Source: Yoonia sp. BS5-3 (GTDB lineage: Bacteria; Pseudomonadota; Alphaproteobacteria; Rhodobacterales; Rhodobacteraceae). From it: a stretch of 64,000 nucleotides of DNA. The notes below the pieces were generated by a model that was given only the letters and a program-made list of their open reading frames with translations, made no database searches and had not been told where the DNA came from. The number at the start of each line of letters is the position of its first letter. Positions within the stretch are counted from its first letter, which is position 1. Positions 1-64,000 of the stretch are shown here, piece after piece. The DNA lies in the NCBI RefSeq assembly GCF_038069655.2, contig NZ_CP150951.2, forward strand, positions 2,692,001 through 2,756,000, written 5' to 3'. The position numbers and the translations under genes were made by a program.

Positions 1-2
1 TC

Positions 3-614
3 TTTACCGGCGATGACTACAGGCAAGGATCGACCGTCAAGATTATTTACCTCCATGTTCCAGCCGCGATGATGGCGATTAACGCGTGGATCATGATGCT
101 GATTGCGTCGCTGATCTGGTATGTGCGGCGTCACCATGTCTCGGCGCTGGCGGCGCGGGCGGCAGCACCAATTGGGATCGTGATGACGCTGATAGCGCTC
201 GCGACGGGGGCGCTTTGGGGCAAACCGATGTGGGGCAGCTATTGGGAATTTGACCCACGGCTGACATCCTTTCTAATCCTGTTCCTGTTCTATCTTGGCT
301 ATATCGCCCTATGGGAAGCGATTGAGGATCAGGACACCGCCGCAGATCTGACGGCAATCTTATGCATCGTCGGATCGCTCTTTGCGATTTTGTCGCGCTA
401 CGCAGTGCGGTTCTGGGGGCAGGGGTTGCACCAGGCCACATCTGTACCGGTTGCGACGGGGGGGCGGACGGTGGATAATGTGTTTTTCTACCCGCTGTTG
501 ATTTGCATGATTGGTTTCTTTCTGCTTTTCGTGGCGCTTGTTCTGCTGCGCACACGGACAGAAATCCGCCTGCGCCGGATCAGCGCATTAGAAGCGAGGG
601 CGCGCCGTGCCTGA
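3..614 (+). CDS. ccmC: Heme exporter protein CcmC, 5' end outside the window
   Basis: CcmC is the inner-membrane heme-handling subunit of the System I cytochrome c maturation pathway; it loads heme onto CcmE. The readable part begins in frame at base 3 with TVKIIYLHVPAA, a typical CcmC stretch, and continues through hydrophobic segments and the tryptophan-rich WGSYWEFDPRLTSF motif, which is the heme-binding WWD-type signature of the family. The start codon lies upstream of the window. The stop overlaps the start of ccmD, and ccmG follows, as in other alphaproteobacterial ccm operons. Identity is near certain; only the N-terminus is missing. Confidence 0.96.
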   Translation, partial: FTGDDYRQGSTVKIIYLHVPAAMMAINAWIMMLIASLIWYVRRHHVSALAARAAAPIGIVMTLIALATGALWGKPMWGSYWEFDPRLTSFLILFLFYLGYIALWEAIEDQDTAADLTAILCIVGSLFAILSRYAVRFWGQGLHQATSVPVATGGRTVDNVFFYPLLICMIGFFLLFVALVLLRTRTEIRLRRISALEARARRA

Positions 615-750
615 CTTGGGTGAATACGCACGCGAAGTTTTGGGGGCATATGGGGTCAGCCTTATATTGATCACCATATTGGTGGGGCAAAGCTGGCGGC
701 GCTATAAACGCGTCAAAGCGGCTTTGGAGGAGGTCGAGAAGAATGGCTAG
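607..750 (+). CDS. ccmD: Heme exporter protein CcmD (47 aa)
   Basis: This small GTG-started gene overlaps the ccmC stop by 8 bases and the ccmG start by 8 bases. The product begins VPDLGEYAREVLGAYG, has one membrane span (about residues 15-30, SLILITILVG), then a basic stretch (SWRRYKRVK) and an acidic tail ending KNG. A single span followed by a charged cytoplasmic tail is typical of CcmD, which helps release holo-CcmE from the CcmABC complex. It was identified from position and topology, because such a short protein has few conserved residues. The overlaps on both sides suggest translational coupling within the ccm operon. Confidence 0.9.
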   Translation: MPDLGEYAREVLGAYGVSLILITILVGQSWRRYKRVKAALEEVEKNG

Positions 751-1282
751 TATTTCACCCTTGATGATCTTACCGCCCGCGATTTTTGCCGCTATGGCAG
801 GGCTGTTTTTGGGCGGTATGCTGCGTGAAAACCCTGATGAGCTGCCATCGACATTTGTCGGACAGCAGGCGCCAGCGGTTCCGGCCGAGGCTGTCGTGGG
901 TACCGCGCAGCTGACCGATGCTGATCTGCGCACGGGCGAGGTGACAATCGTTAATTTCTGGGCCAGTTGGTGTCCGCCCTGCCGGGCCGAGCATCCCAAC
1001 CTGCTGGCGCTTGAGGCCGAAGGCTATCGCATTGCGGGCGTCAATTTCCGTGACCAGCAGGATCAGGCCGGAACCTATCTGGCCGATTATGAGGATCCGT
1101 TCTTTGCGACGGGCTTTGACCTGCGCGGGCGTACGGCCATTGATTGGGGGGTTACTGCACCGCCCGAGACATTCATCGTGGATGGGGATGGGACGGTGCT
1201 GTTCCGCTATATTGGCCCGCTTGTCGGATCCGATTATGAACAGCGGTTTCTGCCTGAGCTGGCGAAGGCAACCGGCGGATAA
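743..1282 (+). CDS. ccmG: Thiol:disulfide interchange protein CcmG/DsbE
   Basis: This is a membrane-anchored periplasmic thioredoxin that reduces apocytochrome c (or CcmH) before heme attachment. The 179-residue product has an N-terminal anchor (about residues 6-25) and a thioredoxin fold. It carries the redox motif WCPPC at residues 76-80, the CcmG-type GVNFRD strand and a cis-proline loop (GVTAPPETF), all expected for the DsbE/CcmG branch rather than general thioredoxins. The start overlaps the ccmD stop. It is the last recognisable ccm gene here; ccmH/ccmI are not adjacent. Confidence 0.95.
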   Translation: MASISPLMILPPAIFAAMAGLFLGGMLRENPDELPSTFVGQQAPAVPAEAVVGTAQLTDADLRTGEVTIVNFWASWCPPCRAEHPNLLALEAEGYRIAGVNFRDQQDQAGTYLADYEDPFFATGFDLRGRTAIDWGVTAPPETFIVDGDGTVLFRYIGPLVGSDYEQRFLPELAKATGG

Positions 1283-1283
1283 C

Positions 1284-1967
1284 ATGGACGCTGAAACGCT
1301 CGAAAATATTGTCCTTTTCCTGCGGATCGGCGTTGTTACGGTCGCGCTTTGGGTCGCGTCGCGCATTTTTGATCTGGCCATGGGGCATTCGCAGCGGCGG
1401 GCGGACCGGAACGCTTTTGTGCGCGCGATCTATGCCGAGGTTGATTTCAACACCTTCGATATGACTCGGTTCCTTAATACCAAGGTTCCGCTGTCCCGGT
1501 TTCACGGGCTTTTCGAACAGTCTGAGGCGTTCGTGCCGCATATCACGGATGCGCGCCACACGGATGTGTATCGCAGCCGCATCGATGAATTGCATTTTGT
1601 CGCTGGCGGGGTCACGGCCAATGCCAGCCTGGTGGGCGATTTGGTGCGTTTTTACGGTGAGCTGGAAAAGGTCGTTCAACAGATAGAAGGGCTGTCCAAG
1701 GACAGTTTCAAGACGATCTCGGTGCCTGGGAAGGTTGGAACAGTCCGCACAATTTATCAAACCTGCGCTGTATGCGAGGCTTTGGGCACGAGCGTTTTAA
1801 AGAAAATGGAAACTGAATTCCCCAAGCTGCACCTGACTAGGAACGAATCCCAAGTGCACATCATGGGGCCTGAAAAAAGCGATATTCACTTGCTACGCCA
1901 AAGGCTTAGCCAGCTTCAGTCAGACTTGGATCGGGTCAATCATCGAAAGCATCAGTCTCTCCTTTGA
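1284..1967 (+). CDS. Hypothetical membrane-anchored protein
   Basis: The 227-residue product starts MDAETLENIVLFLRIGVV, one base after the ccmG stop codon, so it is probably co-transcribed with the ccm genes. There is one N-terminal membrane span (about residues 7-28), then a soluble, mostly helical region and a heptad-like C-terminus (DIHLLRQRLSQLQSDLDRV) that could be a coiled coil. I recognise no family. The last third has lower G+C than the neighbouring ccm genes. A perfect hairpin follows the gene. A role in cytochrome c maturation is only suggested by position. Confidence 0.7.
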   Translation: MDAETLENIVLFLRIGVVTVALWVASRIFDLAMGHSQRRADRNAFVRAIYAEVDFNTFDMTRFLNTKVPLSRFHGLFEQSEAFVPHITDARHTDVYRSRIDELHFVAGGVTANASLVGDLVRFYGELEKVVQQIEGLSKDSFKTISVPGKVGTVRTIYQTCAVCEALGTSVLKKMETEFPKLHLTRNESQVHIMGPEKSDIHLLRQRLSQLQSDLDRVNHRKHQSLL

Positions 1968-2002
1968 TACATATATAGCGTAGTTACCCCTTACAGACAA
2001 GT

Positions 2003-2034
2003 AAACGCCCCGAACGAAAGGATTCGGGGCGTTT
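2003..2034. terminator. Bidirectional terminator between the ccm-side gene and acnA
   Basis: A perfect 12-bp inverted repeat (AAACGCCCCGAA / TTCGGGGCGTTT) with an 8-base loop lies between two convergent genes. A-rich and T-rich edges on both sides allow it to stop transcription from either direction. Confidence 0.85.
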
Positions 2035-2039
2035 GTTAT

Positions 2040-4730
<2,691 letters not shown>

Positions 4731-4958
4731 GGCTATCCCTTTCGTGGCGTCGCAGATGTTGGCTGTCTATCTCGGTTGTGCCTGACGTCATTGCGTCAAT
4801 CAAGTCGCGACGGCAGAGCGGTATGTGGTCGTTTGCAACAGGCGCCAATTGTCAATGAAAGGTTGAAACATTCGTCACAAATGGCTCGCAATTGCTTGAT
4901 TGGCTATTTAAGTTCGCGCCGCTTAAAACCAATGGGAAATCGTAGTTCAGGTCCCCTT

Positions 4959-5651
4959 ATGCGTCATTTTCTTGTTGCTCTTGCGTTTTGTGGTTGGTTG
5001 CAGCCAACATTCCTTGCGGCCCAGTCGGGGCCGGTGGTAGTTGAGCTTTACACATCGCAAGGCTGTTCCTCATGCCCGCCCGCAGATGCGATGATGCATG
5101 AACTTGCGCAGCAGGATGATGTGATCGCCTTGGCGCTGCATGTGGATTACTGGGATTATATCGGCTGGAAGGACAGCTTTGCCGATCCCGCATTTACGGC
5201 AAGACAACATGATTATGCGCGCGCTGCAAATTCGGCGACTGTATATACCCCGCAAATGGTGATTGGCGGGGTAGAGCATGTCGTTGGATCGCGGCCGATG
5301 CAGGTGATGGATGCGGTTCAGGCACAGCGTGCGCGGGGCTATGCGGTATCGGTTGCCCTGACCCGGGATGGGGACAACGTTCAAATTGCCGCTCATCCAG
5401 AAAGTGCTGGCGATTACGTGGTGCAACTGGTGCGCTTTATCCCAGAAGAAACAGTTTCGATCCGCCGCGGTGAAAACGCGGGGCGCAGTCTAAGCTACGC
5501 AAATATCGTCCGATCTTGGGATATCGTCAGCCAATGGGACGGGCGTGCGCCGCTGAATTTGACGGCAGAAGCCCCCGGAAATGATCCCGTGGCTGTCATC
5601 ATCCAGCAGGCCAGCAATGGGCCGATCGTCGGCGCCGCACAGCTGCGCTAG
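4959..5651 (+). CDS. DUF1223 family secreted thioredoxin-like protein
   Basis: The 230-residue product has a signal peptide (MRHFLVALAFCGWLQPTFLAAQ) followed by the DUF1223 hallmark VVELYTSQGCSSCPPAD, a thioredoxin-like strand and a CxxC-type pair. Further DUF1223 blocks are HVDYWDYIGWKD and YTPQMVIGG. The family has no settled biochemical role, although the fold and cysteines suggest periplasmic thiol chemistry. An in-frame ATG at 4932 would add nine residues; 4959 places the signal peptide at the N-terminus. The 3' end overlaps the convergent acyltransferase gene by 4 bases. Confidence 0.9.
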   Translation: MRHFLVALAFCGWLQPTFLAAQSGPVVVELYTSQGCSSCPPADAMMHELAQQDDVIALALHVDYWDYIGWKDSFADPAFTARQHDYARAANSATVYTPQMVIGGVEHVVGSRPMQVMDAVQAQRARGYAVSVALTRDGDNVQIAAHPESAGDYVVQLVRFIPEETVSIRRGENAGRSLSYANIVRSWDIVSQWDGRAPLNLTAEAPGNDPVAVIIQQASNGPIVGAAQLR

Positions 5652-6538
5652 CGCTTTTTGCGCCGATCTTTCCAGCGGCGATGTACCCAGAACCATTGTT
5701 CAGGACGGCGTGCAATCTGCCCTTCAAGCCTTTGGGTCATTTCTATCATCATATCATGCGGCGTGGCGGGTTTGATCGGCGCCTCGACCTCAACCTGAAA
5801 TGAAAACCCGTCTGGCTGACGAATACCGAAATACGGAATGACAAGCGCATCCAGTTTCAGCGCGATGTCTGCGGCAGAGGTTGCTGTATGCGCCGGTTGG
5901 CCTAGAAATGGGATCTCAATGCCTCTGGCGCGCACGTCGAACAACAAAGTCCCCATGCCGCCCTTTTTGAGGTGCCGCGCGAATCCCATCGTGCCCCGTT
6001 TGCCTTGTTCAAAAACGGGACCACCCCACGAGGTCATTGTCTTGGCGTAGTGATCATTGAAATAAGGGTTTTGCATGGGACGGTAGAGGCCACCAATCTC
6101 ATGCCCCATCGCAGTCAAAACCTGACGGGGGGCTTCGTGATTTCCGAAATGTCCGGTGACGAAGATGACTGGGCGCTTGTCGGCGGCGGCCTGGGCCAAG
6201 GGTGCAAGCCCATCGCCTTTGGGCTCCGTTCGGGCGAGCCGTTGACCAAATTCCTGCCAGGCGTAGTTTTCGATCAATGTCCGCCCGAAATTATCGCAAC
6301 AAGCCTTTGCAATGCGCTGCCGCTCAGGCACAGGCATTTCGGGGTAAATCATCGCAAGATTATCTTCAGAGCGCCGGCGATAGCCTGCAAGGGGGCTGAT
6401 TGCGCGGTTGACAGCCGCGCCCATTAGCCGAACCCGGCGTTCGTAAGGCAGTTTCAACATCGTCGCAATCAGACCGCGCAGCGCGCGGTCAGCAAGCCAA
6501 TCGGCTTTGGTGCCTGATTGCGGTGATGCCTGTGTCAC
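5648..6538 (-). CDS. LpxL/HtrB-family lysophospholipid (lipid A) acyltransferase
   Basis: The 296-residue protein belongs to the lauroyl/myristoyl acyltransferase family that adds secondary acyl chains to lipid A at the inner membrane. The catalytic HX4E/D box is seen as HFGNHE, and later blocks (GGLYRPMQNPY, FFGI-like YFGIRQPDG, WFWVHRRWK) are family-typical. No clear N-terminal membrane anchor is visible, unlike E. coli LpxL. The start overlaps the nitrile hydratase alpha gene by 4 bases (ATGA-type), so it is probably the last gene of that operon, an unexpected partnership. The exact acyl donor and acceptor cannot be told. Confidence 0.88.
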   Translation of the reverse strand: MTQASPQSGTKADWLADRALRGLIATMLKLPYERRVRLMGAAVNRAISPLAGYRRRSEDNLAMIYPEMPVPERQRIAKACCDNFGRTLIENYAWQEFGQRLARTEPKGDGLAPLAQAAADKRPVIFVTGHFGNHEAPRQVLTAMGHEIGGLYRPMQNPYFNDHYAKTMTSWGGPVFEQGKRGTMGFARHLKKGGMGTLLFDVRARGIEIPFLGQPAHTATSAADIALKLDALVIPYFGIRQPDGFSFQVEVEAPIKPATPHDMMIEMTQRLEGQIARRPEQWFWVHRRWKDRRKKR

Positions 6539-7179
6539 GGAACTTGGGGTGCTTCGATGATCCCGGTGCCAATCATGCTGTCACGGGTGACCAAGTCTGC
6601 CAGCGCTTTTTCAGACCAGTTTTCAGTGCCCGCAGGACGATTTGGAATCACAATGTAACGCATGTCGGCGGTGCTATCATGGACCCGCACAGTTGTCTCG
6701 GGGGGTAATAAGACCCCAAATTCTGCCAGAACTTTGCGCGGCTCCTTCACAGTGCGCGATCGGTAGGCGCGCGATTTGTACCAATCGGGCGGTAGGCCCA
6801 GCAAATTGCGCGGATAGCAGGAACACAAGGTGCAGACGATAATGTTGTGTATATTGGGTGTGTTTTCCACCGCAATCAGCCGCAATGGGCCGATGTCAAA
6901 ACCCATGTCTTTACTGGCCGCGCTTGCATCCTTCAAAAGGGCGCTACGAAATGCCGGATCAGTCCAGGCGCGGGCCACAACTGCGGCACCATTGGCCGGA
7001 CTACGGCTGTCCATCAGATCGATCTGCCCGTTGATTTCGGCGGCCGTGGTCACGCCTTTTTCGATCAGCAATTCTCTGATCGCGATTTCCATTTGCTGCC
7101 AATAGGTCAGCGGGTGATCGTTATCTGCGCGGTACGGGTGCCCCGATGGCGACAGATTTTCATGGTGATCATGGGGCAT
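6535..7179 (-). CDS. Nitrile hydratase alpha / thiocyanate hydrolase gamma-type metal subunit
   Basis: This metal-bearing chain of the nitrile hydratase (NHase) superfamily hydrates nitriles to amides or, in thiocyanate hydrolase, cleaves thiocyanate. The 214-residue product has the metal site VCTLCSC at residues 115-121 (Cys116, Cys119, Ser120, Cys121). Thr117 between the first cysteine and the leucine is the cobalt-type signature; iron enzymes have Ser. Downstream NLLGLPPDWYKS and the RTVKEPRKVLAEFG block are strongly conserved family features. The N-terminal DHHE stretch is histidine-rich. The start overlaps the upstream beta-C gene by 11 bases. Substrate specificity cannot be read from this chain alone. 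Confidence 0.93.
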   Translation of the reverse strand: MPHDHHENLSPSGHPYRADNDHPLTYWQQMEIAIRELLIEKGVTTAAEINGQIDLMDSRSPANGAAVVARAWTDPAFRSALLKDASAASKDMGFDIGPLRLIAVENTPNIHNIIVCTLCSCYPRNLLGLPPDWYKSRAYRSRTVKEPRKVLAEFGVLLPPETTVRVHDSTADMRYIVIPNRPAGTENWSEKALADLVTRDSMIGTGIIEAPQVP

Positions 7180-7450
7180 GCGGTTGCTCTATATTTTCCA
7201 GCCAATGGGCATATATCTCGGCATCGACAGTGTCATCGGGGTGGGCGGTATCGGTGCCCCAAATCTCGGACATGGTAAAGCGGATACGCATCAGCGGTGT
7301 GGGTGTGCCGTCATGCCCGTAAGCCAGCGCTTCGGGGTTCGGGAATGGCCCGAGATGGCGTTCAACCCAACCTGTTTTGCCGCGCAGATAAACAGGGGTC
7401 CGGACATGGCCGGGGGGCATGTCGGCGCGGACGCGTACCCATTCAACCAT
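7169..7450 (-). CDS. Nitrile hydratase beta C-terminal (SH3-like) subunit, separate gene
   Basis: This 93-residue product matches only the C-terminal SH3-like domain of the NHase beta chain: VRVRADMPPGHVRTPVYLRG followed by GWVERHLG and IRFTMSEIWG. The arginine of GHVRTP is one of the two beta arginines that contact the oxidised cysteines of the active site. I start it at the ATG whose bases overlap the stop of the beta-N gene (ATG at 7450; overlap 8 bases), giving MVEWVRVR; ATGs at 7459 and 7465 are alternatives. Thiocyanate hydrolase encodes this half as its own subunit in the same way. Confidence 0.85.
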   Translation of the reverse strand: MVEWVRVRADMPPGHVRTPVYLRGKTGWVERHLGPFPNPEALAYGHDGTPTPLMRIRFTMSEIWGTDTAHPDDTVDAEIYAHWLENIEQPHAP

Positions 7451-7793
7451 CGGCGGCATCCCCATAGGTTGCCCCGCGCGCTGCGACTTCGGACATACGC
7501 GCGGCAAGTTCTGCAGTCGAATAGACGCCAGCCTCAATCAGGTTTTGGTTGATCGATGCGACCCAGCGTTCGTAATAGGACATGGTTTCAAAGGCCTCGG
7601 GGCCCATATCCTCAAGGACGCGGCGTAGACCATCAACGGTGAAATGCCCTTTGCCCGAGCAAATGACCATCAAGGCATCAACGCGTTTCTCCCAAAGGGC
7701 AAAGTCATGTTGATCCGTTGGGATCGGCCCGGCCAAGCTGCCGCCCATGTCGTGCCAGCGGCGTCCATCAAACGTATCTGTATATTCTGCCAT
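7443..7793 (-). CDS. Nitrile hydratase beta N-terminal subunit, separate gene
   Basis: The 116-residue product corresponds to the helical N-terminal half of NHase beta. It has the HDMGGSLAGPIP block, WEKRVDAL, and FTVDGLRRVLEDMGPE, then SYYERW with the second active-site arginine, ending in AAELAARMSEV-type helices. It is first in a tightly overlapping operon (beta-N, beta-C, alpha, acyltransferase). NHase activator proteins share this fold, so an activator role was considered, but the N-terminal HDMGG signature favours a true beta chain. A 122-bp gap separates it from fliG upstream and probably carries its promoter. Confidence 0.85.
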   Translation of the reverse strand: MAEYTDTFDGRRWHDMGGSLAGPIPTDQHDFALWEKRVDALMVICSGKGHFTVDGLRRVLEDMGPEAFETMSYYERWVASINQNLIEAGVYSTAELAARMSEVAARGATYGDAADG

Positions 7794-7915
7794 GACGAAA
7801 GGGTAAATCAGATCGCAACGCAGTGTCTACGCGCAATTCGGCCTCAAGACCGCTGATCGGCAGCGCGAGGCCACCAGGATGCTTCACAATCCTTGGCCCT
7901 GGGGGACGCCACCAA

Positions 7916-8962
7916 CTAGGTGTCTTCGTCCTCCTCATCAAGGGTGCGCATTGTAATGGTGCCCGTATCGACAAGTTCCCGGATCGCGTTTGTTACAGAG
8001 CCCATGGCCTCTTCGCCAGCCGCTTTCTTAATGGTTCCTGCCTCCATTGCATCATCGCGGATTTGTGTCGCCATACGTTGCGAGACATTTGAGAGGATAA
8101 ATTCAGCGGATGCTTTCAGATGGTCGTCACCCTTCAAAGCAGCGGCAATCGCGATGGTAAGCGTTTCACCAGGGACAGCCCGGATGCAGTTCGGGATATC
8201 CAGCTCTTTGATCCGGTGCACAATGTCCTTGAATGTGAAGATCGCGTTGCGCACATCGGTGGCGAAAGCCGGATCATCATTGTCGAGGCTTTCCAAGACC
8301 TCTTCGCGGCGGTCAGATTTGGTTGAGTTCAGGATTGCACCAAGGCGCTGCACCGGTGCGCGTTCGAAAGCAAGCGCTGGGGTCTGACCATAGTCTTCGG
8401 CCAAACCCTTGCCGATGATGCGGACAGCCTCTGGCGATGTGTCTGCGGTTTGCGACATGGCGAGGCTGATCTTACGTGCGCGATCGCCTGGGGTCAGACT
8501 TAACACCTCGGCTGCCTGAGCGACGGAGAGTTTCGACAGAGTAATTGCACAAACTTCAATACTCTCAGAGGTCATAATGGCGACAATCCGCTCATTCGGA
8601 AGCGAGGTAATCAGAGGCCAATGATCGCCATTTCGCACGCTCGCCGTCTGTTTCCGTAGCCTGTCTGCAAGCTGCGGGCTGAGGTGATCGGCAATGGCAA
8701 GGATGGCTGCGTCTTCGTTCCCTGGCGCGGTCAAACCAACCGCATCGACGGCGCTTAGAAACTCTTCGGCAACAGCACTGACAGTTTCACGATCCACAAG
8801 TTTGATCGCGCCCATTTCGCGAGTCAGCAGTTCCTGCAAGGATTCTGGCAGTTGGGACAATGACAGTTCACCGCCATCGCTGATCAGCATTTGTACGATC
8901 ATCGCCGCCTTGCGGCGGCGTGTCAGTTCAGGCGAGGGGGACATGGACATCTGCATATTCAT
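7916..8962 (-). CDS. fliG: Divergent FliG-like flagellar motor switch protein
   Basis: The 348-residue length and domain order fit FliG, the rotor protein that transmits torque and binds FliM. The C-terminal torque domain is clear: AIFTFKDIVHRIKELD, then ILSNVSQRMATQIRDDAMEAG, which keeps the Arg and Asp-Asp positions of the motor helix, with Lys where E. coli has a later Arg. The middle domain is recognisable (LSVAQAAEVLSL), but the FliM-binding EHPQ motif is replaced by ESIE. The usual Glu of the FxFEDL block is Lys. No other flagellar gene is nearby. It lies 48 bases downstream of an AHL-binding protein gene on the same strand. Confidence 0.85.
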   Translation of the reverse strand: MNMQMSMSPSPELTRRRKAAMIVQMLISDGGELSLSQLPESLQELLTREMGAIKLVDRETVSAVAEEFLSAVDAVGLTAPGNEDAAILAIADHLSPQLADRLRKQTASVRNGDHWPLITSLPNERIVAIMTSESIEVCAITLSKLSVAQAAEVLSLTPGDRARKISLAMSQTADTSPEAVRIIGKGLAEDYGQTPALAFERAPVQRLGAILNSTKSDRREEVLESLDNDDPAFATDVRNAIFTFKDIVHRIKELDIPNCIRAVPGETLTIAIAAALKGDDHLKASAEFILSNVSQRMATQIRDDAMEAGTIKKAAGEEAMGSVTNAIRELVDTGTITMRTLDEEDEDT

Positions 8963-9010
8963 GCAGCTCTTGTAACCCTGGGCCCGTAAAGGAAGAGTTA
9001 TCTTTGATCC

Positions 9011-9499
9011 TTATGAACCAGGATGGGTCACCAAAATCGACATATTTTTCAATTGCTGAACTGTCTCTGGCGACAACTGCGCCTGTTCAGCAGTGCTGTC
9101 ATGCAGCTTAAGTACGTCTGCGGACAACTTGTTGATTTCATCATCGGTGAACTCGCGAGCTGCATTTGCAAAGCCGCAAATACTTCGGCTGTCACCCTGA
9201 TCTGTTGCGATCACAACACCAAAATGCATACCGTGATCTGCGGCAAGTTTCATCACACCCGCAGGGTCGTCAAGATCGGACCAACGGCGGGCGCCGACAT
9301 GCTCAAAACCCCAGGCGACCATGGGGTCATTCATCAGCAAACCGTTCTGAGAGTAGTAGTCCAGCCATGCCTTTGCGTAAGTTTGGAACATAAACCTTGG
9401 AGTCGTGTAAGCGATATGAAACCCAAGGGCGTAGCCTGTTGGTGCTAACTCATTAAGCCCGCCAAGGACTTCACTGATCTCAACTTGTGTTGCTGACAT
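9011..9499 (-). CDS. AHL-binding-domain-only LuxR-like protein (no HTH)
   Basis: The 162-residue product consists of a LuxR autoinducer-binding domain. AWLDYYSQNGLLMNDPMVAW keeps the family Trp, Tyr and Asp-Pro, followed by RRWSDL and a GFANAAREFTDDE segment. It stops (SILVTHPGS) where the helix-turn-helix domain should begin. It is clearly paralogous to the divergent luxR product. I chose the ATG at 9499; a longer version from 9544 has a poor N-terminus. Truncated LuxR homologues such as TrlR of Agrobacterium act as dominant negatives by heterodimerising; that role here is inference. Confidence 0.85.
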   Translation of the reverse strand: MSATQVEISEVLGGLNELAPTGYALGFHIAYTTPRFMFQTYAKAWLDYYSQNGLLMNDPMVAWGFEHVGARRWSDLDDPAGVMKLAADHGMHFGVVIATDQGDSRSICGFANAAREFTDDEINKLSADVLKLHDSTAEQAQLSPETVQQLKNMSILVTHPGS

Positions 9500-9548
9500 G
9501 GTCGTAACTCGCTTTCCGGTTGCCAAGCACTTGGCAATGCTCATATTG

Positions 9549-9580
9549 TACTACTCGGCACTGCATAAACGATAGTAGTA
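9549..9580. promoter_or_regulatory. Inverted repeat between divergent quorum-sensing genes
   Basis: TACTACT and AGTAGTA form a perfect 7-bp inverted repeat separated by 18 bases. It sits roughly midway in the 139-bp region between the AHL-binding-only gene and luxR. It could be an operator for both, but the spacing is wider than in a classical 18-20 bp lux box, so this is only a candidate. Confidence 0.35.
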
Positions 9581-9638
9581 TCAAGCGCTAAGCATCAACA
9601 AGAGCTTTGTAAGACCTAAAGCTTTTTGAGGAACCTGA

Positions 9639-10247
9639 ATGTCGAAACTTCTGGGCCCGGAGGAGGTCGCACAACTCGCCCCATCTGGATATTATGTTGC
9701 TTTGCGGATCGGATTTGCATTCCCCATGGAAGAGACGAACGCATTTCCGCAGGAGTGGGTAGATCACTATACAAATAACCGCTTTATGCTGTTTGATCCT
9801 GTGGTTAGATGGGCCTACAGCAATGTAGGAATATGCCGTTGGAGCGAGCTCCCTATCGATGATCCTAAGCGCATTGTTGCGCAGGCGCAAACATTTGGGA
9901 TGCGTTATGGTGTCACTGTTTCGATTTTTGAAAACGGCGCAGATGCTCAAAGATCGTATGCATCTTTTACGCGATCTGATCGGGAGTATACCGACTTAGA
10001 GATGAAATTGCTTAAGGCATATTTAACCCGTCGACACTCCGAAACCGCGCCGCCGACGAATCTGACCAAGGCCGAATTGGAAGCACTTGGGATGGTCAAG
10101 GATGGAAAACGCCTCAAGGAAATCGCCTTTGAGTTGAGCGTCAGCGAAGGTGCTGTTAAGCAACGGCTCAAAAATGCAAAGCTCAAACTCGGCGCAAAGA
10201 CCGGAACGCAGGCTGCGGCTTTGGCGAACCAGTACGGTCTTATCTAG
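9639..10247 (+). CDS. luxR: LuxR-family AHL-responsive transcriptional regulator
   Basis: This 202-residue regulator has an N-terminal autoinducer-binding domain (WVDHYTNNRFMLFDPVVRW, then RWSELP and FGMRYGV). Its C-terminal GerE-type helix-turn-helix is LTKAELEALGMVKDGK, with KEIAFELSVSEGAVKQRL as the recognition helix region. Family-invariant Trp, Tyr, Asp, Pro and Trp of the AHL pocket are present. It is short for a LuxR protein because the inter-domain linker is compact. luxI follows 123 bases downstream on the same strand, making this the likely cognate receptor. The gene is somewhat richer in A+T than its neighbours. Confidence 0.93.
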   Translation: MSKLLGPEEVAQLAPSGYYVALRIGFAFPMEETNAFPQEWVDHYTNNRFMLFDPVVRWAYSNVGICRWSELPIDDPKRIVAQAQTFGMRYGVTVSIFENGADAQRSYASFTRSDREYTDLEMKLLKAYLTRRHSETAPPTNLTKAELEALGMVKDGKRLKEIAFELSVSEGAVKQRLKNAKLKLGAKTGTQAAALANQYGLI

Positions 10248-10264
10248 AAAATTAACCAATTTTC
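10247..10264. promoter_or_regulatory. 18-bp dyad between luxR and luxI, candidate operator
   Basis: GAAAATT-AACC-AATTTTC is a perfect 18-bp dyad beginning at the last base of the luxR gene. Its size resembles lux/tra boxes, which are 18-20 bp dyads, and it lies about 107 bp before the luxI start. The sequence is unlike the known Vibrio or Agrobacterium boxes, and it could also be a weak terminator. Confidence 0.4.
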
Positions 10265-10370
10265 GCTCTCACTTAAGTACAATTCGCGCTAATTTATCTC
10301 TGTCTTGGTAAAGACCAAACAGCAAGGTGGACGAGCGATGGCTCGTCTCAGGGTAGAGAGAAAAGTAGAC

Positions 10371-11030
10371 ATGGAAAATATCACCTTCAATCTGGCAGAA
10401 CTTCACAAGTATGGGACGGCCTTTTACGAATTTCTGGCGCTTCGTAAACGCTTCTTCGTCGATAAGCTTGGGTGGGATGTTCCACATGATGACGACGTGG
10501 AAATGGATCAGTATGACAATCCAAATGCCTATTATTCTTTGGTGTTGCGCGACGGGAAAGTCATTGGCGGAATGCGTGCCATGGCAACTACGGCGCAATG
10601 GGGTAGCCATACTTACATGTTGCGCGATGCGGTTGATGGCAAGCTGATCGGCATCCCCGCAGACATCATTCCACAGGCTGAAGTAACCCCCAATTTGTGG
10701 GAAGCGACACGGGTTGTCATATCCGACGAAGTGACCACGCACGCAGATCGGTCACAGTGCTTGTCACTGATTCTCGACGGCGTGGTTGATCAGGCAACGA
10801 CCCATGGGGCGACCGAAATCATTGCACTTTGCCCGCCGATCTTTGCGCGGACGTTACGTCAACTTGGCTACCCCGCAAAACTGATCGGCGATTCGTATGT
10901 GAACATGCATGATGACCGTCGTTATGTCGCCATGAGCATGCCAGCGGTGCGCAGAAAGGCAGCAGCGCCCGCGACCAACCGTCGCACGGCAAAAGCCCAA
11001 GACGTAGCGCATCAATCGGCCGGACAATGA
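10371..11030 (+). CDS. luxI: Acyl-homoserine-lactone synthase, LuxI family
   Basis: The enzyme joins S-adenosylmethionine to an acyl-ACP to make an N-acyl-homoserine lactone signal. The family catalytic pattern is intact: ALRKRFFVDKLGWDVP (Arg, Phe, Trp), EMDQYDNP (Glu-x-Asp, Asp) and GGMRAM (Arg). I place the start at MENITFNLAELHKYG, which matches the N-terminus of roseobacter LuxI proteins. An upstream ATG at 10338 has a better Shine-Dalgarno (AAGGTGG) and would add 11 residues. The C-terminal tail after MSMPAV is basic and probably disordered. Acyl-chain length cannot be predicted. Confidence 0.94.
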   Translation: MENITFNLAELHKYGTAFYEFLALRKRFFVDKLGWDVPHDDDVEMDQYDNPNAYYSLVLRDGKVIGGMRAMATTAQWGSHTYMLRDAVDGKLIGIPADIIPQAEVTPNLWEATRVVISDEVTTHADRSQCLSLILDGVVDQATTHGATEIIALCPPIFARTLRQLGYPAKLIGDSYVNMHDDRRYVAMSMPAVRRKAAAPATNRRTAKAQDVAHQSAGQ

Positions 11031-11038
11031 TCTTCGAA

Positions 11039-11071
11039 TGATCGGCCGTGTTGCTGGAGCACGGCCGATCA
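11039..11071. terminator. Hairpin between luxI and purB
   Basis: A perfect 12-bp inverted repeat (TGATCGGCCGTG / CACGGCCGATCA) with a 9-base loop lies between the convergent luxI and purB genes. There is no T-run, so a Rho-independent stop is likely but not textbook. Confidence 0.65.
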
Positions 11072-11081
11072 ATCGCAACCT

Positions 11082-12389
11082 CTACTGCTCCCCAAAGACA
11101 CGCGTGAAAATCGTGTCGACATGTTTGGTATGGTAAGCCAGATCGAATTTCTCTTCGATCTCTGCGACTGACAGTGCGGCAAGAACTTCTTTGTCGGCCA
11201 ACAGCTCGGTCTTGAAGTCGGCGCCTTGCTCCCAGACCTTCATGGCGTTCCGCTGTACCAGGCGGTAAGCATCCTCGCGGCTGACACCGGCTTGGGTCAG
11301 TGCAAGCAAGACGCGTTGTGACATCACAAGCCCGCGGAACTTGTTCATATTCGCCAACATATTGTCGGGATAGATGACCAATTTCTCGATGACGCCAGCC
11401 AAGCGGTTCAGGGCGAAATCCAATGTGACAGTCGTATCCGGTCCAATCGCGCGCTCAACGGATGAGTGGCTGATATCACGCTCATGCCAAAGGGCGACAT
11501 TCTCCATCGCGGGGACAACAGACATACGAACGAGGCGGGCCAGCCCGGTCAGGTTCTCTGTCAGAACGGGGTTGCGTTTATGGGGCATGGCCGAGCTGCC
11601 TTTTTGACCCTTTGAAAAGAACTCTTCGGCTTCCAGAACCTCGGTGCGCTGCATATGGCGAATTTCGGTCGCGATGTTTTCAATACTGCTGGCGATCACG
11701 CCCAAGGTGGCAAAGAACATCGCATGACGGTCGCGGGGGATGACTTGGGTGCTGATCGGCTCAGGGGACAGGCCAAGCTGGGCGCAGACATGTTCCTCAA
11801 CTGCGGGGTCGATATTTGCAAAGGTGCCGACCGCGCCAGAAATAGCACCGGTCGCGATTTCGGCGCGGGCGGCAACAAGGCGGGCACGGCCGCGATCCAT
11901 TTCGGCATAGAAGCGGGCAAAGGTCAGGCCCATGGTCGTCGGTTCGGCATGGATGCCGTGGCTGCGCCCGATACGGACATCCATTTTATGCTCATGGGCG
12001 CGCGTTTTCAGCGCGGCAAGCACCCGGTCCATGTCCGCAATCAGAATATCCGCAGCCCGCACCAGTTGCACATTCAATGTGGTGTCCAGCACATCGGATG
12101 AGGTCATGCCCTGATGCACAAACCGGGCATCTTCGGACCCGATATGTTCGGCCAGATGGGTCAGGAATGCGATCACGTCATGTTTCGTGACGGCCTCGAT
12201 CTCATCAATGCGGGCTACGTCGAATTCTACATCCTTGGCCTTCCAAACAGCCTCGGCGTTTTCTTTGGGGATGACGCCCAGGTTGGCCTGTGCATCGCAG
12301 GCATGGGCCTCGATCTCATACCAGATGCGGAACTTGGTCGCGGGGTCCCAAATGGCGGTCATTTCAGGGCGGGAATAACGAGGGATCAT
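11082..12389 (-). CDS. purB: Adenylosuccinate lyase
   Basis: PurB catalyses two beta-eliminations in purine synthesis: release of fumarate from SAICAR and from adenylosuccinate. The 435-residue protein starts MIPRYSRPEMTAIWD. It carries the fumarase-superfamily signature KGQKGSSAMPHKRNP with the flexible catalytic serine loop, and the histidine blocks GMTSSDVLDTTL and GRSHGIHAEPTTMG. The reading frame continues open upstream, but the conserved N-terminus fixes the ATG at 12389. The gene is monocistronic, divergent from a DUF6314 gene, and ends near a shared hairpin with luxI. Confidence 0.97.
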   Translation of the reverse strand: MIPRYSRPEMTAIWDPATKFRIWYEIEAHACDAQANLGVIPKENAEAVWKAKDVEFDVARIDEIEAVTKHDVIAFLTHLAEHIGSEDARFVHQGMTSSDVLDTTLNVQLVRAADILIADMDRVLAALKTRAHEHKMDVRIGRSHGIHAEPTTMGLTFARFYAEMDRGRARLVAARAEIATGAISGAVGTFANIDPAVEEHVCAQLGLSPEPISTQVIPRDRHAMFFATLGVIASSIENIATEIRHMQRTEVLEAEEFFSKGQKGSSAMPHKRNPVLTENLTGLARLVRMSVVPAMENVALWHERDISHSSVERAIGPDTTVTLDFALNRLAGVIEKLVIYPDNMLANMNKFRGLVMSQRVLLALTQAGVSREDAYRLVQRNAMKVWEQGADFKTELLADKEVLAALSVAEIEEKFDLAYHTKHVDTIFTRVFGEQ

Positions 12390-12461
12390 GGGGCCTACCT
12401 TTGCAGCGAAAGTCGCTTGCGTCATAAGGGGGGAACTGCCGAGCCTCAAGGGAGCGACGAC

Positions 12462-12893
12462 GTGAAACTGGCAAGCCTGCCGCAAAATATGGCCGATTTC
12501 GAAGGCAAATGGGTGCTGGACCGGCAGATCGCCGATGCGCGGGCCGGGCAGAACGGTCATTTGACCGGGCATGCGGTGTTCACACGCCGCTCGGAAAGTG
12601 TCTTGGAATATTGTGAAGAGGGCCGTCTGCAAATGGGGCAGGGCCCCGCATTGCAGGCGACACGGCGATACATCTGGCACTTTGATGCGGGGCAGGTGGC
12701 GGTCCAGTTCGATGATGAGGCCCCGTTCCACCGGTTTGCGCTGACGCCAACAGCAGTGGGCGAGGATCACCTTTGCGGCGACGACCTATATAGATCCACA
12801 TATGACTTTGCCGATTGGCCCAAATGGGAATGTCGCTGGTCGGTTGTGGGGCCGCGCAAGGACTATGTTTCGACAACGCGCTACCGCAGGTGA
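12462..12893 (+). CDS. DUF6314 family protein
   Basis: The 143-residue product (VKLASLPQNMADFEGKWVLDR...) matches the DUF6314 pattern: an N-terminal xFxGxWxLxR strand, a Y-x-E-x-G-x-L turn (YCEEGRLQ), a YIWHF strand and a C-terminal KDYxSxTxYxR block. This suggests a small lipocalin-like beta barrel of unknown function. The GTG at 12462 is preceded by an AGGGAG ribosome site; the next ATG (12489) would trim the conserved strand. It ends 79 bases before bioY and may share its transcript. Confidence 0.75.
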   Translation: MKLASLPQNMADFEGKWVLDRQIADARAGQNGHLTGHAVFTRRSESVLEYCEEGRLQMGQGPALQATRRYIWHFDAGQVAVQFDDEAPFHRFALTPTAVGEDHLCGDDLYRSTYDFADWPKWECRWSVVGPRKDYVSTTRYRR

Positions 12894-12946
12894 TGCGACC
12901 GTGCTGCTTGCGTTGCAGGCATGGCTAGGGCAATAAGCGGTCAGGA

Positions 12947-12956
12947 AAATAGATAT
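12947..12956 (+). promoter_or_regulatory. BioR-box-like sequence upstream of bioY
   Basis: AAATAGATAT, about 17 bases before the bioY start, shares the core ATAGATA with the alphaproteobacterial BioR operator consensus TTATMKATAA. BioR is known to repress biotin genes including bioY. The match is imperfect at both ends, so confidence is low. Confidence 0.35.
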
Positions 12957-12972
12957 AAAGGGAGAGCGGCGC

Positions 12973-13614
12973 ATGGCCCTTGCACTCAACAATAAGGTTT
13001 TGGCAGAGACATTTGGCCCATCTGAGGGGATGTCTCGGACGCTGAAACAAGTGATGCTTTTGGTCATCGGCGTCGCGGCGCTGTGGATCTCGGCGAAAAT
13101 CCAGATCGCGACAGTGCCCGTTCCGGTCACGCTGCAATTGCTGGTGATCATGTCAATCGGGGCCGCTTACGGCTCTGCGTTGGGGCTTAGCACCGTTGCG
13201 GCTTACGTGGCGCTGGGTGTGCAGGGTTTGCCGGTTTTTGCGGGGACACCTGAAAAAGGCATTGGTCTTGCATACATCATGGGCCCGACAGGCGGTTATA
13301 TCCTGGGCTTTATGCTGGCGGCCTATGTTGTCGGTATGCTGGCGAAATCCGGTTGGGACCGCAGCCCTGTGTCTATGGCTGGCGCCATGGCGGTTGGTAT
13401 CCTCTGCGTCTATATCCCAGGTGTGATCTGGCTCTGCTCTGGTGCAAATCTGCTGGCTGGTCTGGCCGGGCAGGATGCGTTCATGGGCTTTGGGTGGCAG
13501 AACTGGTATGCCTACGGTGTGAAAACATTCATCTGGGTCGATGCGCTGAAACTGGTTGCGGCTGTGATTGCATTCCCAATGATCTGGCGCCTGGTTGGCG
13601 ACGCTCGCCAGTAG
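12973..13614 (+). CDS. bioY: Biotin transporter BioY
   Basis: BioY is the S-component (substrate-binding membrane subunit) for biotin uptake, working alone or with the EcfAT/BioMN module. The 213-residue product has about six membrane segments and the family motifs TVPVPVTLQLLVIM, GPTGGYILGF and the C-terminal FIWVDALKLVAA. No bioM or bioN gene is adjacent, so it either works solo or with distant partners. A GGGAG ribosome site precedes the ATG. A strong Rho-independent terminator follows. Confidence 0.95.
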   Translation: MALALNNKVLAETFGPSEGMSRTLKQVMLLVIGVAALWISAKIQIATVPVPVTLQLLVIMSIGAAYGSALGLSTVAAYVALGVQGLPVFAGTPEKGIGLAYIMGPTGGYILGFMLAAYVVGMLAKSGWDRSPVSMAGAMAVGILCVYIPGVIWLCSGANLLAGLAGQDAFMGFGWQNWYAYGVKTFIWVDALKLVAAVIAFPMIWRLVGDARQ

Positions 13615-13640
13615 GCCATCACACTATCAGAGTTTTGAGA

Positions 13641-13665
13641 AGGGCGCCCGGCGGCGCCCTTTTTT
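13641..13665 (+). terminator. Rho-independent terminator of bioY
   Basis: AGGGCGCC-CGGC-GGCGCCCT is a perfect 8-bp stem with a 4-base loop, immediately followed by a run of T. It ends the bioY transcript and abuts the 3' end of the convergent hydrolase-OsmC gene. Confidence 0.92.
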
Positions 13666-14870
13666 CATGCGAGCGTTGTTGTCACGGTTGAGCTGCGCTC
13701 TATCGTGCGATGGACTGGGCATTTATCGGCAATCTCTAGCAGACGTTCACGTTGGTCGTCTGATAAGTCGCCCGTCAACTTAATGATGCGCTCAAAATGA
13801 TCGACCTTGGCACCTGGGTCGGCCGCGTCGGCGGCATGTTCCTTTGCATGGGTGATATCGACGCTAACGCCAGTCAAGGGCCAGCCTTTGCGGCGCGCAT
13901 ACATCCGGATCGTCATTGATGTACAGGCACCCAAACCGGCCGAGACAAAGCCATAGGGTGTCAGACCTTTATTGGTCCCGCCAAAGGCCGCAGGCTCATC
14001 CGCCAGAACGTGATGGGGACCCGATTGGACATCCTGTAGAAAGCCGTTGGGATCGGCCTCGGTCACGCGCATCACGCCTTCGGGTGCGGACGGGGCTTTG
14101 GATGGCTCTGGCAGCTTCAAATAGCGCTTTGACCATGCGGCGATCACATCGGCGGCGTATTCGGCATCACTTGGGCGCGACACAAGATGATCGGCATCAT
14201 CCAAGGTCACAAAGCTTTTGGGATGTTTCGCGGCCAGAAAGATATTGGATGCGTTCTCAACGCCAACGGTGCTGTCGCGCGGCGCATGCAGGACCAGTAA
14301 AGCCGCATCCAAATGGGCGATGGCCCCGGTCAAAGCGGCGTTTGACACATCATCCACAAATGCCTTTCCAATGCGGAAGGGGCGCCCGCCAAGGTTCACC
14401 TCGGCGACGCCATTATCGACGATTTCTGGGATAGCTTGCGCAAAATTATGGGTGACATGGCCCGGATCAAACGGCGCGCCGATCGTCACCACTGCTTTGA
14501 TCTCGGGCATCTTGGGGGCGGCTTTCAGCACTGCCGCGCCACCCAGCGAGTGGCCAATAATCAGCGAAGGGGGCATATCGCGGGCGTTTAGGGCGTTATA
14601 AGCGGCAATCAGGTCGCCCACATTCGACGAAAAACTGGTGTTCTCAAATTCGCCTTCCGAATGGCCAAGCCCGGTGAAGTCGAACCGCAATACGGCGATC
14701 CCCATGGATGACAGGCGACCGGCGATCCGACGGGCGGCAGAGATATCTTTAGAGCAGGTGAAGCAATGGGCAAAAATCGCCGTGGCGAGATGCGGACCAT
14801 TGGGCAGGTCAAGGCGGGCGGCAAGCTGGTCACCGGCATGACCCGCAAAAGTAAGCTTTTCGGTTGGCAT
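13665..14870 (-). CDS. Bifunctional alpha/beta hydrolase - OsmC family protein
   Basis: This 401-residue fusion has two domains. Residues 1-250 form an alpha/beta hydrolase, with the oxyanion block FAHCFTCSKD, the nucleophile elbow GHSLGG and a late DADHLV histidine. Residues 265-401 form an OsmC-like domain with the peroxidatic-type cysteines in GACTSMTIRMYA and KCPVHRTIE. OsmC proteins reduce organic hydroperoxides, while the hydrolase partner may act on esters or peroxy lipids. Fusions of this type occur widely in proteobacteria. The gene is single and overlaps the bioY terminator tail by one base. Confidence 0.92.
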   Translation of the reverse strand: MPTEKLTFAGHAGDQLAARLDLPNGPHLATAIFAHCFTCSKDISAARRIAGRLSSMGIAVLRFDFTGLGHSEGEFENTSFSSNVGDLIAAYNALNARDMPPSLIIGHSLGGAAVLKAAPKMPEIKAVVTIGAPFDPGHVTHNFAQAIPEIVDNGVAEVNLGGRPFRIGKAFVDDVSNAALTGAIAHLDAALLVLHAPRDSTVGVENASNIFLAAKHPKSFVTLDDADHLVSRPSDAEYAADVIAAWSKRYLKLPEPSKAPSAPEGVMRVTEADPNGFLQDVQSGPHHVLADEPAAFGGTNKGLTPYGFVSAGLGACTSMTIRMYARRKGWPLTGVSVDITHAKEHAADAADPGAKVDHFERIIKLTGDLSDDQRERLLEIADKCPVHRTIERSSTVTTTLA

Positions 14871-14980
14871 CGGCTGGACTCCTATCTCGCTGTCTATAAA
14901 ATTTTGTTCAGAGTTGCCGATTCATTGCCTCTGTCGCAATGCTCATGCTCTCAGATCGCAGCACAGTGAAAGAAGTTACA

Positions 14981-15847
14981 ATGATTGCGTCACTTCGATT
15001 GGGGTTGGTCTGTGTGGCAAGCGGCCTGGTTGTGACTGTCTGGGCAGGCTTTGGCGGCGGGTGGCACCCGGCCGCCGATAGCCTTTCCTTGCTACGTCCT
15101 GTTGCTGGCATTTTATGCGTGCTGCTGATGTTGGGACTGCGCGGGCGGATTTGGGGCGTGGCATTGGGGCTCACCGGTGGTGCAGCACTCATCACCACGC
15201 TCCCGTTGATGATGGGCAGCCCGACCGCTGGAACCCTGACGCTTTATTCCAAAAACATCTGGTCGCGGAACCAAAACCTGGATGCACTGGCTGCAGATAT
15301 CAGTGACAGCAATGCAGATGTTGTGACTTTGCAAGAGGTCTCGGCCCATAACCGTGGGTTGCTTTCACGACTGGCTGGGGATTACCCCTATCAACACCTT
15401 TGTGCCTTCGGGGGCTGGAGCGGTATTGCCGTTCTCGCCAAGGTCCCAATACATGATCAGGTGTGTTCATCACGGCGCGGGGTGGCTGCAGCACAGATTG
15501 ATCAAGCGGGACAGCGCATCTGGGTCGGGTCCGTCCATTTATTGTGGCCTTTCCCCCGTGGAAACAGACGTTCGGCCGATGCGGTGACTGACGTGATTGC
15601 CGGACTTGAGGAGCCAGTTGTTCTGGCCGGAGATTTTAATATTTTTCCGTGGGCGGCCAGCGTTCGGCAAATTGCCGATGCTGCGGGCACAGAGCCGCTT
15701 CGCCCCGTCCGACCGACCTATTATTTGCAGGGGGTTCCACTGCTTTTGGACCATGTCTATGGACCATATGGGGGCCAAGTCAGTTACCGGTCATTCCTTG
15801 GATCTGACCATCTTGGCGTCTTAGCCACGGTGCGACTGATGCCGTAA
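14981..15847 (+). CDS. Membrane-anchored endonuclease/exonuclease/phosphatase family protein
   Basis: The 288-residue product has about three N-terminal hydrophobic segments, then an EEP (DNase I-like) domain. Its catalytic pieces are LYSKNIW, VTLQEV (metal-binding Glu), VHLLWPFP, LAGDFNIFPWA (Asp, Asn) and the terminal SDHLGV (Asp-His). Members of this membrane-bound subgroup cleave phosphodiesters in the periplasm, and the substrate here is unknown. The ATG at 14981 has an AAAGAAG site; an in-frame ATG at 14939 would add 14 polar residues and is less likely. Confidence 0.88.
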   Translation: MIASLRLGLVCVASGLVVTVWAGFGGGWHPAADSLSLLRPVAGILCVLLMLGLRGRIWGVALGLTGGAALITTLPLMMGSPTAGTLTLYSKNIWSRNQNLDALAADISDSNADVVTLQEVSAHNRGLLSRLAGDYPYQHLCAFGGWSGIAVLAKVPIHDQVCSSRRGVAAAQIDQAGQRIWVGSVHLLWPFPRGNRRSADAVTDVIAGLEEPVVLAGDFNIFPWAASVRQIADAAGTEPLRPVRPTYYLQGVPLLLDHVYGPYGGQVSYRSFLGSDHLGVLATVRLMP

Positions 15848-15853
15848 AAGGCG

Positions 15854-15884
15854 GGCCTGCGGCTTGGTCTTTATGCTGCGGGCC
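15854..15884. terminator. Hairpin between convergent genes
   Basis: GGCCTGCGGC and GCTGCGGGCC can pair over 10 bp with two G-U wobbles around an 11-base loop. It sits between the EEP-family gene and a convergent small membrane protein gene and probably terminates one or both. Confidence 0.5.
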
Positions 15885-15892
15885 AGCGCGCG

Positions 15893-16309
15893 CTAATCGA
15901 TTGAATACATCTCGGTGCTTACGCCCAGCATCTGGCTGAACCCAAATTGGCTGTCCAGATAGAACAACGCGAAATATAGGGCAAAGGCGCCAATGATCTG
16001 GAATACGATCTTGCCAGACCCATAACCGCGTGCGCGCTGGCCAATAAGGGCAGCTTTGATCTTGTAGTACAGCGTCGCTGGCCCAAAGAGATTCGCCCAA
16101 AGCGGCGCGTCACGCAGCGCGGCCTGCTCGGCGTCATTCCCGATCTTTTCCCGGGCGCGGCGTTCCATGGCGTCACTGTCGCGAATGGGTCCGGATTTTA
16201 CGCCGGGCAGGGGCGCCGGGTCTGCAACCTTACGCCATGGCCGATTCGGACCGTCAGTTTTTTGTTTGTCGGCTTTGTTGCGGGTATCGAGCGGATGATA
16301 ATCGGGCAT
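15893..16309 (-). CDS. Hypothetical protein with YHPxDxR N-terminus and C-terminal membrane span
   Basis: The 138-residue product starts MPDYHPLDTRNKADK. It has a charged proline-rich middle and a single predicted membrane span near the C-terminus (IVFQIIGAFALYFALFYL). The start overlaps the stop of the upstream gene in an ATGA junction, so the two are translationally coupled. Both share the N-terminal pattern M-x-x-YHP-(L/I)-D-x-R-x-K, suggesting duplication of a short recognition motif. I do not recognise a named family. Confidence 0.75.
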   Translation of the reverse strand: MPDYHPLDTRNKADKQKTDGPNRPWRKVADPAPLPGVKSGPIRDSDAMERRAREKIGNDAEQAALRDAPLWANLFGPATLYYKIKAALIGQRARGYGSGKIVFQIIGAFALYFALFYLDSQFGFSQMLGVSTEMYSID

Positions 16310-16677
16310 CAGAAAATCAACGCAAAAAGGATGTAAATCAGGGCGAGGGACCATCCCAAACCCAAATTGCGGAACAGACTAAAAATAGCGCCCAGGGGCC
16401 ACGGCAGCAATTGCACGGCCAGCGGCGGACGTTTGGCTTGCGGTTGACGCATGCGGGGCTGTGCTTGGCGCGGCGGTGCGGCTTTTGCCGCGCTATTGTC
16501 GTTGCCGTTCCATGGATTCGCCCCGCCAGACTGCGTTTGTTGTCTCTGGATTGGCTTGCGTACCGGTTGCTTTGCAGGCGTGGCTGCATTTTTGCCTGGC
16601 TTTTGTTTGCTGGCGGACCCCCGATAAGCGGTTGAGGGGCCTTTATAGCGAACGTCTATGGGATGATATTTGCTCAT
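16309..16677 (-). CDS. Hypothetical protein, basic proline-rich, with C-terminal membrane span
   Basis: The 122-residue product starts MSKYHPIDVRYKGPS. It has a long basic Gln/Pro/Ala-rich stretch that is probably disordered, then a hydrophobic C-terminus (LGLGWSLALIYILFALIF). It is upstream of and coupled to a gene with the same N-terminal motif. The glnA terminator lies just upstream, so this pair is likely to have its own promoter in the 123-bp gap. Function is unknown. Confidence 0.72.
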   Translation of the reverse strand: MSKYHPIDVRYKGPSTAYRGSASKQKPGKNAATPAKQPVRKPIQRQQTQSGGANPWNGNDNSAAKAAPPRQAQPRMRQPQAKRPPLAVQLLPWPLGAIFSLFRNLGLGWSLALIYILFALIF

Positions 16678-16755
16678 GGTGAGGGGCTAAACCGCAATTT
16701 GGGCGTTTTTGGGACTGCGTGGTAGAGCATATCAATTCCACGCGGCGGCTCAACG

Positions 16756-16782
16756 AAAAAGGCGCCCCGCGGGGCGCCTTTC
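16756..16782 (-). terminator. Rho-independent terminator of glnA
   Basis: An 18-base perfect palindrome (GGCGCCCC / GGGGCGCC arms around CG) is followed, on the minus strand, by a run of T immediately downstream of glnA. Confidence 0.88.
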
Positions 16783-16800
16783 CTGTCTCTGCTGTGCAGC

Positions 16801-18207
16801 TTAGCAGCTGTAATACAGCTTGTATTCCATTGGGTGCGGCGTGTGCTCGTAGGCGTACACTTCTTCCCACTTCAATTCCATGTAGCCTTCCAGCTGGTCT
16901 TTGGTGAAGACGTCGCCAGCAAGCAGGAAGTCGTGATCGGCTTCCAGCTCTTCCAAAGCTTCGCGCAAAGATGCGCAAACTGTTGGGATTTCGGCCAGCT
17001 CTTCTGGTGGCAGATCGTAAAGGTCTTTGTCCGAAGACGCGCCAGGGTCGATCTTGTTCTTGATGCCGTCAAGGCCAGCCATCAACAGGGCTGCGAAGCA
17101 CAGGTAAGGGTTTGCCGCCGGATCAGGGAAACGGGCTTCAACACGCTTGGCCTTGGGGCTTTCGGCCCATGGGATCCGGACACAGCCCGACCGGTTACGG
17201 GCAGAGTAGGCGCGCAGAACAGGGGCTTCAAAGCCTGGGATCAGACGCTTGTAGCTGTTTGTGGATGGGTTGGTGAACGCGTTCAGCGCTTTGGCGTGCT
17301 TCAGGATACCGCCGATGAACCACAGGGCCTCATCCGACAGATCAGCGTATTTGTCGCCAGCGAACAGGGGCTTGCCATCTTTCCAGATGGACATGTTCAC
17401 GTGCATGCCGGTGCCGTTATCGCCAGCGATTGGCTTTGGCATGAAGGTTGCGGACTTGCCGTAAGCCTGTGCCACATTGTGGATGACGTATTTGTACTTC
17501 TGCAGCTCATCAGCCTGGTGGGTCAATGTGCCAAAGATCAAGCCAAGCTCGTGCTGACAAGAAGCCACCTCGTGGTGGTGCTTATCAACTTTCATGCCCA
17601 TGCGCTTCATGGTGGACAGCATTTCCGAACGCATTTCCTGCGCGTCGTCCACTGGGTTTACAGGGAAGTAGCCGCCTTTGACGCCGGGACGGTGGCCTGT
17701 GTTGCCCATCTCGTATTCGGTGTCTGTGTTCCAGGCGCCGTCCATTGCGTCGACCTGGTAAGATACTTTGTTCATCTCGACGCTGAAACGCACGTCGTCA
17801 AAGACGAAGAACTCAGCTTCTGGGCCAAAATAGGCCGCATCACCGATGCCAGAAGATTTCAGGTAAGCTTCGGCTTTTACAGCTGTGCCGCGCGGGTCGC
17901 GGTCATAGGCTTCGCCCGTGTCAGGCTCAACGATGTTACAGTGAATGCAAACCGTCTTTTCAGCATAGAATGGGTCCACATAGGCGCTTTCGGCCTGTGG
18001 CAGCAGTTTCATGTCGGACTGGTCAATGGATTTCCAACCAGCAATGGAAGAGCCGTCAAACATGAAGCCCTCTTCGAGGAAGTCCTCATCAACCAGGTCA
18101 GCAACGACCGTGACGTGCTGTAGTTTACCGCGTGGGTCGGTGAAGCGGATATCGACATAATCGACCTCTTCATCCTTGATCAGTTTCAGAACAGCTTTGT
18201 TGTCCAT
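16801..18207 (-). CDS. glnA: Type I glutamine synthetase
   Basis: GlnA condenses ammonia and glutamate to glutamine with ATP and is the main ammonium assimilation enzyme. The 468-residue length equals the GS I-beta type. The adenylylation tyrosine falls at residue 397 in DLYDLPPEE, as in E. coli, so activity is probably controlled by GlnE. The catalytic [24 protein letters not shown] and NRSGCVRIP blocks are intact. It lies 31 bases downstream of glnB in the standard glnB-glnA operon. Confidence 0.98.
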
Positions 18208-18238
18208 CGATATTGTCCCTTATTTGAAGATGTGTGGG

Positions 18239-18601
<363 letters not shown>

Positions 18602-18750
18602 TCACTGGTCGAGAGACCATTTCTCTTGCATAGGTACAATTCGTAGCAGAACCTACCCCGATACCGGTCAGGTGAAACTGTATATGCTGCCTAATTTTTG
18701 GGCAACTAGTTGTGATATTGGGCGGTTTGAAAACACGAGGTGCTGAATCC

Positions 18751-20430
18751 ATGACCGAATTGTTAACCGCTGCCCAAATGCGCGCCATAGAAAAGGCCGC
18801 AATTGATGCCGGCGAGGTCACCGGATTAGAGCTGATGGAACGCGCCGGTCAGGGCGTCGTCGATGCCATTTTCGAAGAGTGGCCCGCGCTGCGTAGGGTG
18901 GGTGAAACCCACCGCGCTGTGGTCCTTTGCGGACCGGGAAACAACGGCGGCGACGGCTTTGTCGTGGCGCGGCTGCTGAAAGAGGCCGGGTGGGAGGTCG
19001 AGGTGTTTCTGTATGGCGACCCCAAGAAATTGCCGCCTGATGCGAAGGTGAATTATGAGCGCTGGGGGCAAACAGGAGTCACGATACCTTTGTCCGAAAT
19101 CCGACGCTCATATTATCAAGGTGCAGGGTTGGTCATTGATGCGTTCTTCGGAACTGGCCTCGCGCGGCCCTTGCCGCTCGAATGTTCGATACCGATCCGA
19201 GATGCCTACATTAACCAAGATCAACCAAATGGTCCTCGCATCGTGGCTCTAGATGTGCCGAGTGGTTTGTGCGCCGACAGCGGTTTCTTCTTGCACGATG
19301 ACGATGATGGCAGAAACTGGATTGGATGCCACCTGACCGTCACGTTCCACCAGGCGAAACTTGGTCACTATCTAGAGCGCGGGCTCACGTTGTGTGCGAG
19401 GATTATCAAGGCCGATATTGGTTTGCCACCGATCGATAGACGCTGGGTTCGCGGAAAGGGTTTTGTGCCGCCTTTACCAGTAGCGCTTCTGTCGTCAGAC
19501 GAAAAACAGCTCGCCGGGCTGGGGAACCGCCTCGGAAAAGCTAAACACAAGCACCACAAATACTCTCACGGCCACGCGCTCATCCTCTCCGGCGGAGTTG
19601 GCAAAGGCGGCGCGGCCCGTCTCGCCGCACGCGGTGCGCTCCGCATCGGGGCAGGGGCCGTGACACTCGGCGCGCCACCTGCGGCACTGATCGAAAACGC
19701 GGCGCAACTCAACGCGATCATGCTGACGGCGTTCAAAGACGCGGACAGTCTCACCGAGACCCTGCAGGACAAACGGATCAATGCGCTGTGCCTTGGGCCG
19801 GGCCTTGGTTTGGGCGCGCGCGAAAAAGAGCTTATTGTCGCCGCTTTAGACCAACGCAGTCCCGGACTTGATCCGGGACCTCAAACACAGGCCGCACGCA
19901 GAGGTCCCGGATCAAGTCCGGGACTACGTCCGATTGTTCTCGACGCGGATGTACTCACACATCTCGCGCAGGATGACACCCTCTTCGGCAAACTCCACGC
20001 GAAATGCATCCTGACACCGCATGCAGGCGAATTTGCACGGCTGTTCCCCGACTTCGCCGAAAAACTGAACGCACCCGCCACCAAAGGCCCCGCGTATTCC
20101 AAAGTTGACGCTACGCGCGATGCGGCCAAACGGGCAGGGTGCGTTGTGCTGTTCAAAGGGCCTGACACAGTCATTGCCGATCCCTCTGGACGGTGCAGCA
20201 TCAACGCATCGGTCTACGAACGCAGCGCACCCTGGCTTGCGACTGCAGGGTCGGGGGATGTGTTGGCGGGGTTCATCACCGGCCTTTTGGCGCGCGGGTT
20301 CCAACCCATGCAGGCGGCAGAAACCGGGGCCTGGCTGCACACCGAATGCGCGCTCGGCTTTGGGCCGGGGCTGATCGCCGAGGACATTCCAGAAGAACTC
20401 CCCAAGGTCTTTCAAAAACTGGGGGTCTAA
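18751..20430 (+). CDS. nnr: Bifunctional NAD(P)HX epimerase/dehydratase
   Basis: This enzyme repairs hydrated NADH/NADPH. The N-terminal YjeF epimerase domain (about residues 1-215) has CGPGNNGGDGFVVARLL and DVPSGLCADSG. The C-terminal ribokinase-like dehydratase domain (from about 255) has HGHALILSGG, LCLGPGLG, VLDADVLTHLA, LTPHAGEFARLF and TAGSGDVLAGFITG. At 559 residues it is slightly long because a palindromic repeat is inserted in frame just before VLDADVL. The start at 18751 gives the conserved MTELLTAAQMRAIE. Confidence 0.95.
   Translation: MTELLTAAQMRAIEKAAIDAGEVTGLELMERAGQGVVDAIFEEWPALRRVGETHRAVVLCGPGNNGGDGFVVARLLKEAGWEVEVFLYGDPKKLPPDAKVNYERWGQTGVTIPLSEIRRSYYQGAGLVIDAFFGTGLARPLPLECSIPIRDAYINQDQPNGPRIVALDVPSGLCADSGFFLHDDDDGRNWIGCHLTVTFHQAKLGHYLERGLTLCARIIKADIGLPPIDRRWVRGKGFVPPLPVALLSSDEKQLAGLGNRLGKAKHKHHKYSHGHALILSGGVGKGGAARLAARGALRIGAGAVTLGAPPAALIENAAQLNAIMLTAFKDADSLTETLQDKRINALCLGPGLGLGAREKELIVAALDQRSPGLDPGPQTQAARRGPGSSPGLRPIVLDADVLTHLAQDDTLFGKLHAKCILTPHAGEFARLFPDFAEKLNAPATKGPAYSKVDATRDAAKRAGCVVLFKGPDTVIADPSGRCSINASVYERSAPWLATAGSGDVLAGFITGLLARGFQPMQAAETGAWLHTECALGFGPGLIAEDIPEELPKVFQKLGV
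19858..19925. repeat. Inverted pair of palindromic repeats inside nnr
   Basis: Two 24-base arms (19858-19881 and 19902-19925) are exact reverse complements around a 20-base spacer. Each arm is itself a near-palindrome built from TCCCGGA and TCCGGGA. The 68-base element is read through in frame, adding roughly SPGLDPGP...RGPGSSPGL to a loop of the dehydratase domain. The same unit, with a compensatory change, occurs at 52400-52420 in pdhB. Confidence 0.85.
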
Positions 20431-20519
20431 ACTGTAATTTTCTGCTCGCATCCCCCTGCGGGCTTTGCTAGAAGGCGCGCAACATCGGGGCAGGCGGACG
20501 CTTGCCCCTTTCAGATCAT

Positions 20520-20604
20520 GCGGGTGTGGCGGAATTGGTAGACGCACCAGATTTAGGTTCTGGCGCCGCAAGGCGTGGGGGTTCAAGTCCCTTCACCCGC
20601 ACCA
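20520..20604 (+). tRNA. tRNA-Leu (anticodon UAG)
   Basis: The 85-base sequence folds as a class II tRNA. The acceptor stem is GCGGGTG / CACCCGC, followed by A and an encoded CCA. The anticodon stem CCAGA / TCTGG holds the loop TTTAGGT (anticodon UAG, reading CUA), the long variable arm (GCGCC / GGCGT region) is as expected for Leu, and the T-arm is GGTTCAAGTCC. A TGCTAGAAG-like -10 element lies upstream at about 20466. Confidence 0.96.
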
Positions 20605-20627
20605 TGAATATAGAAGGACGGACATAA

Positions 20628-21959
20628 ATGCAGGTCACCGAGACCCTGAACGAAGGCCTCAAGCGCGGTTACGCGATCACGGTCACCGCCGCCGAGTTGG
20701 ACGCGAAAGTCGAAGAAAAGCTGAAAGAAGCGCAGCCAACCGTTGAGATGAAGGGTTTCCGCAAGGGTAAGGTCCCGATGGCCTTGCTACGCAAGCAATT
20801 TGGCCAGCGTCTGATGGGCGAATCGATGCAGGAAAGCATCGATGGCGCCGTGTCCAAACATCTTGAAGAATCAGGTGACCGTCCCGCGGCGCAACCTGAA
20901 ATGAAAATGACCAACGACGACTGGAAAGAGGGCGACGACGTCAATGTCGAAGTCTCCTACGAAAAGCTTCCGGATATCGACGAAGTTGATTTTGCGAAAA
21001 TCAAGCTTGAGCGCATGGTGGTCAAAGCTGATGAAGACGCGATCAAAGAGGCGCTCGATAACCTCGCGGACAGCCCGCAGGCTGTCACTTATGAAGCGAA
21101 GAAAACCCAAGCCAAGAAAGACGACCAGGTTGTGCTGGATTTTGTCGGCAAGGTTGATGGCGAGGCTTTTGAAGGCGGCGCGGCAGAAGATTACCCGCTG
21201 GTGCTCGGCTCCAATTCGTTCATTCCCGGCTTCGAAGATGGCCTGCTGAAGGTCAAGGCAGGCGATGAAAAAGACGTCGAGGTCACGTTCCCCGAGGATT
21301 ATCAGGCTGAAAACCTGGCTGGCAAAAAAGCCGTTTTCACCTGCACAATCAAAGAGGTAAAGGGCCCCAAGAAGCCAGAGATCGATGATGAGCTTGCGAA
21401 AAAGTTTGGCGCTGAAGATCTGGAAGGTCTGAAAACACAGATTACAGAGCGTCTGGAAGCCGAATATACCGGTGCCGCCCGCGCGGTCACAAAGCGCGGC
21501 CTGCTGGATGCGCTCGATGATAAGGTGAAATTCGACCTGCCGCAGTCGCTGGTTGATGCCGAGGCGAACCAAATTGCCCATCAGCTATGGCATGAAGAAA
21601 ACCCTGATGTCGAAGGACATGACCATCCTGAAATTACGCCAAGCGATGACCACATCAAACTGGCCGAGCGCCGGGTGAAACTGGGTCTCTTGCTGGCTGA
21701 TATTGGTCAAAAGGCCGACGTCAAAGTCAGCGATCAGGAAATGACACAAGCGATCATGAATCAGGCCCGCCAGTATCCTGGTCAAGAGCGTCAATTCTTT
21801 GAATTCGTGCAACAAAACGCGCAGTTCCGCCAGCAATTGCAGGCGCCGCTTTTCGAAGACAAGGTTGTTGACCACATCTTTGAACTGGCTGCCGTGAAAG
21901 ACAAAGAAGTCAGCAAGGATGATTTGCAGGCTGCTGTTGAGAAGCTCGAAGAAGAGTAA
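20628..21959 (+). CDS. tig: Trigger factor
   Basis: Trigger factor is the ribosome-bound chaperone and peptidyl-prolyl isomerase that meets nascent chains at the exit tunnel. The 443-residue product has the ribosome-binding signature GFRKGKVP near residue 43, then an FKBP-type domain (about residues 150-245, with [19 protein letters not shown] and [16 protein letters not shown]), then the helical arm domain. The acidic C-terminus (VEKLEEE) is normal. It begins 24 bases after tRNA-Leu and has an AGAAGGA ribosome site. clpP is not the next gene, unlike in many bacteria. Confidence 0.97.
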
Positions 21960-21983
21960 GCGCCGCGTGCAATAAATGATCAA

Positions 21984-22012
21984 AAGGCACCCAATTCGGG
22001 GGCCTTTTTTTT
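21984..22012 (+). terminator. Rho-independent terminator of tig
   Basis: AAGGCACCC-AATTC-GGGGGCCTT forms a GC-rich stem with one mismatch and is followed by eight T residues, 24 bases after the tig stop. Confidence 0.85.
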
Positions 22013-22087
22013 GGTCTGGTTTTGATCATCTTTCATTCATAATTTGGCATTACGCAAGGTTAACTACTTGCTAATTTGGAGTGAAAA

Positions 22088-22564
22088 GTGAGAATTCTTA
22101 GTCTTTCATCATGCCTTGTTTTGGGCCTTGCATCCGCCGCCGCCGCTTGCCCGAACTATGATTTGGCACCTGCCGAATCCTATAGTGCCACCGGCCAACA
22201 GCTGTATTCCCCGCGCACATTTGGCGTTGTTGCGGGCGGCGAAAATTACGTTTGGAATTGCCCGAACGTGACGCCCGGAACCGACACCGGCGCCGGTTAT
22301 TTCACCTCGGCCCCGGACTTTTCCTTCGGTCTTACCGGCATGGGCGCGTATGAGCTTGTGGTCAGCGTCGTCAGTGCGTGCGACTCGGCCCTGCTGATCA
22401 ACACAGCCTCTGCCAACTGGTATTATGACGACGATGATAACGGTAATTTAGACCCGCAGATCGTGCTGACCCGGCCTGCTGATGGCCGGATCGACGTCTG
22501 GGTCGGAACATATGACGGGGAATATTGCGACGCGCAGCTGCAGTTAGAGACCTTTGATCGTTAG
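22088..22564 (+). CDS. Hypothetical secreted protein
   Basis: The 158-residue product starts at a GTG with a GGAG ribosome site and has a signal peptide (RILSLSSCLVLGLASAAAA). The mature part has four cysteines that could form two disulfides, an aromatic beta-rich pattern and an acidic run (YYDDDDNGN) that could bind calcium. The strand pattern ending DGRIDVWVGTYDGEYC recalls small beta-sandwich (PPC-like) domains, but this is a weak impression. Nothing in the neighbourhood points to a function. Confidence 0.75.
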   Translation: MRILSLSSCLVLGLASAAAACPNYDLAPAESYSATGQQLYSPRTFGVVAGGENYVWNCPNVTPGTDTGAGYFTSAPDFSFGLTGMGAYELVVSVVSACDSALLINTASANWYYDDDDNGNLDPQIVLTRPADGRIDVWVGTYDGEYCDAQLQLETFDR

Positions 22565-22580
22565 CCTGATGTATTGCAGG

Positions 22581-22612
22581 CTGTACATACGCCGTATGTA
22601 CGCGATCTGTAC
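22581..22612. repeat. TGTAC-rich short repeat, copy 1
   Basis: This stretch holds three TGTAC units, the first two forming a perfect 19-base palindrome (GTACATACG-C-CGTATGTAC at 22583-22601). A related, inverted copy lies at 61865-61898. The copies share GTACATACGCC, then TGTAC, then CTGTAC at the same spacing. Confidence 0.6.
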
Positions 22613-22628
22613 CCGCTGAATATGACGC

Positions 22629-22650
22629 GGTGCCCTGTTTCCAGGGCACC
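22629..22650. terminator. Hairpin between convergent genes
   Basis: GGTGCCCTG-TTTC-CAGGGCACC is a perfect 9-bp stem with a 4-base loop between the secreted-protein gene and the convergent cpdB-like gene. The T-run is missing, but position and stability fit a terminator. Confidence 0.7.
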
Positions 22651-22659
22651 GTCATCCGG

Positions 22660-24615
22660 TTACATTTCGATCCGGAACAGGGCAAAGCCGCTGTCCGATG
22701 TGCCAGCTGGCGCGATTTTCATCCCTTCTATACTATCGGCATAAGCCGCCCCAGCAGGACCGGTTTCAAAGATCATCGAAGTGCCAGGCATATCCTTGAA
22801 CGACCAGTTGGAATCGGCCTGCGGGTTCACCGTGCCTTGCTCAACAATATAGCGGACAATCACGTCGCGATTGGTGTCGGGCCCTTCAAAGATGATCGTA
22901 TCGCCAGTTCCGGGGAAGCTGCCCCCACCTGAGGCGCGGTAGTTATTGGTGGCGACGATGAACTCTTGTTCCGGGTCAATGGGTTGCCCTTCGAACTGCA
23001 GGTTAACGATACGCGTCGCATCGGGGTTGATCACTTCGCCTGAACGATCGAATTTTGACGGCTGGCTAAGGTCGATTTCATAGGTCACCCCGTCCATCAC
23101 ATCAAAGTTGTAGCTAGGGAATTCAGGGTTCAGCAGCACCGCATCGCTGGCCCCGGCCTCGACCTGATTGAACATGCCGGCGCTGCGTTCCAGCCAATCC
23201 TTAACCTGGGCGCCCGTGACCTTAACGGCCCGTACAGTGTTGGGATATAGGTATAGATCGGCGACATTCTTGATCGCCACATCGCCCACGGGCACATCGG
23301 TGAAATACTCTGGCCCGCCACGGCCACCGGCCTTGAAGGGTGCGGCGGCAGACAGAATCGGAAGACCTTCATATTCCGTCCCGACCATCTGCTCTTTGAT
23401 GTACCAGGTTTGGGCGTTGGACACGATTTGAACCGACGGATCATCGGCCACGAGGGCAAAGTATGAATGCAGCGGCGCGTCGGTCTTGCCGACGGCGGTG
23501 CGCACGTAAGCCAATGTTTCTGCGTGGATATCTGCGACGGAATCGAGCACCGGCTGATAATCGGCGACCAGCGGGGTGATGCTGCGATCCTCTTCACGGC
23601 GCGAGATTGGGCGCGCCTCGGACGTATGTGACAGCACCCGCCAGCCCGATCCGTCACGTTCCAGCAACAAGTCGATAAGTCCCATATGGCTGCCCCAGAA
23701 CCCGGCCATGACGCCGGGTTTGCCGTTGATCGTGCCAGCTGCCGTATCAACGCCGGGGATGTCGTCATAGTTGGAAGAGGGGAAAACAAGATGGTTATGC
23801 CCGGTCAGAATCGCATCAATCCCGTCGATCCCAGCAAGCGGGATCGCGGCATTGGCCATGCCTTCAATCGCCTCAGGTTCGGCAATACCAGAGTGGCTGA
23901 GGGCGATGATGATGTCAGCGCCTTCCTCTTTCATCTGGGGCACATAGGCGCGGGCGGATTCGATAATGTCGCGGGCCTGTACGTTGCCTTCCAGATGGCG
24001 GCGGTCCCAATTCATGATTTGGGGCGGAACAAAGCCGATCAGGCCGATCTTGATCGGGTGGGTTTCGCCCGCGCCATCGGTGAGTGTCCGCTCCATGATC
24101 ACATAAGGTGGCACCAGCGTGGTATCCTGTGTCGGGTCCGCCCCCATCTCTTTGACAACATTGGCAGAAACGATAGGGAATGCGGCCCCGGCGACCGATT
24201 TCATCAGGAAGGAAATACCGTAGTTAAACTCGTGATTGCCTAGTGTTGAGGCATCAAACCCAAGCGTGTTCATTGCGGTGATGACAGGGTGCATGTCGCC
24301 TTCGCTCATCCCCCGTTCATAAGCGATATAATCGCCCATCGGGTTGCCCTGCAGGAAGTCGCCATTGTCGAGCAGCATGGAGTTGGTCGATTCCGCGCGA
24401 ACCCCTTCGATGATGGTGGCCGCGCGGCTGAGGCCGACAGTGTCGACAGGGCGGTCGGCATAATAATCATACGGGAAGACATGCACATGCAGGTCGGTGG
24501 TTTCCATCAGGCGCAAATGGGCCTGACCGGTGGCGGCATTGACCGAAAACGGATGCATCGCGATCAGCCCGGCCGAGCCTGCGATAAAGTGACGACGGTT
24601 CAAACGTGGCGACAT
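22660..24615 (-). CDS. cpdB: Periplasmic 2',3'-cyclic-nucleotide 2'-phosphodiesterase/3'-nucleotidase, Tat-exported
   Basis: CpdB-type enzymes salvage extracellular nucleotides by hydrolysing 2',3'-cyclic nucleotides and 3'-nucleotides. The 651-residue product has a twin-arginine signal (NRRHFIAGSAGLIAM). It has a metallophosphatase domain with ETTDLHVHV, LDNGDFLQGNP, GNHEFNYG and LTGHNHLVFP, then a 5'-nucleotidase C-terminal domain (ATNNYRASGGG, FPGTGD). I start it at the ATG at 24615, which has an AAGGGG site; the open frame extends to 24720 without a plausible signal sequence. Two-domain length is normal. Confidence 0.93.
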   Translation of the reverse strand: MSPRLNRRHFIAGSAGLIAMHPFSVNAATGQAHLRLMETTDLHVHVFPYDYYADRPVDTVGLSRAATIIEGVRAESTNSMLLDNGDFLQGNPMGDYIAYERGMSEGDMHPVITAMNTLGFDASTLGNHEFNYGISFLMKSVAGAAFPIVSANVVKEMGADPTQDTTLVPPYVIMERTLTDGAGETHPIKIGLIGFVPPQIMNWDRRHLEGNVQARDIIESARAYVPQMKEEGADIIIALSHSGIAEPEAIEGMANAAIPLAGIDGIDAILTGHNHLVFPSSNYDDIPGVDTAAGTINGKPGVMAGFWGSHMGLIDLLLERDGSGWRVLSHTSEARPISRREEDRSITPLVADYQPVLDSVADIHAETLAYVRTAVGKTDAPLHSYFALVADDPSVQIVSNAQTWYIKEQMVGTEYEGLPILSAAAPFKAGGRGGPEYFTDVPVGDVAIKNVADLYLYPNTVRAVKVTGAQVKDWLERSAGMFNQVEAGASDAVLLNPEFPSYNFDVMDGVTYEIDLSQPSKFDRSGEVINPDATRIVNLQFEGQPIDPEQEFIVATNNYRASGGGSFPGTGDTIIFEGPDTNRDVIVRYIVEQGTVNPQADSNWSFKDMPGTSMIFETGPAGAAYADSIEGMKIAPAGTSDSGFALFRIEM

Positions 24616-24874
24616 GGTAACCCCTTGTGGTTCGCTATGATTATCGAGTGATATCTGGTCTTTCTTTGTAACAACTGTTTGGACGGGTGCCGAAATGGGG
24701 CTGGCGGCCAAGACATTCATGAACTCTGAACAGATTGGGCGGGGACTGGAAAAAGAAAACGCGCAATTACTGCGCGCACTGTGAAAGCGCCCGTGATGTC
24801 AGCAATATTGCGGGGGAGCGGGCAAGAAGTCCACAAGTTTGGGACGGCAGGGCGACGCAAAAGCGGGCCAATAA

Positions 24875-24907
24875 AAAAGGCCGCTTCGTTTTCGAAGCGG
24901 CCTTTTA
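24875..24907 (-). terminator. Rho-independent terminator of the rpsF-rpsR-rplI operon
   Basis: A hairpin of AAAGGCCGCTTCG and CGAAGCGGCCTTT arms around a short T-rich loop has, on the minus strand, a T-run at its 3' side just after rplI. Confidence 0.9.
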
Positions 24908-24924
24908 TGTGTGATTTTGGGGGC

Positions 24925-25563
24925 TTACGCCTCGTCTTCGCTTTCGCCTTCAGCAGCGTCGGCTGTTTCGACACCGGCAGATTCGGCCAGCTCGTCGTCG
25001 TCGGATGCCGCAGCACCGATGTCGTCGAACAGCTCCTGAATTTCGAATTCAGCAGCGGCTTCTTCTTCTGCGGCCAGTTCGGCGATCGATTTACCGGCTT
25101 CTTGCAGCTCGGCTTCTTCTTCCGAACGGGCGACGTTCAGCGTGATGGTTGCGTCGACTTCCGGGTGCAGTTTGACGGCAACGTCATGCAGACCCAGTTC
25201 TTTGATCGGACCCAACAGGGCGACCTGTTTCTTGTCGATGCTGAAACCAGCCTCGGTCGCGGCTTCGGCGGCGTCACGGGTGGTGACAGAGCCGTAAAGC
25301 GAACCTGCGTCAGAGGCAGAACGGATCACGATGAACTTTTGTCCATCCAGCTTTTCAGCCAGCGATTCCGCTTCTTTTTTGGTTTCAAGGTTGCGCGCTT
25401 CCATCTGTGCTTTTTCAGATTCGAAGCGGGCCATGTTGGCGGCGTTCACGCGCAGCGCTTTGCCTTGTGGCAGCAGGAAGTTGCGTGCGTAGCCTTCTTT
25501 GACAGAAACGACTTCGCCCATCTGACCCAGCTTGGCCACACGTTCCAGTAGGATGATATCCAT
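24925..25563 (-). CDS. rplI: 50S ribosomal protein L9 with acidic C-terminal extension
   Basis: The N-terminal 23S-rRNA-binding domain is canonical ([36 protein letters not shown]). A connecting helix and the C-terminal domain ([26 protein letters not shown]) follow. The family is usually about 150 residues; this one has 212 because of a roughly 60-residue Glu/Asp/Ala-rich tail ending EGESEDEA. Such tails occur in some alphaproteobacterial L9 proteins and their function is unclear. It lies 12 bases downstream of rpsR. Confidence 0.97.
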
Positions 25564-25575
25564 TGCGGTTTCCCC

Positions 25576-25803
25576 TTACTTTACGGCGTAGGGCAGCAGG
25601 GCCAGGAACCGTGCGCGTTTGATGGCTTGTGCCAGTTTACGCTGGTTTTTGGCACCGACAGCGGTGATACGGGCGGGCACGATTTTGCCGCGCTCAGAGA
25701 TGTAGCGCTGCAGCAGTTTCGTGTCCTTATAGTCGATCTTTGGGGCGTTATCGCCCTCAAACGGATCGGACTTGCGACGACGGAAAAATGGTTTGGTTGC
25801 CAT
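25576..25803 (-). CDS. rpsR: 30S ribosomal protein S18
   Basis: The 75-residue product has the S18 core [40 protein letters not shown] and [10 protein letters not shown]18 binds S6 and the central domain of 16S rRNA. It lies in the standard rpsF-rpsR-rplI order, 23 bases after rpsF. The first eleven residues ([11 protein letters not shown]) are the basic N-terminal arm. Confidence 0.98.
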
Positions 25804-25826
25804 GATTGATGTCCTTTCCTAAGCGA

Positions 25827-26180
25827 TCAACGACGTTCGCGACGGCTGTCGCGTTCTTCACGTTTTTGCATCTGGACCGATGGGCCTTCTTGGTGCTCAT
25901 CGACCTTGATGGTCAGAACGCGCATGACGTCTTCGTGCAGGCGCATCAGACGTTCCATTTCCTGCACAGCAGGGGCAGGGGCGTCGGTGCGCATAAAGGC
26001 ATAGTGCCCTTTGCGGTTCTTGTTGATCTTGTAGGCCATCGTCTTGACGCCCCAATATTCGTTTTCCAGCAGCTTGCCACCGTTGTCGGCAAGGACGGAT
26101 CCGAAATGTTCGATGAGGCCTTCAGCTTGCGTGTTGGACAAGTCCTGACGCGCAATCATGACATGCTCGTATAGCGGCAT
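25827..26180 (-). CDS. rpsF: 30S ribosomal protein S6
   Basis: The 117-residue S6 has the family pattern YEHVMIARQDLSNTQAEGL, the WGVKTMAYKINKNRKGHYAFM block and a basic/acidic tail (EEERDSRRERR-type) that in E. coli is the site of RimK glutamylation, although poly-Glu addition here is unknown. It opens the operon. The leader upstream contains complementary segments that may be regulatory. Confidence 0.98.
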   Translation of the reverse strand: MPLYEHVMIARQDLSNTQAEGLIEHFGSVLADNGGKLLENEYWGVKTMAYKINKNRKGHYAFMRTDAPAPAVQEMERLMRLHEDVMRVLTIKVDEHQEGPSVQMQKREERDSRRERR

Positions 26181-26229
26181 GTATACTCCAGTTCATATAT
26201 CGGCGCATTTCAAAGAATGGGGCTTTTCG

Positions 26230-26315
26230 CCTTCCGCCCCCATCCACGAGAGACTGCGCAGTTTCATCAACAGCGGAAGGATGGGGCCTTATACAGCGGC
26301 GCGCCCATGATGCAA
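26230..26315 (-). promoter_or_regulatory. Likely promoter and structured leader of the rpsF operon
   Basis: On the minus strand TTGCAT (26315-26310) and TATAAG (26293-26288) are separated by 16 bases and look like a sigma-70 promoter. Downstream, CCTTCCGC (26280-26273) can pair with GCGGAAGG (26237-26230). CCCCAT (26286-26281) can also pair with ATGGGG (26243-26238), which would make a pseudoknot if that strand is transcribed. The promoter call would place the start site near 26281, which conflicts with the second helix. Confidence 0.45.
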
Positions 26316-26444
26316 GCCCGGATTGGCCTTATTCTGTTGCGATATGTGACCGCGCCAGATTTCTTCACGATGCCTTGACGTTGCCCATATATTGCCCTGT
26401 TTGCCGGGCATATGTGCTCGAACACTTTGAAGAAGGACCTGTTC

Positions 26445-27020
26445 ATGGCCGATCTTGCCCCATCCGTGACTGGAATTCATGACGCGATGGCAAAGCAGAG
26501 CAGCTTTGCAGTCGAAGATATGTACTGGGGCTATGCCATCCGCTCGGGAAGCGGCCCGTCATTCGGCGTCGCCTTGGCGCAGGCCGTTTGCTTTTTCTTC
26601 GGTGTTTGTCTTTTGACAGCTGCCGTTGGCATTCTGGTGCTGCCCGCCCTATTTTTTGATGGTGGTTTCGGCGCGATGCGTTTGGGGTCTGCGGCGCTGT
26701 TTGGCGCTTTTTCCGCCTATCTGTTGTGGTTTGCAAGCCGTGGGACCCAGTCCGAAGTGCATGTGGATACCAGCGTGGGCGAGATCCGTGAAGTCATCTG
26801 CAATCGTGCAGGAAAGCCCAGCACCGTGGGAAGCTATGGCTTTGACACGATTGGCGGGATTCATTTGGAGCCTGCCAAGGATAATGGCGTTGCGACATTG
26901 TTTTTGCGTTACCGCAATACGTCACAAACCGTTTGTGTGGCCGAAGCACCCGAGGCCCAACTGGTCGGGCTGCGTGACCGTCTGGCGCAGGACTTGATGG
27001 TCAATATCAACGGACGCTAG
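26445..27020 (+). CDS. Hypothetical two-span membrane protein
   Basis: The 191-residue product starts MADLAPSVTGIHDAM after an AAGGA ribosome site. It has two strong membrane segments (about residues 45-75 and 80-100) and a soluble C-terminal half rich in beta strands (SEVHVDTSVGEIREVICNRAG, GIHLEPAKDNGVATLFLRY). That layout resembles small PH-like or bPH membrane proteins, although I cannot name a family. An in-frame upstream ATG at 26412 lacks a good ribosome site. It is monocistronic, divergent from rpsF. Confidence 0.75.
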   Translation: MADLAPSVTGIHDAMAKQSSFAVEDMYWGYAIRSGSGPSFGVALAQAVCFFFGVCLLTAAVGILVLPALFFDGGFGAMRLGSAALFGAFSAYLLWFASRGTQSEVHVDTSVGEIREVICNRAGKPSTVGSYGFDTIGGIHLEPAKDNGVATLFLRYRNTSQTVCVAEAPEAQLVGLRDRLAQDLMVNINGR

Positions 27021-27138
27021 AAGCGACGACGTTCCGCTTACCAGCACTGTTGAACAGAATTTGTTCAGATTTGATGGATTGCTTTGAGGCGCGTGGGTCT
27101 ATTGCTTAGCACACGTATGATCACTCAAGGAGACTTCC

Positions 27139-27717
27139 ATGAAGCCCATCACCGCCGCGACGGCCCTGTTGATTTCTGCAATGGCATCAGGGGCCACGGC
27201 TGCGCCTGAAGCCTATGTTTTGGACGCCAGCCATAGCCAGATTGTGTTTAGTTACGAGCATTTAGGATATTCCACCACCTGGGGCATGTTCTCGGGGTTC
27301 GACGGTGAAATTCAGTTCGACCAAGAGGATCCTGCAGGGTCTTCTGTTACTGTTGCGTTCCCGGTCAAGACCATGCTGACCGGCTGGGAAGCCCGGTTCA
27401 ATCACTTTATGGGCGACGATTTCTTTGCGGCTGCCGATGACGAAATGGTCACGTTCAGTTCAACCGGCATTGAAGTCACCGGCGAAAACACGGCCCTGAT
27501 CACGGGTGATCTGACGTTGAATGGTGTGACCAAAGCAGTGGTGCTGGACACCGTTTTGAATCAGGCTGGCGACCACCCAAGACAACAGCGCCCTTGGGCG
27601 GGCTTTGATGCCACGACCACGATCTTGCGATCTGACTTTGAAGTTGGCGCTTTTGCGCCGTTTGTAAGCGATGAAGTTGAGGTGATGATCTCAATCGAGG
27701 CGATGGCGGCGGAATAA
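27139..27717 (+). CDS. YceI family periplasmic lipid-binding protein
   Basis: The 192-residue product has a signal peptide (MKPITAATALLISAMASGATAA). The YceI lipocalin-like barrel follows: YVLDASHSQIVFSYEHLGYS, GDLTLNGVTKAVVLD, and the typical xGFDATTTILRSDF strand. YceI proteins bind isoprenoid or polyprenoid lipids and are often found with cytochrome b561. Here the convergent neighbour is exactly such a b561-YceI fusion, 22 bases away. It is preceded by an AAGGAG ribosome site. Confidence 0.94.
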   Translation: MKPITAATALLISAMASGATAAPEAYVLDASHSQIVFSYEHLGYSTTWGMFSGFDGEIQFDQEDPAGSSVTVAFPVKTMLTGWEARFNHFMGDDFFAAADDEMVTFSSTGIEVTGENTALITGDLTLNGVTKAVVLDTVLNQAGDHPRQQRPWAGFDATTTILRSDFEVGAFAPFVSDEVEVMISIEAMAAE

Positions 27718-27739
27718 GCCAGCATTTAAGTGCCTGATA

Positions 27740-28942
27740 TTACTCATTCCGGGTGGCGGTGACTGCAATCGCCACCTCGACATTGAAACCAACACTTGTC
27801 TCATCCGCCATGCTTTGACCGATCAGAAAATCACGTCGGTCCAGCGTTAGGCTGCCTGTCATCACAGCCTCATCCCCTGTCAGAGCCAGCTCGAACGGAA
27901 AGCGAACCGGCACCGTTGTGCCCTTGATCGTAAGCGTGCCGTCGGCGGCATAACCGTTCTCGTCGCGTAGCAGATCAGCGTCAAAGGCGGCTGTTGGGAA
28001 GGCCTCAGCGTCAAAGAAATCCGCCCCCATAGCCTCGCCCGTGACTGACCCGAGCGTGAGCGAGCCGATGGCAATGGTTGTTGTCACATGCCCGGCGGTG
28101 CCTTCTGCTTCGGGGTCAAATGTGATCTCGGCGGTCCAGTCAGCGAAACTGCCCGCGACAGAGCTGCCCAGTTGCGTGATGCTGATGTCAATGCTTCCGC
28201 TTTGCACCGCCCACTGAGACTGCACGCTGGCCAGAGCGGTAGTTTCTGTTTCTATGGTGTCCTCGTGTTTCGAGAATAGCCCCGCCGCATTGCCACCAAC
28301 CGCAGCTGCTAGAAAAATCGTCGCCGCTGCGATGGGGGTGATCAATCGGGCTTTGTGGGCGGTGGCTTCGGGCAAGCCTCCTGATCCAAACCACATGCGC
28401 CGCAGCGTCGCATCCTTGTCGATGATCTGATGTTTCAACGCGCCAGCCACATGCAAAAGAATGGAAGCGACCATTATCTTGCTCCACAACCAATGCAGCG
28501 CTGAGGTGGTTGCGGCGAGGCTTTCGCTTTTGGGAACAAGCGGCAGGTCTTGCCCGATTGGTAACAGGATAGGTGCGAAGCCGGTTGTCGCGGCGTGATG
28601 AACCCAGCCACTCAGCGGTACGGCCACGAGCGATATATAAAGCAGCCAATGCACCAGTTCGGCCAGAAATGTCTCGGCCTTGCGGTCGGGGTGCAAAGGC
28701 CCGGGCTTTCGCTGCATCAACGCCCACAGGATCCGTCCGCAGGCGACGAAGAAGATCAAAACGCCCAAGGTTTTATGGATTGAAAACAGTTGCGCCTTGA
28801 AAGCCAGCTGTTCGCTGGTCTCATAGGGCAGTTTATTGGCGACCAGCCCCAGAGGGATCACAGCGAAGATGAGCAGCGCAGTGATCCAGTGGAATATCTT
28901 GGTCACACGGCCATAATGGCTGGCAGTATTCGCTGTGGACAT
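27740..28942 (-). CDS. Cytochrome b561 - YceI fusion protein
   Basis: This is a 400-residue protein in two parts. Residues 1-190 are a four-helix cytochrome b561 of the bacterial type, with heme-ligand histidines in KIFHWITALL, SIHKTLGVLIF, SGWVHHAATT and LLHVAGALKHQ. A further span (about residues 200-220) leads to a periplasmic YceI barrel (residues 235-400), ending in GTLTIKGTTVPVRFPFEL and a DRRDFLIGQ strand. It probably moves electrons from the quinone pool to, or near, a lipid-bound substrate. Two YceI domains in adjacent convergent genes suggest a joint task. Confidence 0.92.
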   Translation of the reverse strand: MSTANTASHYGRVTKIFHWITALLIFAVIPLGLVANKLPYETSEQLAFKAQLFSIHKTLGVLIFFVACGRILWALMQRKPGPLHPDRKAETFLAELVHWLLYISLVAVPLSGWVHHAATTGFAPILLPIGQDLPLVPKSESLAATTSALHWLWSKIMVASILLHVAGALKHQIIDKDATLRRMWFGSGGLPEATAHKARLITPIAAATIFLAAAVGGNAAGLFSKHEDTIETETTALASVQSQWAVQSGSIDISITQLGSSVAGSFADWTAEITFDPEAEGTAGHVTTTIAIGSLTLGSVTGEAMGADFFDAEAFPTAAFDADLLRDENGYAADGTLTIKGTTVPVRFPFELALTGDEAVMTGSLTLDRRDFLIGQSMADETSVGFNVEVAIAVTATRNE

Positions 28943-29082
28943 CGCTTGCTCCTTCCCGGGTTGCTGCGTGCGAGCATTCGCATTCCCGGGCGGTCTGTCC
29001 AGTGTGCATAGAGGTAGATTGCTTGTGCGCCTTTGCGCATCACTGTAAGCGGGGGTCCAATTAGGACGAGGTGGAGAGGTTC

Positions 29083-30018
29083 ATGCGGGCGTTTGTTTTT
29101 CCCGGGCAGGGGGCGCAGTCCATTGGGATGGGCAAGGATTTGGCGGACAGCTATCCGGCTGCAGCAGCGGTATTTGAAGAAGTGAATGACGCTTTGGGCG
29201 AGGATTTGTCCGCTTTGATCTGGGGCGGTGATTTGGAAGAATTGACGCTAACCCGCAATGCGCAGCCTGCCTTGATGGCAACTTCACTGGCCGCGATCCG
29301 TGCCTTGGAAGCTGAAGGTGTGACGATGGAAGGGGTTTCATTCGTCGCGGGTCATTCTTTGGGCGAATATTCGGCTTTGGCTGCGGCTGGCGCGCTAAGC
29401 GTGGCAGATACCGCCCGCTTGTTGCGCATGCGCGGCACGGCCATGCAAGAGGCTGTACCTGTCGGTGTTGGCGCCATGGCTGCTGTTCTGGGCCTGGATT
29501 TCGAAGCTGTCGCTGAGGTCGCTGCCGAAGCTGCCGAGGGCGATGTTTGTGCAGCTGCCAACGACAATGATCCGGGGCAGGTTGTGGTATCTGGCCACAA
29601 GGACGCGGTTGAGCGCGCGATTGAGATTGCGAAGGCGCGCGGTGCAAAGCGCGCGATTTTGTTGCCTGTCAGTGCCCCATTCCATTGTAGTCTAATGGCA
29701 CCAGCGGCGGACCTGATGGCCGAGGCTTTGGCCAAGGTCGACATAGCGGCCCCATCTGTGCCCCTTGTTGCCAATGTATTGGCACAGGACGTGTCGGATC
29801 CGGCGCAGATTCAGACGCTGCTTGTGGAGCAGGTCACAGGCTCGGTTCGTTGGCGCGAATCTGTGGCATTTATGGCTGCTAAAGGCGTAACTGATTTTTA
29901 TGAGATCGGTGCAGGAAAGGCATTGTCGGGGATGATCAAACGTGTTGATCGTGCGTTGAAGACGCAGGCGGTGGGTGCCCCAAGTGATGTAATGGCGGCT
30001 GCGGAAAGCCTACGCTGA
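29083..30018 (+). CDS. fabD: Malonyl CoA-ACP transacylase
   Basis: FabD moves malonyl groups from CoA to ACP to start each fatty acid elongation cycle. The 311-residue product begins MRAFVFPGQGAQSIGMG and carries the serine nucleophile in GHSLGEYSALAAAGAL, the Arg of RLLRMRGTAMQEA and the late His in VSAPFHCSLM. A GTGGAGAGG ribosome site precedes the ATG at 29083. It heads a fab cluster with fabG 22 bases downstream. Confidence 0.97.
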   Translation: MRAFVFPGQGAQSIGMGKDLADSYPAAAAVFEEVNDALGEDLSALIWGGDLEELTLTRNAQPALMATSLAAIRALEAEGVTMEGVSFVAGHSLGEYSALAAAGALSVADTARLLRMRGTAMQEAVPVGVGAMAAVLGLDFEAVAEVAAEAAEGDVCAAANDNDPGQVVVSGHKDAVERAIEIAKARGAKRAILLPVSAPFHCSLMAPAADLMAEALAKVDIAAPSVPLVANVLAQDVSDPAQIQTLLVEQVTGSVRWRESVAFMAAKGVTDFYEIGAGKALSGMIKRVDRALKTQAVGAPSDVMAAAESLR

Positions 30019-30040
30019 AAAATTGAGGAAGGGTCTTTAG

Positions 30041-30778
30041 ATGTTTGATCTGAATGGAAAGAATGCTTTGATTACAGGTGCCTCTGGCGGCATCGGCGGT
30101 GCTATTGCAAAGTCGCTTTATGATGCAGGTGCTTCAGTCGCCTTGTCGGGTACGCGCGTTGCCCCGCTTGAGGCTTTGGCCGCAGAATTGGGCGAGCGCG
30201 CGTATGTCCTGCCCTGTAACCTAAGCGACGCAGAAGCTGTCACGGCGCTGCCAAAGCAAGCTGCCGATGCGATGGGGTCGGTCGATGTGCTTGTCAACAA
30301 TGCCGGTATCACCCGCGATAATTTGTTCATGCGCATGTCGGATGAGGAATGGGCCTCGGTTCTGGAGGTCAACCTGACCTCGACCATGCGGCTTTGCAAA
30401 GGGGTTGTGCGGGGGATGATGAAGGCCCGTTGGGGCCGTATCGTCAATATTTCATCTGTCGTCGGCGCCACCGGTAATCCGGGGCAAACCAACTATGCCG
30501 CTTCAAAGGCCGGCATGGTCGGCATGTCTAAATCGCTTGCTTATGAGGTTGCCAGCCGCGGTATTACGGTAAATTGCGTGGCCCCCGGTTTCATCACAAC
30601 GGCCATGACCGATAAGCTGACCGATGATCAAAAGTCGGGTATTTTGGCGCAGGTCCCTGCAGGCCGTATGGGCGATGCAGAGGAAATTGCTGCCGCCGTT
30701 CTATACCTGTCTAGCCCGGAGGCAGCTTATGTCACCGGCACCACCTTGCATGTGAATGGTGGTATGGCCATGTTCTAG
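30041..30778 (+). CDS. fabG: 3-oxoacyl-ACP reductase
   Basis: FabG is the NADPH-dependent short-chain dehydrogenase that reduces 3-oxoacyl-ACP. The 245-residue product has the nucleotide motif TGASGGIGGA, NNAGITRDN, the catalytic Ser in ISSVVGATGN and the YAASKAG Tyr-Lys pair. It ends with the FabG-type TLHVNGGMAMF. It follows fabD and precedes acpP by 193 bp, a gap that contains several hairpins. Confidence 0.97.
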   Translation: MFDLNGKNALITGASGGIGGAIAKSLYDAGASVALSGTRVAPLEALAAELGERAYVLPCNLSDAEAVTALPKQAADAMGSVDVLVNNAGITRDNLFMRMSDEEWASVLEVNLTSTMRLCKGVVRGMMKARWGRIVNISSVVGATGNPGQTNYAASKAGMVGMSKSLAYEVASRGITVNCVAPGFITTAMTDKLTDDQKSGILAQVPAGRMGDAEEIAAAVLYLSSPEAAYVTGTTLHVNGGMAMF

Positions 30779-30852
30779 GCAGGCGCTTTGAAATCGTTTG
30801 CCTAAGCGGAATTCTCTGTTATAGGCCTCGCAGATTTGCTGAAAGCCGCATC

Positions 30853-30950
30853 TGACACAGTGTCATTTGTGTGGGGTGCAGATTGGCATTGCCCGGCGTT
30901 CCGGGCGCAAGAATGGGCGAAAGCCCGCATTGAGAAACGGGGCTTGGCCC
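30853..30950 (+). promoter_or_regulatory. Palindrome and three successive hairpins in the acpP leader
   Basis: Between fabG and acpP lie TGACAC-A-GTGTCA (30853-30865) and then three hairpins: GCCCGG-CGTT-CCGGGC (30891-30906), GGGC-GAAA-GCCC (30915-30926) and GGGC-TTG-GCCC (30940-30950). They end about 21 bases before the acpP ATG. They could be an mRNA-stabilising leader, a terminator for fabG, or both. Confidence 0.45.
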
Positions 30951-30971
30951 AGAAAGACATGAGGAATTGAT

Positions 30972-31205
30972 ATGAGCGACGTTGCAGACCGCGTACGCAA
31001 GATCGTTGTAGAGCATCTTGGTGTTGAAGAAGACAAAGTAACCGAAGCGGCGTCTTTCATCGATGACCTTGGCGCTGATAGCCTTGACACAGTTGAGCTG
31101 GTTATGGCGTTCGAAGAAGAGTTCGGGATCGAAATCCCTGATGACGCAGCCGAAACGATTCAGACATTCGGCGATGCGGTTAAGTTCATCGACGGCGCAC
31201 AATAA
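30972..31205 (+). CDS. acpP: Acyl carrier protein
   Basis: The 77-residue acidic protein carries acyl chains on a phosphopantetheine attached to Ser37 in [15 protein letters not shown]. The helix II recognition surface is canonical ([15 protein letters not shown]). A GAGGAA ribosome site precedes the ATG. In many bacteria fabF follows directly; here a reversed PilZ-like gene intervenes. Confidence 0.99.
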
Positions 31206-31222
31206 GCGCTGACCTTTTTGAT

Positions 31223-32149
31223 TTAGGCGGCGCCTGTTTGGGCGCCGCTTATTTTTTGCGGTATGGCTATCGGCACGGCGTTACAAACTGCGTTTACGCT
31301 ACGCAAGCTGATCCGTTTTTTGAATTGCAAGCCCGCGTAGTGGTTGTTGGCCCACGCCACGCTGCCAAGCACCCATCCATCTTCAATCAGAATCTCGACC
31401 GGGGTCGCGGTGATGATATCGTCGGCGCTGCCGTGTTTCAGTTTGATACCAAAGCAGTTGATATCCAGTATCAAACCTGTCGCGATATTACCGCCCCACC
31501 GATATTGGGTCGTGTAGGCAGCAACGCGCCGCCTTGCCCGCCGTTTCCGTCGGCGAATGGCCATGTTAAAGGTCTTGGTCCCGATGATGCCAAGGGTGCT
31601 GAGTATGACCAATATGATTAGGTTTCTGAAAGAGAACACCTGCTCTGCTGCTGCCTTTATGATTTCTGCTGCATTACCGTCATCCTCATGCGGATCAACG
31701 TCCCGATTCTGTGCCATGGCAATCTGCGCGGCTGTTGCGTCTGCTGCAAGGCAACGGTGTTGCGATAAGTAACGATTGACGGTCTCCAAATTCGATCTTA
31801 CCGCAGGGGTGAAATGACCGCGGATCGTGTTGACGTCGTTGATGTTCCCGACCGCCAGAAGATGTTCTGAGTTATTTAGAAAGAGCTGAAATGTGCGCCC
31901 CTTGGGCGTTTCAGCATTTGTCTGAACCGACGCCAGAATATTCCGCCCTTCCAATATATAAACGGCGTTTCGCAAGATATGCATGTCCGTCTGAAGTCGC
32001 ATGTTGTCTACGTTTCGGCTAAGACGTGCCTGGATGCTGTGCAGAGTGTCCAGACGGTCAATAACCCAGCAATCGACAGGCGATGTGTTCGCCTGCGCGC
32101 TGCCGCCCAAAAGGAGGCTAATCAATGCGATAGCTGTCAAACGCACCAT
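31223..32149 (-). CDS. Secreted/membrane protein with C-terminal PilZ-like domain
   Basis: The 308-residue product has a signal peptide (MVRLTAIALISLLLGGSAQA), a roughly 150-residue helical periplasmic region with two cysteines, and a membrane span (NLIILVILSTLGIIGTKTF). A very basic stretch (RRRKRRARRR) and a C-terminal beta domain follow, with DINCFGIKLKHGS and GSVAWANNHYAGLQF resembling PilZ. The canonical c-di-GMP motifs RxxxR and D/NxSxxG are only approximate (DINCFG lacks the Ser), so nucleotide binding is doubtful. A TTG at 32158 is an alternative start. It sits reversed between acpP and fabF. Confidence 0.78.
   Translation of the reverse strand: MVRLTAIALISLLLGGSAQANTSPVDCWVIDRLDTLHSIQARLSRNVDNMRLQTDMHILRNAVYILEGRNILASVQTNAETPKGRTFQLFLNNSEHLLAVGNINDVNTIRGHFTPAVRSNLETVNRYLSQHRCLAADATAAQIAMAQNRDVDPHEDDGNAAEIIKAAAEQVFSFRNLIILVILSTLGIIGTKTFNMAIRRRKRRARRRVAAYTTQYRWGGNIATGLILDINCFGIKLKHGSADDIITATPVEILIEDGWVLGSVAWANNHYAGLQFKKRISLRSVNAVCNAVPIAIPQKISGAQTGAA
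31227..31257 (+). terminator. Rho-independent terminator of acpP, inside the 3' end of the convergent gene
   Basis: GCGGCGCC-TGTTTG-GGCGCCGC forms a perfect 8-bp stem followed by TTATTTTTT. The same bases encode the last residues of the convergent PilZ-like protein (stop at 31223), so the two features share sequence. Confidence 0.88.
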
Positions 32150-32298
32150 TGGTTCCAAACGTGATCTCGGACATGCAACACTAGGCCGATCTTCTTAAAG
32201 CGGGATTAAGTGTGGCTGGGCGTGTCCGCACGCCCTTGCCCATGCGGCCTTGGCTGCGCTATCACCTGATCAAACACACCAAGAGGTGAGGGCAGAAA

Positions 32299-33558
32299 AT
32301 GCGTCGTGTCGTTGTAACAGGATTGGGGTTGGTCACACCCCTGGCGGATGGTGTTGAGAATTCATGGACTCGTATTCTGGCGGGCGAATCTGGCGCTGGA
32401 CGGATCACGGGTTTTGATCCTAGCCGTTTGACCACCCAATATGCCTGCGAGGTGCCTTTGGGTGATGGATCTGATGGGACCTTTGATGCCAATGCTTACA
32501 TGGATCCCAAAGAGCAGCGCAAAGTTGATACTTTTATTCTGTTTGGTATGGCTGCTGCCGAGCAGGCCATTAAGGACGCCGATTGGCAGCCTGAGGACCG
32601 GGACAGCCTTGAGCGCACTGGCGTCATGATGGGCTCTGGTATTGGTGGTTTGAATTCTATCGCCAATACCGCTGTGATGATGGCCGAGAAGGGCCCGCGC
32701 CGTGTTTCTCCCTTCTTTGTGCCTGGTGCATTGATCAATCTGATCTCTGGTCAGGTTTCGATCAAATATGGCTTCCGCGGTCCAAACCACGCCGTTGTGA
32801 CGGCGTGTTCGACGGGCGCGCATGCCATAGGTGATGCATCCCGTCTGATCCAATATGGTGATGCCGATGTGATGATTGCAGGCGGCGCAGAGGCTGCGAT
32901 TTGCGAGGTCGGCATGGCCGGTTTCAATGCATGCAAGGCTCTGAGCACGAAACATAATGATGACCCGACAAAGGCGAGCCGCCCTTGGGATGCCGACCGT
33001 GATGGTTTTGTCATGGGCGAGGGCGCCGGTATGGTTGTGCTGGAAGAATACGAGCATGCAAAGGCGCGCGGTGCGAAGATCTATGCCGAAGTTTTAGGTT
33101 ATGGTTTGAGCGGGGACGCGCATCACATCACTGCGCCGCCGCCTGACCATGAAGGTGCTGAGCGCGCGATGCGTGCAGCCTGCAAAAATGCCGGGATTGA
33201 TCCGGCGCAGATCGACTATGTAAATGCCCATGGGACATCGACCATGGCTGACACGATTGAGCTAAGCGCGGTTGAGCGTCTGGTGGGGGATGCAGCATCG
33301 CAGCTGACTATGTCTTCGACTAAATCCGCAACCGGCCATTTGCTGGGCGCTGCTGGCGCGATTGAGGCGATCTTTTCGATCTTGGCGATCCGGGATCAAG
33401 TGGCCCCGCCCACGATCAATCTGGATAATCCTGCTGTTGAGACGAAGGTTGACCTTTGCGCCAATGAAAAAAGGCCACGCCGGATTGATATCGCCTTGTC
33501 GAACTCGTTTGGGTTTGGCGGCACAAATGCCAGTGTGGTTTTTGGGAAAACTGACTGA
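32299..33558 (+). CDS. fabF: 3-oxoacyl-ACP synthase II
   Basis: FabF elongates acyl-ACP by condensation with malonyl-ACP. The 419-residue product has the active-site Cys170 in VVTACSTGAHAIGDA and the two histidines in YVNAHGTSTMAD and KSATGHLLGAAGAIEA. It also has the terminal FGFGGTNAS loop, all intact. A GAGGTGAGGG region precedes the ATG. It overlaps mltG by one base. Confidence 0.98.
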   Translation: MRRVVVTGLGLVTPLADGVENSWTRILAGESGAGRITGFDPSRLTTQYACEVPLGDGSDGTFDANAYMDPKEQRKVDTFILFGMAAAEQAIKDADWQPEDRDSLERTGVMMGSGIGGLNSIANTAVMMAEKGPRRVSPFFVPGALINLISGQVSIKYGFRGPNHAVVTACSTGAHAIGDASRLIQYGDADVMIAGGAEAAICEVGMAGFNACKALSTKHNDDPTKASRPWDADRDGFVMGEGAGMVVLEEYEHAKARGAKIYAEVLGYGLSGDAHHITAPPPDHEGAERAMRAACKNAGIDPAQIDYVNAHGTSTMADTIELSAVERLVGDAASQLTMSSTKSATGHLLGAAGAIEAIFSILAIRDQVAPPTINLDNPAVETKVDLCANEKRPRRIDIALSNSFGFGGTNASVVFGKTD

Positions 33559-34718
33559 TGTGGCGTCATATTGCTGCGAACACGATGACCTTTCTGATAG
33601 TGGCGCTGTTCCTGCTTGTTGGCGGAATAAGCTGGGGCGTGCGCGAATACCGTGCGCCTGGCCCGCTGACTGAAGCCATTTGTTTACCCGTCCCTGGCGG
33701 TGTGGCGAATACGGATGCTTTGACAGAAACCCTGCTGGAACGCGGTGCGATTACTTCGGCATTCATCTACGAATCTGGCGCCCGCTACACCGAAAAATCC
33801 GGTGAAATCAAACGCGGTCAATTCCGTATTCCTGCGGCGGCGTCGATGGAAGAGATTATCGATATCGTGACCCGTGGTGGCCGCAATACATGCGGTACGC
33901 AGGTCATTTATCGAGTGGGTATCAATCGCACTGTCGTGGATGTGCGTGAGTTGGATGCTGTATCCAATAGCTTTGTTGACGTGGTCAGCTTCGAAGCGGG
34001 CCAGCTTGAGGTGCCCGAGGAATATGCAGAGGTCCGTGCTGCCGGTGATGCGACCTATCGTGTGGTCATCGCAGAAGGTGCCACCAGTTGGCAGATTCTG
34101 GACGCTTTGGGAAAGATCGATATCTTGCGCGCAGATGTCACAGACGTTCCCGCTGAAGGGACTTTGGCCCCTCGCGACTATGATATTGTTGAGGGGGATA
34201 CTGTTTCATCCGTTTTGGACGAAATGCGCACCGCTCAGCAAATTATCCTGACTGAAGCTTGGCAGAACAGGGCGGAAGGATTGCCGCTGATCTCTGCGGA
34301 TGAAGCGTTGATCCTGGCCAGTATCATTGAAAAAGAAACTGGTGTTTCTGGCGAACGTGGCCAGGTGGCCAGCGTATTTGTGAACCGTTTGAACCAGGGG
34401 ATGCGGTTGCAAACTGACCCGACTGTCATTTACGGCATTACAGGCGGGGAGGGCGTTTTGGGACGTGGTCTTCGTCAGAGCGAATTGCGCGCCGAAACCC
34501 CGTGGAACACCTATGTGATCGAAGGTCTACCGCCGACCCCTATTGCCAACCCTGGCGAGGCGAGCATCCAAGCCGCATTGAACCCCGATACCACCGATTA
34601 CATCTTCTTTGTTGCTGATGGCACTGGCGGTCATGCTTTTGCGACCAATCTGGATGATCACAACCGCAATGTCGCTCGCTGGCGTGAAATCGAAGCCGAG
34701 CGCGCGGATAGCGACTAA
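33558..34718 (+). CDS. mltG: Endolytic transglycosylase MltG
   Basis: MltG cuts glycan strands within nascent peptidoglycan near the membrane and so sets strand length. The 386-residue protein has an N-terminal span (TFLIVALFLLVGGISWGV) and a YceG/MltG domain. The catalytic Glu is in ASIIEKETGVSGERGQVASV, and the QTDPTVIYGI and GLPPTPIANPGEASIQAAL blocks follow. The start codon overlaps the fabF stop (TGATG), a pairing that is common in alphaproteobacteria. It is the last cellular gene before the GTA cluster. Confidence 0.96.
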   Translation: MWRHIAANTMTFLIVALFLLVGGISWGVREYRAPGPLTEAICLPVPGGVANTDALTETLLERGAITSAFIYESGARYTEKSGEIKRGQFRIPAAASMEEIIDIVTRGGRNTCGTQVIYRVGINRTVVDVRELDAVSNSFVDVVSFEAGQLEVPEEYAEVRAAGDATYRVVIAEGATSWQILDALGKIDILRADVTDVPAEGTLAPRDYDIVEGDTVSSVLDEMRTAQQIILTEAWQNRAEGLPLISADEALILASIIEKETGVSGERGQVASVFVNRLNQGMRLQTDPTVIYGITGGEGVLGRGLRQSELRAETPWNTYVIEGLPPTPIANPGEASIQAALNPDTTDYIFFVADGTGGHAFATNLDDHNRNVARWREIEAERADSD

Positions 34719-34876
34719 CCACGGCGTCTCAATTCGTTAACATCCCGCGCGACCCGCAACCCTGGATTGTTTGACTTTCGAGGGCCCTTCATCGATTTTG
34801 ATCCTTGCTAGGCGCCATTCAGTTTGGTTTGGATGGTGCTCGACTGTAACGGAAGCATCCTTACAGGCCCATTATC

Positions 34877-35272
34877 ATGATCGAATTTGAAGACGACGCC
34901 GATGAGGCGATCCAAGACACCATCTATGACGAACCCGTACTAGAGACCGCGGAAATGAAGCGGGTCTTCTGGCGTATTCGCGCCCTATTGGAACCTATGC
35001 TTGTTGCAACCCCTAGCATGGACGCACCGCTGCCAATGTCGCTTATTGCCCGGCTCGCGGAATTACAGAATGCCTACCAGATGGTCGTTGCTGCACAGGA
35101 GGCTTTCAATGCCCAAAACCCAACACCAACCGCAGACTCAAATATCGACCTTACCGCAATCCGCGCTGAAATTGGGGGCGCACTTGATCGCATCCGGGAC
35201 GCGGGAGCAACAAAGGCGCTTTCTGACGAGCCTAAATGCTGCCCAACTTGCAGCGCTGCCCTATCTGTTTGA
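34877..35272 (+). CDS. GTA orfg1, small terminase-like protein
   Basis: The 131-residue product (MIEFEDDADEAIQDTIYDEP...) corresponds by position to RcGTA g1, which acts as a small terminase subunit lacking specific pac recognition. It is acidic at the N-terminus and helical in the middle (MKRVFWRIRALLEPML, LIARLAELQNAYQMVVAAQEA). It ends in a CCPTC cysteine cluster that could bind metal. The 158 bp upstream, after mltG, contain no gene and must hold the GTA promoter. The last 164 bases overlap the terminase gene in another frame. Confidence 0.8.
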   Translation: MIEFEDDADEAIQDTIYDEPVLETAEMKRVFWRIRALLEPMLVATPSMDAPLPMSLIARLAELQNAYQMVVAAQEAFNAQNPTPTADSNIDLTAIRAEIGGALDRIRDAGATKALSDEPKCCPTCSAALSV

Positions 35273-36512
35273 GTTCTGGGCGATGCCCCATCAGTTGCCG
35301 CCAGAAGGCGCGTGGCGCACATGGGTCATCTTGGGTGGGCGCGGTGCGGGTAAAACCCGTGCCGGTGCCGAATGGGTGCGCAGCGTGGTCGAAGGCCCCC
35401 GTCCGGCTGTGCCGGGTGAGTTGCGTCGTCTTGCGATTGTTGCAGAAACGATCGATCAGGCGCGCGAAGTCATGGTGTTTGGCGAGAGCGGCATCATGGC
35501 GGTATCCCCGGTGGCCCATCGTCCGGAATGGGTTCCGGGCCGCAGGTTACTGGTTTGGCCCAATGGCGCGACTGGCCAATTGTTTTCTGCCCATGATCCT
35601 GAAGCATTGCGCGGTCCGCAATTTGATGCGGTTTGGGCCGATGAGTTGGCCAAATGGCATCGTGCACGTGATGCTTGGGATATGATCCAATTCGGGTTGC
35701 GACTAGGATTGCATCCGCGCGCTTGTGTGACGACGACACCGCGCAGGGTGGATGTGCTGAATGACCTTTTGGCCCGTGATAGTTCGGTTGTCACCCATGC
35801 CCCGACGCAGGCGAACAGAGCGCATTTGGCTAAAGGGTTCCTTGAGGAAATCGAAGCGAGATATGGCGGAACTTCTTTAGGCCGTCAGGAGATCGAAGGC
35901 GTCATGCTTTCGGATGTGGATGGCGCGCTTTGGCAGACCGAACAACTGGATGCATTGCGCGTAACCGCATTGCCTGAGCTGACGCGGATCGTCGTTGCCA
36001 TTGATCCACCCGGCACCTCGCGGGCTGGATCGGATGAGTGCGGCATCGTTGTCGCAGGTGCGATCATGGACGGGCCCATTAATGAATGGCGGGCTTATGT
36101 CCTGGAAGATGCTACAATTTCTGCGGCAAAACCCTTGGATTGGGCACAAGCTGCAGTGGCCGCCATGCGCCGTCATGGTGCTGACCGATTGGTTGCTGAG
36201 GTCAATCAGGGCGGCGAGATGGTTGAGGCCGTCTTGCGTCAGGTCGACCCCTTGCTGCCCTATCGATCAGTCCATGCCACCAAGGGGAAGATCGCGCGTG
36301 CTGAGCCTATTTCCGCCCTTTATGAACAGGGCCGCGTTTTTCATATGCGTGGATTGGGCAAGCTTGAAGATCAAATGACACAGATGACCACCGCTGGTTT
36401 TGCTGGCAGTGGTTCGCCTGATCGCGTGGACGCATTGGTCTGGGCCTTGCATGATTTGATGATCGTGCCAGCTGCAAAATGGGCTAATCCCCAGATTCGC
36501 AGTCTGGGTTAG
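35109..36512 (+). CDS. GTA terminase large subunit (orfg2)
   Basis: This is the packaging motor. The 467-residue product has the ATPase Walker A GGRGAGKTRAGAEW near residue 75, Walker B-like FDAVWADELAKW and a C-terminal nuclease domain with acidic motifs (VVAIDPPGTSRAGSDECG, VAEVNQGGEM, RVDALVWALHDL). I start it at the ATG at 35109, which has a perfect AGGAGG six bases upstream inside orfg1. ATG 35283 would avoid the overlap but would remove the conserved AALPYLFEFWA segment. Confidence 0.95.
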   Translation: MPKTQHQPQTQISTLPQSALKLGAHLIASGTREQQRRFLTSLNAAQLAALPYLFEFWAMPHQLPPEGAWRTWVILGGRGAGKTRAGAEWVRSVVEGPRPAVPGELRRLAIVAETIDQAREVMVFGESGIMAVSPVAHRPEWVPGRRLLVWPNGATGQLFSAHDPEALRGPQFDAVWADELAKWHRARDAWDMIQFGLRLGLHPRACVTTTPRRVDVLNDLLARDSSVVTHAPTQANRAHLAKGFLEEIEARYGGTSLGRQEIEGVMLSDVDGALWQTEQLDALRVTALPELTRIVVAIDPPGTSRAGSDECGIVVAGAIMDGPINEWRAYVLEDATISAAKPLDWAQAAVAAMRRHGADRLVAEVNQGGEMVEAVLRQVDPLLPYRSVHATKGKIARAEPISALYEQGRVFHMRGLGKLEDQMTQMTTAGFAGSGSPDRVDALVWALHDLMIVPAAKWANPQIRSLG

Positions 36513-36623
36513 CCGTTGCGCAGGCCTGCGTACGCAGCTGTGACGGCTTCCTCATCTGTTTAGAGCAAATTGATTTTCGTGGATCACAGACGGCCACCAT
36601 CGGCCGGCACCAAGGAGTTTTGG

Positions 36624-37802
36624 ATGTTTGATTTTTTAACCCGTACGAAGCCTGAAACGGCGGCCGTTGAAGTGAAGGCTTCGGCGACTGGGCGTGTCAT
36701 GGCGATGTCCGGTGCCGGTCGTGTGGCCTGGTCCCCCCGGGATGCAGCGTCGCTGACCCGAAATGGTTTCACAGGTAATCCGATTGGTTTTCGCGCTGTG
36801 AAGCTGATTGCCGAAGCAGCTGCGGCTTTGCCTCTTGTCGTGCAAGATGTCGATCGTCGCTACGACACCCATCCTGTGCAAGAGCTGCTGTCCCGCCCAA
36901 ATGGGGGGCAGGGCCGGGCCGAGTTGTTGGAGGCTCTTTTTGGTCAGGTATTGCTGACCGGAAACGGGTATTTGGAGGCCGTTTTTGACGAGGCTCTGCC
37001 TGTTGAGTTGCATGTTTTGCGCTCTGACCGCATGTCTGTCGTGCCAGGCGCCGATGGTTGGCCTGTTGCCTATGAATATAATGTCAGCGGCCGGAAGCAC
37101 CGATTTGCTGTTTCAGACGCTGTTAGTCCGATTTGCCATATCAAGAGCTTTCATCCCCAGGATGATCATTATGGCTTCTCTGCATTGCAAGCGGCTGCTT
37201 CCGCTATTGACGTGCATAACGCGGCATCCAGATGGTCCAAGGCCTTGCTGGATAATGCAGCGCGCCCGTCTGGCGCGATTGTTTACCGCGGCGCCGATGG
37301 TCAGGGCGCGTTGAGTGCCGATCAGTATGATCGCCTGCTTGGTGAGATGGAGACCCAGCACCAAGGTGCCCGGAATGCGGGCCGCCCAATGTTGCTTGAA
37401 GGTGGTCTTGATTGGAAACCTATGGGTTTCTCACCCTCCGATATGGAGTTTCAAAAGACCAAGGAAGCCGCTGCCCGAGAGATCGCTATAGCCTTTGGTA
37501 TTCCGCCTATGTTGTTGGGGATTCCAGGTGATGCCACCTATGCCAATTACCAAGAGGCAAATCGGGCATTTTATCGCCTGACGGTCTTGCCCCTGGCGAC
37601 CCGCGTTGTCAGCGCGATTGCCGATTGGTTGTCCGATTTCACGGGTGAACGGATCGCGATGCGCCCTGATCTTGATCAGATCCCGGCACTTTCGGCAGAG
37701 CGTGACGCGCAATGGCGCCGCGTTGCAGAGGCTGCTTTTCTGACTGATGCAGAAAAGCGTTCCTTGCTTGGCCTACCTGCATTGGAGGTCGGCGATGGAT
37801 AA
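36624..37802 (+). CDS. GTA portal protein, HK97 family (orfg3)
   Basis: The portal forms the 12-subunit DNA channel at one capsid vertex. The 392-residue product begins MFDFLTRTKPE after an AAGGAG site. It has family segments NPIGFRAVKLIAEAAAALP, GNGYLEAVFDEA, HIKSFHPQDDHYGFSALQAA and the helical FQKTKEAAAREIAIAFGIPPMLLG wing/crown portion. A 111-bp gap after the terminase gene contains two adjacent palindromes (CGCAGGCCTGCG and TGCGTACGCA near 36520). The stop overlaps orfg3.5. Confidence 0.96.
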   Translation: MFDFLTRTKPETAAVEVKASATGRVMAMSGAGRVAWSPRDAASLTRNGFTGNPIGFRAVKLIAEAAAALPLVVQDVDRRYDTHPVQELLSRPNGGQGRAELLEALFGQVLLTGNGYLEAVFDEALPVELHVLRSDRMSVVPGADGWPVAYEYNVSGRKHRFAVSDAVSPICHIKSFHPQDDHYGFSALQAAASAIDVHNAASRWSKALLDNAARPSGAIVYRGADGQGALSADQYDRLLGEMETQHQGARNAGRPMLLEGGLDWKPMGFSPSDMEFQKTKEAAAREIAIAFGIPPMLLGIPGDATYANYQEANRAFYRLTVLPLATRVVSAIADWLSDFTGERIAMRPDLDQIPALSAERDAQWRRVAEAAFLTDAEKRSLLGLPALEVGDG

Positions 37803-38007
37803 CAATGTCGTTGACCTAAAGGGAAAACCACGGCCTCAAAGCAAACCGCCTGTTTCTGATTTCTGGTTCGCACAAGTGGATGTTCGCCTGGGCCGGATTG
37901 AATTCATGGTGTCGCGGCTTGAATGGCAGATATGGCTGATTGTCTGCGGTTGTGCGGGGCTTTTGGTTTTCGAGATCGTCAAAGCGCTAAGTGGGGGACC
38001 CCTATGA
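37795..38007 (+). CDS. GTA orfg3.5, small single-span protein
   Basis: The 70-residue product (MDNNVVDLKGKPRPQSK...) overlaps the portal stop by 8 bases and the protease start by 4. It has a hydrophobic C-terminal half (WQIWLIVCGCAGLLVFEIV) likely to span the membrane, which is odd for a capsid-region protein. It matches RcGTA g3.5 by position, and that gene has no settled role. A GGAGG sequence precedes the ATG. Confidence 0.8.
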   Translation: MDNNVVDLKGKPRPQSKPPVSDFWFAQVDVRLGRIEFMVSRLEWQIWLIVCGCAGLLVFEIVKALSGGPL

Positions 38008-38534
38008 ATTTGGAACATAAGTTTTGTGCGCTGGGCACGGATGTGACTGTCACTGACGGCACAACGATCAGCGGTTACGCTTCGCTATTTGGTAAGGCTG
38101 ATCAGGGCGGTGATACGGTTCAACGCGGCGCTTATCGGTCATCTTTGGCCAAAGGCCGTTCGATCAAGATGCTTTGGCAGCATGATCCGGCGCAGCCCAT
38201 CGGTGTATGGGACGAAGTGCGCGAAGATGATCGCGGCTTGTGGGTCAAGGGCCGGTTGCTGACCGATGTTGCGAAAGGCAGAGAGGCCGCGTCATTGATT
38301 GGCGCTGGTGCGATTGACGGTCTGTCGATCGGCTATCGCACCGTAAAGGCCCAGAAGGATGACAAGGGCGGTCGCCTTTTGTCTGAACTGGAGCTTTGGG
38401 AAGTGTCCCTTGTGACCTTTCCGATGCTTCCTGATGCGCGTGTCGCTGCCAAGGGGGATGACCCAGCGGATGCTGCACTGCGTGACTTGGCGGCTGCATT
38501 TGAGGGTGCGCGCTGCTTGATGGCTCGGGACTGA
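38004..38534 (+). CDS. GTA prohead protease, HK97 family (orfg4)
   Basis: This is the serine protease that matures the capsid. The 176-residue product has the family opening ISGYASLFGKADQGGD, the catalytic His in IKMLWQHDPAQPIG and the catalytic Ser in AIDGLSIGYRT, then ELELWEVSLVTFPMLPDA. The length is usual for HK97-type proteases. It overlaps orfg3.5 in an ATGA junction and is followed 27 bases later by the capsid gene, its substrate. Confidence 0.95.
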   Translation: MNLEHKFCALGTDVTVTDGTTISGYASLFGKADQGGDTVQRGAYRSSLAKGRSIKMLWQHDPAQPIGVWDEVREDDRGLWVKGRLLTDVAKGREAASLIGAGAIDGLSIGYRTVKAQKDDKGGRLLSELELWEVSLVTFPMLPDARVAAKGDDPADAALRDLAAAFEGARCLMARD

Positions 38535-38561
38535 CCCCCGCCACGATCAAAGGACCGATTG

Positions 38562-39743
38562 ATGACGACAACTGAGAGCTCCTCTCGGGCCGGGGAAGAT
38601 GTGTCTCCTGCCCAGGCTTTGAACACGGCGATCGCCGGTTTCATGAGCGATTTCAAAGACTTTTCCCAAGGCGTGACTGCCAAACTTCAAAAACAGGATG
38701 ACCGGATGAATAAGCTGGACCGAAAGACCATGATCTCTGCCCGCCCCGCATTGGCGGCGGCTGCTTCAGAAGATGCGCCCCATCAAAAGGCTTTTGCTGC
38801 CTATTTGCGCTCGGGCGATGATGACGCGCTGCGCGGCCTCGAGATGGAGGGCAAAGCCCTTGGCACAGCCGTTGCTGCCGATGGTGGCTATCTGGTTGAC
38901 CCGCAGACGGCGGACGCTATTCAGGGCACGTTGTCTTCGACTGCATCTATTCGTTCGATTGCCAATGTCGTGAATGTTGATGCGACATCATACGACGTTC
39001 TGGTCGATCATTCTGAGCTGGGTGCTGGATGGGCGACTGAAAGCGCTGCTGTCGTCGAGACAGACACCCCGCAGATTGAGCGAATCTCAATTCCGCTGCA
39101 TGAATTGTCGGCTTTGCCGAAAGCATCCCAACGTCTTCTTGATGACAGTGCATTTGATATTGAAGGCTGGCTGGCCAACCGGATTGCTGACAAATTTGCC
39201 CGTTCTGAAGCGAATGCATTCGTGTCTGGTGATGGCGCAGACAAGCCAACCGGCATTCTGACCTACCCGACAGTTGATAATGACAGCTGGGCCTGGGGTA
39301 GCTTGGGCTATGTTGCATCTGGTGCTGCTGGCAGCATCACCCGTGCCGACGCGATCGTTGATCTGGTTTATGCGCTTGGCGCCGAATATCGCGCGAACGG
39401 CACATTCGTCATGAACTCAAAAACTGCGGGCACCGTCCGTAAGCTGAAGGACAATGACGGTCGCTTTGTTTGGGTTGACGGTCTGGCTGTGGGCGAGCCC
39501 GCCCGCCTGATGGGCTACCGCGTTTTGATCGCTGAAGATATGCCGGACATCGATGATGATGCCATGGCCATCGCGTTTGGTGACTTTTCTGCCGGGTACA
39601 CCGTTGCAGAACGTCCTGACCTGCGCGTCCTGCGCGACCCATTCTCAGCCAAGCCGCATGTTCTGTTTTATGCAACCAAGCGTGTTGGCGGTGCTGTGAG
39701 CGATTTTGCGGCGATCAAATTGCTGAAATTCGCGGTCAGCTGA
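38562..39743 (+). CDS. GTA major capsid protein, HK97 family (orfg5)
   Basis: The 393-residue product has an N-terminal scaffolding-like helical region (about residues 1-85, removed by the protease in relatives). The HK97 fold then begins around GTAVAADGGYLVDPQT, with the GWATESAAVVETDTP E-loop region, SEANAFVSGDGADKPTGIL and the C-terminal GDFSAGYTVAERPDLRVLRDPF and KPHVLFYATKRVGGAV. A TTG one codon upstream is in frame; I use the ATG. A 168-bp non-coding gap with large inverted repeats follows. Confidence 0.96.
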   Translation: MTTTESSSRAGEDVSPAQALNTAIAGFMSDFKDFSQGVTAKLQKQDDRMNKLDRKTMISARPALAAAASEDAPHQKAFAAYLRSGDDDALRGLEMEGKALGTAVAADGGYLVDPQTADAIQGTLSSTASIRSIANVVNVDATSYDVLVDHSELGAGWATESAAVVETDTPQIERISIPLHELSALPKASQRLLDDSAFDIEGWLANRIADKFARSEANAFVSGDGADKPTGILTYPTVDNDSWAWGSLGYVASGAAGSITRADAIVDLVYALGAEYRANGTFVMNSKTAGTVRKLKDNDGRFVWVDGLAVGEPARLMGYRVLIAEDMPDIDDDAMAIAFGDFSAGYTVAERPDLRVLRDPFSAKPHVLFYATKRVGGAVSDFAAIKLLKFAVS

Positions 39744-39758
39744 GGCTGACACGCGAGA

Positions 39759-39885
39759 GATGCGCCCCATTCATTTGGGCGCATCTGCCCCGGACGCATG
39801 TCAGGCAATCCCCGCATTGTCTAGCTGCTCCCTTCCGTCCGAGCAATGCGGGGGGTGTGCATGCGTCCGGGCTCAACTGCCCGGA
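39759..39885 (+). promoter_or_regulatory. Nested inverted repeats between GTA capsid and connector genes
   Basis: Four helices are possible. Hairpin A pairs GATGCGCCC (39759-39767) with GGGCGCATC (39777-39785). Outer helix B pairs CCCGGACGCATG (39789-39800) with CATGCGTCCGGG (39860-39871). Inner helix C pairs CCCCGCATTG (39810-39819) with CAATGCGGGG (39844-39853). Hairpin D pairs TCCGGGC (39866-39872) with GCCCGGA (39879-39885). All are perfect. B and D share bases and cannot form together, as in an attenuator or switch. Confidence 0.7.
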
Positions 39886-39911
39886 TGATCAGTGAATTTC
39901 GGAGTCGTTCC

Positions 39912-40511
39912 ATGATGTTAATCGAAGAGACCACAGTGCCGAGTGCTGCACTTCCGGTCGCACAAATGAAAGACCATATGCGCCTTGGTTCGGGTTTCTC
40001 CGACGATGGATTGCAAGATCCTGTGCTGGAAACATATCTTCGCGCCGCCCTCGCGGCGATCGAAGCCCGCACCGGCAAAATACTGGTCGAACGCGAATTT
40101 AGCTGGACATTGACTGCCTGGCGGGATTGCCGGCGTCAGCCGTTGCCCGTTGCCCCGGTGAATGCTGTAACCAGCGTCACGCTGATCGCCATGAATGGCG
40201 AAGAGACAATCGCCGATGATGCAGCATGGTCTTTGCAGCCTGACAACCAGCGCCCCTGTCTGCGCGCAACTGGCGCCAGTCTGCCGGCCTGTCCGGCTGG
40301 CGGTTCAATCCGGATCGGCTTTCTTGCGGGTTTTGGGCCGGATTGGGGCGATTTACCTGCCGATCTGGCCCAGGCCGTCATGATGTTGGCCGCCTATTAT
40401 TACGAATACCGGCACGACACTGCACAAGCGCGCGGCTTGTTACCTTTTGGCGTTTCGTCCTTGATTGAGCGCTACCGGACCGTGCGCATGTTCATGGGAG
40501 GCCAGAGATGA
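39912..40511 (+). CDS. GTA head-tail connector (orfg6, gp6-like)
   Basis: The 199-residue product (MMLIEETTVPSAALPVAQMKDHMRLG...) has the gp6-type adaptor pattern: an N-terminal LAxxKxHLRLxxxxxD region, LRAALAAIEARTGKILVEREFSWTL and a GGSIRIGFLAGFG strand. It ends in the helix DLAQAVMMLAAYYYEYRH. The start follows the structured 168-bp gap and has a GGAG site nine bases upstream; ATG 39915 is equivalent. It overlaps orfg7 by 4 bases. Confidence 0.9.
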   Translation: MMLIEETTVPSAALPVAQMKDHMRLGSGFSDDGLQDPVLETYLRAALAAIEARTGKILVEREFSWTLTAWRDCRRQPLPVAPVNAVTSVTLIAMNGEETIADDAAWSLQPDNQRPCLRATGASLPACPAGGSIRIGFLAGFGPDWGDLPADLAQAVMMLAAYYYEYRHDTAQARGLLPFGVSSLIERYRTVRMFMGGQR

Positions 40512-40846
40512 GAATGCCCGATCTGTCGCGCCCGCTGGTCCTGGAGCAGCCCGTCCAGGTTGCCGATGGCGCGGGCGGCTACACACGCGATTGGCAAGAG
40601 CTTGGCGTTCTATGGGCTGAGGTCACGTCCGGAGCGGGCAGGGAGGCTGCCGCCTTTGCTGTCACTGTTTCACGCGTGCCTTATCGCATTGTTGTTCGCG
40701 CATCCAAACCCGGCGCGCCGTCCCGTCCTGTGCCTGGCCAACGATTTCGGGATGGTACTCGCGTTTTCAATATCAATGCTGTCGCCGACAGAGGCACGGA
40801 TGGGCGGTATCTGATCTGCCGTACGGAAGAGGAGGTGGCGTCATGA
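40508..40846 (+). CDS. GTA head closure / head-tail stopper protein (orfg7)
   Basis: The 112-residue protein has the beta-barrel pattern of SPP1 gp16-type head-closure proteins: LVLEQPVQVADGAGGYTRDW, LGVLWAEVTSGAGREAA, then a YRIVVRAS strand and the GTRVFNINAVADRG hairpin. It joins the connector ring to the tail. Both ends overlap neighbouring genes in ATGA-type junctions, typical of the tightly coupled head-tail genes. Confidence 0.9.
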   Translation: MRMPDLSRPLVLEQPVQVADGAGGYTRDWQELGVLWAEVTSGAGREAAAFAVTVSRVPYRIVVRASKPGAPSRPVPGQRFRDGTRVFNINAVADRGTDGRYLICRTEEEVAS

Positions 40847-41256
40847 GTTATGGTGTCGCGGCCGCCTTGCAGACTGCAATTTTCCAGGAGCTGACAAATC
40901 ATGCAGGGCTTACGGCGCTGCTGGGTGGTGCCGTTTATGATGCGCTTCCGCCCGGCGCATTGCCGCCTCTCTACGCGATACTTGGCTCGGAAGATGTCAA
41001 GGATGCATCCGACAAGACTGGGGGCGGCGCGCTTCACGAGTTCACAGTGACAGTTGTGACCGAAAGCGCAGGCTTTGCGTCGGCTAAAGTTGCAGCAGCA
41101 GCGATCAGTGATGTGCTGACCGCAAGCGATCTGGCTTTGTCACGTGGCACGCTTGTCGCCTTGAACTTTTACAAGGCCAAAGCAGCCCGTATCGGCACCG
41201 GCGACAAGCGCCAGATTGACCTTATTTTTCGTGCGCGCGTGTCTGACGAAACCTAG
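40843..41256 (+). CDS. GTA tail terminator, DUF3168 family (orfg8)
   Basis: The 137-residue product has DUF3168 features: an N-terminal VAAALQTAIFQELTNHAGL helix, LPPLYAILGSEDVKD, and a terminal strand KRQIDLIFRARV. DUF3168 proteins cap the tail tube at the head-proximal end. Start and stop are well supported: coupled to orfg7 upstream and followed by a gap of 30 bases with a new AGGAG site for orfg9. Confidence 0.92.
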   Translation: MSYGVAAALQTAIFQELTNHAGLTALLGGAVYDALPPGALPPLYAILGSEDVKDASDKTGGGALHEFTVTVVTESAGFASAKVAAAAISDVLTASDLALSRGTLVALNFYKAKAARIGTGDKRQIDLIFRARVSDET

Positions 41257-41286
41257 TCCAAGAATTAGCAAAAAGGAGTGCCCCAG

Positions 41287-41703
41287 ATGGTGGCTCAGAA
41301 CGGTAAAGACCTGTTGATCAAGATCGATATGACGGGCGGTGGTTTGTTTGAGACGGTTGCTGGATTGCGTGCAACACGTATCAGTTTCAATGCTGAAAGC
41401 GTTGAAGTGACGAGCCTTGAAAGCTCTGGTGGGTGGCGCGAATTGCTATCAGGTGCAGGTGTGAAAACCGCATCCTTGTCTGGATCCGGCGTTTTCAAGG
41501 ATGAGGCCACTGACGAACGTGCACGGCAGATATTCTTTGATGGTGAAACGCCGAACTTTCAGGTGATCATTCCTGACTTTGGCACCGTGGAAGGTGCGTT
41601 TCAGATCACCTCAATCGAATATTCGGGATCTTACAATGGCGAGGCGACCTATGAGCTGTCGCTCGCATCGGCCGGTGCGCTGAGCTTTACGGCACTGATC
41701 TGA
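41287..41703 (+). CDS. GTA major tail protein, TP901-1 family (orfg9)
   Basis: This is the tail tube subunit. The 138-residue product has the TP901-1/TIGR02126-type opening GKDLLIKIDMTGGGLFETVAGLR, then the SVEVTSLESSGGWRELL segment and the TYELSLASAGALSFTA C-terminal strand. The ATG at 41287 lies eight bases after AGGAG; a GTG at 41278 is too close to that site. It shares one base with orfg10. Confidence 0.93.
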   Translation: MVAQNGKDLLIKIDMTGGGLFETVAGLRATRISFNAESVEVTSLESSGGWRELLSGAGVKTASLSGSGVFKDEATDERARQIFFDGETPNFQVIIPDFGTVEGAFQITSIEYSGSYNGEATYELSLASAGALSFTALI

Positions 41704-42017
41704 TGGCGAATCCGTGGTCTGGAGAAGTGTCGATTTGCATCGATGGGAAAGCCCATAACTGCAAATTGACGCTGGGTGCCTTGGCGGAGCTGGAAAGTGC
41801 GCTTGGCGAAGGGTCTTTGGTGGCCTTAGCCCGCCGTTTTGAAAATGGCGATTTTTCGGGAGCCGACGTTTTGGCCGTCATCGTTGCAGGCCTTCGTGGC
41901 GGCGGATGGACCGGCCAGACTGCGGATTTGCTGACCTGTGAGATTGAAAATGGTCCTGTCGGGGCTGCGAAGGTTGCGGCGTTGCTGTTGACCCGCGCAT
42001 TTACGGCGCCTGGATGA
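41703..42017 (+). CDS. GTA tail assembly chaperone-like protein (orfg10)
   Basis: The 104-residue protein (MANPWSGEVSICIDGKAHNCKLTLGALAELES...) has the GTA_TAC family layout: a short beta hairpin carrying the tube-interaction surface, then TLGALAELESAL and helical repeats ending AAKVAALLLTRAFTAPG. In phages this position holds the tail assembly chaperone gpG. It overlaps orfg10.1 by 4 bases. A -1 frameshift to fuse with orfg10.1, as in lambda gpG-gpGT, was looked for but no slippery site was seen. Confidence 0.88.
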   Translation: MANPWSGEVSICIDGKAHNCKLTLGALAELESALGEGSLVALARRFENGDFSGADVLAVIVAGLRGGGWTGQTADLLTCEIENGPVGAAKVAALLLTRAFTAPG

Positions 42018-42205
42018 CCCGGCTTGACTGGCCCGGCCTGATGTATGCGGGGTTAGCTATCCTGCGGCTTCGGCCTGCTGAATTTTGGGCGCTTACACCT
42101 GCGGAACTGCAAATGATGCTGGGCTTGACCAGCAAGGAAAGCCCGATGGATCGGAGCCGGCTTGATGCTTTGGCAAGAGCTTTTCCGGACAAGATAGAGG
42201 ACTAG
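42014..42205 (+). CDS. GTA orfg10.1, rcc01693-type small tail assembly protein
   Basis: The 63-residue product (MTRLDWPGLMYAGLAILRLRPAEFWALTPAELQMML...) matches the short family found between the chaperone and tape-measure genes in alphaproteobacterial GTAs. The LRPAEFWALTPAE motif is its hallmark and resembles the C-terminal T-domain of phage tail chaperones. The ATG overlaps the orfg10 stop (ATGA). It is separated from the tape-measure gene by 3 bases. Confidence 0.88.
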   Translation: MTRLDWPGLMYAGLAILRLRPAEFWALTPAELQMMLGLTSKESPMDRSRLDALARAFPDKIED

Positions 42206-42208
42206 GCC

Positions 42209-42868
42209 ATGGACGAGATTGAACAAATTGATGCGCTTGAGGGCGATGTCAGTTCGCTCGAAAACACGTTGAGCGATGCGGCAGAAATGACCGCCGCCTT
42301 TGATCGCCAATTGCGTGACGTTCAGGGCGCGCTGGGTGAGACAACCCGTGATTTGGGCAACCTTGAGCGTGGTTTTTCTAACGGTCTGAGACGCGCCTTT
42401 GACGGTGTCCTGCTTGATGGAATGAAGCTGTCGGATGCGCTGGGCGGCCTGGCGCAGTCCATGATCAACACAGCCTATTCTGCTGCGATGCAGCCCGTGA
42501 CCAACCATTTGGGATCGCTGTTATCGGATGGTCTGAATGCGGCGGTATCGAGTGTGATGCCCTTCGCCGATGGCGCCCCGTTTTCGCAGGGTCGTGTGAT
42601 GCCTTTTGCCAAGGGCGGCATTGTGAGTAGCCCGACATCTTTTCCGATGCGTGGCGCAACCGGTTTGATGGGCGAAGCTGGACCGGAGGCGATCATGCCC
42701 CTGGCCCGCGGTGCGGATGGTCGGTTGGGTGTCCGCACCCAAGGGTCGTCGGCTGTGTCGGTCACTATGAATATCAGCACCCCGGATGCGCTGGGTTTCC
42801 AGCGCAGTCAGGGACAAATTGCGACGCAGATGGCCCGGGCGTTGGGCCGTAGCCAACGTAATCGTTAG
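42209..42868 (+). CDS. GTA tail tape measure protein (orfg11)
   Basis: The 219-residue protein is short for a tape measure. It has a coiled-coil N-terminus (DALEGDVSSLENTLSDAAE and following), a central helical stretch (SDALGGLAQSMINTAYSAA) and the C-terminal FAKGGIVSSPTSFPM, then LMGEAGPEAIMPLARGADG, typical of the C-terminal conserved part of many tape measures. If each residue spans about 0.15 nm as an extended helix, the tail would be near 33 nm, in line with a short-tailed particle. Confidence 0.92.
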   Translation: MDEIEQIDALEGDVSSLENTLSDAAEMTAAFDRQLRDVQGALGETTRDLGNLERGFSNGLRRAFDGVLLDGMKLSDALGGLAQSMINTAYSAAMQPVTNHLGSLLSDGLNAAVSSVMPFADGAPFSQGRVMPFAKGGIVSSPTSFPMRGATGLMGEAGPEAIMPLARGADGRLGVRTQGSSAVSVTMNISTPDALGFQRSQGQIATQMARALGRSQRNR

Positions 42869-42881
42869 GGAGCATCAAGCC

Positions 42882-43514
42882 ATGTCATTTCACGAAGTGC
42901 GTTTCCCCGCATCATTAAGCTTTGGGTCGGTTGGCGGGCCAGAACGCCGTACAGATATCGTCACTTTGGCGAACGGGTTTGAAGAGCGCAATACACCATG
43001 GGCGCATGCCCGCCGTCGCTATGACGGTGGTATGGGCCTGAGATCATTGGATGATCTTGAGACGCTGATTGCCTTTTTCGAGGCGCGGCAAGGACAATTG
43101 ATCGGTTTTCGCTGGAAAGACTGGAGTGACTACAAATCATGCGCCCCGTCGCAAGAGGTGTCTTCTTCTGATCAGCTGATCGCGACGGGGGACGAGGTTA
43201 CCGATACGTTCTCGTTAACCAAAACCTATCGTTCGGGTGAATTCAGTTATGCCAGACCGATTACTAAACCCGTCGCGGGGTCGGTACGCGTGGCGGTCGG
43301 CGGTGACCCACTTCAAGATGGGCCTGATTTCACCGTTGACGAAACCACTGGTGCACTGATCTTTCAACGCGCTCCTGGAGTTGGTGCGGAAATACGTGCC
43401 GGTTTTGAGTTCGATGTTCCGGTGCGCTTTGACACGGATGCGATCCTAACCTCGGTCTCAAGTTTTCAGGCGGGTGAGGCGCCGAATATTCCGATCGTTG
43501 AGGTTCGGGTATGA
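42882..43514 (+). CDS. GTA distal tail protein, DUF2460/TIGR02217 family (orfg12)
   Basis: The 210-residue product is recognised by FHEVRFPASLSFGSVGGPER, TDIVTLANGFEERNTPWAH, ARRRYDGGMGLRSLDDLE and AFFEARQGQLIGFRWKDW, which are strongly conserved in the family. It forms the ring at the tail tip. It starts at ATG 42882 after GGGAGCA and overlaps orfg13 by 4 bases. Confidence 0.95.
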   Translation: MSFHEVRFPASLSFGSVGGPERRTDIVTLANGFEERNTPWAHARRRYDGGMGLRSLDDLETLIAFFEARQGQLIGFRWKDWSDYKSCAPSQEVSSSDQLIATGDEVTDTFSLTKTYRSGEFSYARPITKPVAGSVRVAVGGDPLQDGPDFTVDETTGALIFQRAPGVGAEIRAGFEFDVPVRFDTDAILTSVSSFQAGEAPNIPIVEVRV

Positions 43515-44395
43515 GCGCGTTGGATCTACATGAGCACTTGGCAACCGGGGCGACCCATATGTGCCATTGCTGGCGCCTGCAGCGCCAAGACGGCGTGACG
43601 CTTGGCTTTACAGATCACGATCAACCGATTGGTTTTGACGGTGTGATCTTCCAGCCTGATACCGGGATGACGGCGCGGGCATTGTCCAGCACGACGGGGC
43701 TGTCTGTCGACAATAGCGAAGCGGCTGGCGTCCTGTCCGCGGCGGCGATTACAGAGGCCGATATTGAGGCGGGGCGCTATGATGAAGCGGCCGTGTCGAC
43801 TTGGTTGGTTCAATGGGATCAGCCCGAAAATCGTCAATTGCTGTTTTCCGGAACAATCGGTGAGATTACGCGTGTTGCTGGCGCCTTTCAGGCAGAATTG
43901 CGGGGTCTTGCTGACCCAATGAACCAGGCCACTGGGCGGACATATCTGACAACCTGTGGTGCCACTTTGGGCGACGGATCTTGCACCGCGAACCTGCTTG
44001 ATCCGCGTTATTCGACAATAATCGCCGTTCAATCTGTAGAGGCAAATCAGTTTTTCAGTTTTGATGATCTGAGTGATTTTGCCGTCCAGTGGTTCGATGG
44101 CGGATCATTAGAAGTGATATCTGGCGCTGCGACTGGGCTGTCAGGCCTGATTCGACAGGACACTGAGCATGGATCGTCGCGGCATATCCGTCTTTGGGAA
44201 CCGATACGCGCTGCAATCGTCCCCGGAGATGAGGTCCGCTTGGTGACTGGTTGCGACAAACGCGCTGAGACTTGCAAAGAGAAATTTGCGAATTTGATCA
44301 ACTTCCAGGGCTTTCCGCATATCCCGGGTGATGATTGGCTTGTCAGCGTGCCGCGCTCTGATCAGTCCAATACTGGTGGAAGTCGTAACGGATGA
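43511..44395 (+). CDS. GTA baseplate hub protein, DUF2163/TIGR02218 family (orfg13)
   Basis: The 294-residue product has the family opening HLATGATHMCHCWRLQRQDG, LGFTDHDQPI and the C-terminal cysteine block TTCGATLGDGSC plus TGCDKRAETCKEKFANLINF. These C-terminal cysteines resemble the lambda gpL-type Fe-S site, and the homologous RcGTA hub protein is reported to carry an iron-sulfur cluster. The protein bridges the distal tail ring and the megatron. Coupled to both neighbours by 4-base overlaps. Confidence 0.93.
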   Translation: MSALDLHEHLATGATHMCHCWRLQRQDGVTLGFTDHDQPIGFDGVIFQPDTGMTARALSSTTGLSVDNSEAAGVLSAAAITEADIEAGRYDEAAVSTWLVQWDQPENRQLLFSGTIGEITRVAGAFQAELRGLADPMNQATGRTYLTTCGATLGDGSCTANLLDPRYSTIIAVQSVEANQFFSFDDLSDFAVQWFDGGSLEVISGAATGLSGLIRQDTEHGSSRHIRLWEPIRAAIVPGDEVRLVTGCDKRAETCKEKFANLINFQGFPHIPGDDWLVSVPRSDQSNTGGSRNG

Positions 44396-44820
44396 ACCAA
44401 GACATCGTAAATTCTGCACGCTCGTGGATTGGAACGCCCTATCTTCATCAAGCGTCGGTCAAAGGGGTCGGTTGCGACTGTTTAGGCTTGTTACGTGGTG
44501 TTTGGCGTGAAGTCATTGGCCCAGAACCTGAACTGGTTCCTGCCTACACGCCAGATTGGGCCGAGCCGCAAGCTGATGAATTATTGCACGCTGCCGCCCA
44601 ACGCCACATGCAAGAGACCACAGACGAACTGCGCCCGGGCCAAATACTGCTGTTTCGGATGCGCAGCGGCGCTGTTGCCAAGCATATCGGGATAATATCG
44701 CAAGCGGCCTCGGACGCCCGTTTTATCCATGCCTACACAGGGCATGGCGTGATCGAGAGCCCGCTTTCCGCGCCTTGGCACAGACGCATTGCGGCTCGTT
44801 TTCAAATTTCACAAGGATAA
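44392..44820 (+). CDS. GTA cell-wall peptidase, NlpC/P60 family (orfg14)
   Basis: The 142-residue enzyme has the NlpC/P60 catalytic Cys at residue 30 in GVGCDCLGLLRG and the His at residue 98 in GAVAKHIGIISQA. WIGTPYLHQAS is the usual N-terminal piece. It is carried in the tail tip, probably to cut recipient peptidoglycan during DNA entry. It overlaps orfg13 and is 6 bases from the megatron gene. Confidence 0.94.
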   Translation: MNQDIVNSARSWIGTPYLHQASVKGVGCDCLGLLRGVWREVIGPEPELVPAYTPDWAEPQADELLHAAAQRHMQETTDELRPGQILLFRMRSGAVAKHIGIISQAASDARFIHAYTGHGVIESPLSAPWHRRIAARFQISQG

Positions 44821-44826
44821 TCTATC

Positions 44827-47800
44827 ATGGCGACGATTGCGCTTTCAGCGGCTGGAGCAGCTCTTGGTGGAAGTATTGGCGGATCAGTACTTGGTCTGTC
44901 GATGGCGACAATTGGCCGTGCGGTTGGCGCGGCTGTTGGCCGGCGGATTGATGAACGCATCATGGGCAGCGGGAGCGAGCCGATTGAAACCGGCCGTGTT
45001 GATCGTTTTCGTCTGACCAGCGCGGCTGAAGGGGCCGATATTCGCGTGCTGTATGGGCGTTTGCGGGTGCCGGGGCAAGTGATCTGGGCCTCACAGTTTA
45101 GCGAAGTCAAGAAAACCTCTGGCGGTGGAAAGGGGGCACCACCGACACCCGAAGTGACGACCTATTCCTACACCGTAAATATTGCTGTTGCCCTTTGTGA
45201 GGGAGAGATTAGTCGGATTGGTCGGATTTGGGCCGATGGTGAAGAAATTTCACCTGTTGATCTGAATCTGCGTGTTTATACCGGGACCGATGACCAGCAG
45301 CCCGATCCGAAAATCGCGGCGGTCGAAGGGTTGGAAAACACACCAGCCTATCGAGGCACTGCCTATGTGGTGCTGGAGGGTTTACCGTTAGGTCAGTTTG
45401 GCAACCGTATTCCGCAATTGACTTTTGAGGTCATGAGACCGGCACCGGGACATTTGGCCGACGATCTTTCTTCCTTGGTTTCCGGTGTCGCCTTGATCCC
45501 CGGTACAGGCGAATATGGGTTGGCGACTTCTCAGGTTTTCATGTCGCCCTCTTACGGCGAGCAGGTCGCGATAAATACAAATTCCCCATCTGGTCAAAGT
45601 GATTTTCTGACATCTTTGGATGCTTTGGAGGGCGAGTTGCCCGGGTGTCAATCGGTCGTTTTGGTTGTTTCGTGGTTCGGCGATGACCTTCGGTGCGAGA
45701 GTTGCGAGATCCGCCCTAAAGTCGAACAAAACGATACCGATGCGGAGAAAATGCCTTGGCAGGTCTCTGGCCTATCCCGCAGCGCTGCATCGCAGGTTCC
45801 TTTGCTGGACGGTCAGCCCGTCTATGGTGGAACACCGACTGATGCCTCGGTTTTCGAAGCGATTGTCGCGATGCGGAACCGTGGCATGGACCCAGTTTTT
45901 TATCCGTTTATCTTAATGGAGCAGTTGTCGGGCAATACACTGCCTGATCCTTACACTGGTCAGGCTGGTCAGGCTGGTCAGCCCACGTTGCCCTGGCGTG
46001 GGCGGATTACGTCTTCGCTTGCCCCCGGTGTTGACGGCTCGCCTGACGGAACGGCAAGCGCTGAGGCCGAGGTTGCGGCATTCATGGGCAACGCTGAAAC
46101 GGGTGATTTTGTCGTGTCCGGTGATCGCGTCACCTACAATGGCGATCCCGATTGGGGATATCGGCGTTTCATTCTGCACTACGCGCATCTTTGCGCGGCC
46201 GCAGGCGGGGTTGGTGCGTTCTGTATCGGCTCTGAAATGCGCGGTTTGACCCAGATCCGGGGGGCGGGGAACAGCTTTCCTGCGGTTGAAGCGCTGCGCG
46301 TTTTAGCTACAGATGTGCGTGCGATCTTGGGGCCCAATTGCAAGATCAGTTATGCCGCTGATTGGACCGAATATCATGGGTATCAACCAGCTGGGACGGC
46401 AGACAAGTTCTTTCATCTGGATGCTTTGTGGGCTGATCCGAATATCGACTTTATTGGTGTTGACAATTACATGCCGCTATCTGATTGGCGTGAAGGCGAA
46501 GATCATGCCGATGCCGATGCGAAATCCATCTACAACCTCGATTATCTGACTGCCAACGTCGCCGGCGGCGAGGGCTATGATTGGTATTACTCCACGCCAG
46601 AGGCCCGCGATTCACAACGTAGGTCGGTCATTACAGATGGCGATGATGAGCCATGGGTCTGGCGTTATAAGGACTTTGAAGGATGGTGGGGCAATCACCA
46701 TCACAACAGAGTCGATGGTGTTCGTCAGGCCACGCCGACCGCGTGGACACCGGGTGCAAAACCAATCTGGTTCACCGAATTTGGTTGTGCTGCGATCGAC
46801 AAGGGCACCAACCAACCTAATAAATTCCTCGATCCTAAGTCATCAGAGTCGCAATTGCCCTATTATTCATCCGGCAATCGGGATGATCTTATTCAGGTTC
46901 AGTACATCCGGGCCGTTCATGCCCATTTTGCGGATAGGGCAAACAATCCGATCTCTGAGGTTTATGGCGGCAGTATGATCGATGTGGAACGGATGCATGT
47001 GTGGGCATGGGACGCGCGGCCTTACCCCTATTTTCCCGGAAACCGCGACTTTTGGTCCGACGGTGACAATTACGCGCGCGGGCACTGGCTGAACGGTCGT
47101 GCTACGAACCGGTCTTTGGCCTCTGTCGTTGCTGAGATTTGCGAACAGTCTGGTGTCACGCAATATGATGTCTCAGAGCTTTATGGGATCGTTCGTGGGT
47201 ATGCGCAGGACGGCGGTGCATCGGGGCGGGCAGCGTTGCAGCCGCTGATGCTTGCCTATGGTTTTGACGCTGTTGAGCGTGGCGGAAAACTTGTCTTTCG
47301 AAACAGATCCGGACGTGTCGACCATCTGGTTGATGATGACACGATCGCAATCGACCCAGAAGCCGACCGTGCGCTGACCTTGATCCGTGGCTCTGCGATT
47401 GAAGTTCCGAGCCGCGTTCAAGCGTCTTACTTGGATGCTGATGCAGATTACGCGGCAATCGCGTCAGAGGCAGTGTACCCGGCAAGTGGCCGTCCTGTGT
47501 CGTCCCAAAGCGAATTGCCGCTCGCCCTGACAAGAGGCGAGGGGCAACATACAACCAATCGTTGGCTTTATGAGACGCGGATTGCCAGAGATAGCGCAAC
47601 ATTTGCGCTGCCACCTTCACAAAATACCGTTGGCGCTGGCGATGTCATTCGCGTGGATACACTGGATCATGACGGGCTTTATCGTATTGATCGGGCAGAT
47701 GAGGCCGGGATGCGGATGGTTGAGGCAACACGTATCGATGCCGAAGCATACAAGCCGCAAGTGACCATCGATGATGATACGGCCCTGGCGCCATTCACAG

Positions 47801-48738
47801 CGCCTGTTCCGGTGGAACTGTTGTTTCTTGATCTGCCTTTGCTGACGGGGGATGAGCTGCCGCATGCACCTCATGTCGCGGCGGCTGCTGCGCCTTGGCC
47901 AGGGGATGTTGCCCTTTATAGCGCTGCGCAGGATAGTGGATATCTTCTCGACGAATTGATCAGCGAGGCCGCGACGATTGGTACACTTATAAGCCCGCTT
48001 GCAAGTGGTCCTGTTGGTATCTGGGATCGACAGGCGGGTGTGCGTGTCAATCTGACGACTGGTACGCTCAGCTCGGCGATGGCAAGCGCGCTTTTGTCAG
48101 GGGCGAATACAATAGCAATTGGTGACGGCACGCCTGATCAATGGGAAATCCTTCAGTTCCAAAGCGCGGCGGTTATCGCGAATGGCAAATACGAGATCCG
48201 AGGGTTGCTGCGCGGGCAGCTTGGCACCCATGGCTTGATGCCTAGCGTATGGCCTGCTGGATCAATCATGGTTTTGTTGGACGGCAGTCAGCAACAACTG
48301 AACCTCGCATCCAGTGCGCGGAGGAGCACCAGACACTTCCGCTATGGTCCGGCCAGCAAGCCAATCACGGACGCCAGCTATCGCTACGCAAGCCATGCGT
48401 TTGCAGGAAATGGTCTGCGGCCATATCCGGTGGTTCATTTGAAGGGCGAAAGCGGCGCAAACGGGCTTGATATCTCATGGATACGATCCAGCCGGATCGA
48501 CGGGGACCTATGGTCTGACCAAGATATCCCGCTGGGAGAGGACAGCGAAAATTATGAAATTCGGATCATCCAAGATGGGATCGACAAACGCGTGGTCAAT
48601 GTAAGCACGACCTTCTGGACCTATGATCAGGCAGATCTCGCAAGCGATGTCGGCAGCGCCCCGTTCCGTCTGGAAGTTGCGCAGTTATCGGCACGTTTCG
48701 GGGCTGGTCCTGCTGCTTCGCTTATCTTGCAGGCTTAG
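44827..48738 (+). CDS. GTA tail tip hub/'megatron' protein with TIM-barrel-like domain (orfg15)
   Basis: At 1303 residues this is the largest GTA protein. It starts with a glycine-rich hydrophobic segment (ALSAAGAALGGSIGGSVLGLS) that may insert into membranes. The middle (about residues 430-740) is the GTA TIM-barrel, glycoside-hydrolase-like domain with YAADWTEYHGY, NYMPLSDWREGEDHAD and PIWFTEFGCAAIDKG. A phage-tail-3 domain (about residues 790-960, with RVQASYLDADADY) and Ig-like C-terminal strands follow. A short GQAGQAGQ tandem lies before the barrel. It probably penetrates the recipient envelope. Confidence 0.94.
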   Translation: MATIALSAAGAALGGSIGGSVLGLSMATIGRAVGAAVGRRIDERIMGSGSEPIETGRVDRFRLTSAAEGADIRVLYGRLRVPGQVIWASQFSEVKKTSGGGKGAPPTPEVTTYSYTVNIAVALCEGEISRIGRIWADGEEISPVDLNLRVYTGTDDQQPDPKIAAVEGLENTPAYRGTAYVVLEGLPLGQFGNRIPQLTFEVMRPAPGHLADDLSSLVSGVALIPGTGEYGLATSQVFMSPSYGEQVAINTNSPSGQSDFLTSLDALEGELPGCQSVVLVVSWFGDDLRCESCEIRPKVEQNDTDAEKMPWQVSGLSRSAASQVPLLDGQPVYGGTPTDASVFEAIVAMRNRGMDPVFYPFILMEQLSGNTLPDPYTGQAGQAGQPTLPWRGRITSSLAPGVDGSPDGTASAEAEVAAFMGNAETGDFVVSGDRVTYNGDPDWGYRRFILHYAHLCAAAGGVGAFCIGSEMRGLTQIRGAGNSFPAVEALRVLATDVRAILGPNCKISYAADWTEYHGYQPAGTADKFFHLDALWADPNIDFIGVDNYMPLSDWREGEDHADADAKSIYNLDYLTANVAGGEGYDWYYSTPEARDSQRRSVITDGDDEPWVWRYKDFEGWWGNHHHNRVDGVRQATPTAWTPGAKPIWFTEFGCAAIDKGTNQPNKFLDPKSSESQLPYYSSGNRDDLIQVQYIRAVHAHFADRANNPISEVYGGSMIDVERMHVWAWDARPYPYFPGNRDFWSDGDNYARGHWLNGRATNRSLASVVAEICEQSGVTQYDVSELYGIVRGYAQDGGASGRAALQPLMLAYGFDAVERGGKLVFRNRSGRVDHLVDDDTIAIDPEADRALTLIRGSAIEVPSRVQASYLDADADYAAIASEAVYPASGRPVSSQSELPLALTRGEGQHTTNRWLYETRIARDSATFALPPSQNTVGAGDVIRVDTLDHDGLYRIDRADEAGMRMVEATRIDAEAYKPQVTIDDDTALAPFTAPVPVELLFLDLPLLTGDELPHAPHVAAAAAPWPGDVALYSAAQDSGYLLDELISEAATIGTLISPLASGPVGIWDRQAGVRVNLTTGTLSSAMASALLSGANTIAIGDGTPDQWEILQFQSAAVIANGKYEIRGLLRGQLGTHGLMPSVWPAGSIMVLLDGSQQQLNLASSARRSTRHFRYGPASKPITDASYRYASHAFAGNGLRPYPVVHLKGESGANGLDISWIRSSRIDGDLWSDQDIPLGEDSENYEIRIIQDGIDKRVVNVSTTFWTYDQADLASDVGSAPFRLEVAQLSARFGAGPAASLILQA

Positions 48739-48742
48739 GGCC

Positions 48743-49018
48743 GTGCGAGCTGTCCAATTAGCCGATATCGAAGCGGCAGCGCGGGCGCTTTTGGTTGTGC
48801 CGGCACATGAACGCGCGGCGCTTGCTACCAAGATATGCCAGCGGGCGCAGGCGGCGGATAAGTATCGGCGACGGTTGGGAAGGGTACATCCAGATTTCGG
48901 GACCGGTTCAATTCTATCAGCGGCAGCACGTTTTCGGCAGGCCCCGCGCCCAGATCGTATATGCTCAGATTACCTGGGTTGTTTTGCGCAGGTTTGTACG
49001 CATCTGAGCGCCTCTTAG
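48743..49018 (+). CDS. Small DUF7742-type protein downstream of the GTA
   Basis: A GTG start four bases after the orfg15 stop gives a 91-residue product: VRAVQLADIEAAARALLVVP, AHERAALATKICQRAQAADKY, then RRRLGRVHPDFGTGSILSAA. A short family with this pattern sits after orfg15 in many roseobacter GTA loci, and I match it to DUF7742 from memory. Its function is unknown. The tight spacing suggests co-transcription with the GTA genes. Confidence 0.7.
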   Translation: MRAVQLADIEAAARALLVVPAHERAALATKICQRAQAADKYRRRLGRVHPDFGTGSILSAAARFRQAPRPDRICSDYLGCFAQVCTHLSAS

Positions 49019-49116
49019 GATGATCAAACTTTGTGAAGTTGCAGTTCACCGAAAATTTCTTGGAAAAATGAACCGAAGTAGCCTACATCAAAGGTCTCAG
49101 ACTAGGGAGCCTTGCT

Positions 49117-49923
49117 ATGGCACAATTACAAAAGACGCTTGCCGAAGTTGATCCGGTTTGGAGTCGTATTTGCCAAGAGGCTGAGATGGCTATCCAAGAA
49201 GAGCCGCTGATGGGTGGATTGATCCACTCAGGTGTGCTGCACCATGGCTCTTTCGAGGGGGCGCTTGCCTACCGGCTTTCGATGAAACTGGCTTCGTCAG
49301 AGATGTCCGAACAGATTTTACGCGAAATTGCTGATGCGGCCTATGCAGCGGAACCAAACCTGACAAGTGCCGCCCGCGCGGACATGGTGGCGATCTTTGA
49401 CCGTGATCCGGCTTGCCATCGGTTGATCCAACCATTGTTGTTTTTCAAAGGGTTCCAAGCGATCCAATCCTATCGCTTGGGCAATTGGCTCTGGCGCAGT
49501 GGAAAACGGGATTTGGCATATTTTGTGCAAATGCGGGTTAGTGAGATGTTCGGCGTTGATATTCACCCGGCTGCGCAGATCGGGCAGGGTATTATGATTG
49601 ATCACGCGCACTCAATCGTTGTGGGGGAAACAGCCGTGGTTGGGGACAACGTCTCAATGCTACATTCGGTCACACTTGGGGGCACCGGCAAAGAGGACGA
49701 TGATCGGCATCCGAAGATCGGAAACGGGGTTTTGATCGGGGCGGGGGCGAAGGTGCTTGGTAATATTCGCGTCGGACATTGTAGCCGGATCGCGGCGGGG
49801 TCGGTCGTGCTGGAAGAAGTGCCCCCCATGAAGACCGTCGCTGGGGTCCCCGCAAAAATCGTTGGTGAAGCAGGGTGCTCGCAGCCATCGCTGACGATGG
49901 ATCAGTTGCTAAATGGCTCTTAA
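49117..49923 (+). CDS. cysE: Serine O-acetyltransferase
   Basis: CysE makes O-acetylserine, the first step of cysteine synthesis. The 268-residue product has an N-terminal helical hexamerisation domain (VWSRICQEAEMAIQEEPLMGG) and a left-handed beta-helix with hexapeptide repeats: DIHPAAQIGQGIMIDHAHSI, VTLGGTGKEDDDRHPKIGNG and GSVVLEEVPP. The C-terminal GEAGCSQPSLTMDQL tail, in other bacteria the site of OAS sulfhydrylase docking, lacks a terminal Ile. It has its own 98-bp upstream region. Confidence 0.96.
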   Translation: MAQLQKTLAEVDPVWSRICQEAEMAIQEEPLMGGLIHSGVLHHGSFEGALAYRLSMKLASSEMSEQILREIADAAYAAEPNLTSAARADMVAIFDRDPACHRLIQPLLFFKGFQAIQSYRLGNWLWRSGKRDLAYFVQMRVSEMFGVDIHPAAQIGQGIMIDHAHSIVVGETAVVGDNVSMLHSVTLGGTGKEDDDRHPKIGNGVLIGAGAKVLGNIRVGHCSRIAAGSVVLEEVPPMKTVAGVPAKIVGEAGCSQPSLTMDQLLNGS

Positions 49924-49953
49924 GGCCACCTAAGGCAAGACAAACGAAGTAAG

Positions 49954-49988
49954 AAAAGAGCTGCGTTCTTTGAGGACGCAGCTCTTTT
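49954..49988. terminator. Bidirectional terminator between cysE and pdhC
   Basis: A perfect 13-bp stem (AAAAGAGCTGCGT / ACGCAGCTCTTTT) with a 9-base loop has A/T-rich outer ends on both strands, so it can act in both directions. Confidence 0.92.
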
Positions 49989-49994
49989 CGAATT

Positions 49995-51286
49995 TTATGC
50001 CAGCATGGTCATCGGGCTTTCAAGATTCGCCTTGATTGCCTGCAGCAGGTTCGCGCCCAAAGCGCCGTCGATGACCCGGTGGTCGACCGATAGGGTAACA
50101 GACATCACGGTGCCCACGGTCAATTCACCATCTTCGCCCACGATTGGCTTTTTGGTACCTGCACCCACAGCCAGAATTGCCGCATGGGGTGGGTTGATGA
50201 TGGCGTCGAAGTTATCGATGCCGAACATCCCAAGATTAGAGATCGCAAAGCTGCCACCCTGATATTCATGTGGCGCAAGTTTGCGGTCACGGGCGCGGCT
50301 GGCGAGGTCTTTCATCTCGGTCGATAGGGACGACAGCGACTTCATATCCGCATCCTGCAAGACAGGGGTGAAGAGCCCACCTTCGATAGCCACTGCGACC
50401 GCCACATCCGAGCGTTCGAACTGCAGGGTCCGGTCACCGGCCCAGACAGCGTTGGCCTCTGGCACCTCTTGCAGGGCCAAGGCGCAGGCCTTGATGATGA
50501 AGTCATTGACCGACAGTTTCACGCCGCGCGGCTCGAGCTGCTTGTTGAGCTGGCTACGGAACTTCAGCAGGGCGTCAAGCTGAATATCGCGGCGCAGATA
50601 GAAATGCGGCACCGATTGTTTGGCTTCCGTCAGGCGAGCTGCGATGGTCTTGCGCATCCCGTCGAGCGGCTTTTCTACAAAGGCACGGCTTTCGTAGGTC
50701 TTGAGCACCACATCGGTGTCCGGACCTGCGGCCAATGCGGTCGGAGCGGCTGCTTTGGCTGTTGGGGCCGCCGCCTTCGGCGTCGCCGTCGCATTTTCGA
50801 CGTCGGCCTTGATGATCCGGCCATGTGGTCCTGAGCCTGTGATCTGCGACAGATCAAGGCCCTTTTCGGCGGCAATCCGGCGGGCCAGGGGCGTGGCGAA
50901 GACGCGGTTGCCGTCTTTGACAGGGGCGGCTGGCGCAGGGGGGCGGCCTTCTCGGAGCTCCCGGTGGGAGCCGCCTCGGCGGCCGCGGCAGGCTGCGCTG
51001 CCGGCGCAGGAGCGGATGTATCGCCGATATCATCCGCGCTTTCGCCATCTTCCAGCAGGATCGCGATTACATCGTTGACCTTGACCCCTTCGGAGCCTTC
51101 AGGCACCAAAATTTTGCCAATGGTGCCTTCATCCACGGCTTCGAATTCCATCGTCGCCTTGTCGGTTTCAATCTCGGCCATCACATCGCCGGAATTGACG
51201 GTATCGCCTTCCTTGACCAGCCATTTGGCCAGCGTTCCTTCCTCCATCGTGGGGGACAGGGCGGGCATCAGAATTTCTGTAGGCAT
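49995..51286 (-). pseudogene. pdhC: Pyruvate dehydrogenase E2 (dihydrolipoamide acetyltransferase), with a one-base frameshift
   Basis: E2 transfers acetyl groups to CoA in the pyruvate dehydrogenase core. The N-terminal lipoyl domain (lipoyl Lys in [17 protein letters not shown]) and linker are in one frame. The E3-binding domain ([20 protein letters not shown]) and catalytic domain, ending with DHRVIDGALGANLLQAI, are in another. The break is at a run of six C (plus-strand G run 50938-50943); one more base restores a continuous protein of about 431 residues. E2 is normally needed, so a sequencing error is likelier than true loss. The flanking genes pdhB and pdhA are intact. Confidence 0.85.
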
Positions 51287-51298
51287 TGCGCTGTCTCC

Positions 51299-52669
51299 TT
51301 AACGGTATGTGACTTGTTTCACTGCGGCGATCACCTCATCGGTGGTGACCAGCGCAAGTTTTTCAAGGTTGGCGGCATATGGCATCGGAACGTCCTTGCC
51401 CGTACAGGTGATCACTGGGGCATCAAGATAGTCAAACGCCTGCTGCATGATCTCGGAGGCCAGCCAGGACCCGACAGAGCCTTGCGGCCAGCCTTCTTCG
51501 ACGGTGACGCAGCGGTTGGTTTTCTGAACCGAGGCCAGAACCGTGGGCAAATCAATCGGGCGCAGGGTGCGCAGGTTGATCACTTCGGCGCTGATGCCGT
51601 CCTCGGCCAGTTTTTCAGCCGCCTCAAGGGCGTATTGCATACCGATACCAAAGCTGACGATGGTCACGTCGTCACCGGCGCGCTCGATCTTGGCCTTGCC
51701 AAAGGGAATGGTGAAATCATCCATCACCGGCACATCAAAGCTACGGCCATAAAGGATTTCGTTTTCAAGGAAGATCACCGGGTTCGGATCGCGGATGGCG
51801 CTTTTTAGCAGGCCCTTGGCGTCAGCCGCCGAATAGGGCATCACAACCTTGAGGCCGGGGATCTGCATGTACCAGGCGGCGTAGTCCTGGCTGTGTTGTG
51901 CACCGACGCGGGCAGCAGCCCCGTTCGGGCCGCGAAAGACCATGGGCGCGCCCATCTGACCACCTGACATATAAAGCGTCTTGGCAGCAGAGTTAATAAT
52001 TTGATCAATGGCTTGCATGGCGAAGTTAAACGTCATGAATTCGACGATCGGCTTCAAGCCACCAAAGGCCGCGCCCGTGGCGATCCCGGCAAATCCGTGC
52101 TCGGTGATGGGGGTGTCGATCACACGCTTGGCGCCAAATTCGTCCAGCAGACCCTGGCTGATCTTATAAGCACCCTGATACTCAGCGACCTCCTCACCCA
52201 TAAGGAAGACCTCTTCGTCCCGGCGCATTTCTTCGGCCATAGCATCGCGCAAGGCTTCGCGGACGGTGGTTGACTTCACCTCAACATCTGCGGCCCAATC
52301 GGGTGAGGTGTCTGCAACAGCGGCAGGGGCGGCCGCTTCTGCGGGTTTCGGCTGAGGCCCCGGCGCAGGGGCCGGGGCTGCGTCGCTCGCGCTGCCGCTG
52401 TCCCCGACTTGATCGGGGACCTCTTCGCCGTCTTCCACCAGGATCGCGATCACATCGTTCACTTTGACGCCTTCGGTGCCTTCCGCGATCAGGATTTTGC
52501 CAACGATGCCTTCATCGACGGCTTCAAATTCCATCGTGGCTTTGTCGGTCTCGATTTCGGCCATGATATCGCCGGATGAAACGGTATCGCCTTCTTTGAC
52601 CAGCCATTTGGCCAGCGTGCCTTCTTCCATAGTGGGCGAGAGGGCGGGCATAAGGATTTCAGTTGCCAT
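51299..52669 (-). CDS. pdhB: Pyruvate dehydrogenase E1 beta with N-terminal lipoyl domain
   Basis: The 456-residue product has an N-terminal lipoyl domain (residues 1-80, [17 protein letters not shown]), an Ala/Pro-rich linker and the transketolase-type E1 beta region from about residue 135 ([34 protein letters not shown] and [16 protein letters not shown]). A lipoyl domain on E1 beta is typical of alphaproteobacteria. The linker contains an in-frame palindromic repeat. It lies 3 bases after pdhA and 12 before pdhC. Confidence 0.97.
52400..52420. repeat. Palindromic repeat in the pdhB linker
   Basis: GTCCCCGA-CTTGA-TCGGGGAC is a palindrome with 8-base arms around a 5-base centre, read in frame as VPDQVGD. 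It equals the nnr repeat unit except for a C-for-G change in one arm and the compensating G-for-C change in the other. Confidence 0.75.
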
Positions 52670-52672
52670 GGC

Positions 52673-53674
52673 TTACGCCTCCACTTCTGCGTAAATGTCT
52701 GTCCAAAGCTCATCCAAGGCAGGCTCTGGGCTTTCTTTGGAAAACTCTGCCGCGTCATTGACGATGGCTTTGATCTCTTTGTCGATGGCTTTCAGATCGT
52801 CTTCTGAAGCGTGCTTGCCGGTCAACAGAATGTCGCGGACCTGCTCAATCGGATCACGCTCATCGCGCATTTTCTGCACTTCGTCACGGGTCCGGTATTT
52901 GGCAGGGTCGGACATCGAATGGCCGCGGTAGCGATATGTCTTGACCTCAAGGATGTATGGGCCCTTGCCAGCACGGCAATGGGCAACGGCGCGTTCACCG
53001 GCCTCTTTCACGGCAAGGACAGACATCCCGTCAACCTCTTCACCGGCGATGCCATAGGCGGCACCACGCTCCCACAGGGATGGTGATTTTGTCGAACGTA
53101 CAACTGATGTACCCATGGCGTAGCCGTTGTTTTCAATGACAAAAACAACGGGCAGATCCCAAAGCTGGGCCATGTTATAGGTTTCATAGACCTGACCCTG
53201 GTTCGCGGCACCATCGCCAAAATAAGCAAAGGTGACGCGGTCATTGCCTCTGTATTTATCGGCAAAGGCAAGGCCCGCGCCGATAGGAACCTGAGCACCA
53301 ACGATCCCGTGACCGCCGTAGAAGTGCTTTTCCTTGGAAAACATATGCATCGAGCCGCCCTTGCCCTTGGAAAAGCCGCCCTCGCGGCCGGTCAGCTCGG
53401 CCATGATGCCTTTGGGGTCCATGCCACAGGCCAGCATATGACCGTGATCACGATATGAGGTGACGCGCTTGTCACCCTCATCTGCTGCGGCCTCAAGGCC
53501 TACAACAACAGCTTCCTGGCCGATGTAGAGGTGGCAGAACCCACCAATCAGGCCCATGCCATAAAGCTGGCCAGCCTTTTCTTCAAAGCGCCGGATCAGC
53601 AGCATTTCACGGTAATGTCCCAGCAGCTCCTCGGCTGAGACGTTGGGTTTCGCGGCGGCCTTTTTGGGCGGCAT
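52673..53674 (-). CDS. pdhA: Pyruvate dehydrogenase E1 alpha subunit
   Basis: E1 alpha with E1 beta decarboxylates pyruvate using thiamine diphosphate. The 333-residue product starts MPPKKAAAKPNVSAEEL after GGAGGA. It has YIGQEAVVVGLEAAA, the ThDP motif GDGAANQGQVYETYNMA with VIENNGYAMGT, and the regulatory-loop region YRYRGHSMSDPAKYRTRDE. A GTG two codons upstream is less well placed. It is first in the pdhA-pdhB-pdhC operon. A 20-bp dyad lies 25 bases before the ATG. Confidence 0.97.
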   Translation of the reverse strand: MPPKKAAAKPNVSAEELLGHYREMLLIRRFEEKAGQLYGMGLIGGFCHLYIGQEAVVVGLEAAADEGDKRVTSYRDHGHMLACGMDPKGIMAELTGREGGFSKGKGGSMHMFSKEKHFYGGHGIVGAQVPIGAGLAFADKYRGNDRVTFAYFGDGAANQGQVYETYNMAQLWDLPVVFVIENNGYAMGTSVVRSTKSPSLWERGAAYGIAGEEVDGMSVLAVKEAGERAVAHCRAGKGPYILEVKTYRYRGHSMSDPAKYRTRDEVQKMRDERDPIEQVRDILLTGKHASEDDLKAIDKEIKAIVNDAAEFSKESPEPALDELWTDIYAEVEA

Positions 53675-53699
53675 GTGCACTCCTCCAGCGTTTTCGCAT

Positions 53700-53719
53700 A
53701 TAGTTTAGCGTTAAACTAT
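53700..53719 (-). promoter_or_regulatory. 20-bp dyad upstream of pdhA, candidate operator
   Basis: ATAGTTTA-GCGT-TAAACTAT is a perfect 8-bp inverted repeat around 4 bases, ending 25 bases before the pdhA ATG. Size and symmetry suit a dimeric repressor site that would block the promoter. I cannot name the factor. Confidence 0.55.
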
Positions 53720-53797
53720 CTCATAAACCATGCGTGCAATAATTGCGAGAGCCAAAGTGACGCCCGGTCAGAAGCTGTCGGAATAGCGGGTTTGCGT

Positions 53798-54097
53798 TCA
53801 GCGGATGACGATTTCGTCGGCCCGGATCATGCCCAGCACATCGCGGGCTTGCTGATCCAGCAGATCGAGGTCCAGGAAATTGTCTGATAGACGTGTCGTC
53901 AGGTTTTCCATGCGATCCACTTCGGCCTGCAATGCGGCAAGCTCGGTTTGCAGCGCGTCAGCTTCGGCCTGCATTTCAATGCGTTTGAACAGGCCATAGT
54001 CACCTTGAACGGCCGCAAATGTGAAATACAGCCCAAGCATCAACATGCTGAGGAAATAGAACAAAGATCCCAACGGGGGGCGGCTGCGTCGTAACAT
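53798..54097 (-). CDS. ftsB: Septum formation initiator / FtsB-like protein
   Basis: This 99-residue bitopic membrane protein of the division complex has a basic N-terminus (MLRRSRPP), one span (LFYFLSMLMLGLYFTFAAVQG) and a coiled coil (EMQAEADALQTELAALQAEV). The C-terminal LDLLDQQARDVLGMIRADEIVI matches the DivIC/FtsB end motif. The family is known for linking FtsL and FtsQ. It precedes nothing on its strand for about 2.5 kb upstream except aldolase and pgk, a neighbourhood common in roseobacters. Confidence 0.9.
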   Translation of the reverse strand: MLRRSRPPLGSLFYFLSMLMLGLYFTFAAVQGDYGLFKRIEMQAEADALQTELAALQAEVDRMENLTTRLSDNFLDLDLLDQQARDVLGMIRADEIVIR

Positions 54098-54266
54098 ATG
54101 CGTTCCTCTTGCGCCGCCTCTGTCGAGCGGCTTGGAGATAGAATCGCATAGGTGGCGCTTAAAGGGAATCCCCTAATTTCGTTTGTATGAATGCGTTCGT
54201 TGACCGGGCCGTCGAATTGTTATTTGGTATTGGACGACAGAGCCGTTTCGGAGAGTTGGTCAAACG

Positions 54267-54545
54267 ATGCGTTGTAAATTGATGTTGGCAAAACCAATCT
54301 TGATCTGCGGTTTGATAAGCCTCGCCGCTACATCTTATGCTGAAGACAGTTCTTTTGACCCGGTTCCTCATGCCCAGGATATTCCCCGAAAGTGCTTTCT
54401 CTTTGAAAATGGAGACCCGCAAAATGGGCTCTTGGAGATATCCTGCGAAGCGATGGACACAATGCGGGAAGAGGAACAAATCTGCTTTGTTGTCAGGCGT
54501 GAAGGTGGCTTTCGCACCTTCCGCCAACTGTCATGTTCCGGTTAG
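54267..54545 (+). CDS. Small secreted cysteine-containing protein
   Basis: The 92-residue product has a signal peptide (MLAKPILICGLISLAATSYA) and a mature part of about 65 residues with four cysteines. These are placed as CFLFENGDPQNGLLEISC and QICFVVRREGGFRTFRQLSC, so two disulfides are plausible. Base composition is lower in G+C than its neighbours. The start may be ATG 54267 or 54282. No family is recognised. It converges with the aldolase gene, 5 bases apart. Confidence 0.6.
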   Translation: MRCKLMLAKPILICGLISLAATSYAEDSSFDPVPHAQDIPRKCFLFENGDPQNGLLEISCEAMDTMREEEQICFVVRREGGFRTFRQLSCSG

Positions 54546-54550
54546 CGGCG

Positions 54551-55480
54551 TTATGCCTTTCCGCGATAAATCTCAACCAGTTGCGCCAACATCGACAGCG
54601 CGTCAGCACGGTCGCGTTGGAACGAGTTGCGCCCGATGATCGAGCCATTCCCGTCGCCATCGCGGATAGCCCGCGCATCATCGTAAACCGCATCAGCACC
54701 TTTGGCGGCACCGCCGGAAAACACGATAAGACGACGACCGCCAAGCGCGCTTTCAACACAGTGCCGGACCCGGGCGGCTTGTGTGGCAATGTCGATCTTT
54801 CGCTCTTCATAAACAGTTTTGGCGGCAGGCAGGCTCAGATGATCGGTGCTGAGCTTGATCTTGATGATATGGGCACCCAATAGCGCCGCGATTTGCGCGG
54901 CATAGGCGGCAATATCAATTGCAGTCTCACCGTCTTTATCCAGGGCTTCACCACGTGGATATGACCAGATGACCGTTGCAATCCCCTTTGCGGCGGCCTC
55001 TTTGCGCATCTCTGCAATGTCCGAAAACATGTTCAGTGCGGCAGAAGAGCCAGGATAAATCGTAAAACCAATGGCCGCGCAGCCCAGGCGCAATGCATCA
55101 TCGACGGACGCTGTGATTGCCTGTGTTTTGGGGGCGGCATTCGGGATTAGGGAGTTTGCCGAATTGACCTTCAGGATGGTTGGGATTTGCCCGGCAAAGG
55201 TATCGGCGCCAGCCTCAATCATGCCCAAGGGGGCGGCATAGGCGTTCAGGCCCGCATCGATCGCCAGCTTATAGTGGTAATGGGGATCATAGGCTGCAGG
55301 ATTGGGCGCGAATGACCGGGCAGGGCCATGCTCAAACCCCTGATCGACGGGCAGGATGATCATCTTGCCTGTGCCGCCCAGCTTTCCGGCCATCAGGATA
55401 CGGGCCAGATTGGCTTTGACGCCGGGCGTCTCCCCCTCGTAATTGCGCAGGATTTTTTGGACAATCTTGGTCGTTTTCAT
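54551..55480 (-). CDS. Class I fructose-bisphosphate aldolase (DhnA type)
   Basis: This aldolase cleaves fructose-1,6-bisphosphate through a lysine Schiff base, without metal. The 309-residue product has the DhnA-type layout: ILPVDQGFEHGPARSF, YHYKLAIDAGLNAYAAPLG, the Schiff-base lysine in AHIIKIKLSTDHL and phosphate-binding GGAAKGAD and IIGRNSFQR. The ATG at 55480 starts MKTTKIVQKILRNYEG and is preceded directly by a three-way-junction-like leader. It lies 184 bp downstream of pgk on the same strand, joining two glycolytic genes. Confidence 0.94.
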   Translation of the reverse strand: MKTTKIVQKILRNYEGETPGVKANLARILMAGKLGGTGKMIILPVDQGFEHGPARSFAPNPAAYDPHYHYKLAIDAGLNAYAAPLGMIEAGADTFAGQIPTILKVNSANSLIPNAAPKTQAITASVDDALRLGCAAIGFTIYPGSSAALNMFSDIAEMRKEAAAKGIATVIWSYPRGEALDKDGETAIDIAAYAAQIAALLGAHIIKIKLSTDHLSLPAAKTVYEERKIDIATQAARVRHCVESALGGRRLIVFSGGAAKGADAVYDDARAIRDGDGNGSIIGRNSFQRDRADALSMLAQLVEIYRGKA

Positions 55481-55531
55481 GGCGGGCCTTTCTGGAATAC
55501 CAGTTGGGATTTTCTTCCCGATAGGCCCGCC
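55481..55531 (-). promoter_or_regulatory. Three-way-junction leader RNA abutting the aldolase start codon
   Basis: On the minus strand the 51 bases before the ATG can form three perfect helices. P1 pairs GGCGGGCCT (55531-55523) with AGGCCCGCC (55489-55481). P2 is GGGA-AGAAAA-TCCC (55519-55506). P3 is CTGG-TATT-CCAG (55503-55492). The 3' strand of P1 ends at the base before ATG and covers the AAAGG ribosome site, so translation could be gated by P1. Confidence 0.6.
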
Positions 55532-55664
55532 AAAAACGGGTTGCAATGCTGTTAGCGCAACCGGTTTCGATGTTAACGCAAACAGTCGAAAGTTATTTCT
55601 GCCTCAGATACCTAGCGGGCAAATCAGAGGCATTTTCTGGCAGTGTCGCTTGCTGGCCCGGGCC

Positions 55665-56840
55665 CTAGCCCAATGCCGCAACGCCGGGCAGTTCTTTACC
55701 TTCCATCCATTCCAAAAAGGCACCGCCCGCCGTTGAAATATAGCTAAAGCTCTCGGAGGCTCCTGCTTGGTTCAACGCGGCCACCGTGTCGCCCCCGCCC
55801 GCAACCGACACCAGCTTGCCCGCCGCTGACAATTCTGCGGCTTCCTTGGCGGCCGCATTGGTGGCCGCATCAAAGGGGGCGATCTCAAAGGCACCCAAGG
55901 GGCCGTTCCAGACCAATGTCTTGGCAGCTGCCAGTGTTTTGCTGATATGGGCGACGGTGGCAGGGCCTGCATCCAATATCATAGCATCGGCTGGACACGC
56001 ATCTGCCGCGACGGTTTCATTGTCGGCACCCGCTTTGAATTCGCGCGCGACGACAATATCCGTAGGCAGAATAATCTCGCATCCGGCAGCGTCGGCTTTG
56101 CCCAGAATGTCGCGGGCGGTATCGGCCAGATCATGCTCGCAAAGCGATTTGCCCACATCGATCCCCTGGGCGGCTAAGAATGTGTTGGCCATGCCGCCGC
56201 CAATGACCAGATGATCGACCTTGCCAACCAGATTGCCCAGCAGATCCAGCTTGGTCGACACTTTGGCGCCGCCCACAACGGCGACCACGGGGCGTTCTGG
56301 CGTGCCAAGCGCCTTTTCAAGCGCGCTTAGCTCTTCGGCCATCAGGCGGCCCGCACAGGCTGGCAGCAGATGGGCAATCGCCTCTGTGCTCGCGTGGGCA
56401 CGGTGCGCGGCTGAAAAGGCATCGTTGACATAAATATCAGCAAGGCTCGCCAGACGTTTGGCAAATTCCGGATCGTTCTTTTCTTCCCCAGGGTTGAAGC
56501 GCAGATTTTCAAGCAAGAGCACCTCATCATCCCGCATTTCAGCAACCGCATCGCCATAATCGGAGTTAACCCACGTCACAGGCAGACCCAGCGCATCGGC
56601 AACGGCAGGGGCGATGATCTCAAGCGACATCTCCGGCACGACCTGCCCCTTGGGGCGGCCAAAATGGGCCATCAGGATCACCTTGCCGCCTTTGGCGCGG
56701 ATGTAGTCCACGGTGGGCAGAATGCGGTCTATGCGGGTTGTGTCGGTCACAACACCGTTTTCGACAGGAACATTGATGTCGACCCGGACCAACGCGCGTT
56801 TACCTGCAAAATCCATGTCATCGATTGTTTTCCAAGCCAT
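55665..56840 (-). CDS. pgk: Phosphoglycerate kinase
   Basis: PGK transfers phosphate between 1,3-bisphosphoglycerate and ADP. The 391-residue product starts [20 protein letters not shown]. It has [46 protein letters not shown] and the nucleotide-site [13 protein letters not shown]. The ATG at 56840 follows an AGGAGCGTCAG stretch. The open frame extends upstream to 56936 but without conserved sequence. The gene is divergent from a cyclophilin gene. Confidence 0.98.
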
Positions 56841-56971
56841 CTGACGCTCCTGTGTGCTGTTTGATTTGGCGCTTTGTTGCGGCAATGCGTTGCCCGCGTC
56901 AACCAGACCCGCTTGGCAATTGGCTCTGCGCACCATATGTCAGTGCGCAAATACCAATGAAGGAGCGCCCA

Positions 56972-57478
56972 ATGGCCGATATCAAAGACCCCGAGAACAC
57001 GATTATCATGACACTCAAAGGCGGCGATGTCGTTATTGAGCTTTTGCCAGATGTGGCCCCGCAGCACACCGCGCGGATGAAGGAACTGGCCCGCGCAGGC
57101 GCTTACGACAATGTTTGCTTTCACCGCGTAATCGATGGGTTTATGGCGCAGACTGGCGATGTGGCCAACGGGAACATGGAAAAAGACTTTAACTTGGGAC
57201 GTGCGGGCACTGGCGGCTCTGACAAGCCTGACCTGCCTGCAGAATTTTCCAAAGTCCCCCACGCGCGCGGCTCTTTAGGGGCAGCACGGTCGCAAAACCC
57301 GGACTCGGCCAACAGCCAGTTTTTTATCAACTTCTCGGATAATGATTTCCTGAACGGACAATATACGGTCTATGGCCAGGTTATCTCTGGGATGGAACAT
57401 GTCGACGCGATCAACCGGGGTGAGCCACCAATGAACCCTGACCGGATGATCAGCGTAAAGGTTGCAGCTGATGTATAA
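56972..57478 (+). CDS. Cytosolic cyclophilin-type peptidylprolyl isomerase
   Basis: The 168-residue product starts MADIKDPENTIIMTLKGGDV after an AAGGAG site and has no signal peptide. The cyclophilin core is complete: FHRVIDGFMAQTGDV, GTGGSDKPDLPAEF, ARSQNPDSANSQFFI and FLNGQYTVYGQV. It catalyses cis-trans isomerisation of proline bonds. The stop overlaps the start of a second, secreted cyclophilin gene, so both compartments may be served from one transcript. Confidence 0.95.
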   Translation: MADIKDPENTIIMTLKGGDVVIELLPDVAPQHTARMKELARAGAYDNVCFHRVIDGFMAQTGDVANGNMEKDFNLGRAGTGGSDKPDLPAEFSKVPHARGSLGAARSQNPDSANSQFFINFSDNDFLNGQYTVYGQVISGMEHVDAINRGEPPMNPDRMISVKVAADV

Positions 57479-58016
57479 GCTGGCAACCGCACTGGCGTTT
57501 CTGGCTGCACCTGCTTTCGCAGATGGGCTGGAAATCGATGTTGAGGGCGAGGCCAACGGGACCATCGTCATCGACTTGTTTGAAGAGACAGCGCCGCTTC
57601 ATGCGGCACAGATCACAGCAATTGCCGCGGCTGGGGATTATGACGGGGTTGTCTTTCACCGCGTCATCGACGGTTTTATGGCGCAAACGGGTGACGTTCA
57701 GAACGGCATCATGGGAAGCGATCTGTCCCGTGCGGGCACAGGTGGCTCTGACCTTCCGGATATCCAGGCAGAGTTTTCCGATCTTCCTTTTGATCGCGGC
57801 GTTGTTGGTATGGCGCGCTCGCAGAACCCCAATTCCGCCAATAGCCAGTTCTTCATTATGTTTGAGCCGGGGTATTTCCTGAATGGACAATATACCGTGG
57901 TTGGCGCTGTGACATCAGGCATGGATGTCGTTGACGCGATCAAGCGCGGCACCGGTCAAAATGGCGCCGTTATCGGCCAGCCCGATATGATGGCCACCGT
58001 ACGCGTAACCGAATAG
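57471..58016 (+). CDS. Periplasmic cyclophilin-type peptidylprolyl isomerase
   Basis: The 181-residue product has a signal peptide (MYKLATALAFLAAPAFA). Its cyclophilin domain is closely related to the upstream one (FHRVIDGFMAQTGDV, GTGGSDLPDIQAEF, ARSQNPNSANSQFFI). The ATG lies within the last codons of the upstream gene (8-base overlap), and the two genes probably arose by tandem duplication with gain of a signal sequence in the second. A very strong hairpin follows the stop. Confidence 0.95.
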   Translation: MYKLATALAFLAAPAFADGLEIDVEGEANGTIVIDLFEETAPLHAAQITAIAAAGDYDGVVFHRVIDGFMAQTGDVQNGIMGSDLSRAGTGGSDLPDIQAEFSDLPFDRGVVGMARSQNPNSANSQFFIMFEPGYFLNGQYTVVGAVTSGMDVVDAIKRGTGQNGAVIGQPDMMATVRVTE

Positions 58017-58023
58017 TAATAAC

Positions 58024-58060
58024 GCCCCGCGTCCTTTGCACAGCGCAAAGGGCGCGGGGC
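58024..58060. terminator. Long hairpin between cyclophilin genes and selO
   Basis: A 16-bp stem (58024-58039 with 58045-58060; one T-G wobble) closes a 5-base loop between convergent genes. A short T-rich stretch follows some 15 bases later. Stability argues for a terminator working on both strands. Confidence 0.75.
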
Positions 58061-58090
58061 ACCCTGATCCTTCCCTTTTTGAAAATCAGA

Positions 58091-59506
58091 TCACGTGCCG
58101 CAGAAGGTCCGGGTGACGCGTTCGTCATCCCTTGGCGGGCGGGCATAGGGCGCGGTATCATCTGTCAGCGCAGCGAAGGGGTGGCTCACGGCATCCAACA
58201 TCGCTTCAAAGGGGGCAAAGTCACCGTCGCGACCGGCCGTAATGATCTCTTCTACCCGATGATTGCGGGGGATGATCTTTGGATTGGCAGCGGTCATAAT
58301 CTGCGCGGTATCGGGTGATTTGCGCTGTTCCCATCGTTCCTGCCATGCAGCAAATGCCACGCGATCCGTAAACTGATCCTGCGCGGCGGAGCTATTCAGA
58401 TTAGCAAAAGTATTTGTGAAATCGGCACCATCCTGGGCCATCAGACCCAGCAGATCACCGATCAATGCGCGATCCTCGTGGGTTGGATGTTCAATCCCAA
58501 TTTTCGCGGCAAATACAGATAGCCAAGCCTGCTCAAACATATCGGGCATCTGGTTGATCGTGGCGGTGAAGGCTTCGATGGCCTGATCTTGGTCGGGCAT
58601 CAGCGGGACCAACGCCGTTGCGAATTGGGCCATGTTCCACGTGCCGATTGCGGGCTGGTTTGCATAGGCATAGCGGCCCTGCTGGTCGATGGCGCTGAAA
58701 ACTGTATGCGGATGGTACACATCCATAAAGGCGCAGGGCCCGTAATCAATGGTCTCGCCAGCGACCGAGACATTGTCGGTATTCATCACCCCATGAATGA
58801 ATCCAACGCCCATCCATTGGGCGATCAGCGAAGCATAGCGTGCGATGACCTGATCCAGCAAATCGGCGGGGCCTTTTGCCTGCGGATAGTGACGGGCAAT
58901 CACGTGATCGGTGAGGGCTTTGAGCGCCACGATATCGCCGCGCGCTGCGAAATATTGAAATGTACCAACGCGGATATGGCTTTGGGCGACACGGGTGATG
59001 ATCGCGCCTGGCAGGATTTCTTCGCGCAGGACCGGCTCACCGGTGGTGACGGCGGCCAGGGCCCGGGTTGTGGGGATGCCAAGGGCATGCATGGCCTCGC
59101 TGACCAGATATTCACGCATCACCGGGCCCAGCCAGGCACGGCCATCGCCATTGCGTGAATAAGGTGTCGGGCCGGATCCTTTCAGCTGAATATCACGGCG
59201 CAGACCGTCATTGCCGACCACCTCGCCGAGCAGGATGGCGCGGCCATCGCCCAATTGCGGGTTCCAGTGACCAAATTGATGACCGGCATAGACCTGGGCC
59301 AAGGGGTCAGCCCCGTCTGGAATGGCATTGCCAGCAAAATAGCGCAGCGCTGTGGGGGCGTTCAGATCATCTGGATCGATCCCCAACATTTGGGCAAGGT
59401 CAGGGTTCGTTGCGATGATCTTTGGATCTTTGACGGGCGTGGGCGGCAGGGCCGTATACATCTGTGACGGCAGGTCTTTATAGCTGTTGTCAAAGGGGAT
59501 GTGCAT
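58091..59506 (-). CDS. selO: Protein adenylyltransferase SelO/YdiU
   Basis: SelO is a pseudokinase-fold enzyme that transfers AMP to Ser/Thr/Tyr of redox proteins. The 471-residue product is recognised by YAGHQFGHWNPQLGDGRA, LLGEV, DIQLKGSGPTPYSRNGDG and GFIHGVMNTDNVSVAGETID with the metal-binding Asn and Asp. The C-terminal FCGT has cysteine at the position of selenocysteine in animal SelO. The start overlaps the stop of the nucleoside hydrolase gene (ATGA), so they form an operon. Confidence 0.96.
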   Translation of the reverse strand: MHIPFDNSYKDLPSQMYTALPPTPVKDPKIIATNPDLAQMLGIDPDDLNAPTALRYFAGNAIPDGADPLAQVYAGHQFGHWNPQLGDGRAILLGEVVGNDGLRRDIQLKGSGPTPYSRNGDGRAWLGPVMREYLVSEAMHALGIPTTRALAAVTTGEPVLREEILPGAIITRVAQSHIRVGTFQYFAARGDIVALKALTDHVIARHYPQAKGPADLLDQVIARYASLIAQWMGVGFIHGVMNTDNVSVAGETIDYGPCAFMDVYHPHTVFSAIDQQGRYAYANQPAIGTWNMAQFATALVPLMPDQDQAIEAFTATINQMPDMFEQAWLSVFAAKIGIEHPTHEDRALIGDLLGLMAQDGADFTNTFANLNSSAAQDQFTDRVAFAAWQERWEQRKSPDTAQIMTAANPKIIPRNHRVEEIITAGRDGDFAPFEAMLDAVSHPFAALTDDTAPYARPPRDDERVTRTFCGT

Positions 59507-60447
59507 CAGAGCCGGGCCAGCCGCTCTGCCAGCAAACCGTAAAACCCTTCAGCATCAATATCCCGCATAAACATCGCATTGGCGGGGCGATCCGTCACGC
59601 GCCACCAATCAGCAACGGTCATTCCGACAGTCAGAGGCGAGGTCGTTTCAATCTCAACATTGATATGACGTCCCTGAAAAAGCGTGGGCGCAATCAAATA
59701 GGCGATTGTACACGGATCATGCAGCGGGGCGCCCTCTGATCCGTATTTTTCCATATCGAAGCGTTCAAAAAAGTCGGTCCATCCGGCCACGGTATCCCCG
59801 ACCTTGGTGCCAAGCGCGCGGAAGGCCGCGATGCGCGGCGGGGTGGTTAGGGCCTGATGGGTGACATCAAGGGGCATCACCGTCAGCGGAACGCCTGCGC
59901 CAAATACGATTTCGGCGGCTTCGGGATCGACATAAATATTGAACTCGGCCGTGGGGGTAATATTGCCCACTTCAAAATACGCGCCGCCCATCAGCACAAT
60001 TTCCTGTATGCGCGGGATAATGTCAGGGGCGCGCTGCATCGCTGTGGCAATGTTGGTCAGCGGACCAATCGGGCAGAGGGTTACCGTGCCGCTGGGCTCA
60101 TTACGCAGGGTCTCGATGATGAAATCGACGCCATGTTGTTGCTGTAGATCCATACGCGGGTCGGGCAAATCAGCGCCATCAAGGCCTGTTTTGCCATGGA
60201 CATGCTCTGCCGTGACCAGATCGCGCTGCAGCGGCTTATCGCAACCAGCAAAGACCTTGATATCCGTCCAGCCTGCCAATTCGCAGACGATCCGGGCGTT
60301 CTTGTGGCCCAGCGGCAGGGGCACATTGCCCGCGACGGCGGTGATGCCCATCAGATCGATCTCTTCAGGTGACGCCAGAGCGAGAAGGATGGCGACGGCG
60401 TCGTCTTGACCGGGGTCGGTGTCTATTATGATCTTGCGGGGGGGCAT
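59506..60447 (-). CDS. Nucleoside hydrolase (IU-nucleoside N-ribohydrolase family)
   Basis: The enzyme cleaves nucleosides to base and ribose for salvage. The 313-residue product starts MPPRKIIIDTDPGQDDAVA, which holds the calcium-binding DxDxxxDD cluster. It has CPIGPLTNIATA, LMGGAYFEVGNITPTAEFNIYVDPEAAEIV and the late LHDPCTIAYL with the catalytic-site His-Asp. The open frame extends to 60585, but the conserved N-terminus fixes the ATG at 60447. It is coupled to selO. Confidence 0.95.
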   Translation of the reverse strand: MPPRKIIIDTDPGQDDAVAILLALASPEEIDLMGITAVAGNVPLPLGHKNARIVCELAGWTDIKVFAGCDKPLQRDLVTAEHVHGKTGLDGADLPDPRMDLQQQHGVDFIIETLRNEPSGTVTLCPIGPLTNIATAMQRAPDIIPRIQEIVLMGGAYFEVGNITPTAEFNIYVDPEAAEIVFGAGVPLTVMPLDVTHQALTTPPRIAAFRALGTKVGDTVAGWTDFFERFDMEKYGSEGAPLHDPCTIAYLIAPTLFQGRHINVEIETTSPLTVGMTVADWWRVTDRPANAMFMRDIDAEGFYGLLAERLARL

Positions 60448-60803
60448 TGGGAATCCTTGTTGCGTTACGGCCAATGTGGGCAGGCTTGCAGCCGGGGGCA
60501 AGCGCTCAGACGCGATCTGCCGGATAAATTCCTGCCCTTTGGTGTTGGGCGCGGTCAAAACAAAGGGAACACTGCCCTGAGCCAATCTTTGCCCACTGGC
60601 GCAGGGGGGGATAGGACAAGACTTGCCACTTGGCCTGATCGTTCAAATGCTAAGCATGCTTTTGCGCATCAGTTGCGCAAAATCGGGCGCATCGATGCCG
60701 TTTTTCATTTATTTTTATCAGCTCCATGGAAAGGACAGGGCAGGGCGCACATGTAGGCGGAGAAGGCAAAAGCCTTCTTCATGTCCTAAATAGGAGAACG
60801 AAA
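60448..60803. other. Non-coding region between the nucleoside hydrolase and EF-hand genes
   Basis: I see no convincing gene in these 356 bases. They contain a perfect 9-bp inverted repeat TTTTGCGCA / TGCGCAAAA (60660-60682, 5-base centre) and an AGAAGGC-AAAA-GCCTTCT hairpin (60761-60778) shortly before the EF-hand gene. The divergent promoters of both genes must lie here. Confidence 0.6.
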
Positions 60804-61046
60804 ATGACACGTACAACCAAGCTGATTGCACCTTTCACTGTTCTGACTGTGCTGGCTGTTCCAGCTTTCGCACAGGATGCCGCGATCGATATCAACGGCG
60901 ACGGAATGTACAGCTTTCCTGAAGTTCAGGCCGTAATGCCTGAGATGACTGAGGACGACTTTACAGCACTTGACGTCTCAGGCGATGGCCTGCTGGACGC
61001 TGATGAAATTGAAGCAGCAACTGCAAACGGTTTGCTGCCTTCCTAA
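60804..61046 (+). CDS. Small secreted EF-hand protein
   Basis: The 80-residue product has a signal peptide (MTRTTKLIAPFTVLTVLAVPAFA). Two calcium-binding EF-hand loops follow back to back: DINGDGMYSFPE and DVSGDGLLDADE, each with Asp/Asn/Ser at positions 1, 3 and 5 and Glu at 12. It is probably a periplasmic calcium buffer or sensor. The ATG at 60804 has a TAGGAGAACGAAA leader; a longer frame to 60726 lacks a signal sequence. Confidence 0.88.
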   Translation: MTRTTKLIAPFTVLTVLAVPAFAQDAAIDINGDGMYSFPEVQAVMPEMTEDDFTALDVSGDGLLDADEIEAATANGLLPS

Positions 61047-61150
61047 GGCGTTTTCCGAAAACCGGCTAAGCGCATTGATGCTTGGGGACGCCTAAGCATA
61101 TCGAAACAAAGCGTTTTGGCCTTTTCGGTGATCGTATGACAGCCTTGTGT

Positions 61151-61219
61151 GGCCGGTTATCAGCCCTCTGATCACCGGCCACCAGCGCCCCTCGCGCGGC
61201 CCCAATCCGCAGCGAGGGG
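61151..61219. terminator. Two hairpins between the EF-hand gene and ilvN
   Basis: GGCCGGT-x-ATCAG and CTGAT-x-ACCGGCC (61151-61180) form a 13-position stem with one mismatch, and CCCCTCGC (61188-61195) pairs with GCGAGGGG (61212-61219). They lie between convergent genes and probably stop transcription from both sides. Confidence 0.6.
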
Positions 61220-61268
61220 TTGCAAGAGCGTCTGGCCGACTCCTCCCTTTCGGCCGGGCGCTTTTGAT

Positions 61269-61835
61269 TTAGGCAGAGGCCCCGCGCGACAAAGCGGCAA
61301 CGCCGGTACGCGCGATTTCCTCTAATCCCAATGGTTGCATAAGTTCAGCGAAGGCGTCAATTTTTTCTGACGTTCCAGTGATCTCAAACACAAATGATTC
61401 CAACGTGCTGTCGACAACATTGGCCCGGAAAATATCCGCCAGGCGGACTGCCTCGATGCGGTGTTCGCCTTGCCCCACAACTTTAAAGAGTGCCAGCTCG
61501 CGTTCAACCGATGGCCCTTCGACGGTCAGGTCATTGACCTTATGGACATCCACGATCCGCCCCAGCTGAGCCTTGATCTGCGTGATGATCTGCGGCGTTC
61601 CGGTCGTGACGATTGTGATGCGGCTGCGGTGGCCCAGGTGATCCACCTCGGCCACGGTTAGGCTGTCGATGTTATAACCGCGCCCGGAAAATAACCCGAT
61701 GACACGGGCCAGAACCCCCGGTTCATTTTCGACAAGAATGGCCAGCGTGTGCTGTTCCTCCCGGTCCGAAAAGGTGGGGCGGAGTTCGTAGGCTGAATGG
61801 CTGGTTGAGCCTTTTTTGATCTTAAGCGGTGACAT
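61269..61835 (-). CDS. ilvN: Acetolactate synthase small (regulatory) subunit
   Basis: The 188-residue subunit (ilvN/ilvH) gives valine feedback control to acetolactate synthase. It has the N-terminal ACT domain TLAILVENEPGVLARVIGLF, then SGRGYNIDSLTVAEVDHLG, and the C-terminal half ELALFKVVG with the IFRANVVDSTLESFVFEITG block. Normally it follows ilvI directly; here a 405-base unrelated gene and a TGTAC-rich repeat separate them. The ATG at 61835 is 76 bases from that gene. Confidence 0.96.
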   Translation of the reverse strand: MSPLKIKKGSTSHSAYELRPTFSDREEQHTLAILVENEPGVLARVIGLFSGRGYNIDSLTVAEVDHLGHRSRITIVTTGTPQIITQIKAQLGRIVDVHKVNDLTVEGPSVERELALFKVVGQGEHRIEAVRLADIFRANVVDSTLESFVFEITGTSEKIDAFAELMQPLGLEEIARTGVAALSRGASA

Positions 61836-61864
61836 GGGATGCCCCTTAATTCTTGTATATGTTT

Positions 61865-61898
61865 TGTGTACAGAAGCTGTACAGATGGCGTATGTACG
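61865..61898. repeat. TGTAC-rich short repeat, copy 2 (inverted relative to copy 1)
   Basis: Three TGTAC units lie in 34 bases between ilvN and the inserted gene. Read on the minus strand, the segment GTACATACGCC, then CTGTAC, then CTGTAC aligns with the copy at 22581-22612, with 24 of 31 positions identical by eye. Confidence 0.6.
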
Positions 61899-61911
61899 TT
61901 AGGCCGGATGA

Positions 61912-62316
61912 CTATGCTTCTTCGATCTTTATGTTGTCGATGTCGTCAGCTCTATTGAGTATGTCCATGATCTGATCCTTCAGCAAAACTATCTTGGGGA
62001 GAGCGTGATATTTCTTGAACCATCTTCGAACATAAGATGATTTGGGAATGAACTGGATCAAATGATCTTCGCCCTCGTAATTTTGGCACCCAAATCCGAG
62101 CTTGTAGGGCTCATCATGTTTGATTTGATGATACCAACCCCAATCCTCAGCGCACCGAAATGTTACGTCAACGCCGACTTTCTCTAGTTCGGCCACGAGG
62201 TAATCACTCAACTCTCTTCCGAAAATCCCGCCATTGATATATTCGTCGCTTTGATCGTCCAGCTCTCCGGGTGTTGGTTGAAACCTCGCCGACCGGAATG
62301 TGATAATTTGATCCAT
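61912..62316 (-). CDS. Hypothetical protein inserted between ilvI and ilvN
   Basis: The 134-residue product (MDQIITFRSARFQPTPGELDDQSDEYINGG...) is acidic, cytosolic and rich in aromatic residues (AEDWGWYHQIKHDEPYKLGF, SYVRRWFKKYHALPK). It starts 2 bases after the ilvI stop. Its codons are visibly richer in A+T than ilvI and ilvN, so it looks acquired. The opening stretch and GIFGRELSDYLVAEL helix resemble small single-domain bacterial proteins seen near operon junctions, but I recognise no named family. Confidence 0.7.
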   Translation of the reverse strand: MDQIITFRSARFQPTPGELDDQSDEYINGGIFGRELSDYLVAELEKVGVDVTFRCAEDWGWYHQIKHDEPYKLGFGCQNYEGEDHLIQFIPKSSYVRRWFKKYHALPKIVLLKDQIMDILNRADDIDNIKIEEA

Positions 62317-62318
62317 CG

Positions 62319-63998
62319 TTAGACCAACACCGCACCGCCCGCCTGAATGGCGTTTGCCGTATCGGCATCTGCGCCCAGCAGCATTTCGTTATGTGCCTTG
62401 CCTGAAGGGATCATCGGGAAGCAGTTTTCGTGCTTTTCGACCAGACAATCGAACAGGACCGGCCCGTCGTGGGTGATCATCTCCATGATTGCATCATCCA
62501 GCGTGTCAGGGTCGTGGCATTGGATGCCCTTGGCCCCAAAAGCCTCGGCCAGTTTGACGAAATCGGGCAGGCTTTCGGACCAGCTGGAAGAGTAGCGTTC
62601 CCCGTGCAGCAGTTCCTGCCATTGCCGCACCATGCCCAAGCGTTCGTTGTTCAGGATGAACTGTTTGACGGGCAGGCGGTACTGCATTGCCGTGCCCAGT
62701 TCCTGCATGTTCATCAGCCACGAGGCCTCTCCCGCGACGTTGATCACCAGCGCATCGGGATGCCCCATTTGCACGCCGATAGAGGCGGGGAAGCCGTAGC
62801 CCATGGTCCCGAGCCCACCGGAGGTCATCCAGCGGTTGGGGTCTTCAAACCCCAGATATTGCGCGGCCCACATTTGGTGCTGGCCCACTTCGGTGCAGAT
62901 GTAGCGGTCGTGCTTTTTGGTCAGTTCCTCAAGCCGCTGCAAAGCATATTGCGGTTTGATGATCTTGCCTTCCTGTTTGTAGGACAGGCAATCGACCTTT
63001 TTCCAATCGTTGATCTGGTGCCACCATTGGCCGACGGCCTCTTTATCGGTTTTGCGGCCGCGGGATTTCCAGACGTTCAGCAAGTCCTCGAGCACATGGG
63101 CCACGTCGCCCAGAATCGGGATATCGACCTTGATCACCTTGTTGATCGAAGACGGATCGATATCGATATGCGCCTTGGTCGAGTTCGGGCTGAACGCATC
63201 CAGCCGCCCGGTGATCCGGTCGTCAAACCGCGCGCCGATGTTGATCATCAGATCGCAGTCATGCATGGCCATATTCGCCTCGTACAGCCCGTGCATGCCC
63301 AGCATGCCGATCCAATTGTCGCCAGAGGCCGGATAGCAGCCCAGCCCCATCAGGGTTGAGGTGATCGGAAAGCCGGTGGCGGCCACCAGTTCGCGCAGCA
63401 ATTGCGACGCGGCGGGCCCTGAGTTGATCACGCCGCCGCCTGTATAGAAGATCGGCTTTTTCGCCGTTTCCATGGCTTTGGCCAGTTCTGTGATCATCTC
63501 TATGTCGCCTTTGACCGGCGGGTTGTAATGGGTTTCGACATCGCGCGCCTGCGTGTAAGTGCCCGTGGCGAACTGCACGTCCTTGGGAATGTCGATAACC
63601 ACGGGGCCAGGGCGGCCAGATGTGGCGATATGGAACGCCTCATGCAGGGTGGGGGCCAGCTTGTCGGTTTCCTTGACCAGCCAGTTATGTTTGGTGCAGG
63701 GGCGGGTGATGCCAACGGTGTCGGCCTCTTGGAATGCGTCCGAGCCGATCATGAATGTGGGCACCTGACCGGTCAGCACGATGATCGGGATGCTGTCCAT
63801 CAGCGCATCGGTCAGCCCGGTGACCGCATTGGTTGCCCCGGGGCCGGATGTTACCAGTGCAACGCCGGGTTTGCCGGTTGCCCGGGCGTATCCTTCGGCG
63901 GCATGCACCGCGCCTTGTTCGTGGCGCACCAAAACGTGCTGGATGTGGTTTTGCTGAAAGATCTCGTCATAGATCGGTAGGACGGCGCCACCGGGATA
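62319..63998 (-). CDS. ilvB: Acetolactate synthase large subunit, 5' end outside the window
   Basis: This catalytic subunit (ilvI/ilvB) of the first step of branched-chain amino acid synthesis uses thiamine diphosphate and FAD. Readable residues begin YPGGAVLPIYDEIFQQN at the window edge; the start codon is outside. The visible part includes RHEQGAVHAAEGYARATGK (catalytic Glu region), VTSGPGATNAVTGLTDA and FILNNERLGMVRQWQ. Where many enzymes have GDG, this one has VAGEASWLMNMQEL, an alphaproteobacterial variant. It is followed by a non-ilv gene. Confidence 0.96.
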   Translation of the reverse strand, partial: YPGGAVLPIYDEIFQQNHIQHVLVRHEQGAVHAAEGYARATGKPGVALVTSGPGATNAVTGLTDALMDSIPIIVLTGQVPTFMIGSDAFQEADTVGITRPCTKHNWLVKETDKLAPTLHEAFHIATSGRPGPVVIDIPKDVQFATGTYTQARDVETHYNPPVKGDIEMITELAKAMETAKKPIFYTGGGVINSGPAASQLLRELVAATGFPITSTLMGLGCYPASGDNWIGMLGMHGLYEANMAMHDCDLMINIGARFDDRITGRLDAFSPNSTKAHIDIDPSSINKVIKVDIPILGDVAHVLEDLLNVWKSRGRKTDKEAVGQWWHQINDWKKVDCLSYKQEGKIIKPQYALQRLEELTKKHDRYICTEVGQHQMWAAQYLGFEDPNRWMTSGGLGTMGYGFPASIGVQMGHPDALVINVAGEASWLMNMQELGTAMQYRLPVKQFILNNERLGMVRQWQELLHGERYSSSWSESLPDFVKLAEAFGAKGIQCHDPDTLDDAIMEMITHDGPVLFDCLVEKHENCFPMIPSGKAHNEMLLGADADTANAIQAGGAVLV

Positions 63999-64000
63999 TC

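Follow-up and report, generated by a model that had tools for sequence, protein, structure and literature searches.

The cluster for a gene transfer agent (GTA), a virus-like particle that bacteria have domesticated, in Yoonia sp. BS5-3 raises the question of how proteins needed in very unequal amounts are made from one transcript, and what the gap behind the capsid gene may contribute to this. A particle requires 145 copies of the capsid protein, which outnumber the other structural proteins combined, and co-transcription of the GTA cluster from one promoter is reported (PMC9765227); the GTA adaptor is a dodecamer (PMC7296036). In the window, that is, the whole 64-kb stretch of DNA analyzed here, the GTA major capsid gene (g5) of the HK97 fold family (Pfam PF05065, E 2e-87; TIGR01554, E 6e-107) lies at 38559..39743 on the + strand and is followed on the same strand by the GTA adaptor or head-tail connector gene g6 (39912..40511; TIGR02215, E 6e-54). 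The intercistronic gap of 168 nt between them (39744..39911, +) is the sole long gap from g5 to the end of the tail genes in this cluster, the genes 3' of it being overlapping or almost touching.

The capsid-adaptor gap encodes a structured RNA

The first-pass annotation had claimed a large RNA structure between the capsid and connector genes, and four helices, all of them perfect, were indeed found in the BS5-3 gap. Hairpin I (39758..39786, +), located 14 nt past the capsid stop codon, carries a 10-bp stem (39758-39767/39777-39786), counted as 9 bp in that annotation, and a 9-nt loop. Hairpin II (39789..39871, +) consists of two nested helices, an outer one of 12 bp (39789-39800/39860-39871, +) and an inner one of 10 bp (39810-39819/39844-39853, +), the fourth helix being a short hairpin that overlaps the outer one. 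Folding of the gap (39744-39911) yielded -77.8 kcal/mol, whereas 200 shuffles averaged -62.2 (z -3.4) and 1 of them was as good. The gap sequence occurs once in its own 4-Mb genome. Downstream of the hairpins, the Shine-Dalgarno (SD) sequence of g6, CGGAG, is found at 39900..39904 (+), and [C/T]GGAG is kept in relatives. An ATG at 39846, inside hairpin II, is in frame with g6 and opens an ORF of 221 aa (39846-40511, +), which automatic annotation could pick as the g6 start, although the SD and start that are conserved lie at 39900-39912.

Comparison with relatives demonstrated that the fold is conserved. In a 30-sequence alignment of the genus, 97.0% of the cells were paired, compared with 33-48% in slid versions of the same alignment. 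Among 96 family sequences, 239 cells had changed on both sides as against 77.5 in shuffles, and parsimony on a tree of the capsid C-terminus counted about 172 two-sided, pair-keeping changes, whereas sliding the partners by 1-3 columns left 17-28. The first-pass annotation had pointed to relatives as the place to look for covariation, and compensatory changes proved to be many there, exceeding both column-shuffled and slid controls. Given that G-U and U-G cells (247) far exceeded A-C and C-A cells (37), it is the sense RNA that folds; a DNA cruciform or an antisense RNA is disfavored by the wobble pairs on the sense strand. Hairpin I is not conserved in sequence, but among 81 diverse relatives 90% had a stem of 7 bp or more, compared with 33% in shuffles. 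Between the capsid stop codon and hairpin I, a GYGA motif was mildly enriched (129 of 257 relatives, 55 shuffled). Together, the data show that the gap encodes a structured, single-copy RNA made of hairpin I and the nested hairpin II, whose apical loop is nearly invariant.

The element is specific to GTA clusters of Rhodobacterales

The capsid gene was found in 42 of 56 genomes of the genus. Apart from one degenerate case, the readable genus gaps (one gap lies at a contig end) followed a common plan: the capsid stop codon, a spacer of about 14 nt, hairpin I, then hairpin II with its nested helices, a tail, the SD and g6. Gaps of relatives were mostly 150-180 nt long. A covariance model of hairpin II, searched in 396 family genomes, matched in 192 of them, representing 176 of 352 genera and always with exactly one copy per genome. 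A second model built from 96 family sequences matched in 73 of 121 order genomes, again with one copy each, while its application to 241 sampled genomes of the class returned, outside the own genus, five chance-level matches only (E 0.004-0.09). The element is therefore absent from the sampled other alphaproteobacterial orders and specific to GTAs of Rhodobacterales.

To place the element, we scanned genome contigs and viral contigs for the exact loop (pattern GTCTAGCNNNTCCYYTCCGNCCGAG); the counts that follow refer to the matches listed, in which the named organisms were roseobacters and their relatives. At all 302 of the 302 listed loci with both flanks placed, the loop was on the sense strand and in the gap that separates capsid from adaptor. 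The remaining 25 listed loci comprised 16 variant loops, which the model placed in the capsid-adaptor gap, and 9 loci cut at the end of a contig or stretch. A dispersed repeat or mobile palindrome of the REP/BIME type was rejected given the one copy in the BS5-3 genome and in every matching genome. As to a phage origin of the element, there was no phage capsid of more than 60% identity for comparison. More than 100 IMG/VR "viral" contigs (L258-L337 and further ones) carry the element between capsid and adaptor; these contigs are GTA clusters of Rhodobacterales catalogued as viruses. The element provides a simple DNA signature for GTAs of the Rhodobacterales type, one that can help catalogues of genomes and viruses to tell GTAs from prophages.

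The apical loop is nearly invariant

The apical segment of hairpin II (GUCUAGCUGCUCCCUUCCGUCCGAGC; 39819..39844, +) stood out as nearly invariant both in column conservation among 96 relatives and in pattern scans. The consensus of the loop is GUCUAGCUGCUCCC[C/U]UCCG[U/A]CCGAGC; in the alignment, columns 39-66 (GUCUAGCUG..CUCCC[C/U]UCCG[U/A]CCGAGC) held about 1.3-2.0 bits each, with one C/U column at 1.15, while the helix columns beside the loop varied freely in the 96 relatives. This conservation exceeds what is needed to cap a helix, and a loop that is nearly invariant across the order implies a specific partner. In its right half, the loop is similar to an anti-Shine-Dalgarno sequence. The invariant GUCUAGC half is unexplained by an anti-SD function, which suggests a contact with a protein or a tertiary contact. 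A search for a target in trans within GTA clusters returned recurring complements in coding DNA near -1950 to -2020 that look like protein conservation, and in a search of the BS5-3 genome every further site had 3 or more mismatches.

These properties would fit an RNA that is bound by a protein. An RNA-binding protein of the GTA or the host would recognize the loop, e.g. in a feedback by a structural protein, and would switch how far g6 and the tail genes are expressed. Columns 39-66 are under much stronger constraint than the helices, GUCUAGC has no detectable base-pairing role, and the single copy per genome is confined to GTA clusters, yet no candidate protein was found, and a host-wide regulator would be expected to have a second genomic copy; we regard this explanation as unlikely. 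In a broader form, which we consider possible if doubtful, the element would be a dedicated GTA regulatory RNA, the loop serving as a receptor for a GTA or host protein or for RNA polymerase, and would time or gate the synthesis of adaptor and tail after capsid build-up. If true, GTA assembly would for the first time be seen to have a checkpoint at the RNA level, one that was domesticated and has been maintained across Rhodobacterales.

Hairpins persist where the loop has been lost

To characterize the limits of the family, we inspected 22 non-matching family genomes. Half of them (11) had no close capsid homologue. Among the other 11, three (L408, L409, L413) carried recognizable loop variants, two (L411, L414) combined a longer gap (390-480 nt, with an added small ORF of about 100 aa) with an element that was degenerate or missing, and six kept at least one GC-rich hairpin while the recognizable loop was gone. 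The more divergent copies displayed the same gradation. In the loop-less L378 and L379, GTA-like capsid clusters on the Paracoccus megaplasmids pFER4 and pTAV4, the capsid-adaptor gap harbors a nested hairpin of its own followed by TTTT; more generally, loop-less relatives (L378/L379 and the degenerate G059 and G075) carry a single or nested GC hairpin and then TTTT or TTCTT. It is possible that these represent a terminator-like ancestor of the element or a substitute for it.

The persistence of hairpins bears on whether processing and mRNA stability could account for the element by themselves. RNases would cut in the double hairpin or close to it, 3'-to-5' degradation of the capsid mRNA would be halted by the hairpins, the tail part would decay faster, and the loop would serve a nuclease or a chaperone. 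Such a role is in keeping with two stable hairpins right after the capsid stop codon, with hairpin I being conserved in structure alone, with the demand for 145 copies of capsid and with the precedent of puf (Chen et al. 1988, in PMC9690577) in R. capsulatus, a member of the same order. A generic block to decay, however, would not require that a loop of about 26 nt stay invariant across about 176 genera. Moreover, because lineages without the loop retain GC-rich hairpins, the loop must have a further role. We therefore consider processing and stability on their own a rather unlikely account.

Attenuation and termination

The first-pass annotation had also proposed that mutually exclusive helices in the gap point to attenuation. 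The competing helix is real in BS5-3: a third hairpin of 7 bp (39866-39872/39879-39885; 39866..39885, +) overlaps the 3' arm of the outer helix. It is not conserved. When the outer 3' arm was paired with the next 25 nt in family members, the best helix averaged 4.75 bp compared with 5.0 bp in shuffles, and this part of the proposal was not supported. A two-state attenuator or riboswitch, which needs both competing helices to be conserved, was rejected accordingly. No U-tract follows the hairpins in the BS5-3 gap and none is conserved in the 96 relatives; T is slightly enriched directly after hairpin II (2.4 vs 1.4 per 9 nt). An intrinsic (rho-independent) terminator was rejected, the GC-rich hairpin having no T-rich tail here or in the 96 relatives.

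A weaker form, in which a partial terminator or attenuator resembling T-phi of T7 halts some of the polymerases after the capsid gene, would agree with strong hairpins directly 3' of that gene, with the GC hairpin and TTTT or TTCTT of the loop-less relatives and with the slight enrichment of T. Nevertheless, the U-tract is neither present in BS5-3 nor conserved, the competing antiterminator hairpin is not conserved, and termination would leave the loop unconserved, all of which makes partial termination very unlikely.

Equally improbable, in our judgment, is the converse, a cis-acting RNA for processive antitermination of the put/EAR kind that would equip RNA polymerase for the ~9 kb of tail genes, possibly together with GafA. 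Two adjacent hairpins with conserved unpaired bases, in mid-operon and on the sense strand, resemble such RNAs; transcription of the Caulobacter GTA uses antitermination by GafZ and passes terminators inside the cluster (PMC11150451), and GafA of RcGTA contacts RNA polymerase (PMC9638019). Yet GafZ loads at the promoter and not at an internal RNA, the sampled GTAs outside Rhodobacterales have no such element, and no Rfam family, EAR included, was matched. The Rfam search, with the Rfam 15 covariance models at gathering score, covered the gap and 20 relatives, and its best sub-threshold hit was a chance miRNA (E 0.3). In the 64-kb window, the only above-threshold Rfam match was a tRNA gene (20520-20601, +). 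The first-pass annotation knew of no description of such an element in GTAs, and we likewise found none in the open-access literature. Cis-acting mRNA structures between cistrons are known as a kind; new, as far as tested, are this family, its restriction to GTAs and its invariant loop.

The loop and the g6 ribosome-binding site

The anti-SD resemblance of the loop directed attention to the ribosome-binding site of g6. In BS5-3, UUCCG in the loop of hairpin II (39833..39837, +) complements CGGAG of g6 with one G-U pair and is the putative pairing partner that we infer. Among relatives, the base preceding GGAG of g6 was C in 180, T in 62, A in 2 and G in 2 cases (C or T in 242 of 246, kinship ignored), C and T being the bases able to pair with the invariant G of the loop UCCG, and this supports the pairing. 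Purines are common before the SD of other genes in the same clusters, with A at the portal gene in 86 of 97 and at g8 in 135 of 139, and A also predominates at the protease gene. The base after UCCG of the loop co-varied in part with the next base of the SD: A coincided with T in 23 of 28 cases and U with G in 87 of 217 (kinship ignored).

Other observations count against the pairing. A Y-biased SD is also present at the GTA genes g7, g10 and g13, where the bias may result from coding overlap, and GGAG is likewise preceded by C where the loop is degenerate (L410, L412, L449, L450). In silico, the best duplex between loop and tail covered the SD in only 103 of 244 cases and was barely better than that of shuffled loops, the duplex energy thus not being specific for the SD, and a pseudoknot check of tail length against helix length revealed no correlation. 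The loop is too invariant to show covariation proper with the SD.

In favor of the pairing, an extra hairpin in the tail, with GGA(G) in its loop, was present in 65 of 245 tails compared with 15 in shuffles (kinship ignored), and 39 of the 245 tails carried CGGAGGGG, the exact complement of CCCCUCCG of the loop. Against it, tail hairpins with a GGAG loop are mostly from one clade. Such a third hairpin between hairpin II and the SD, e.g. GGCCC(GGAG)GGGYC, was seen in L066, L094, L154, L181 and others, mainly Ruegeria and relatives. It is possible that the GGAG-loop hairpin of the tail is a kissing partner of the hairpin II loop or a decoy SD.

A cis-acting element that may lower adaptor expression

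The element is positioned at the point at which expression must drop, the boundary of capsid and adaptor. Judged from sequence comparison, the reading that we tentatively prefer is that it acts in cis on the mRNA to keep g6 and the later genes below the capsid, probably by masking of the SD combined with protection of the 3' end of the capsid mRNA. The anti-SD-like [C/U]UCCG of the loop would pair with [C/U]GGAG of g6 and decrease g6 translation, and this effect would be carried downstream; because the following genes mostly overlap stop-to-start, lower initiation at g6 would lower the whole series. In addition, the two stable hairpins would shield the 3' end of the processed capsid mRNA, as the intercistronic hairpin of puf does. 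Masking of the SD is the leading mechanism, inferred and unproven. Located at this boundary, the element is a candidate post-initiation determinant of the ratio of capsid to adaptor (145 vs 12, and fewer tail parts), one that is concrete and can be deleted.

Comparison with known systems

In the puf operon of R. capsulatus, an intercistronic stem-loop that sets unequal expression is used as an "mRNA decay terminator" (PMC9690577, citing Chen et al. 1988). Both this stem-loop and the GTA element are GC-rich hairpins located between a gene needed in excess and later genes of one operon, in the same order. Unlike puf, the GTA element has two hairpins, the second of them nested; the likeness is one of arrangement, and no relation in sequence is claimed. 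To our knowledge, the puf stem-loop is not known for a long invariant apical loop. AbcR-type RNAs of Alphaproteobacteria, which carry anti-Shine-Dalgarno loops, are trans-acting sRNAs. They share with the GTA element a C/U-rich loop complementary to GGAG, but the GTA element is located inside an operon, beside the SD it could mask, and the searches for a target in trans found none. put of HK022 and EAR of Bacillus, cis-acting antitermination RNAs, are likewise two-hairpin RNAs within an operon with conserved unpaired bases; the GTA element has no similarity to them in Rfam, and the likeness is in architecture alone. In T7, the T-phi terminator follows gene 10 and partly stops polymerases after the capsid gene. 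In the Caulobacter GTA, the internal terminator terGTA, three 150-bp direct repeats behind the first gene, is passed by means of antitermination (PMC11150451). T-phi and terGTA resemble the element described here in lying after or within a series of virion genes from which one transcript gives unequal amounts of protein. The element differs from both in having no conserved U-tract and from terGTA in its place and number, terGTA being repeated and located after the first gene, whereas the element is single and located after the capsid gene.
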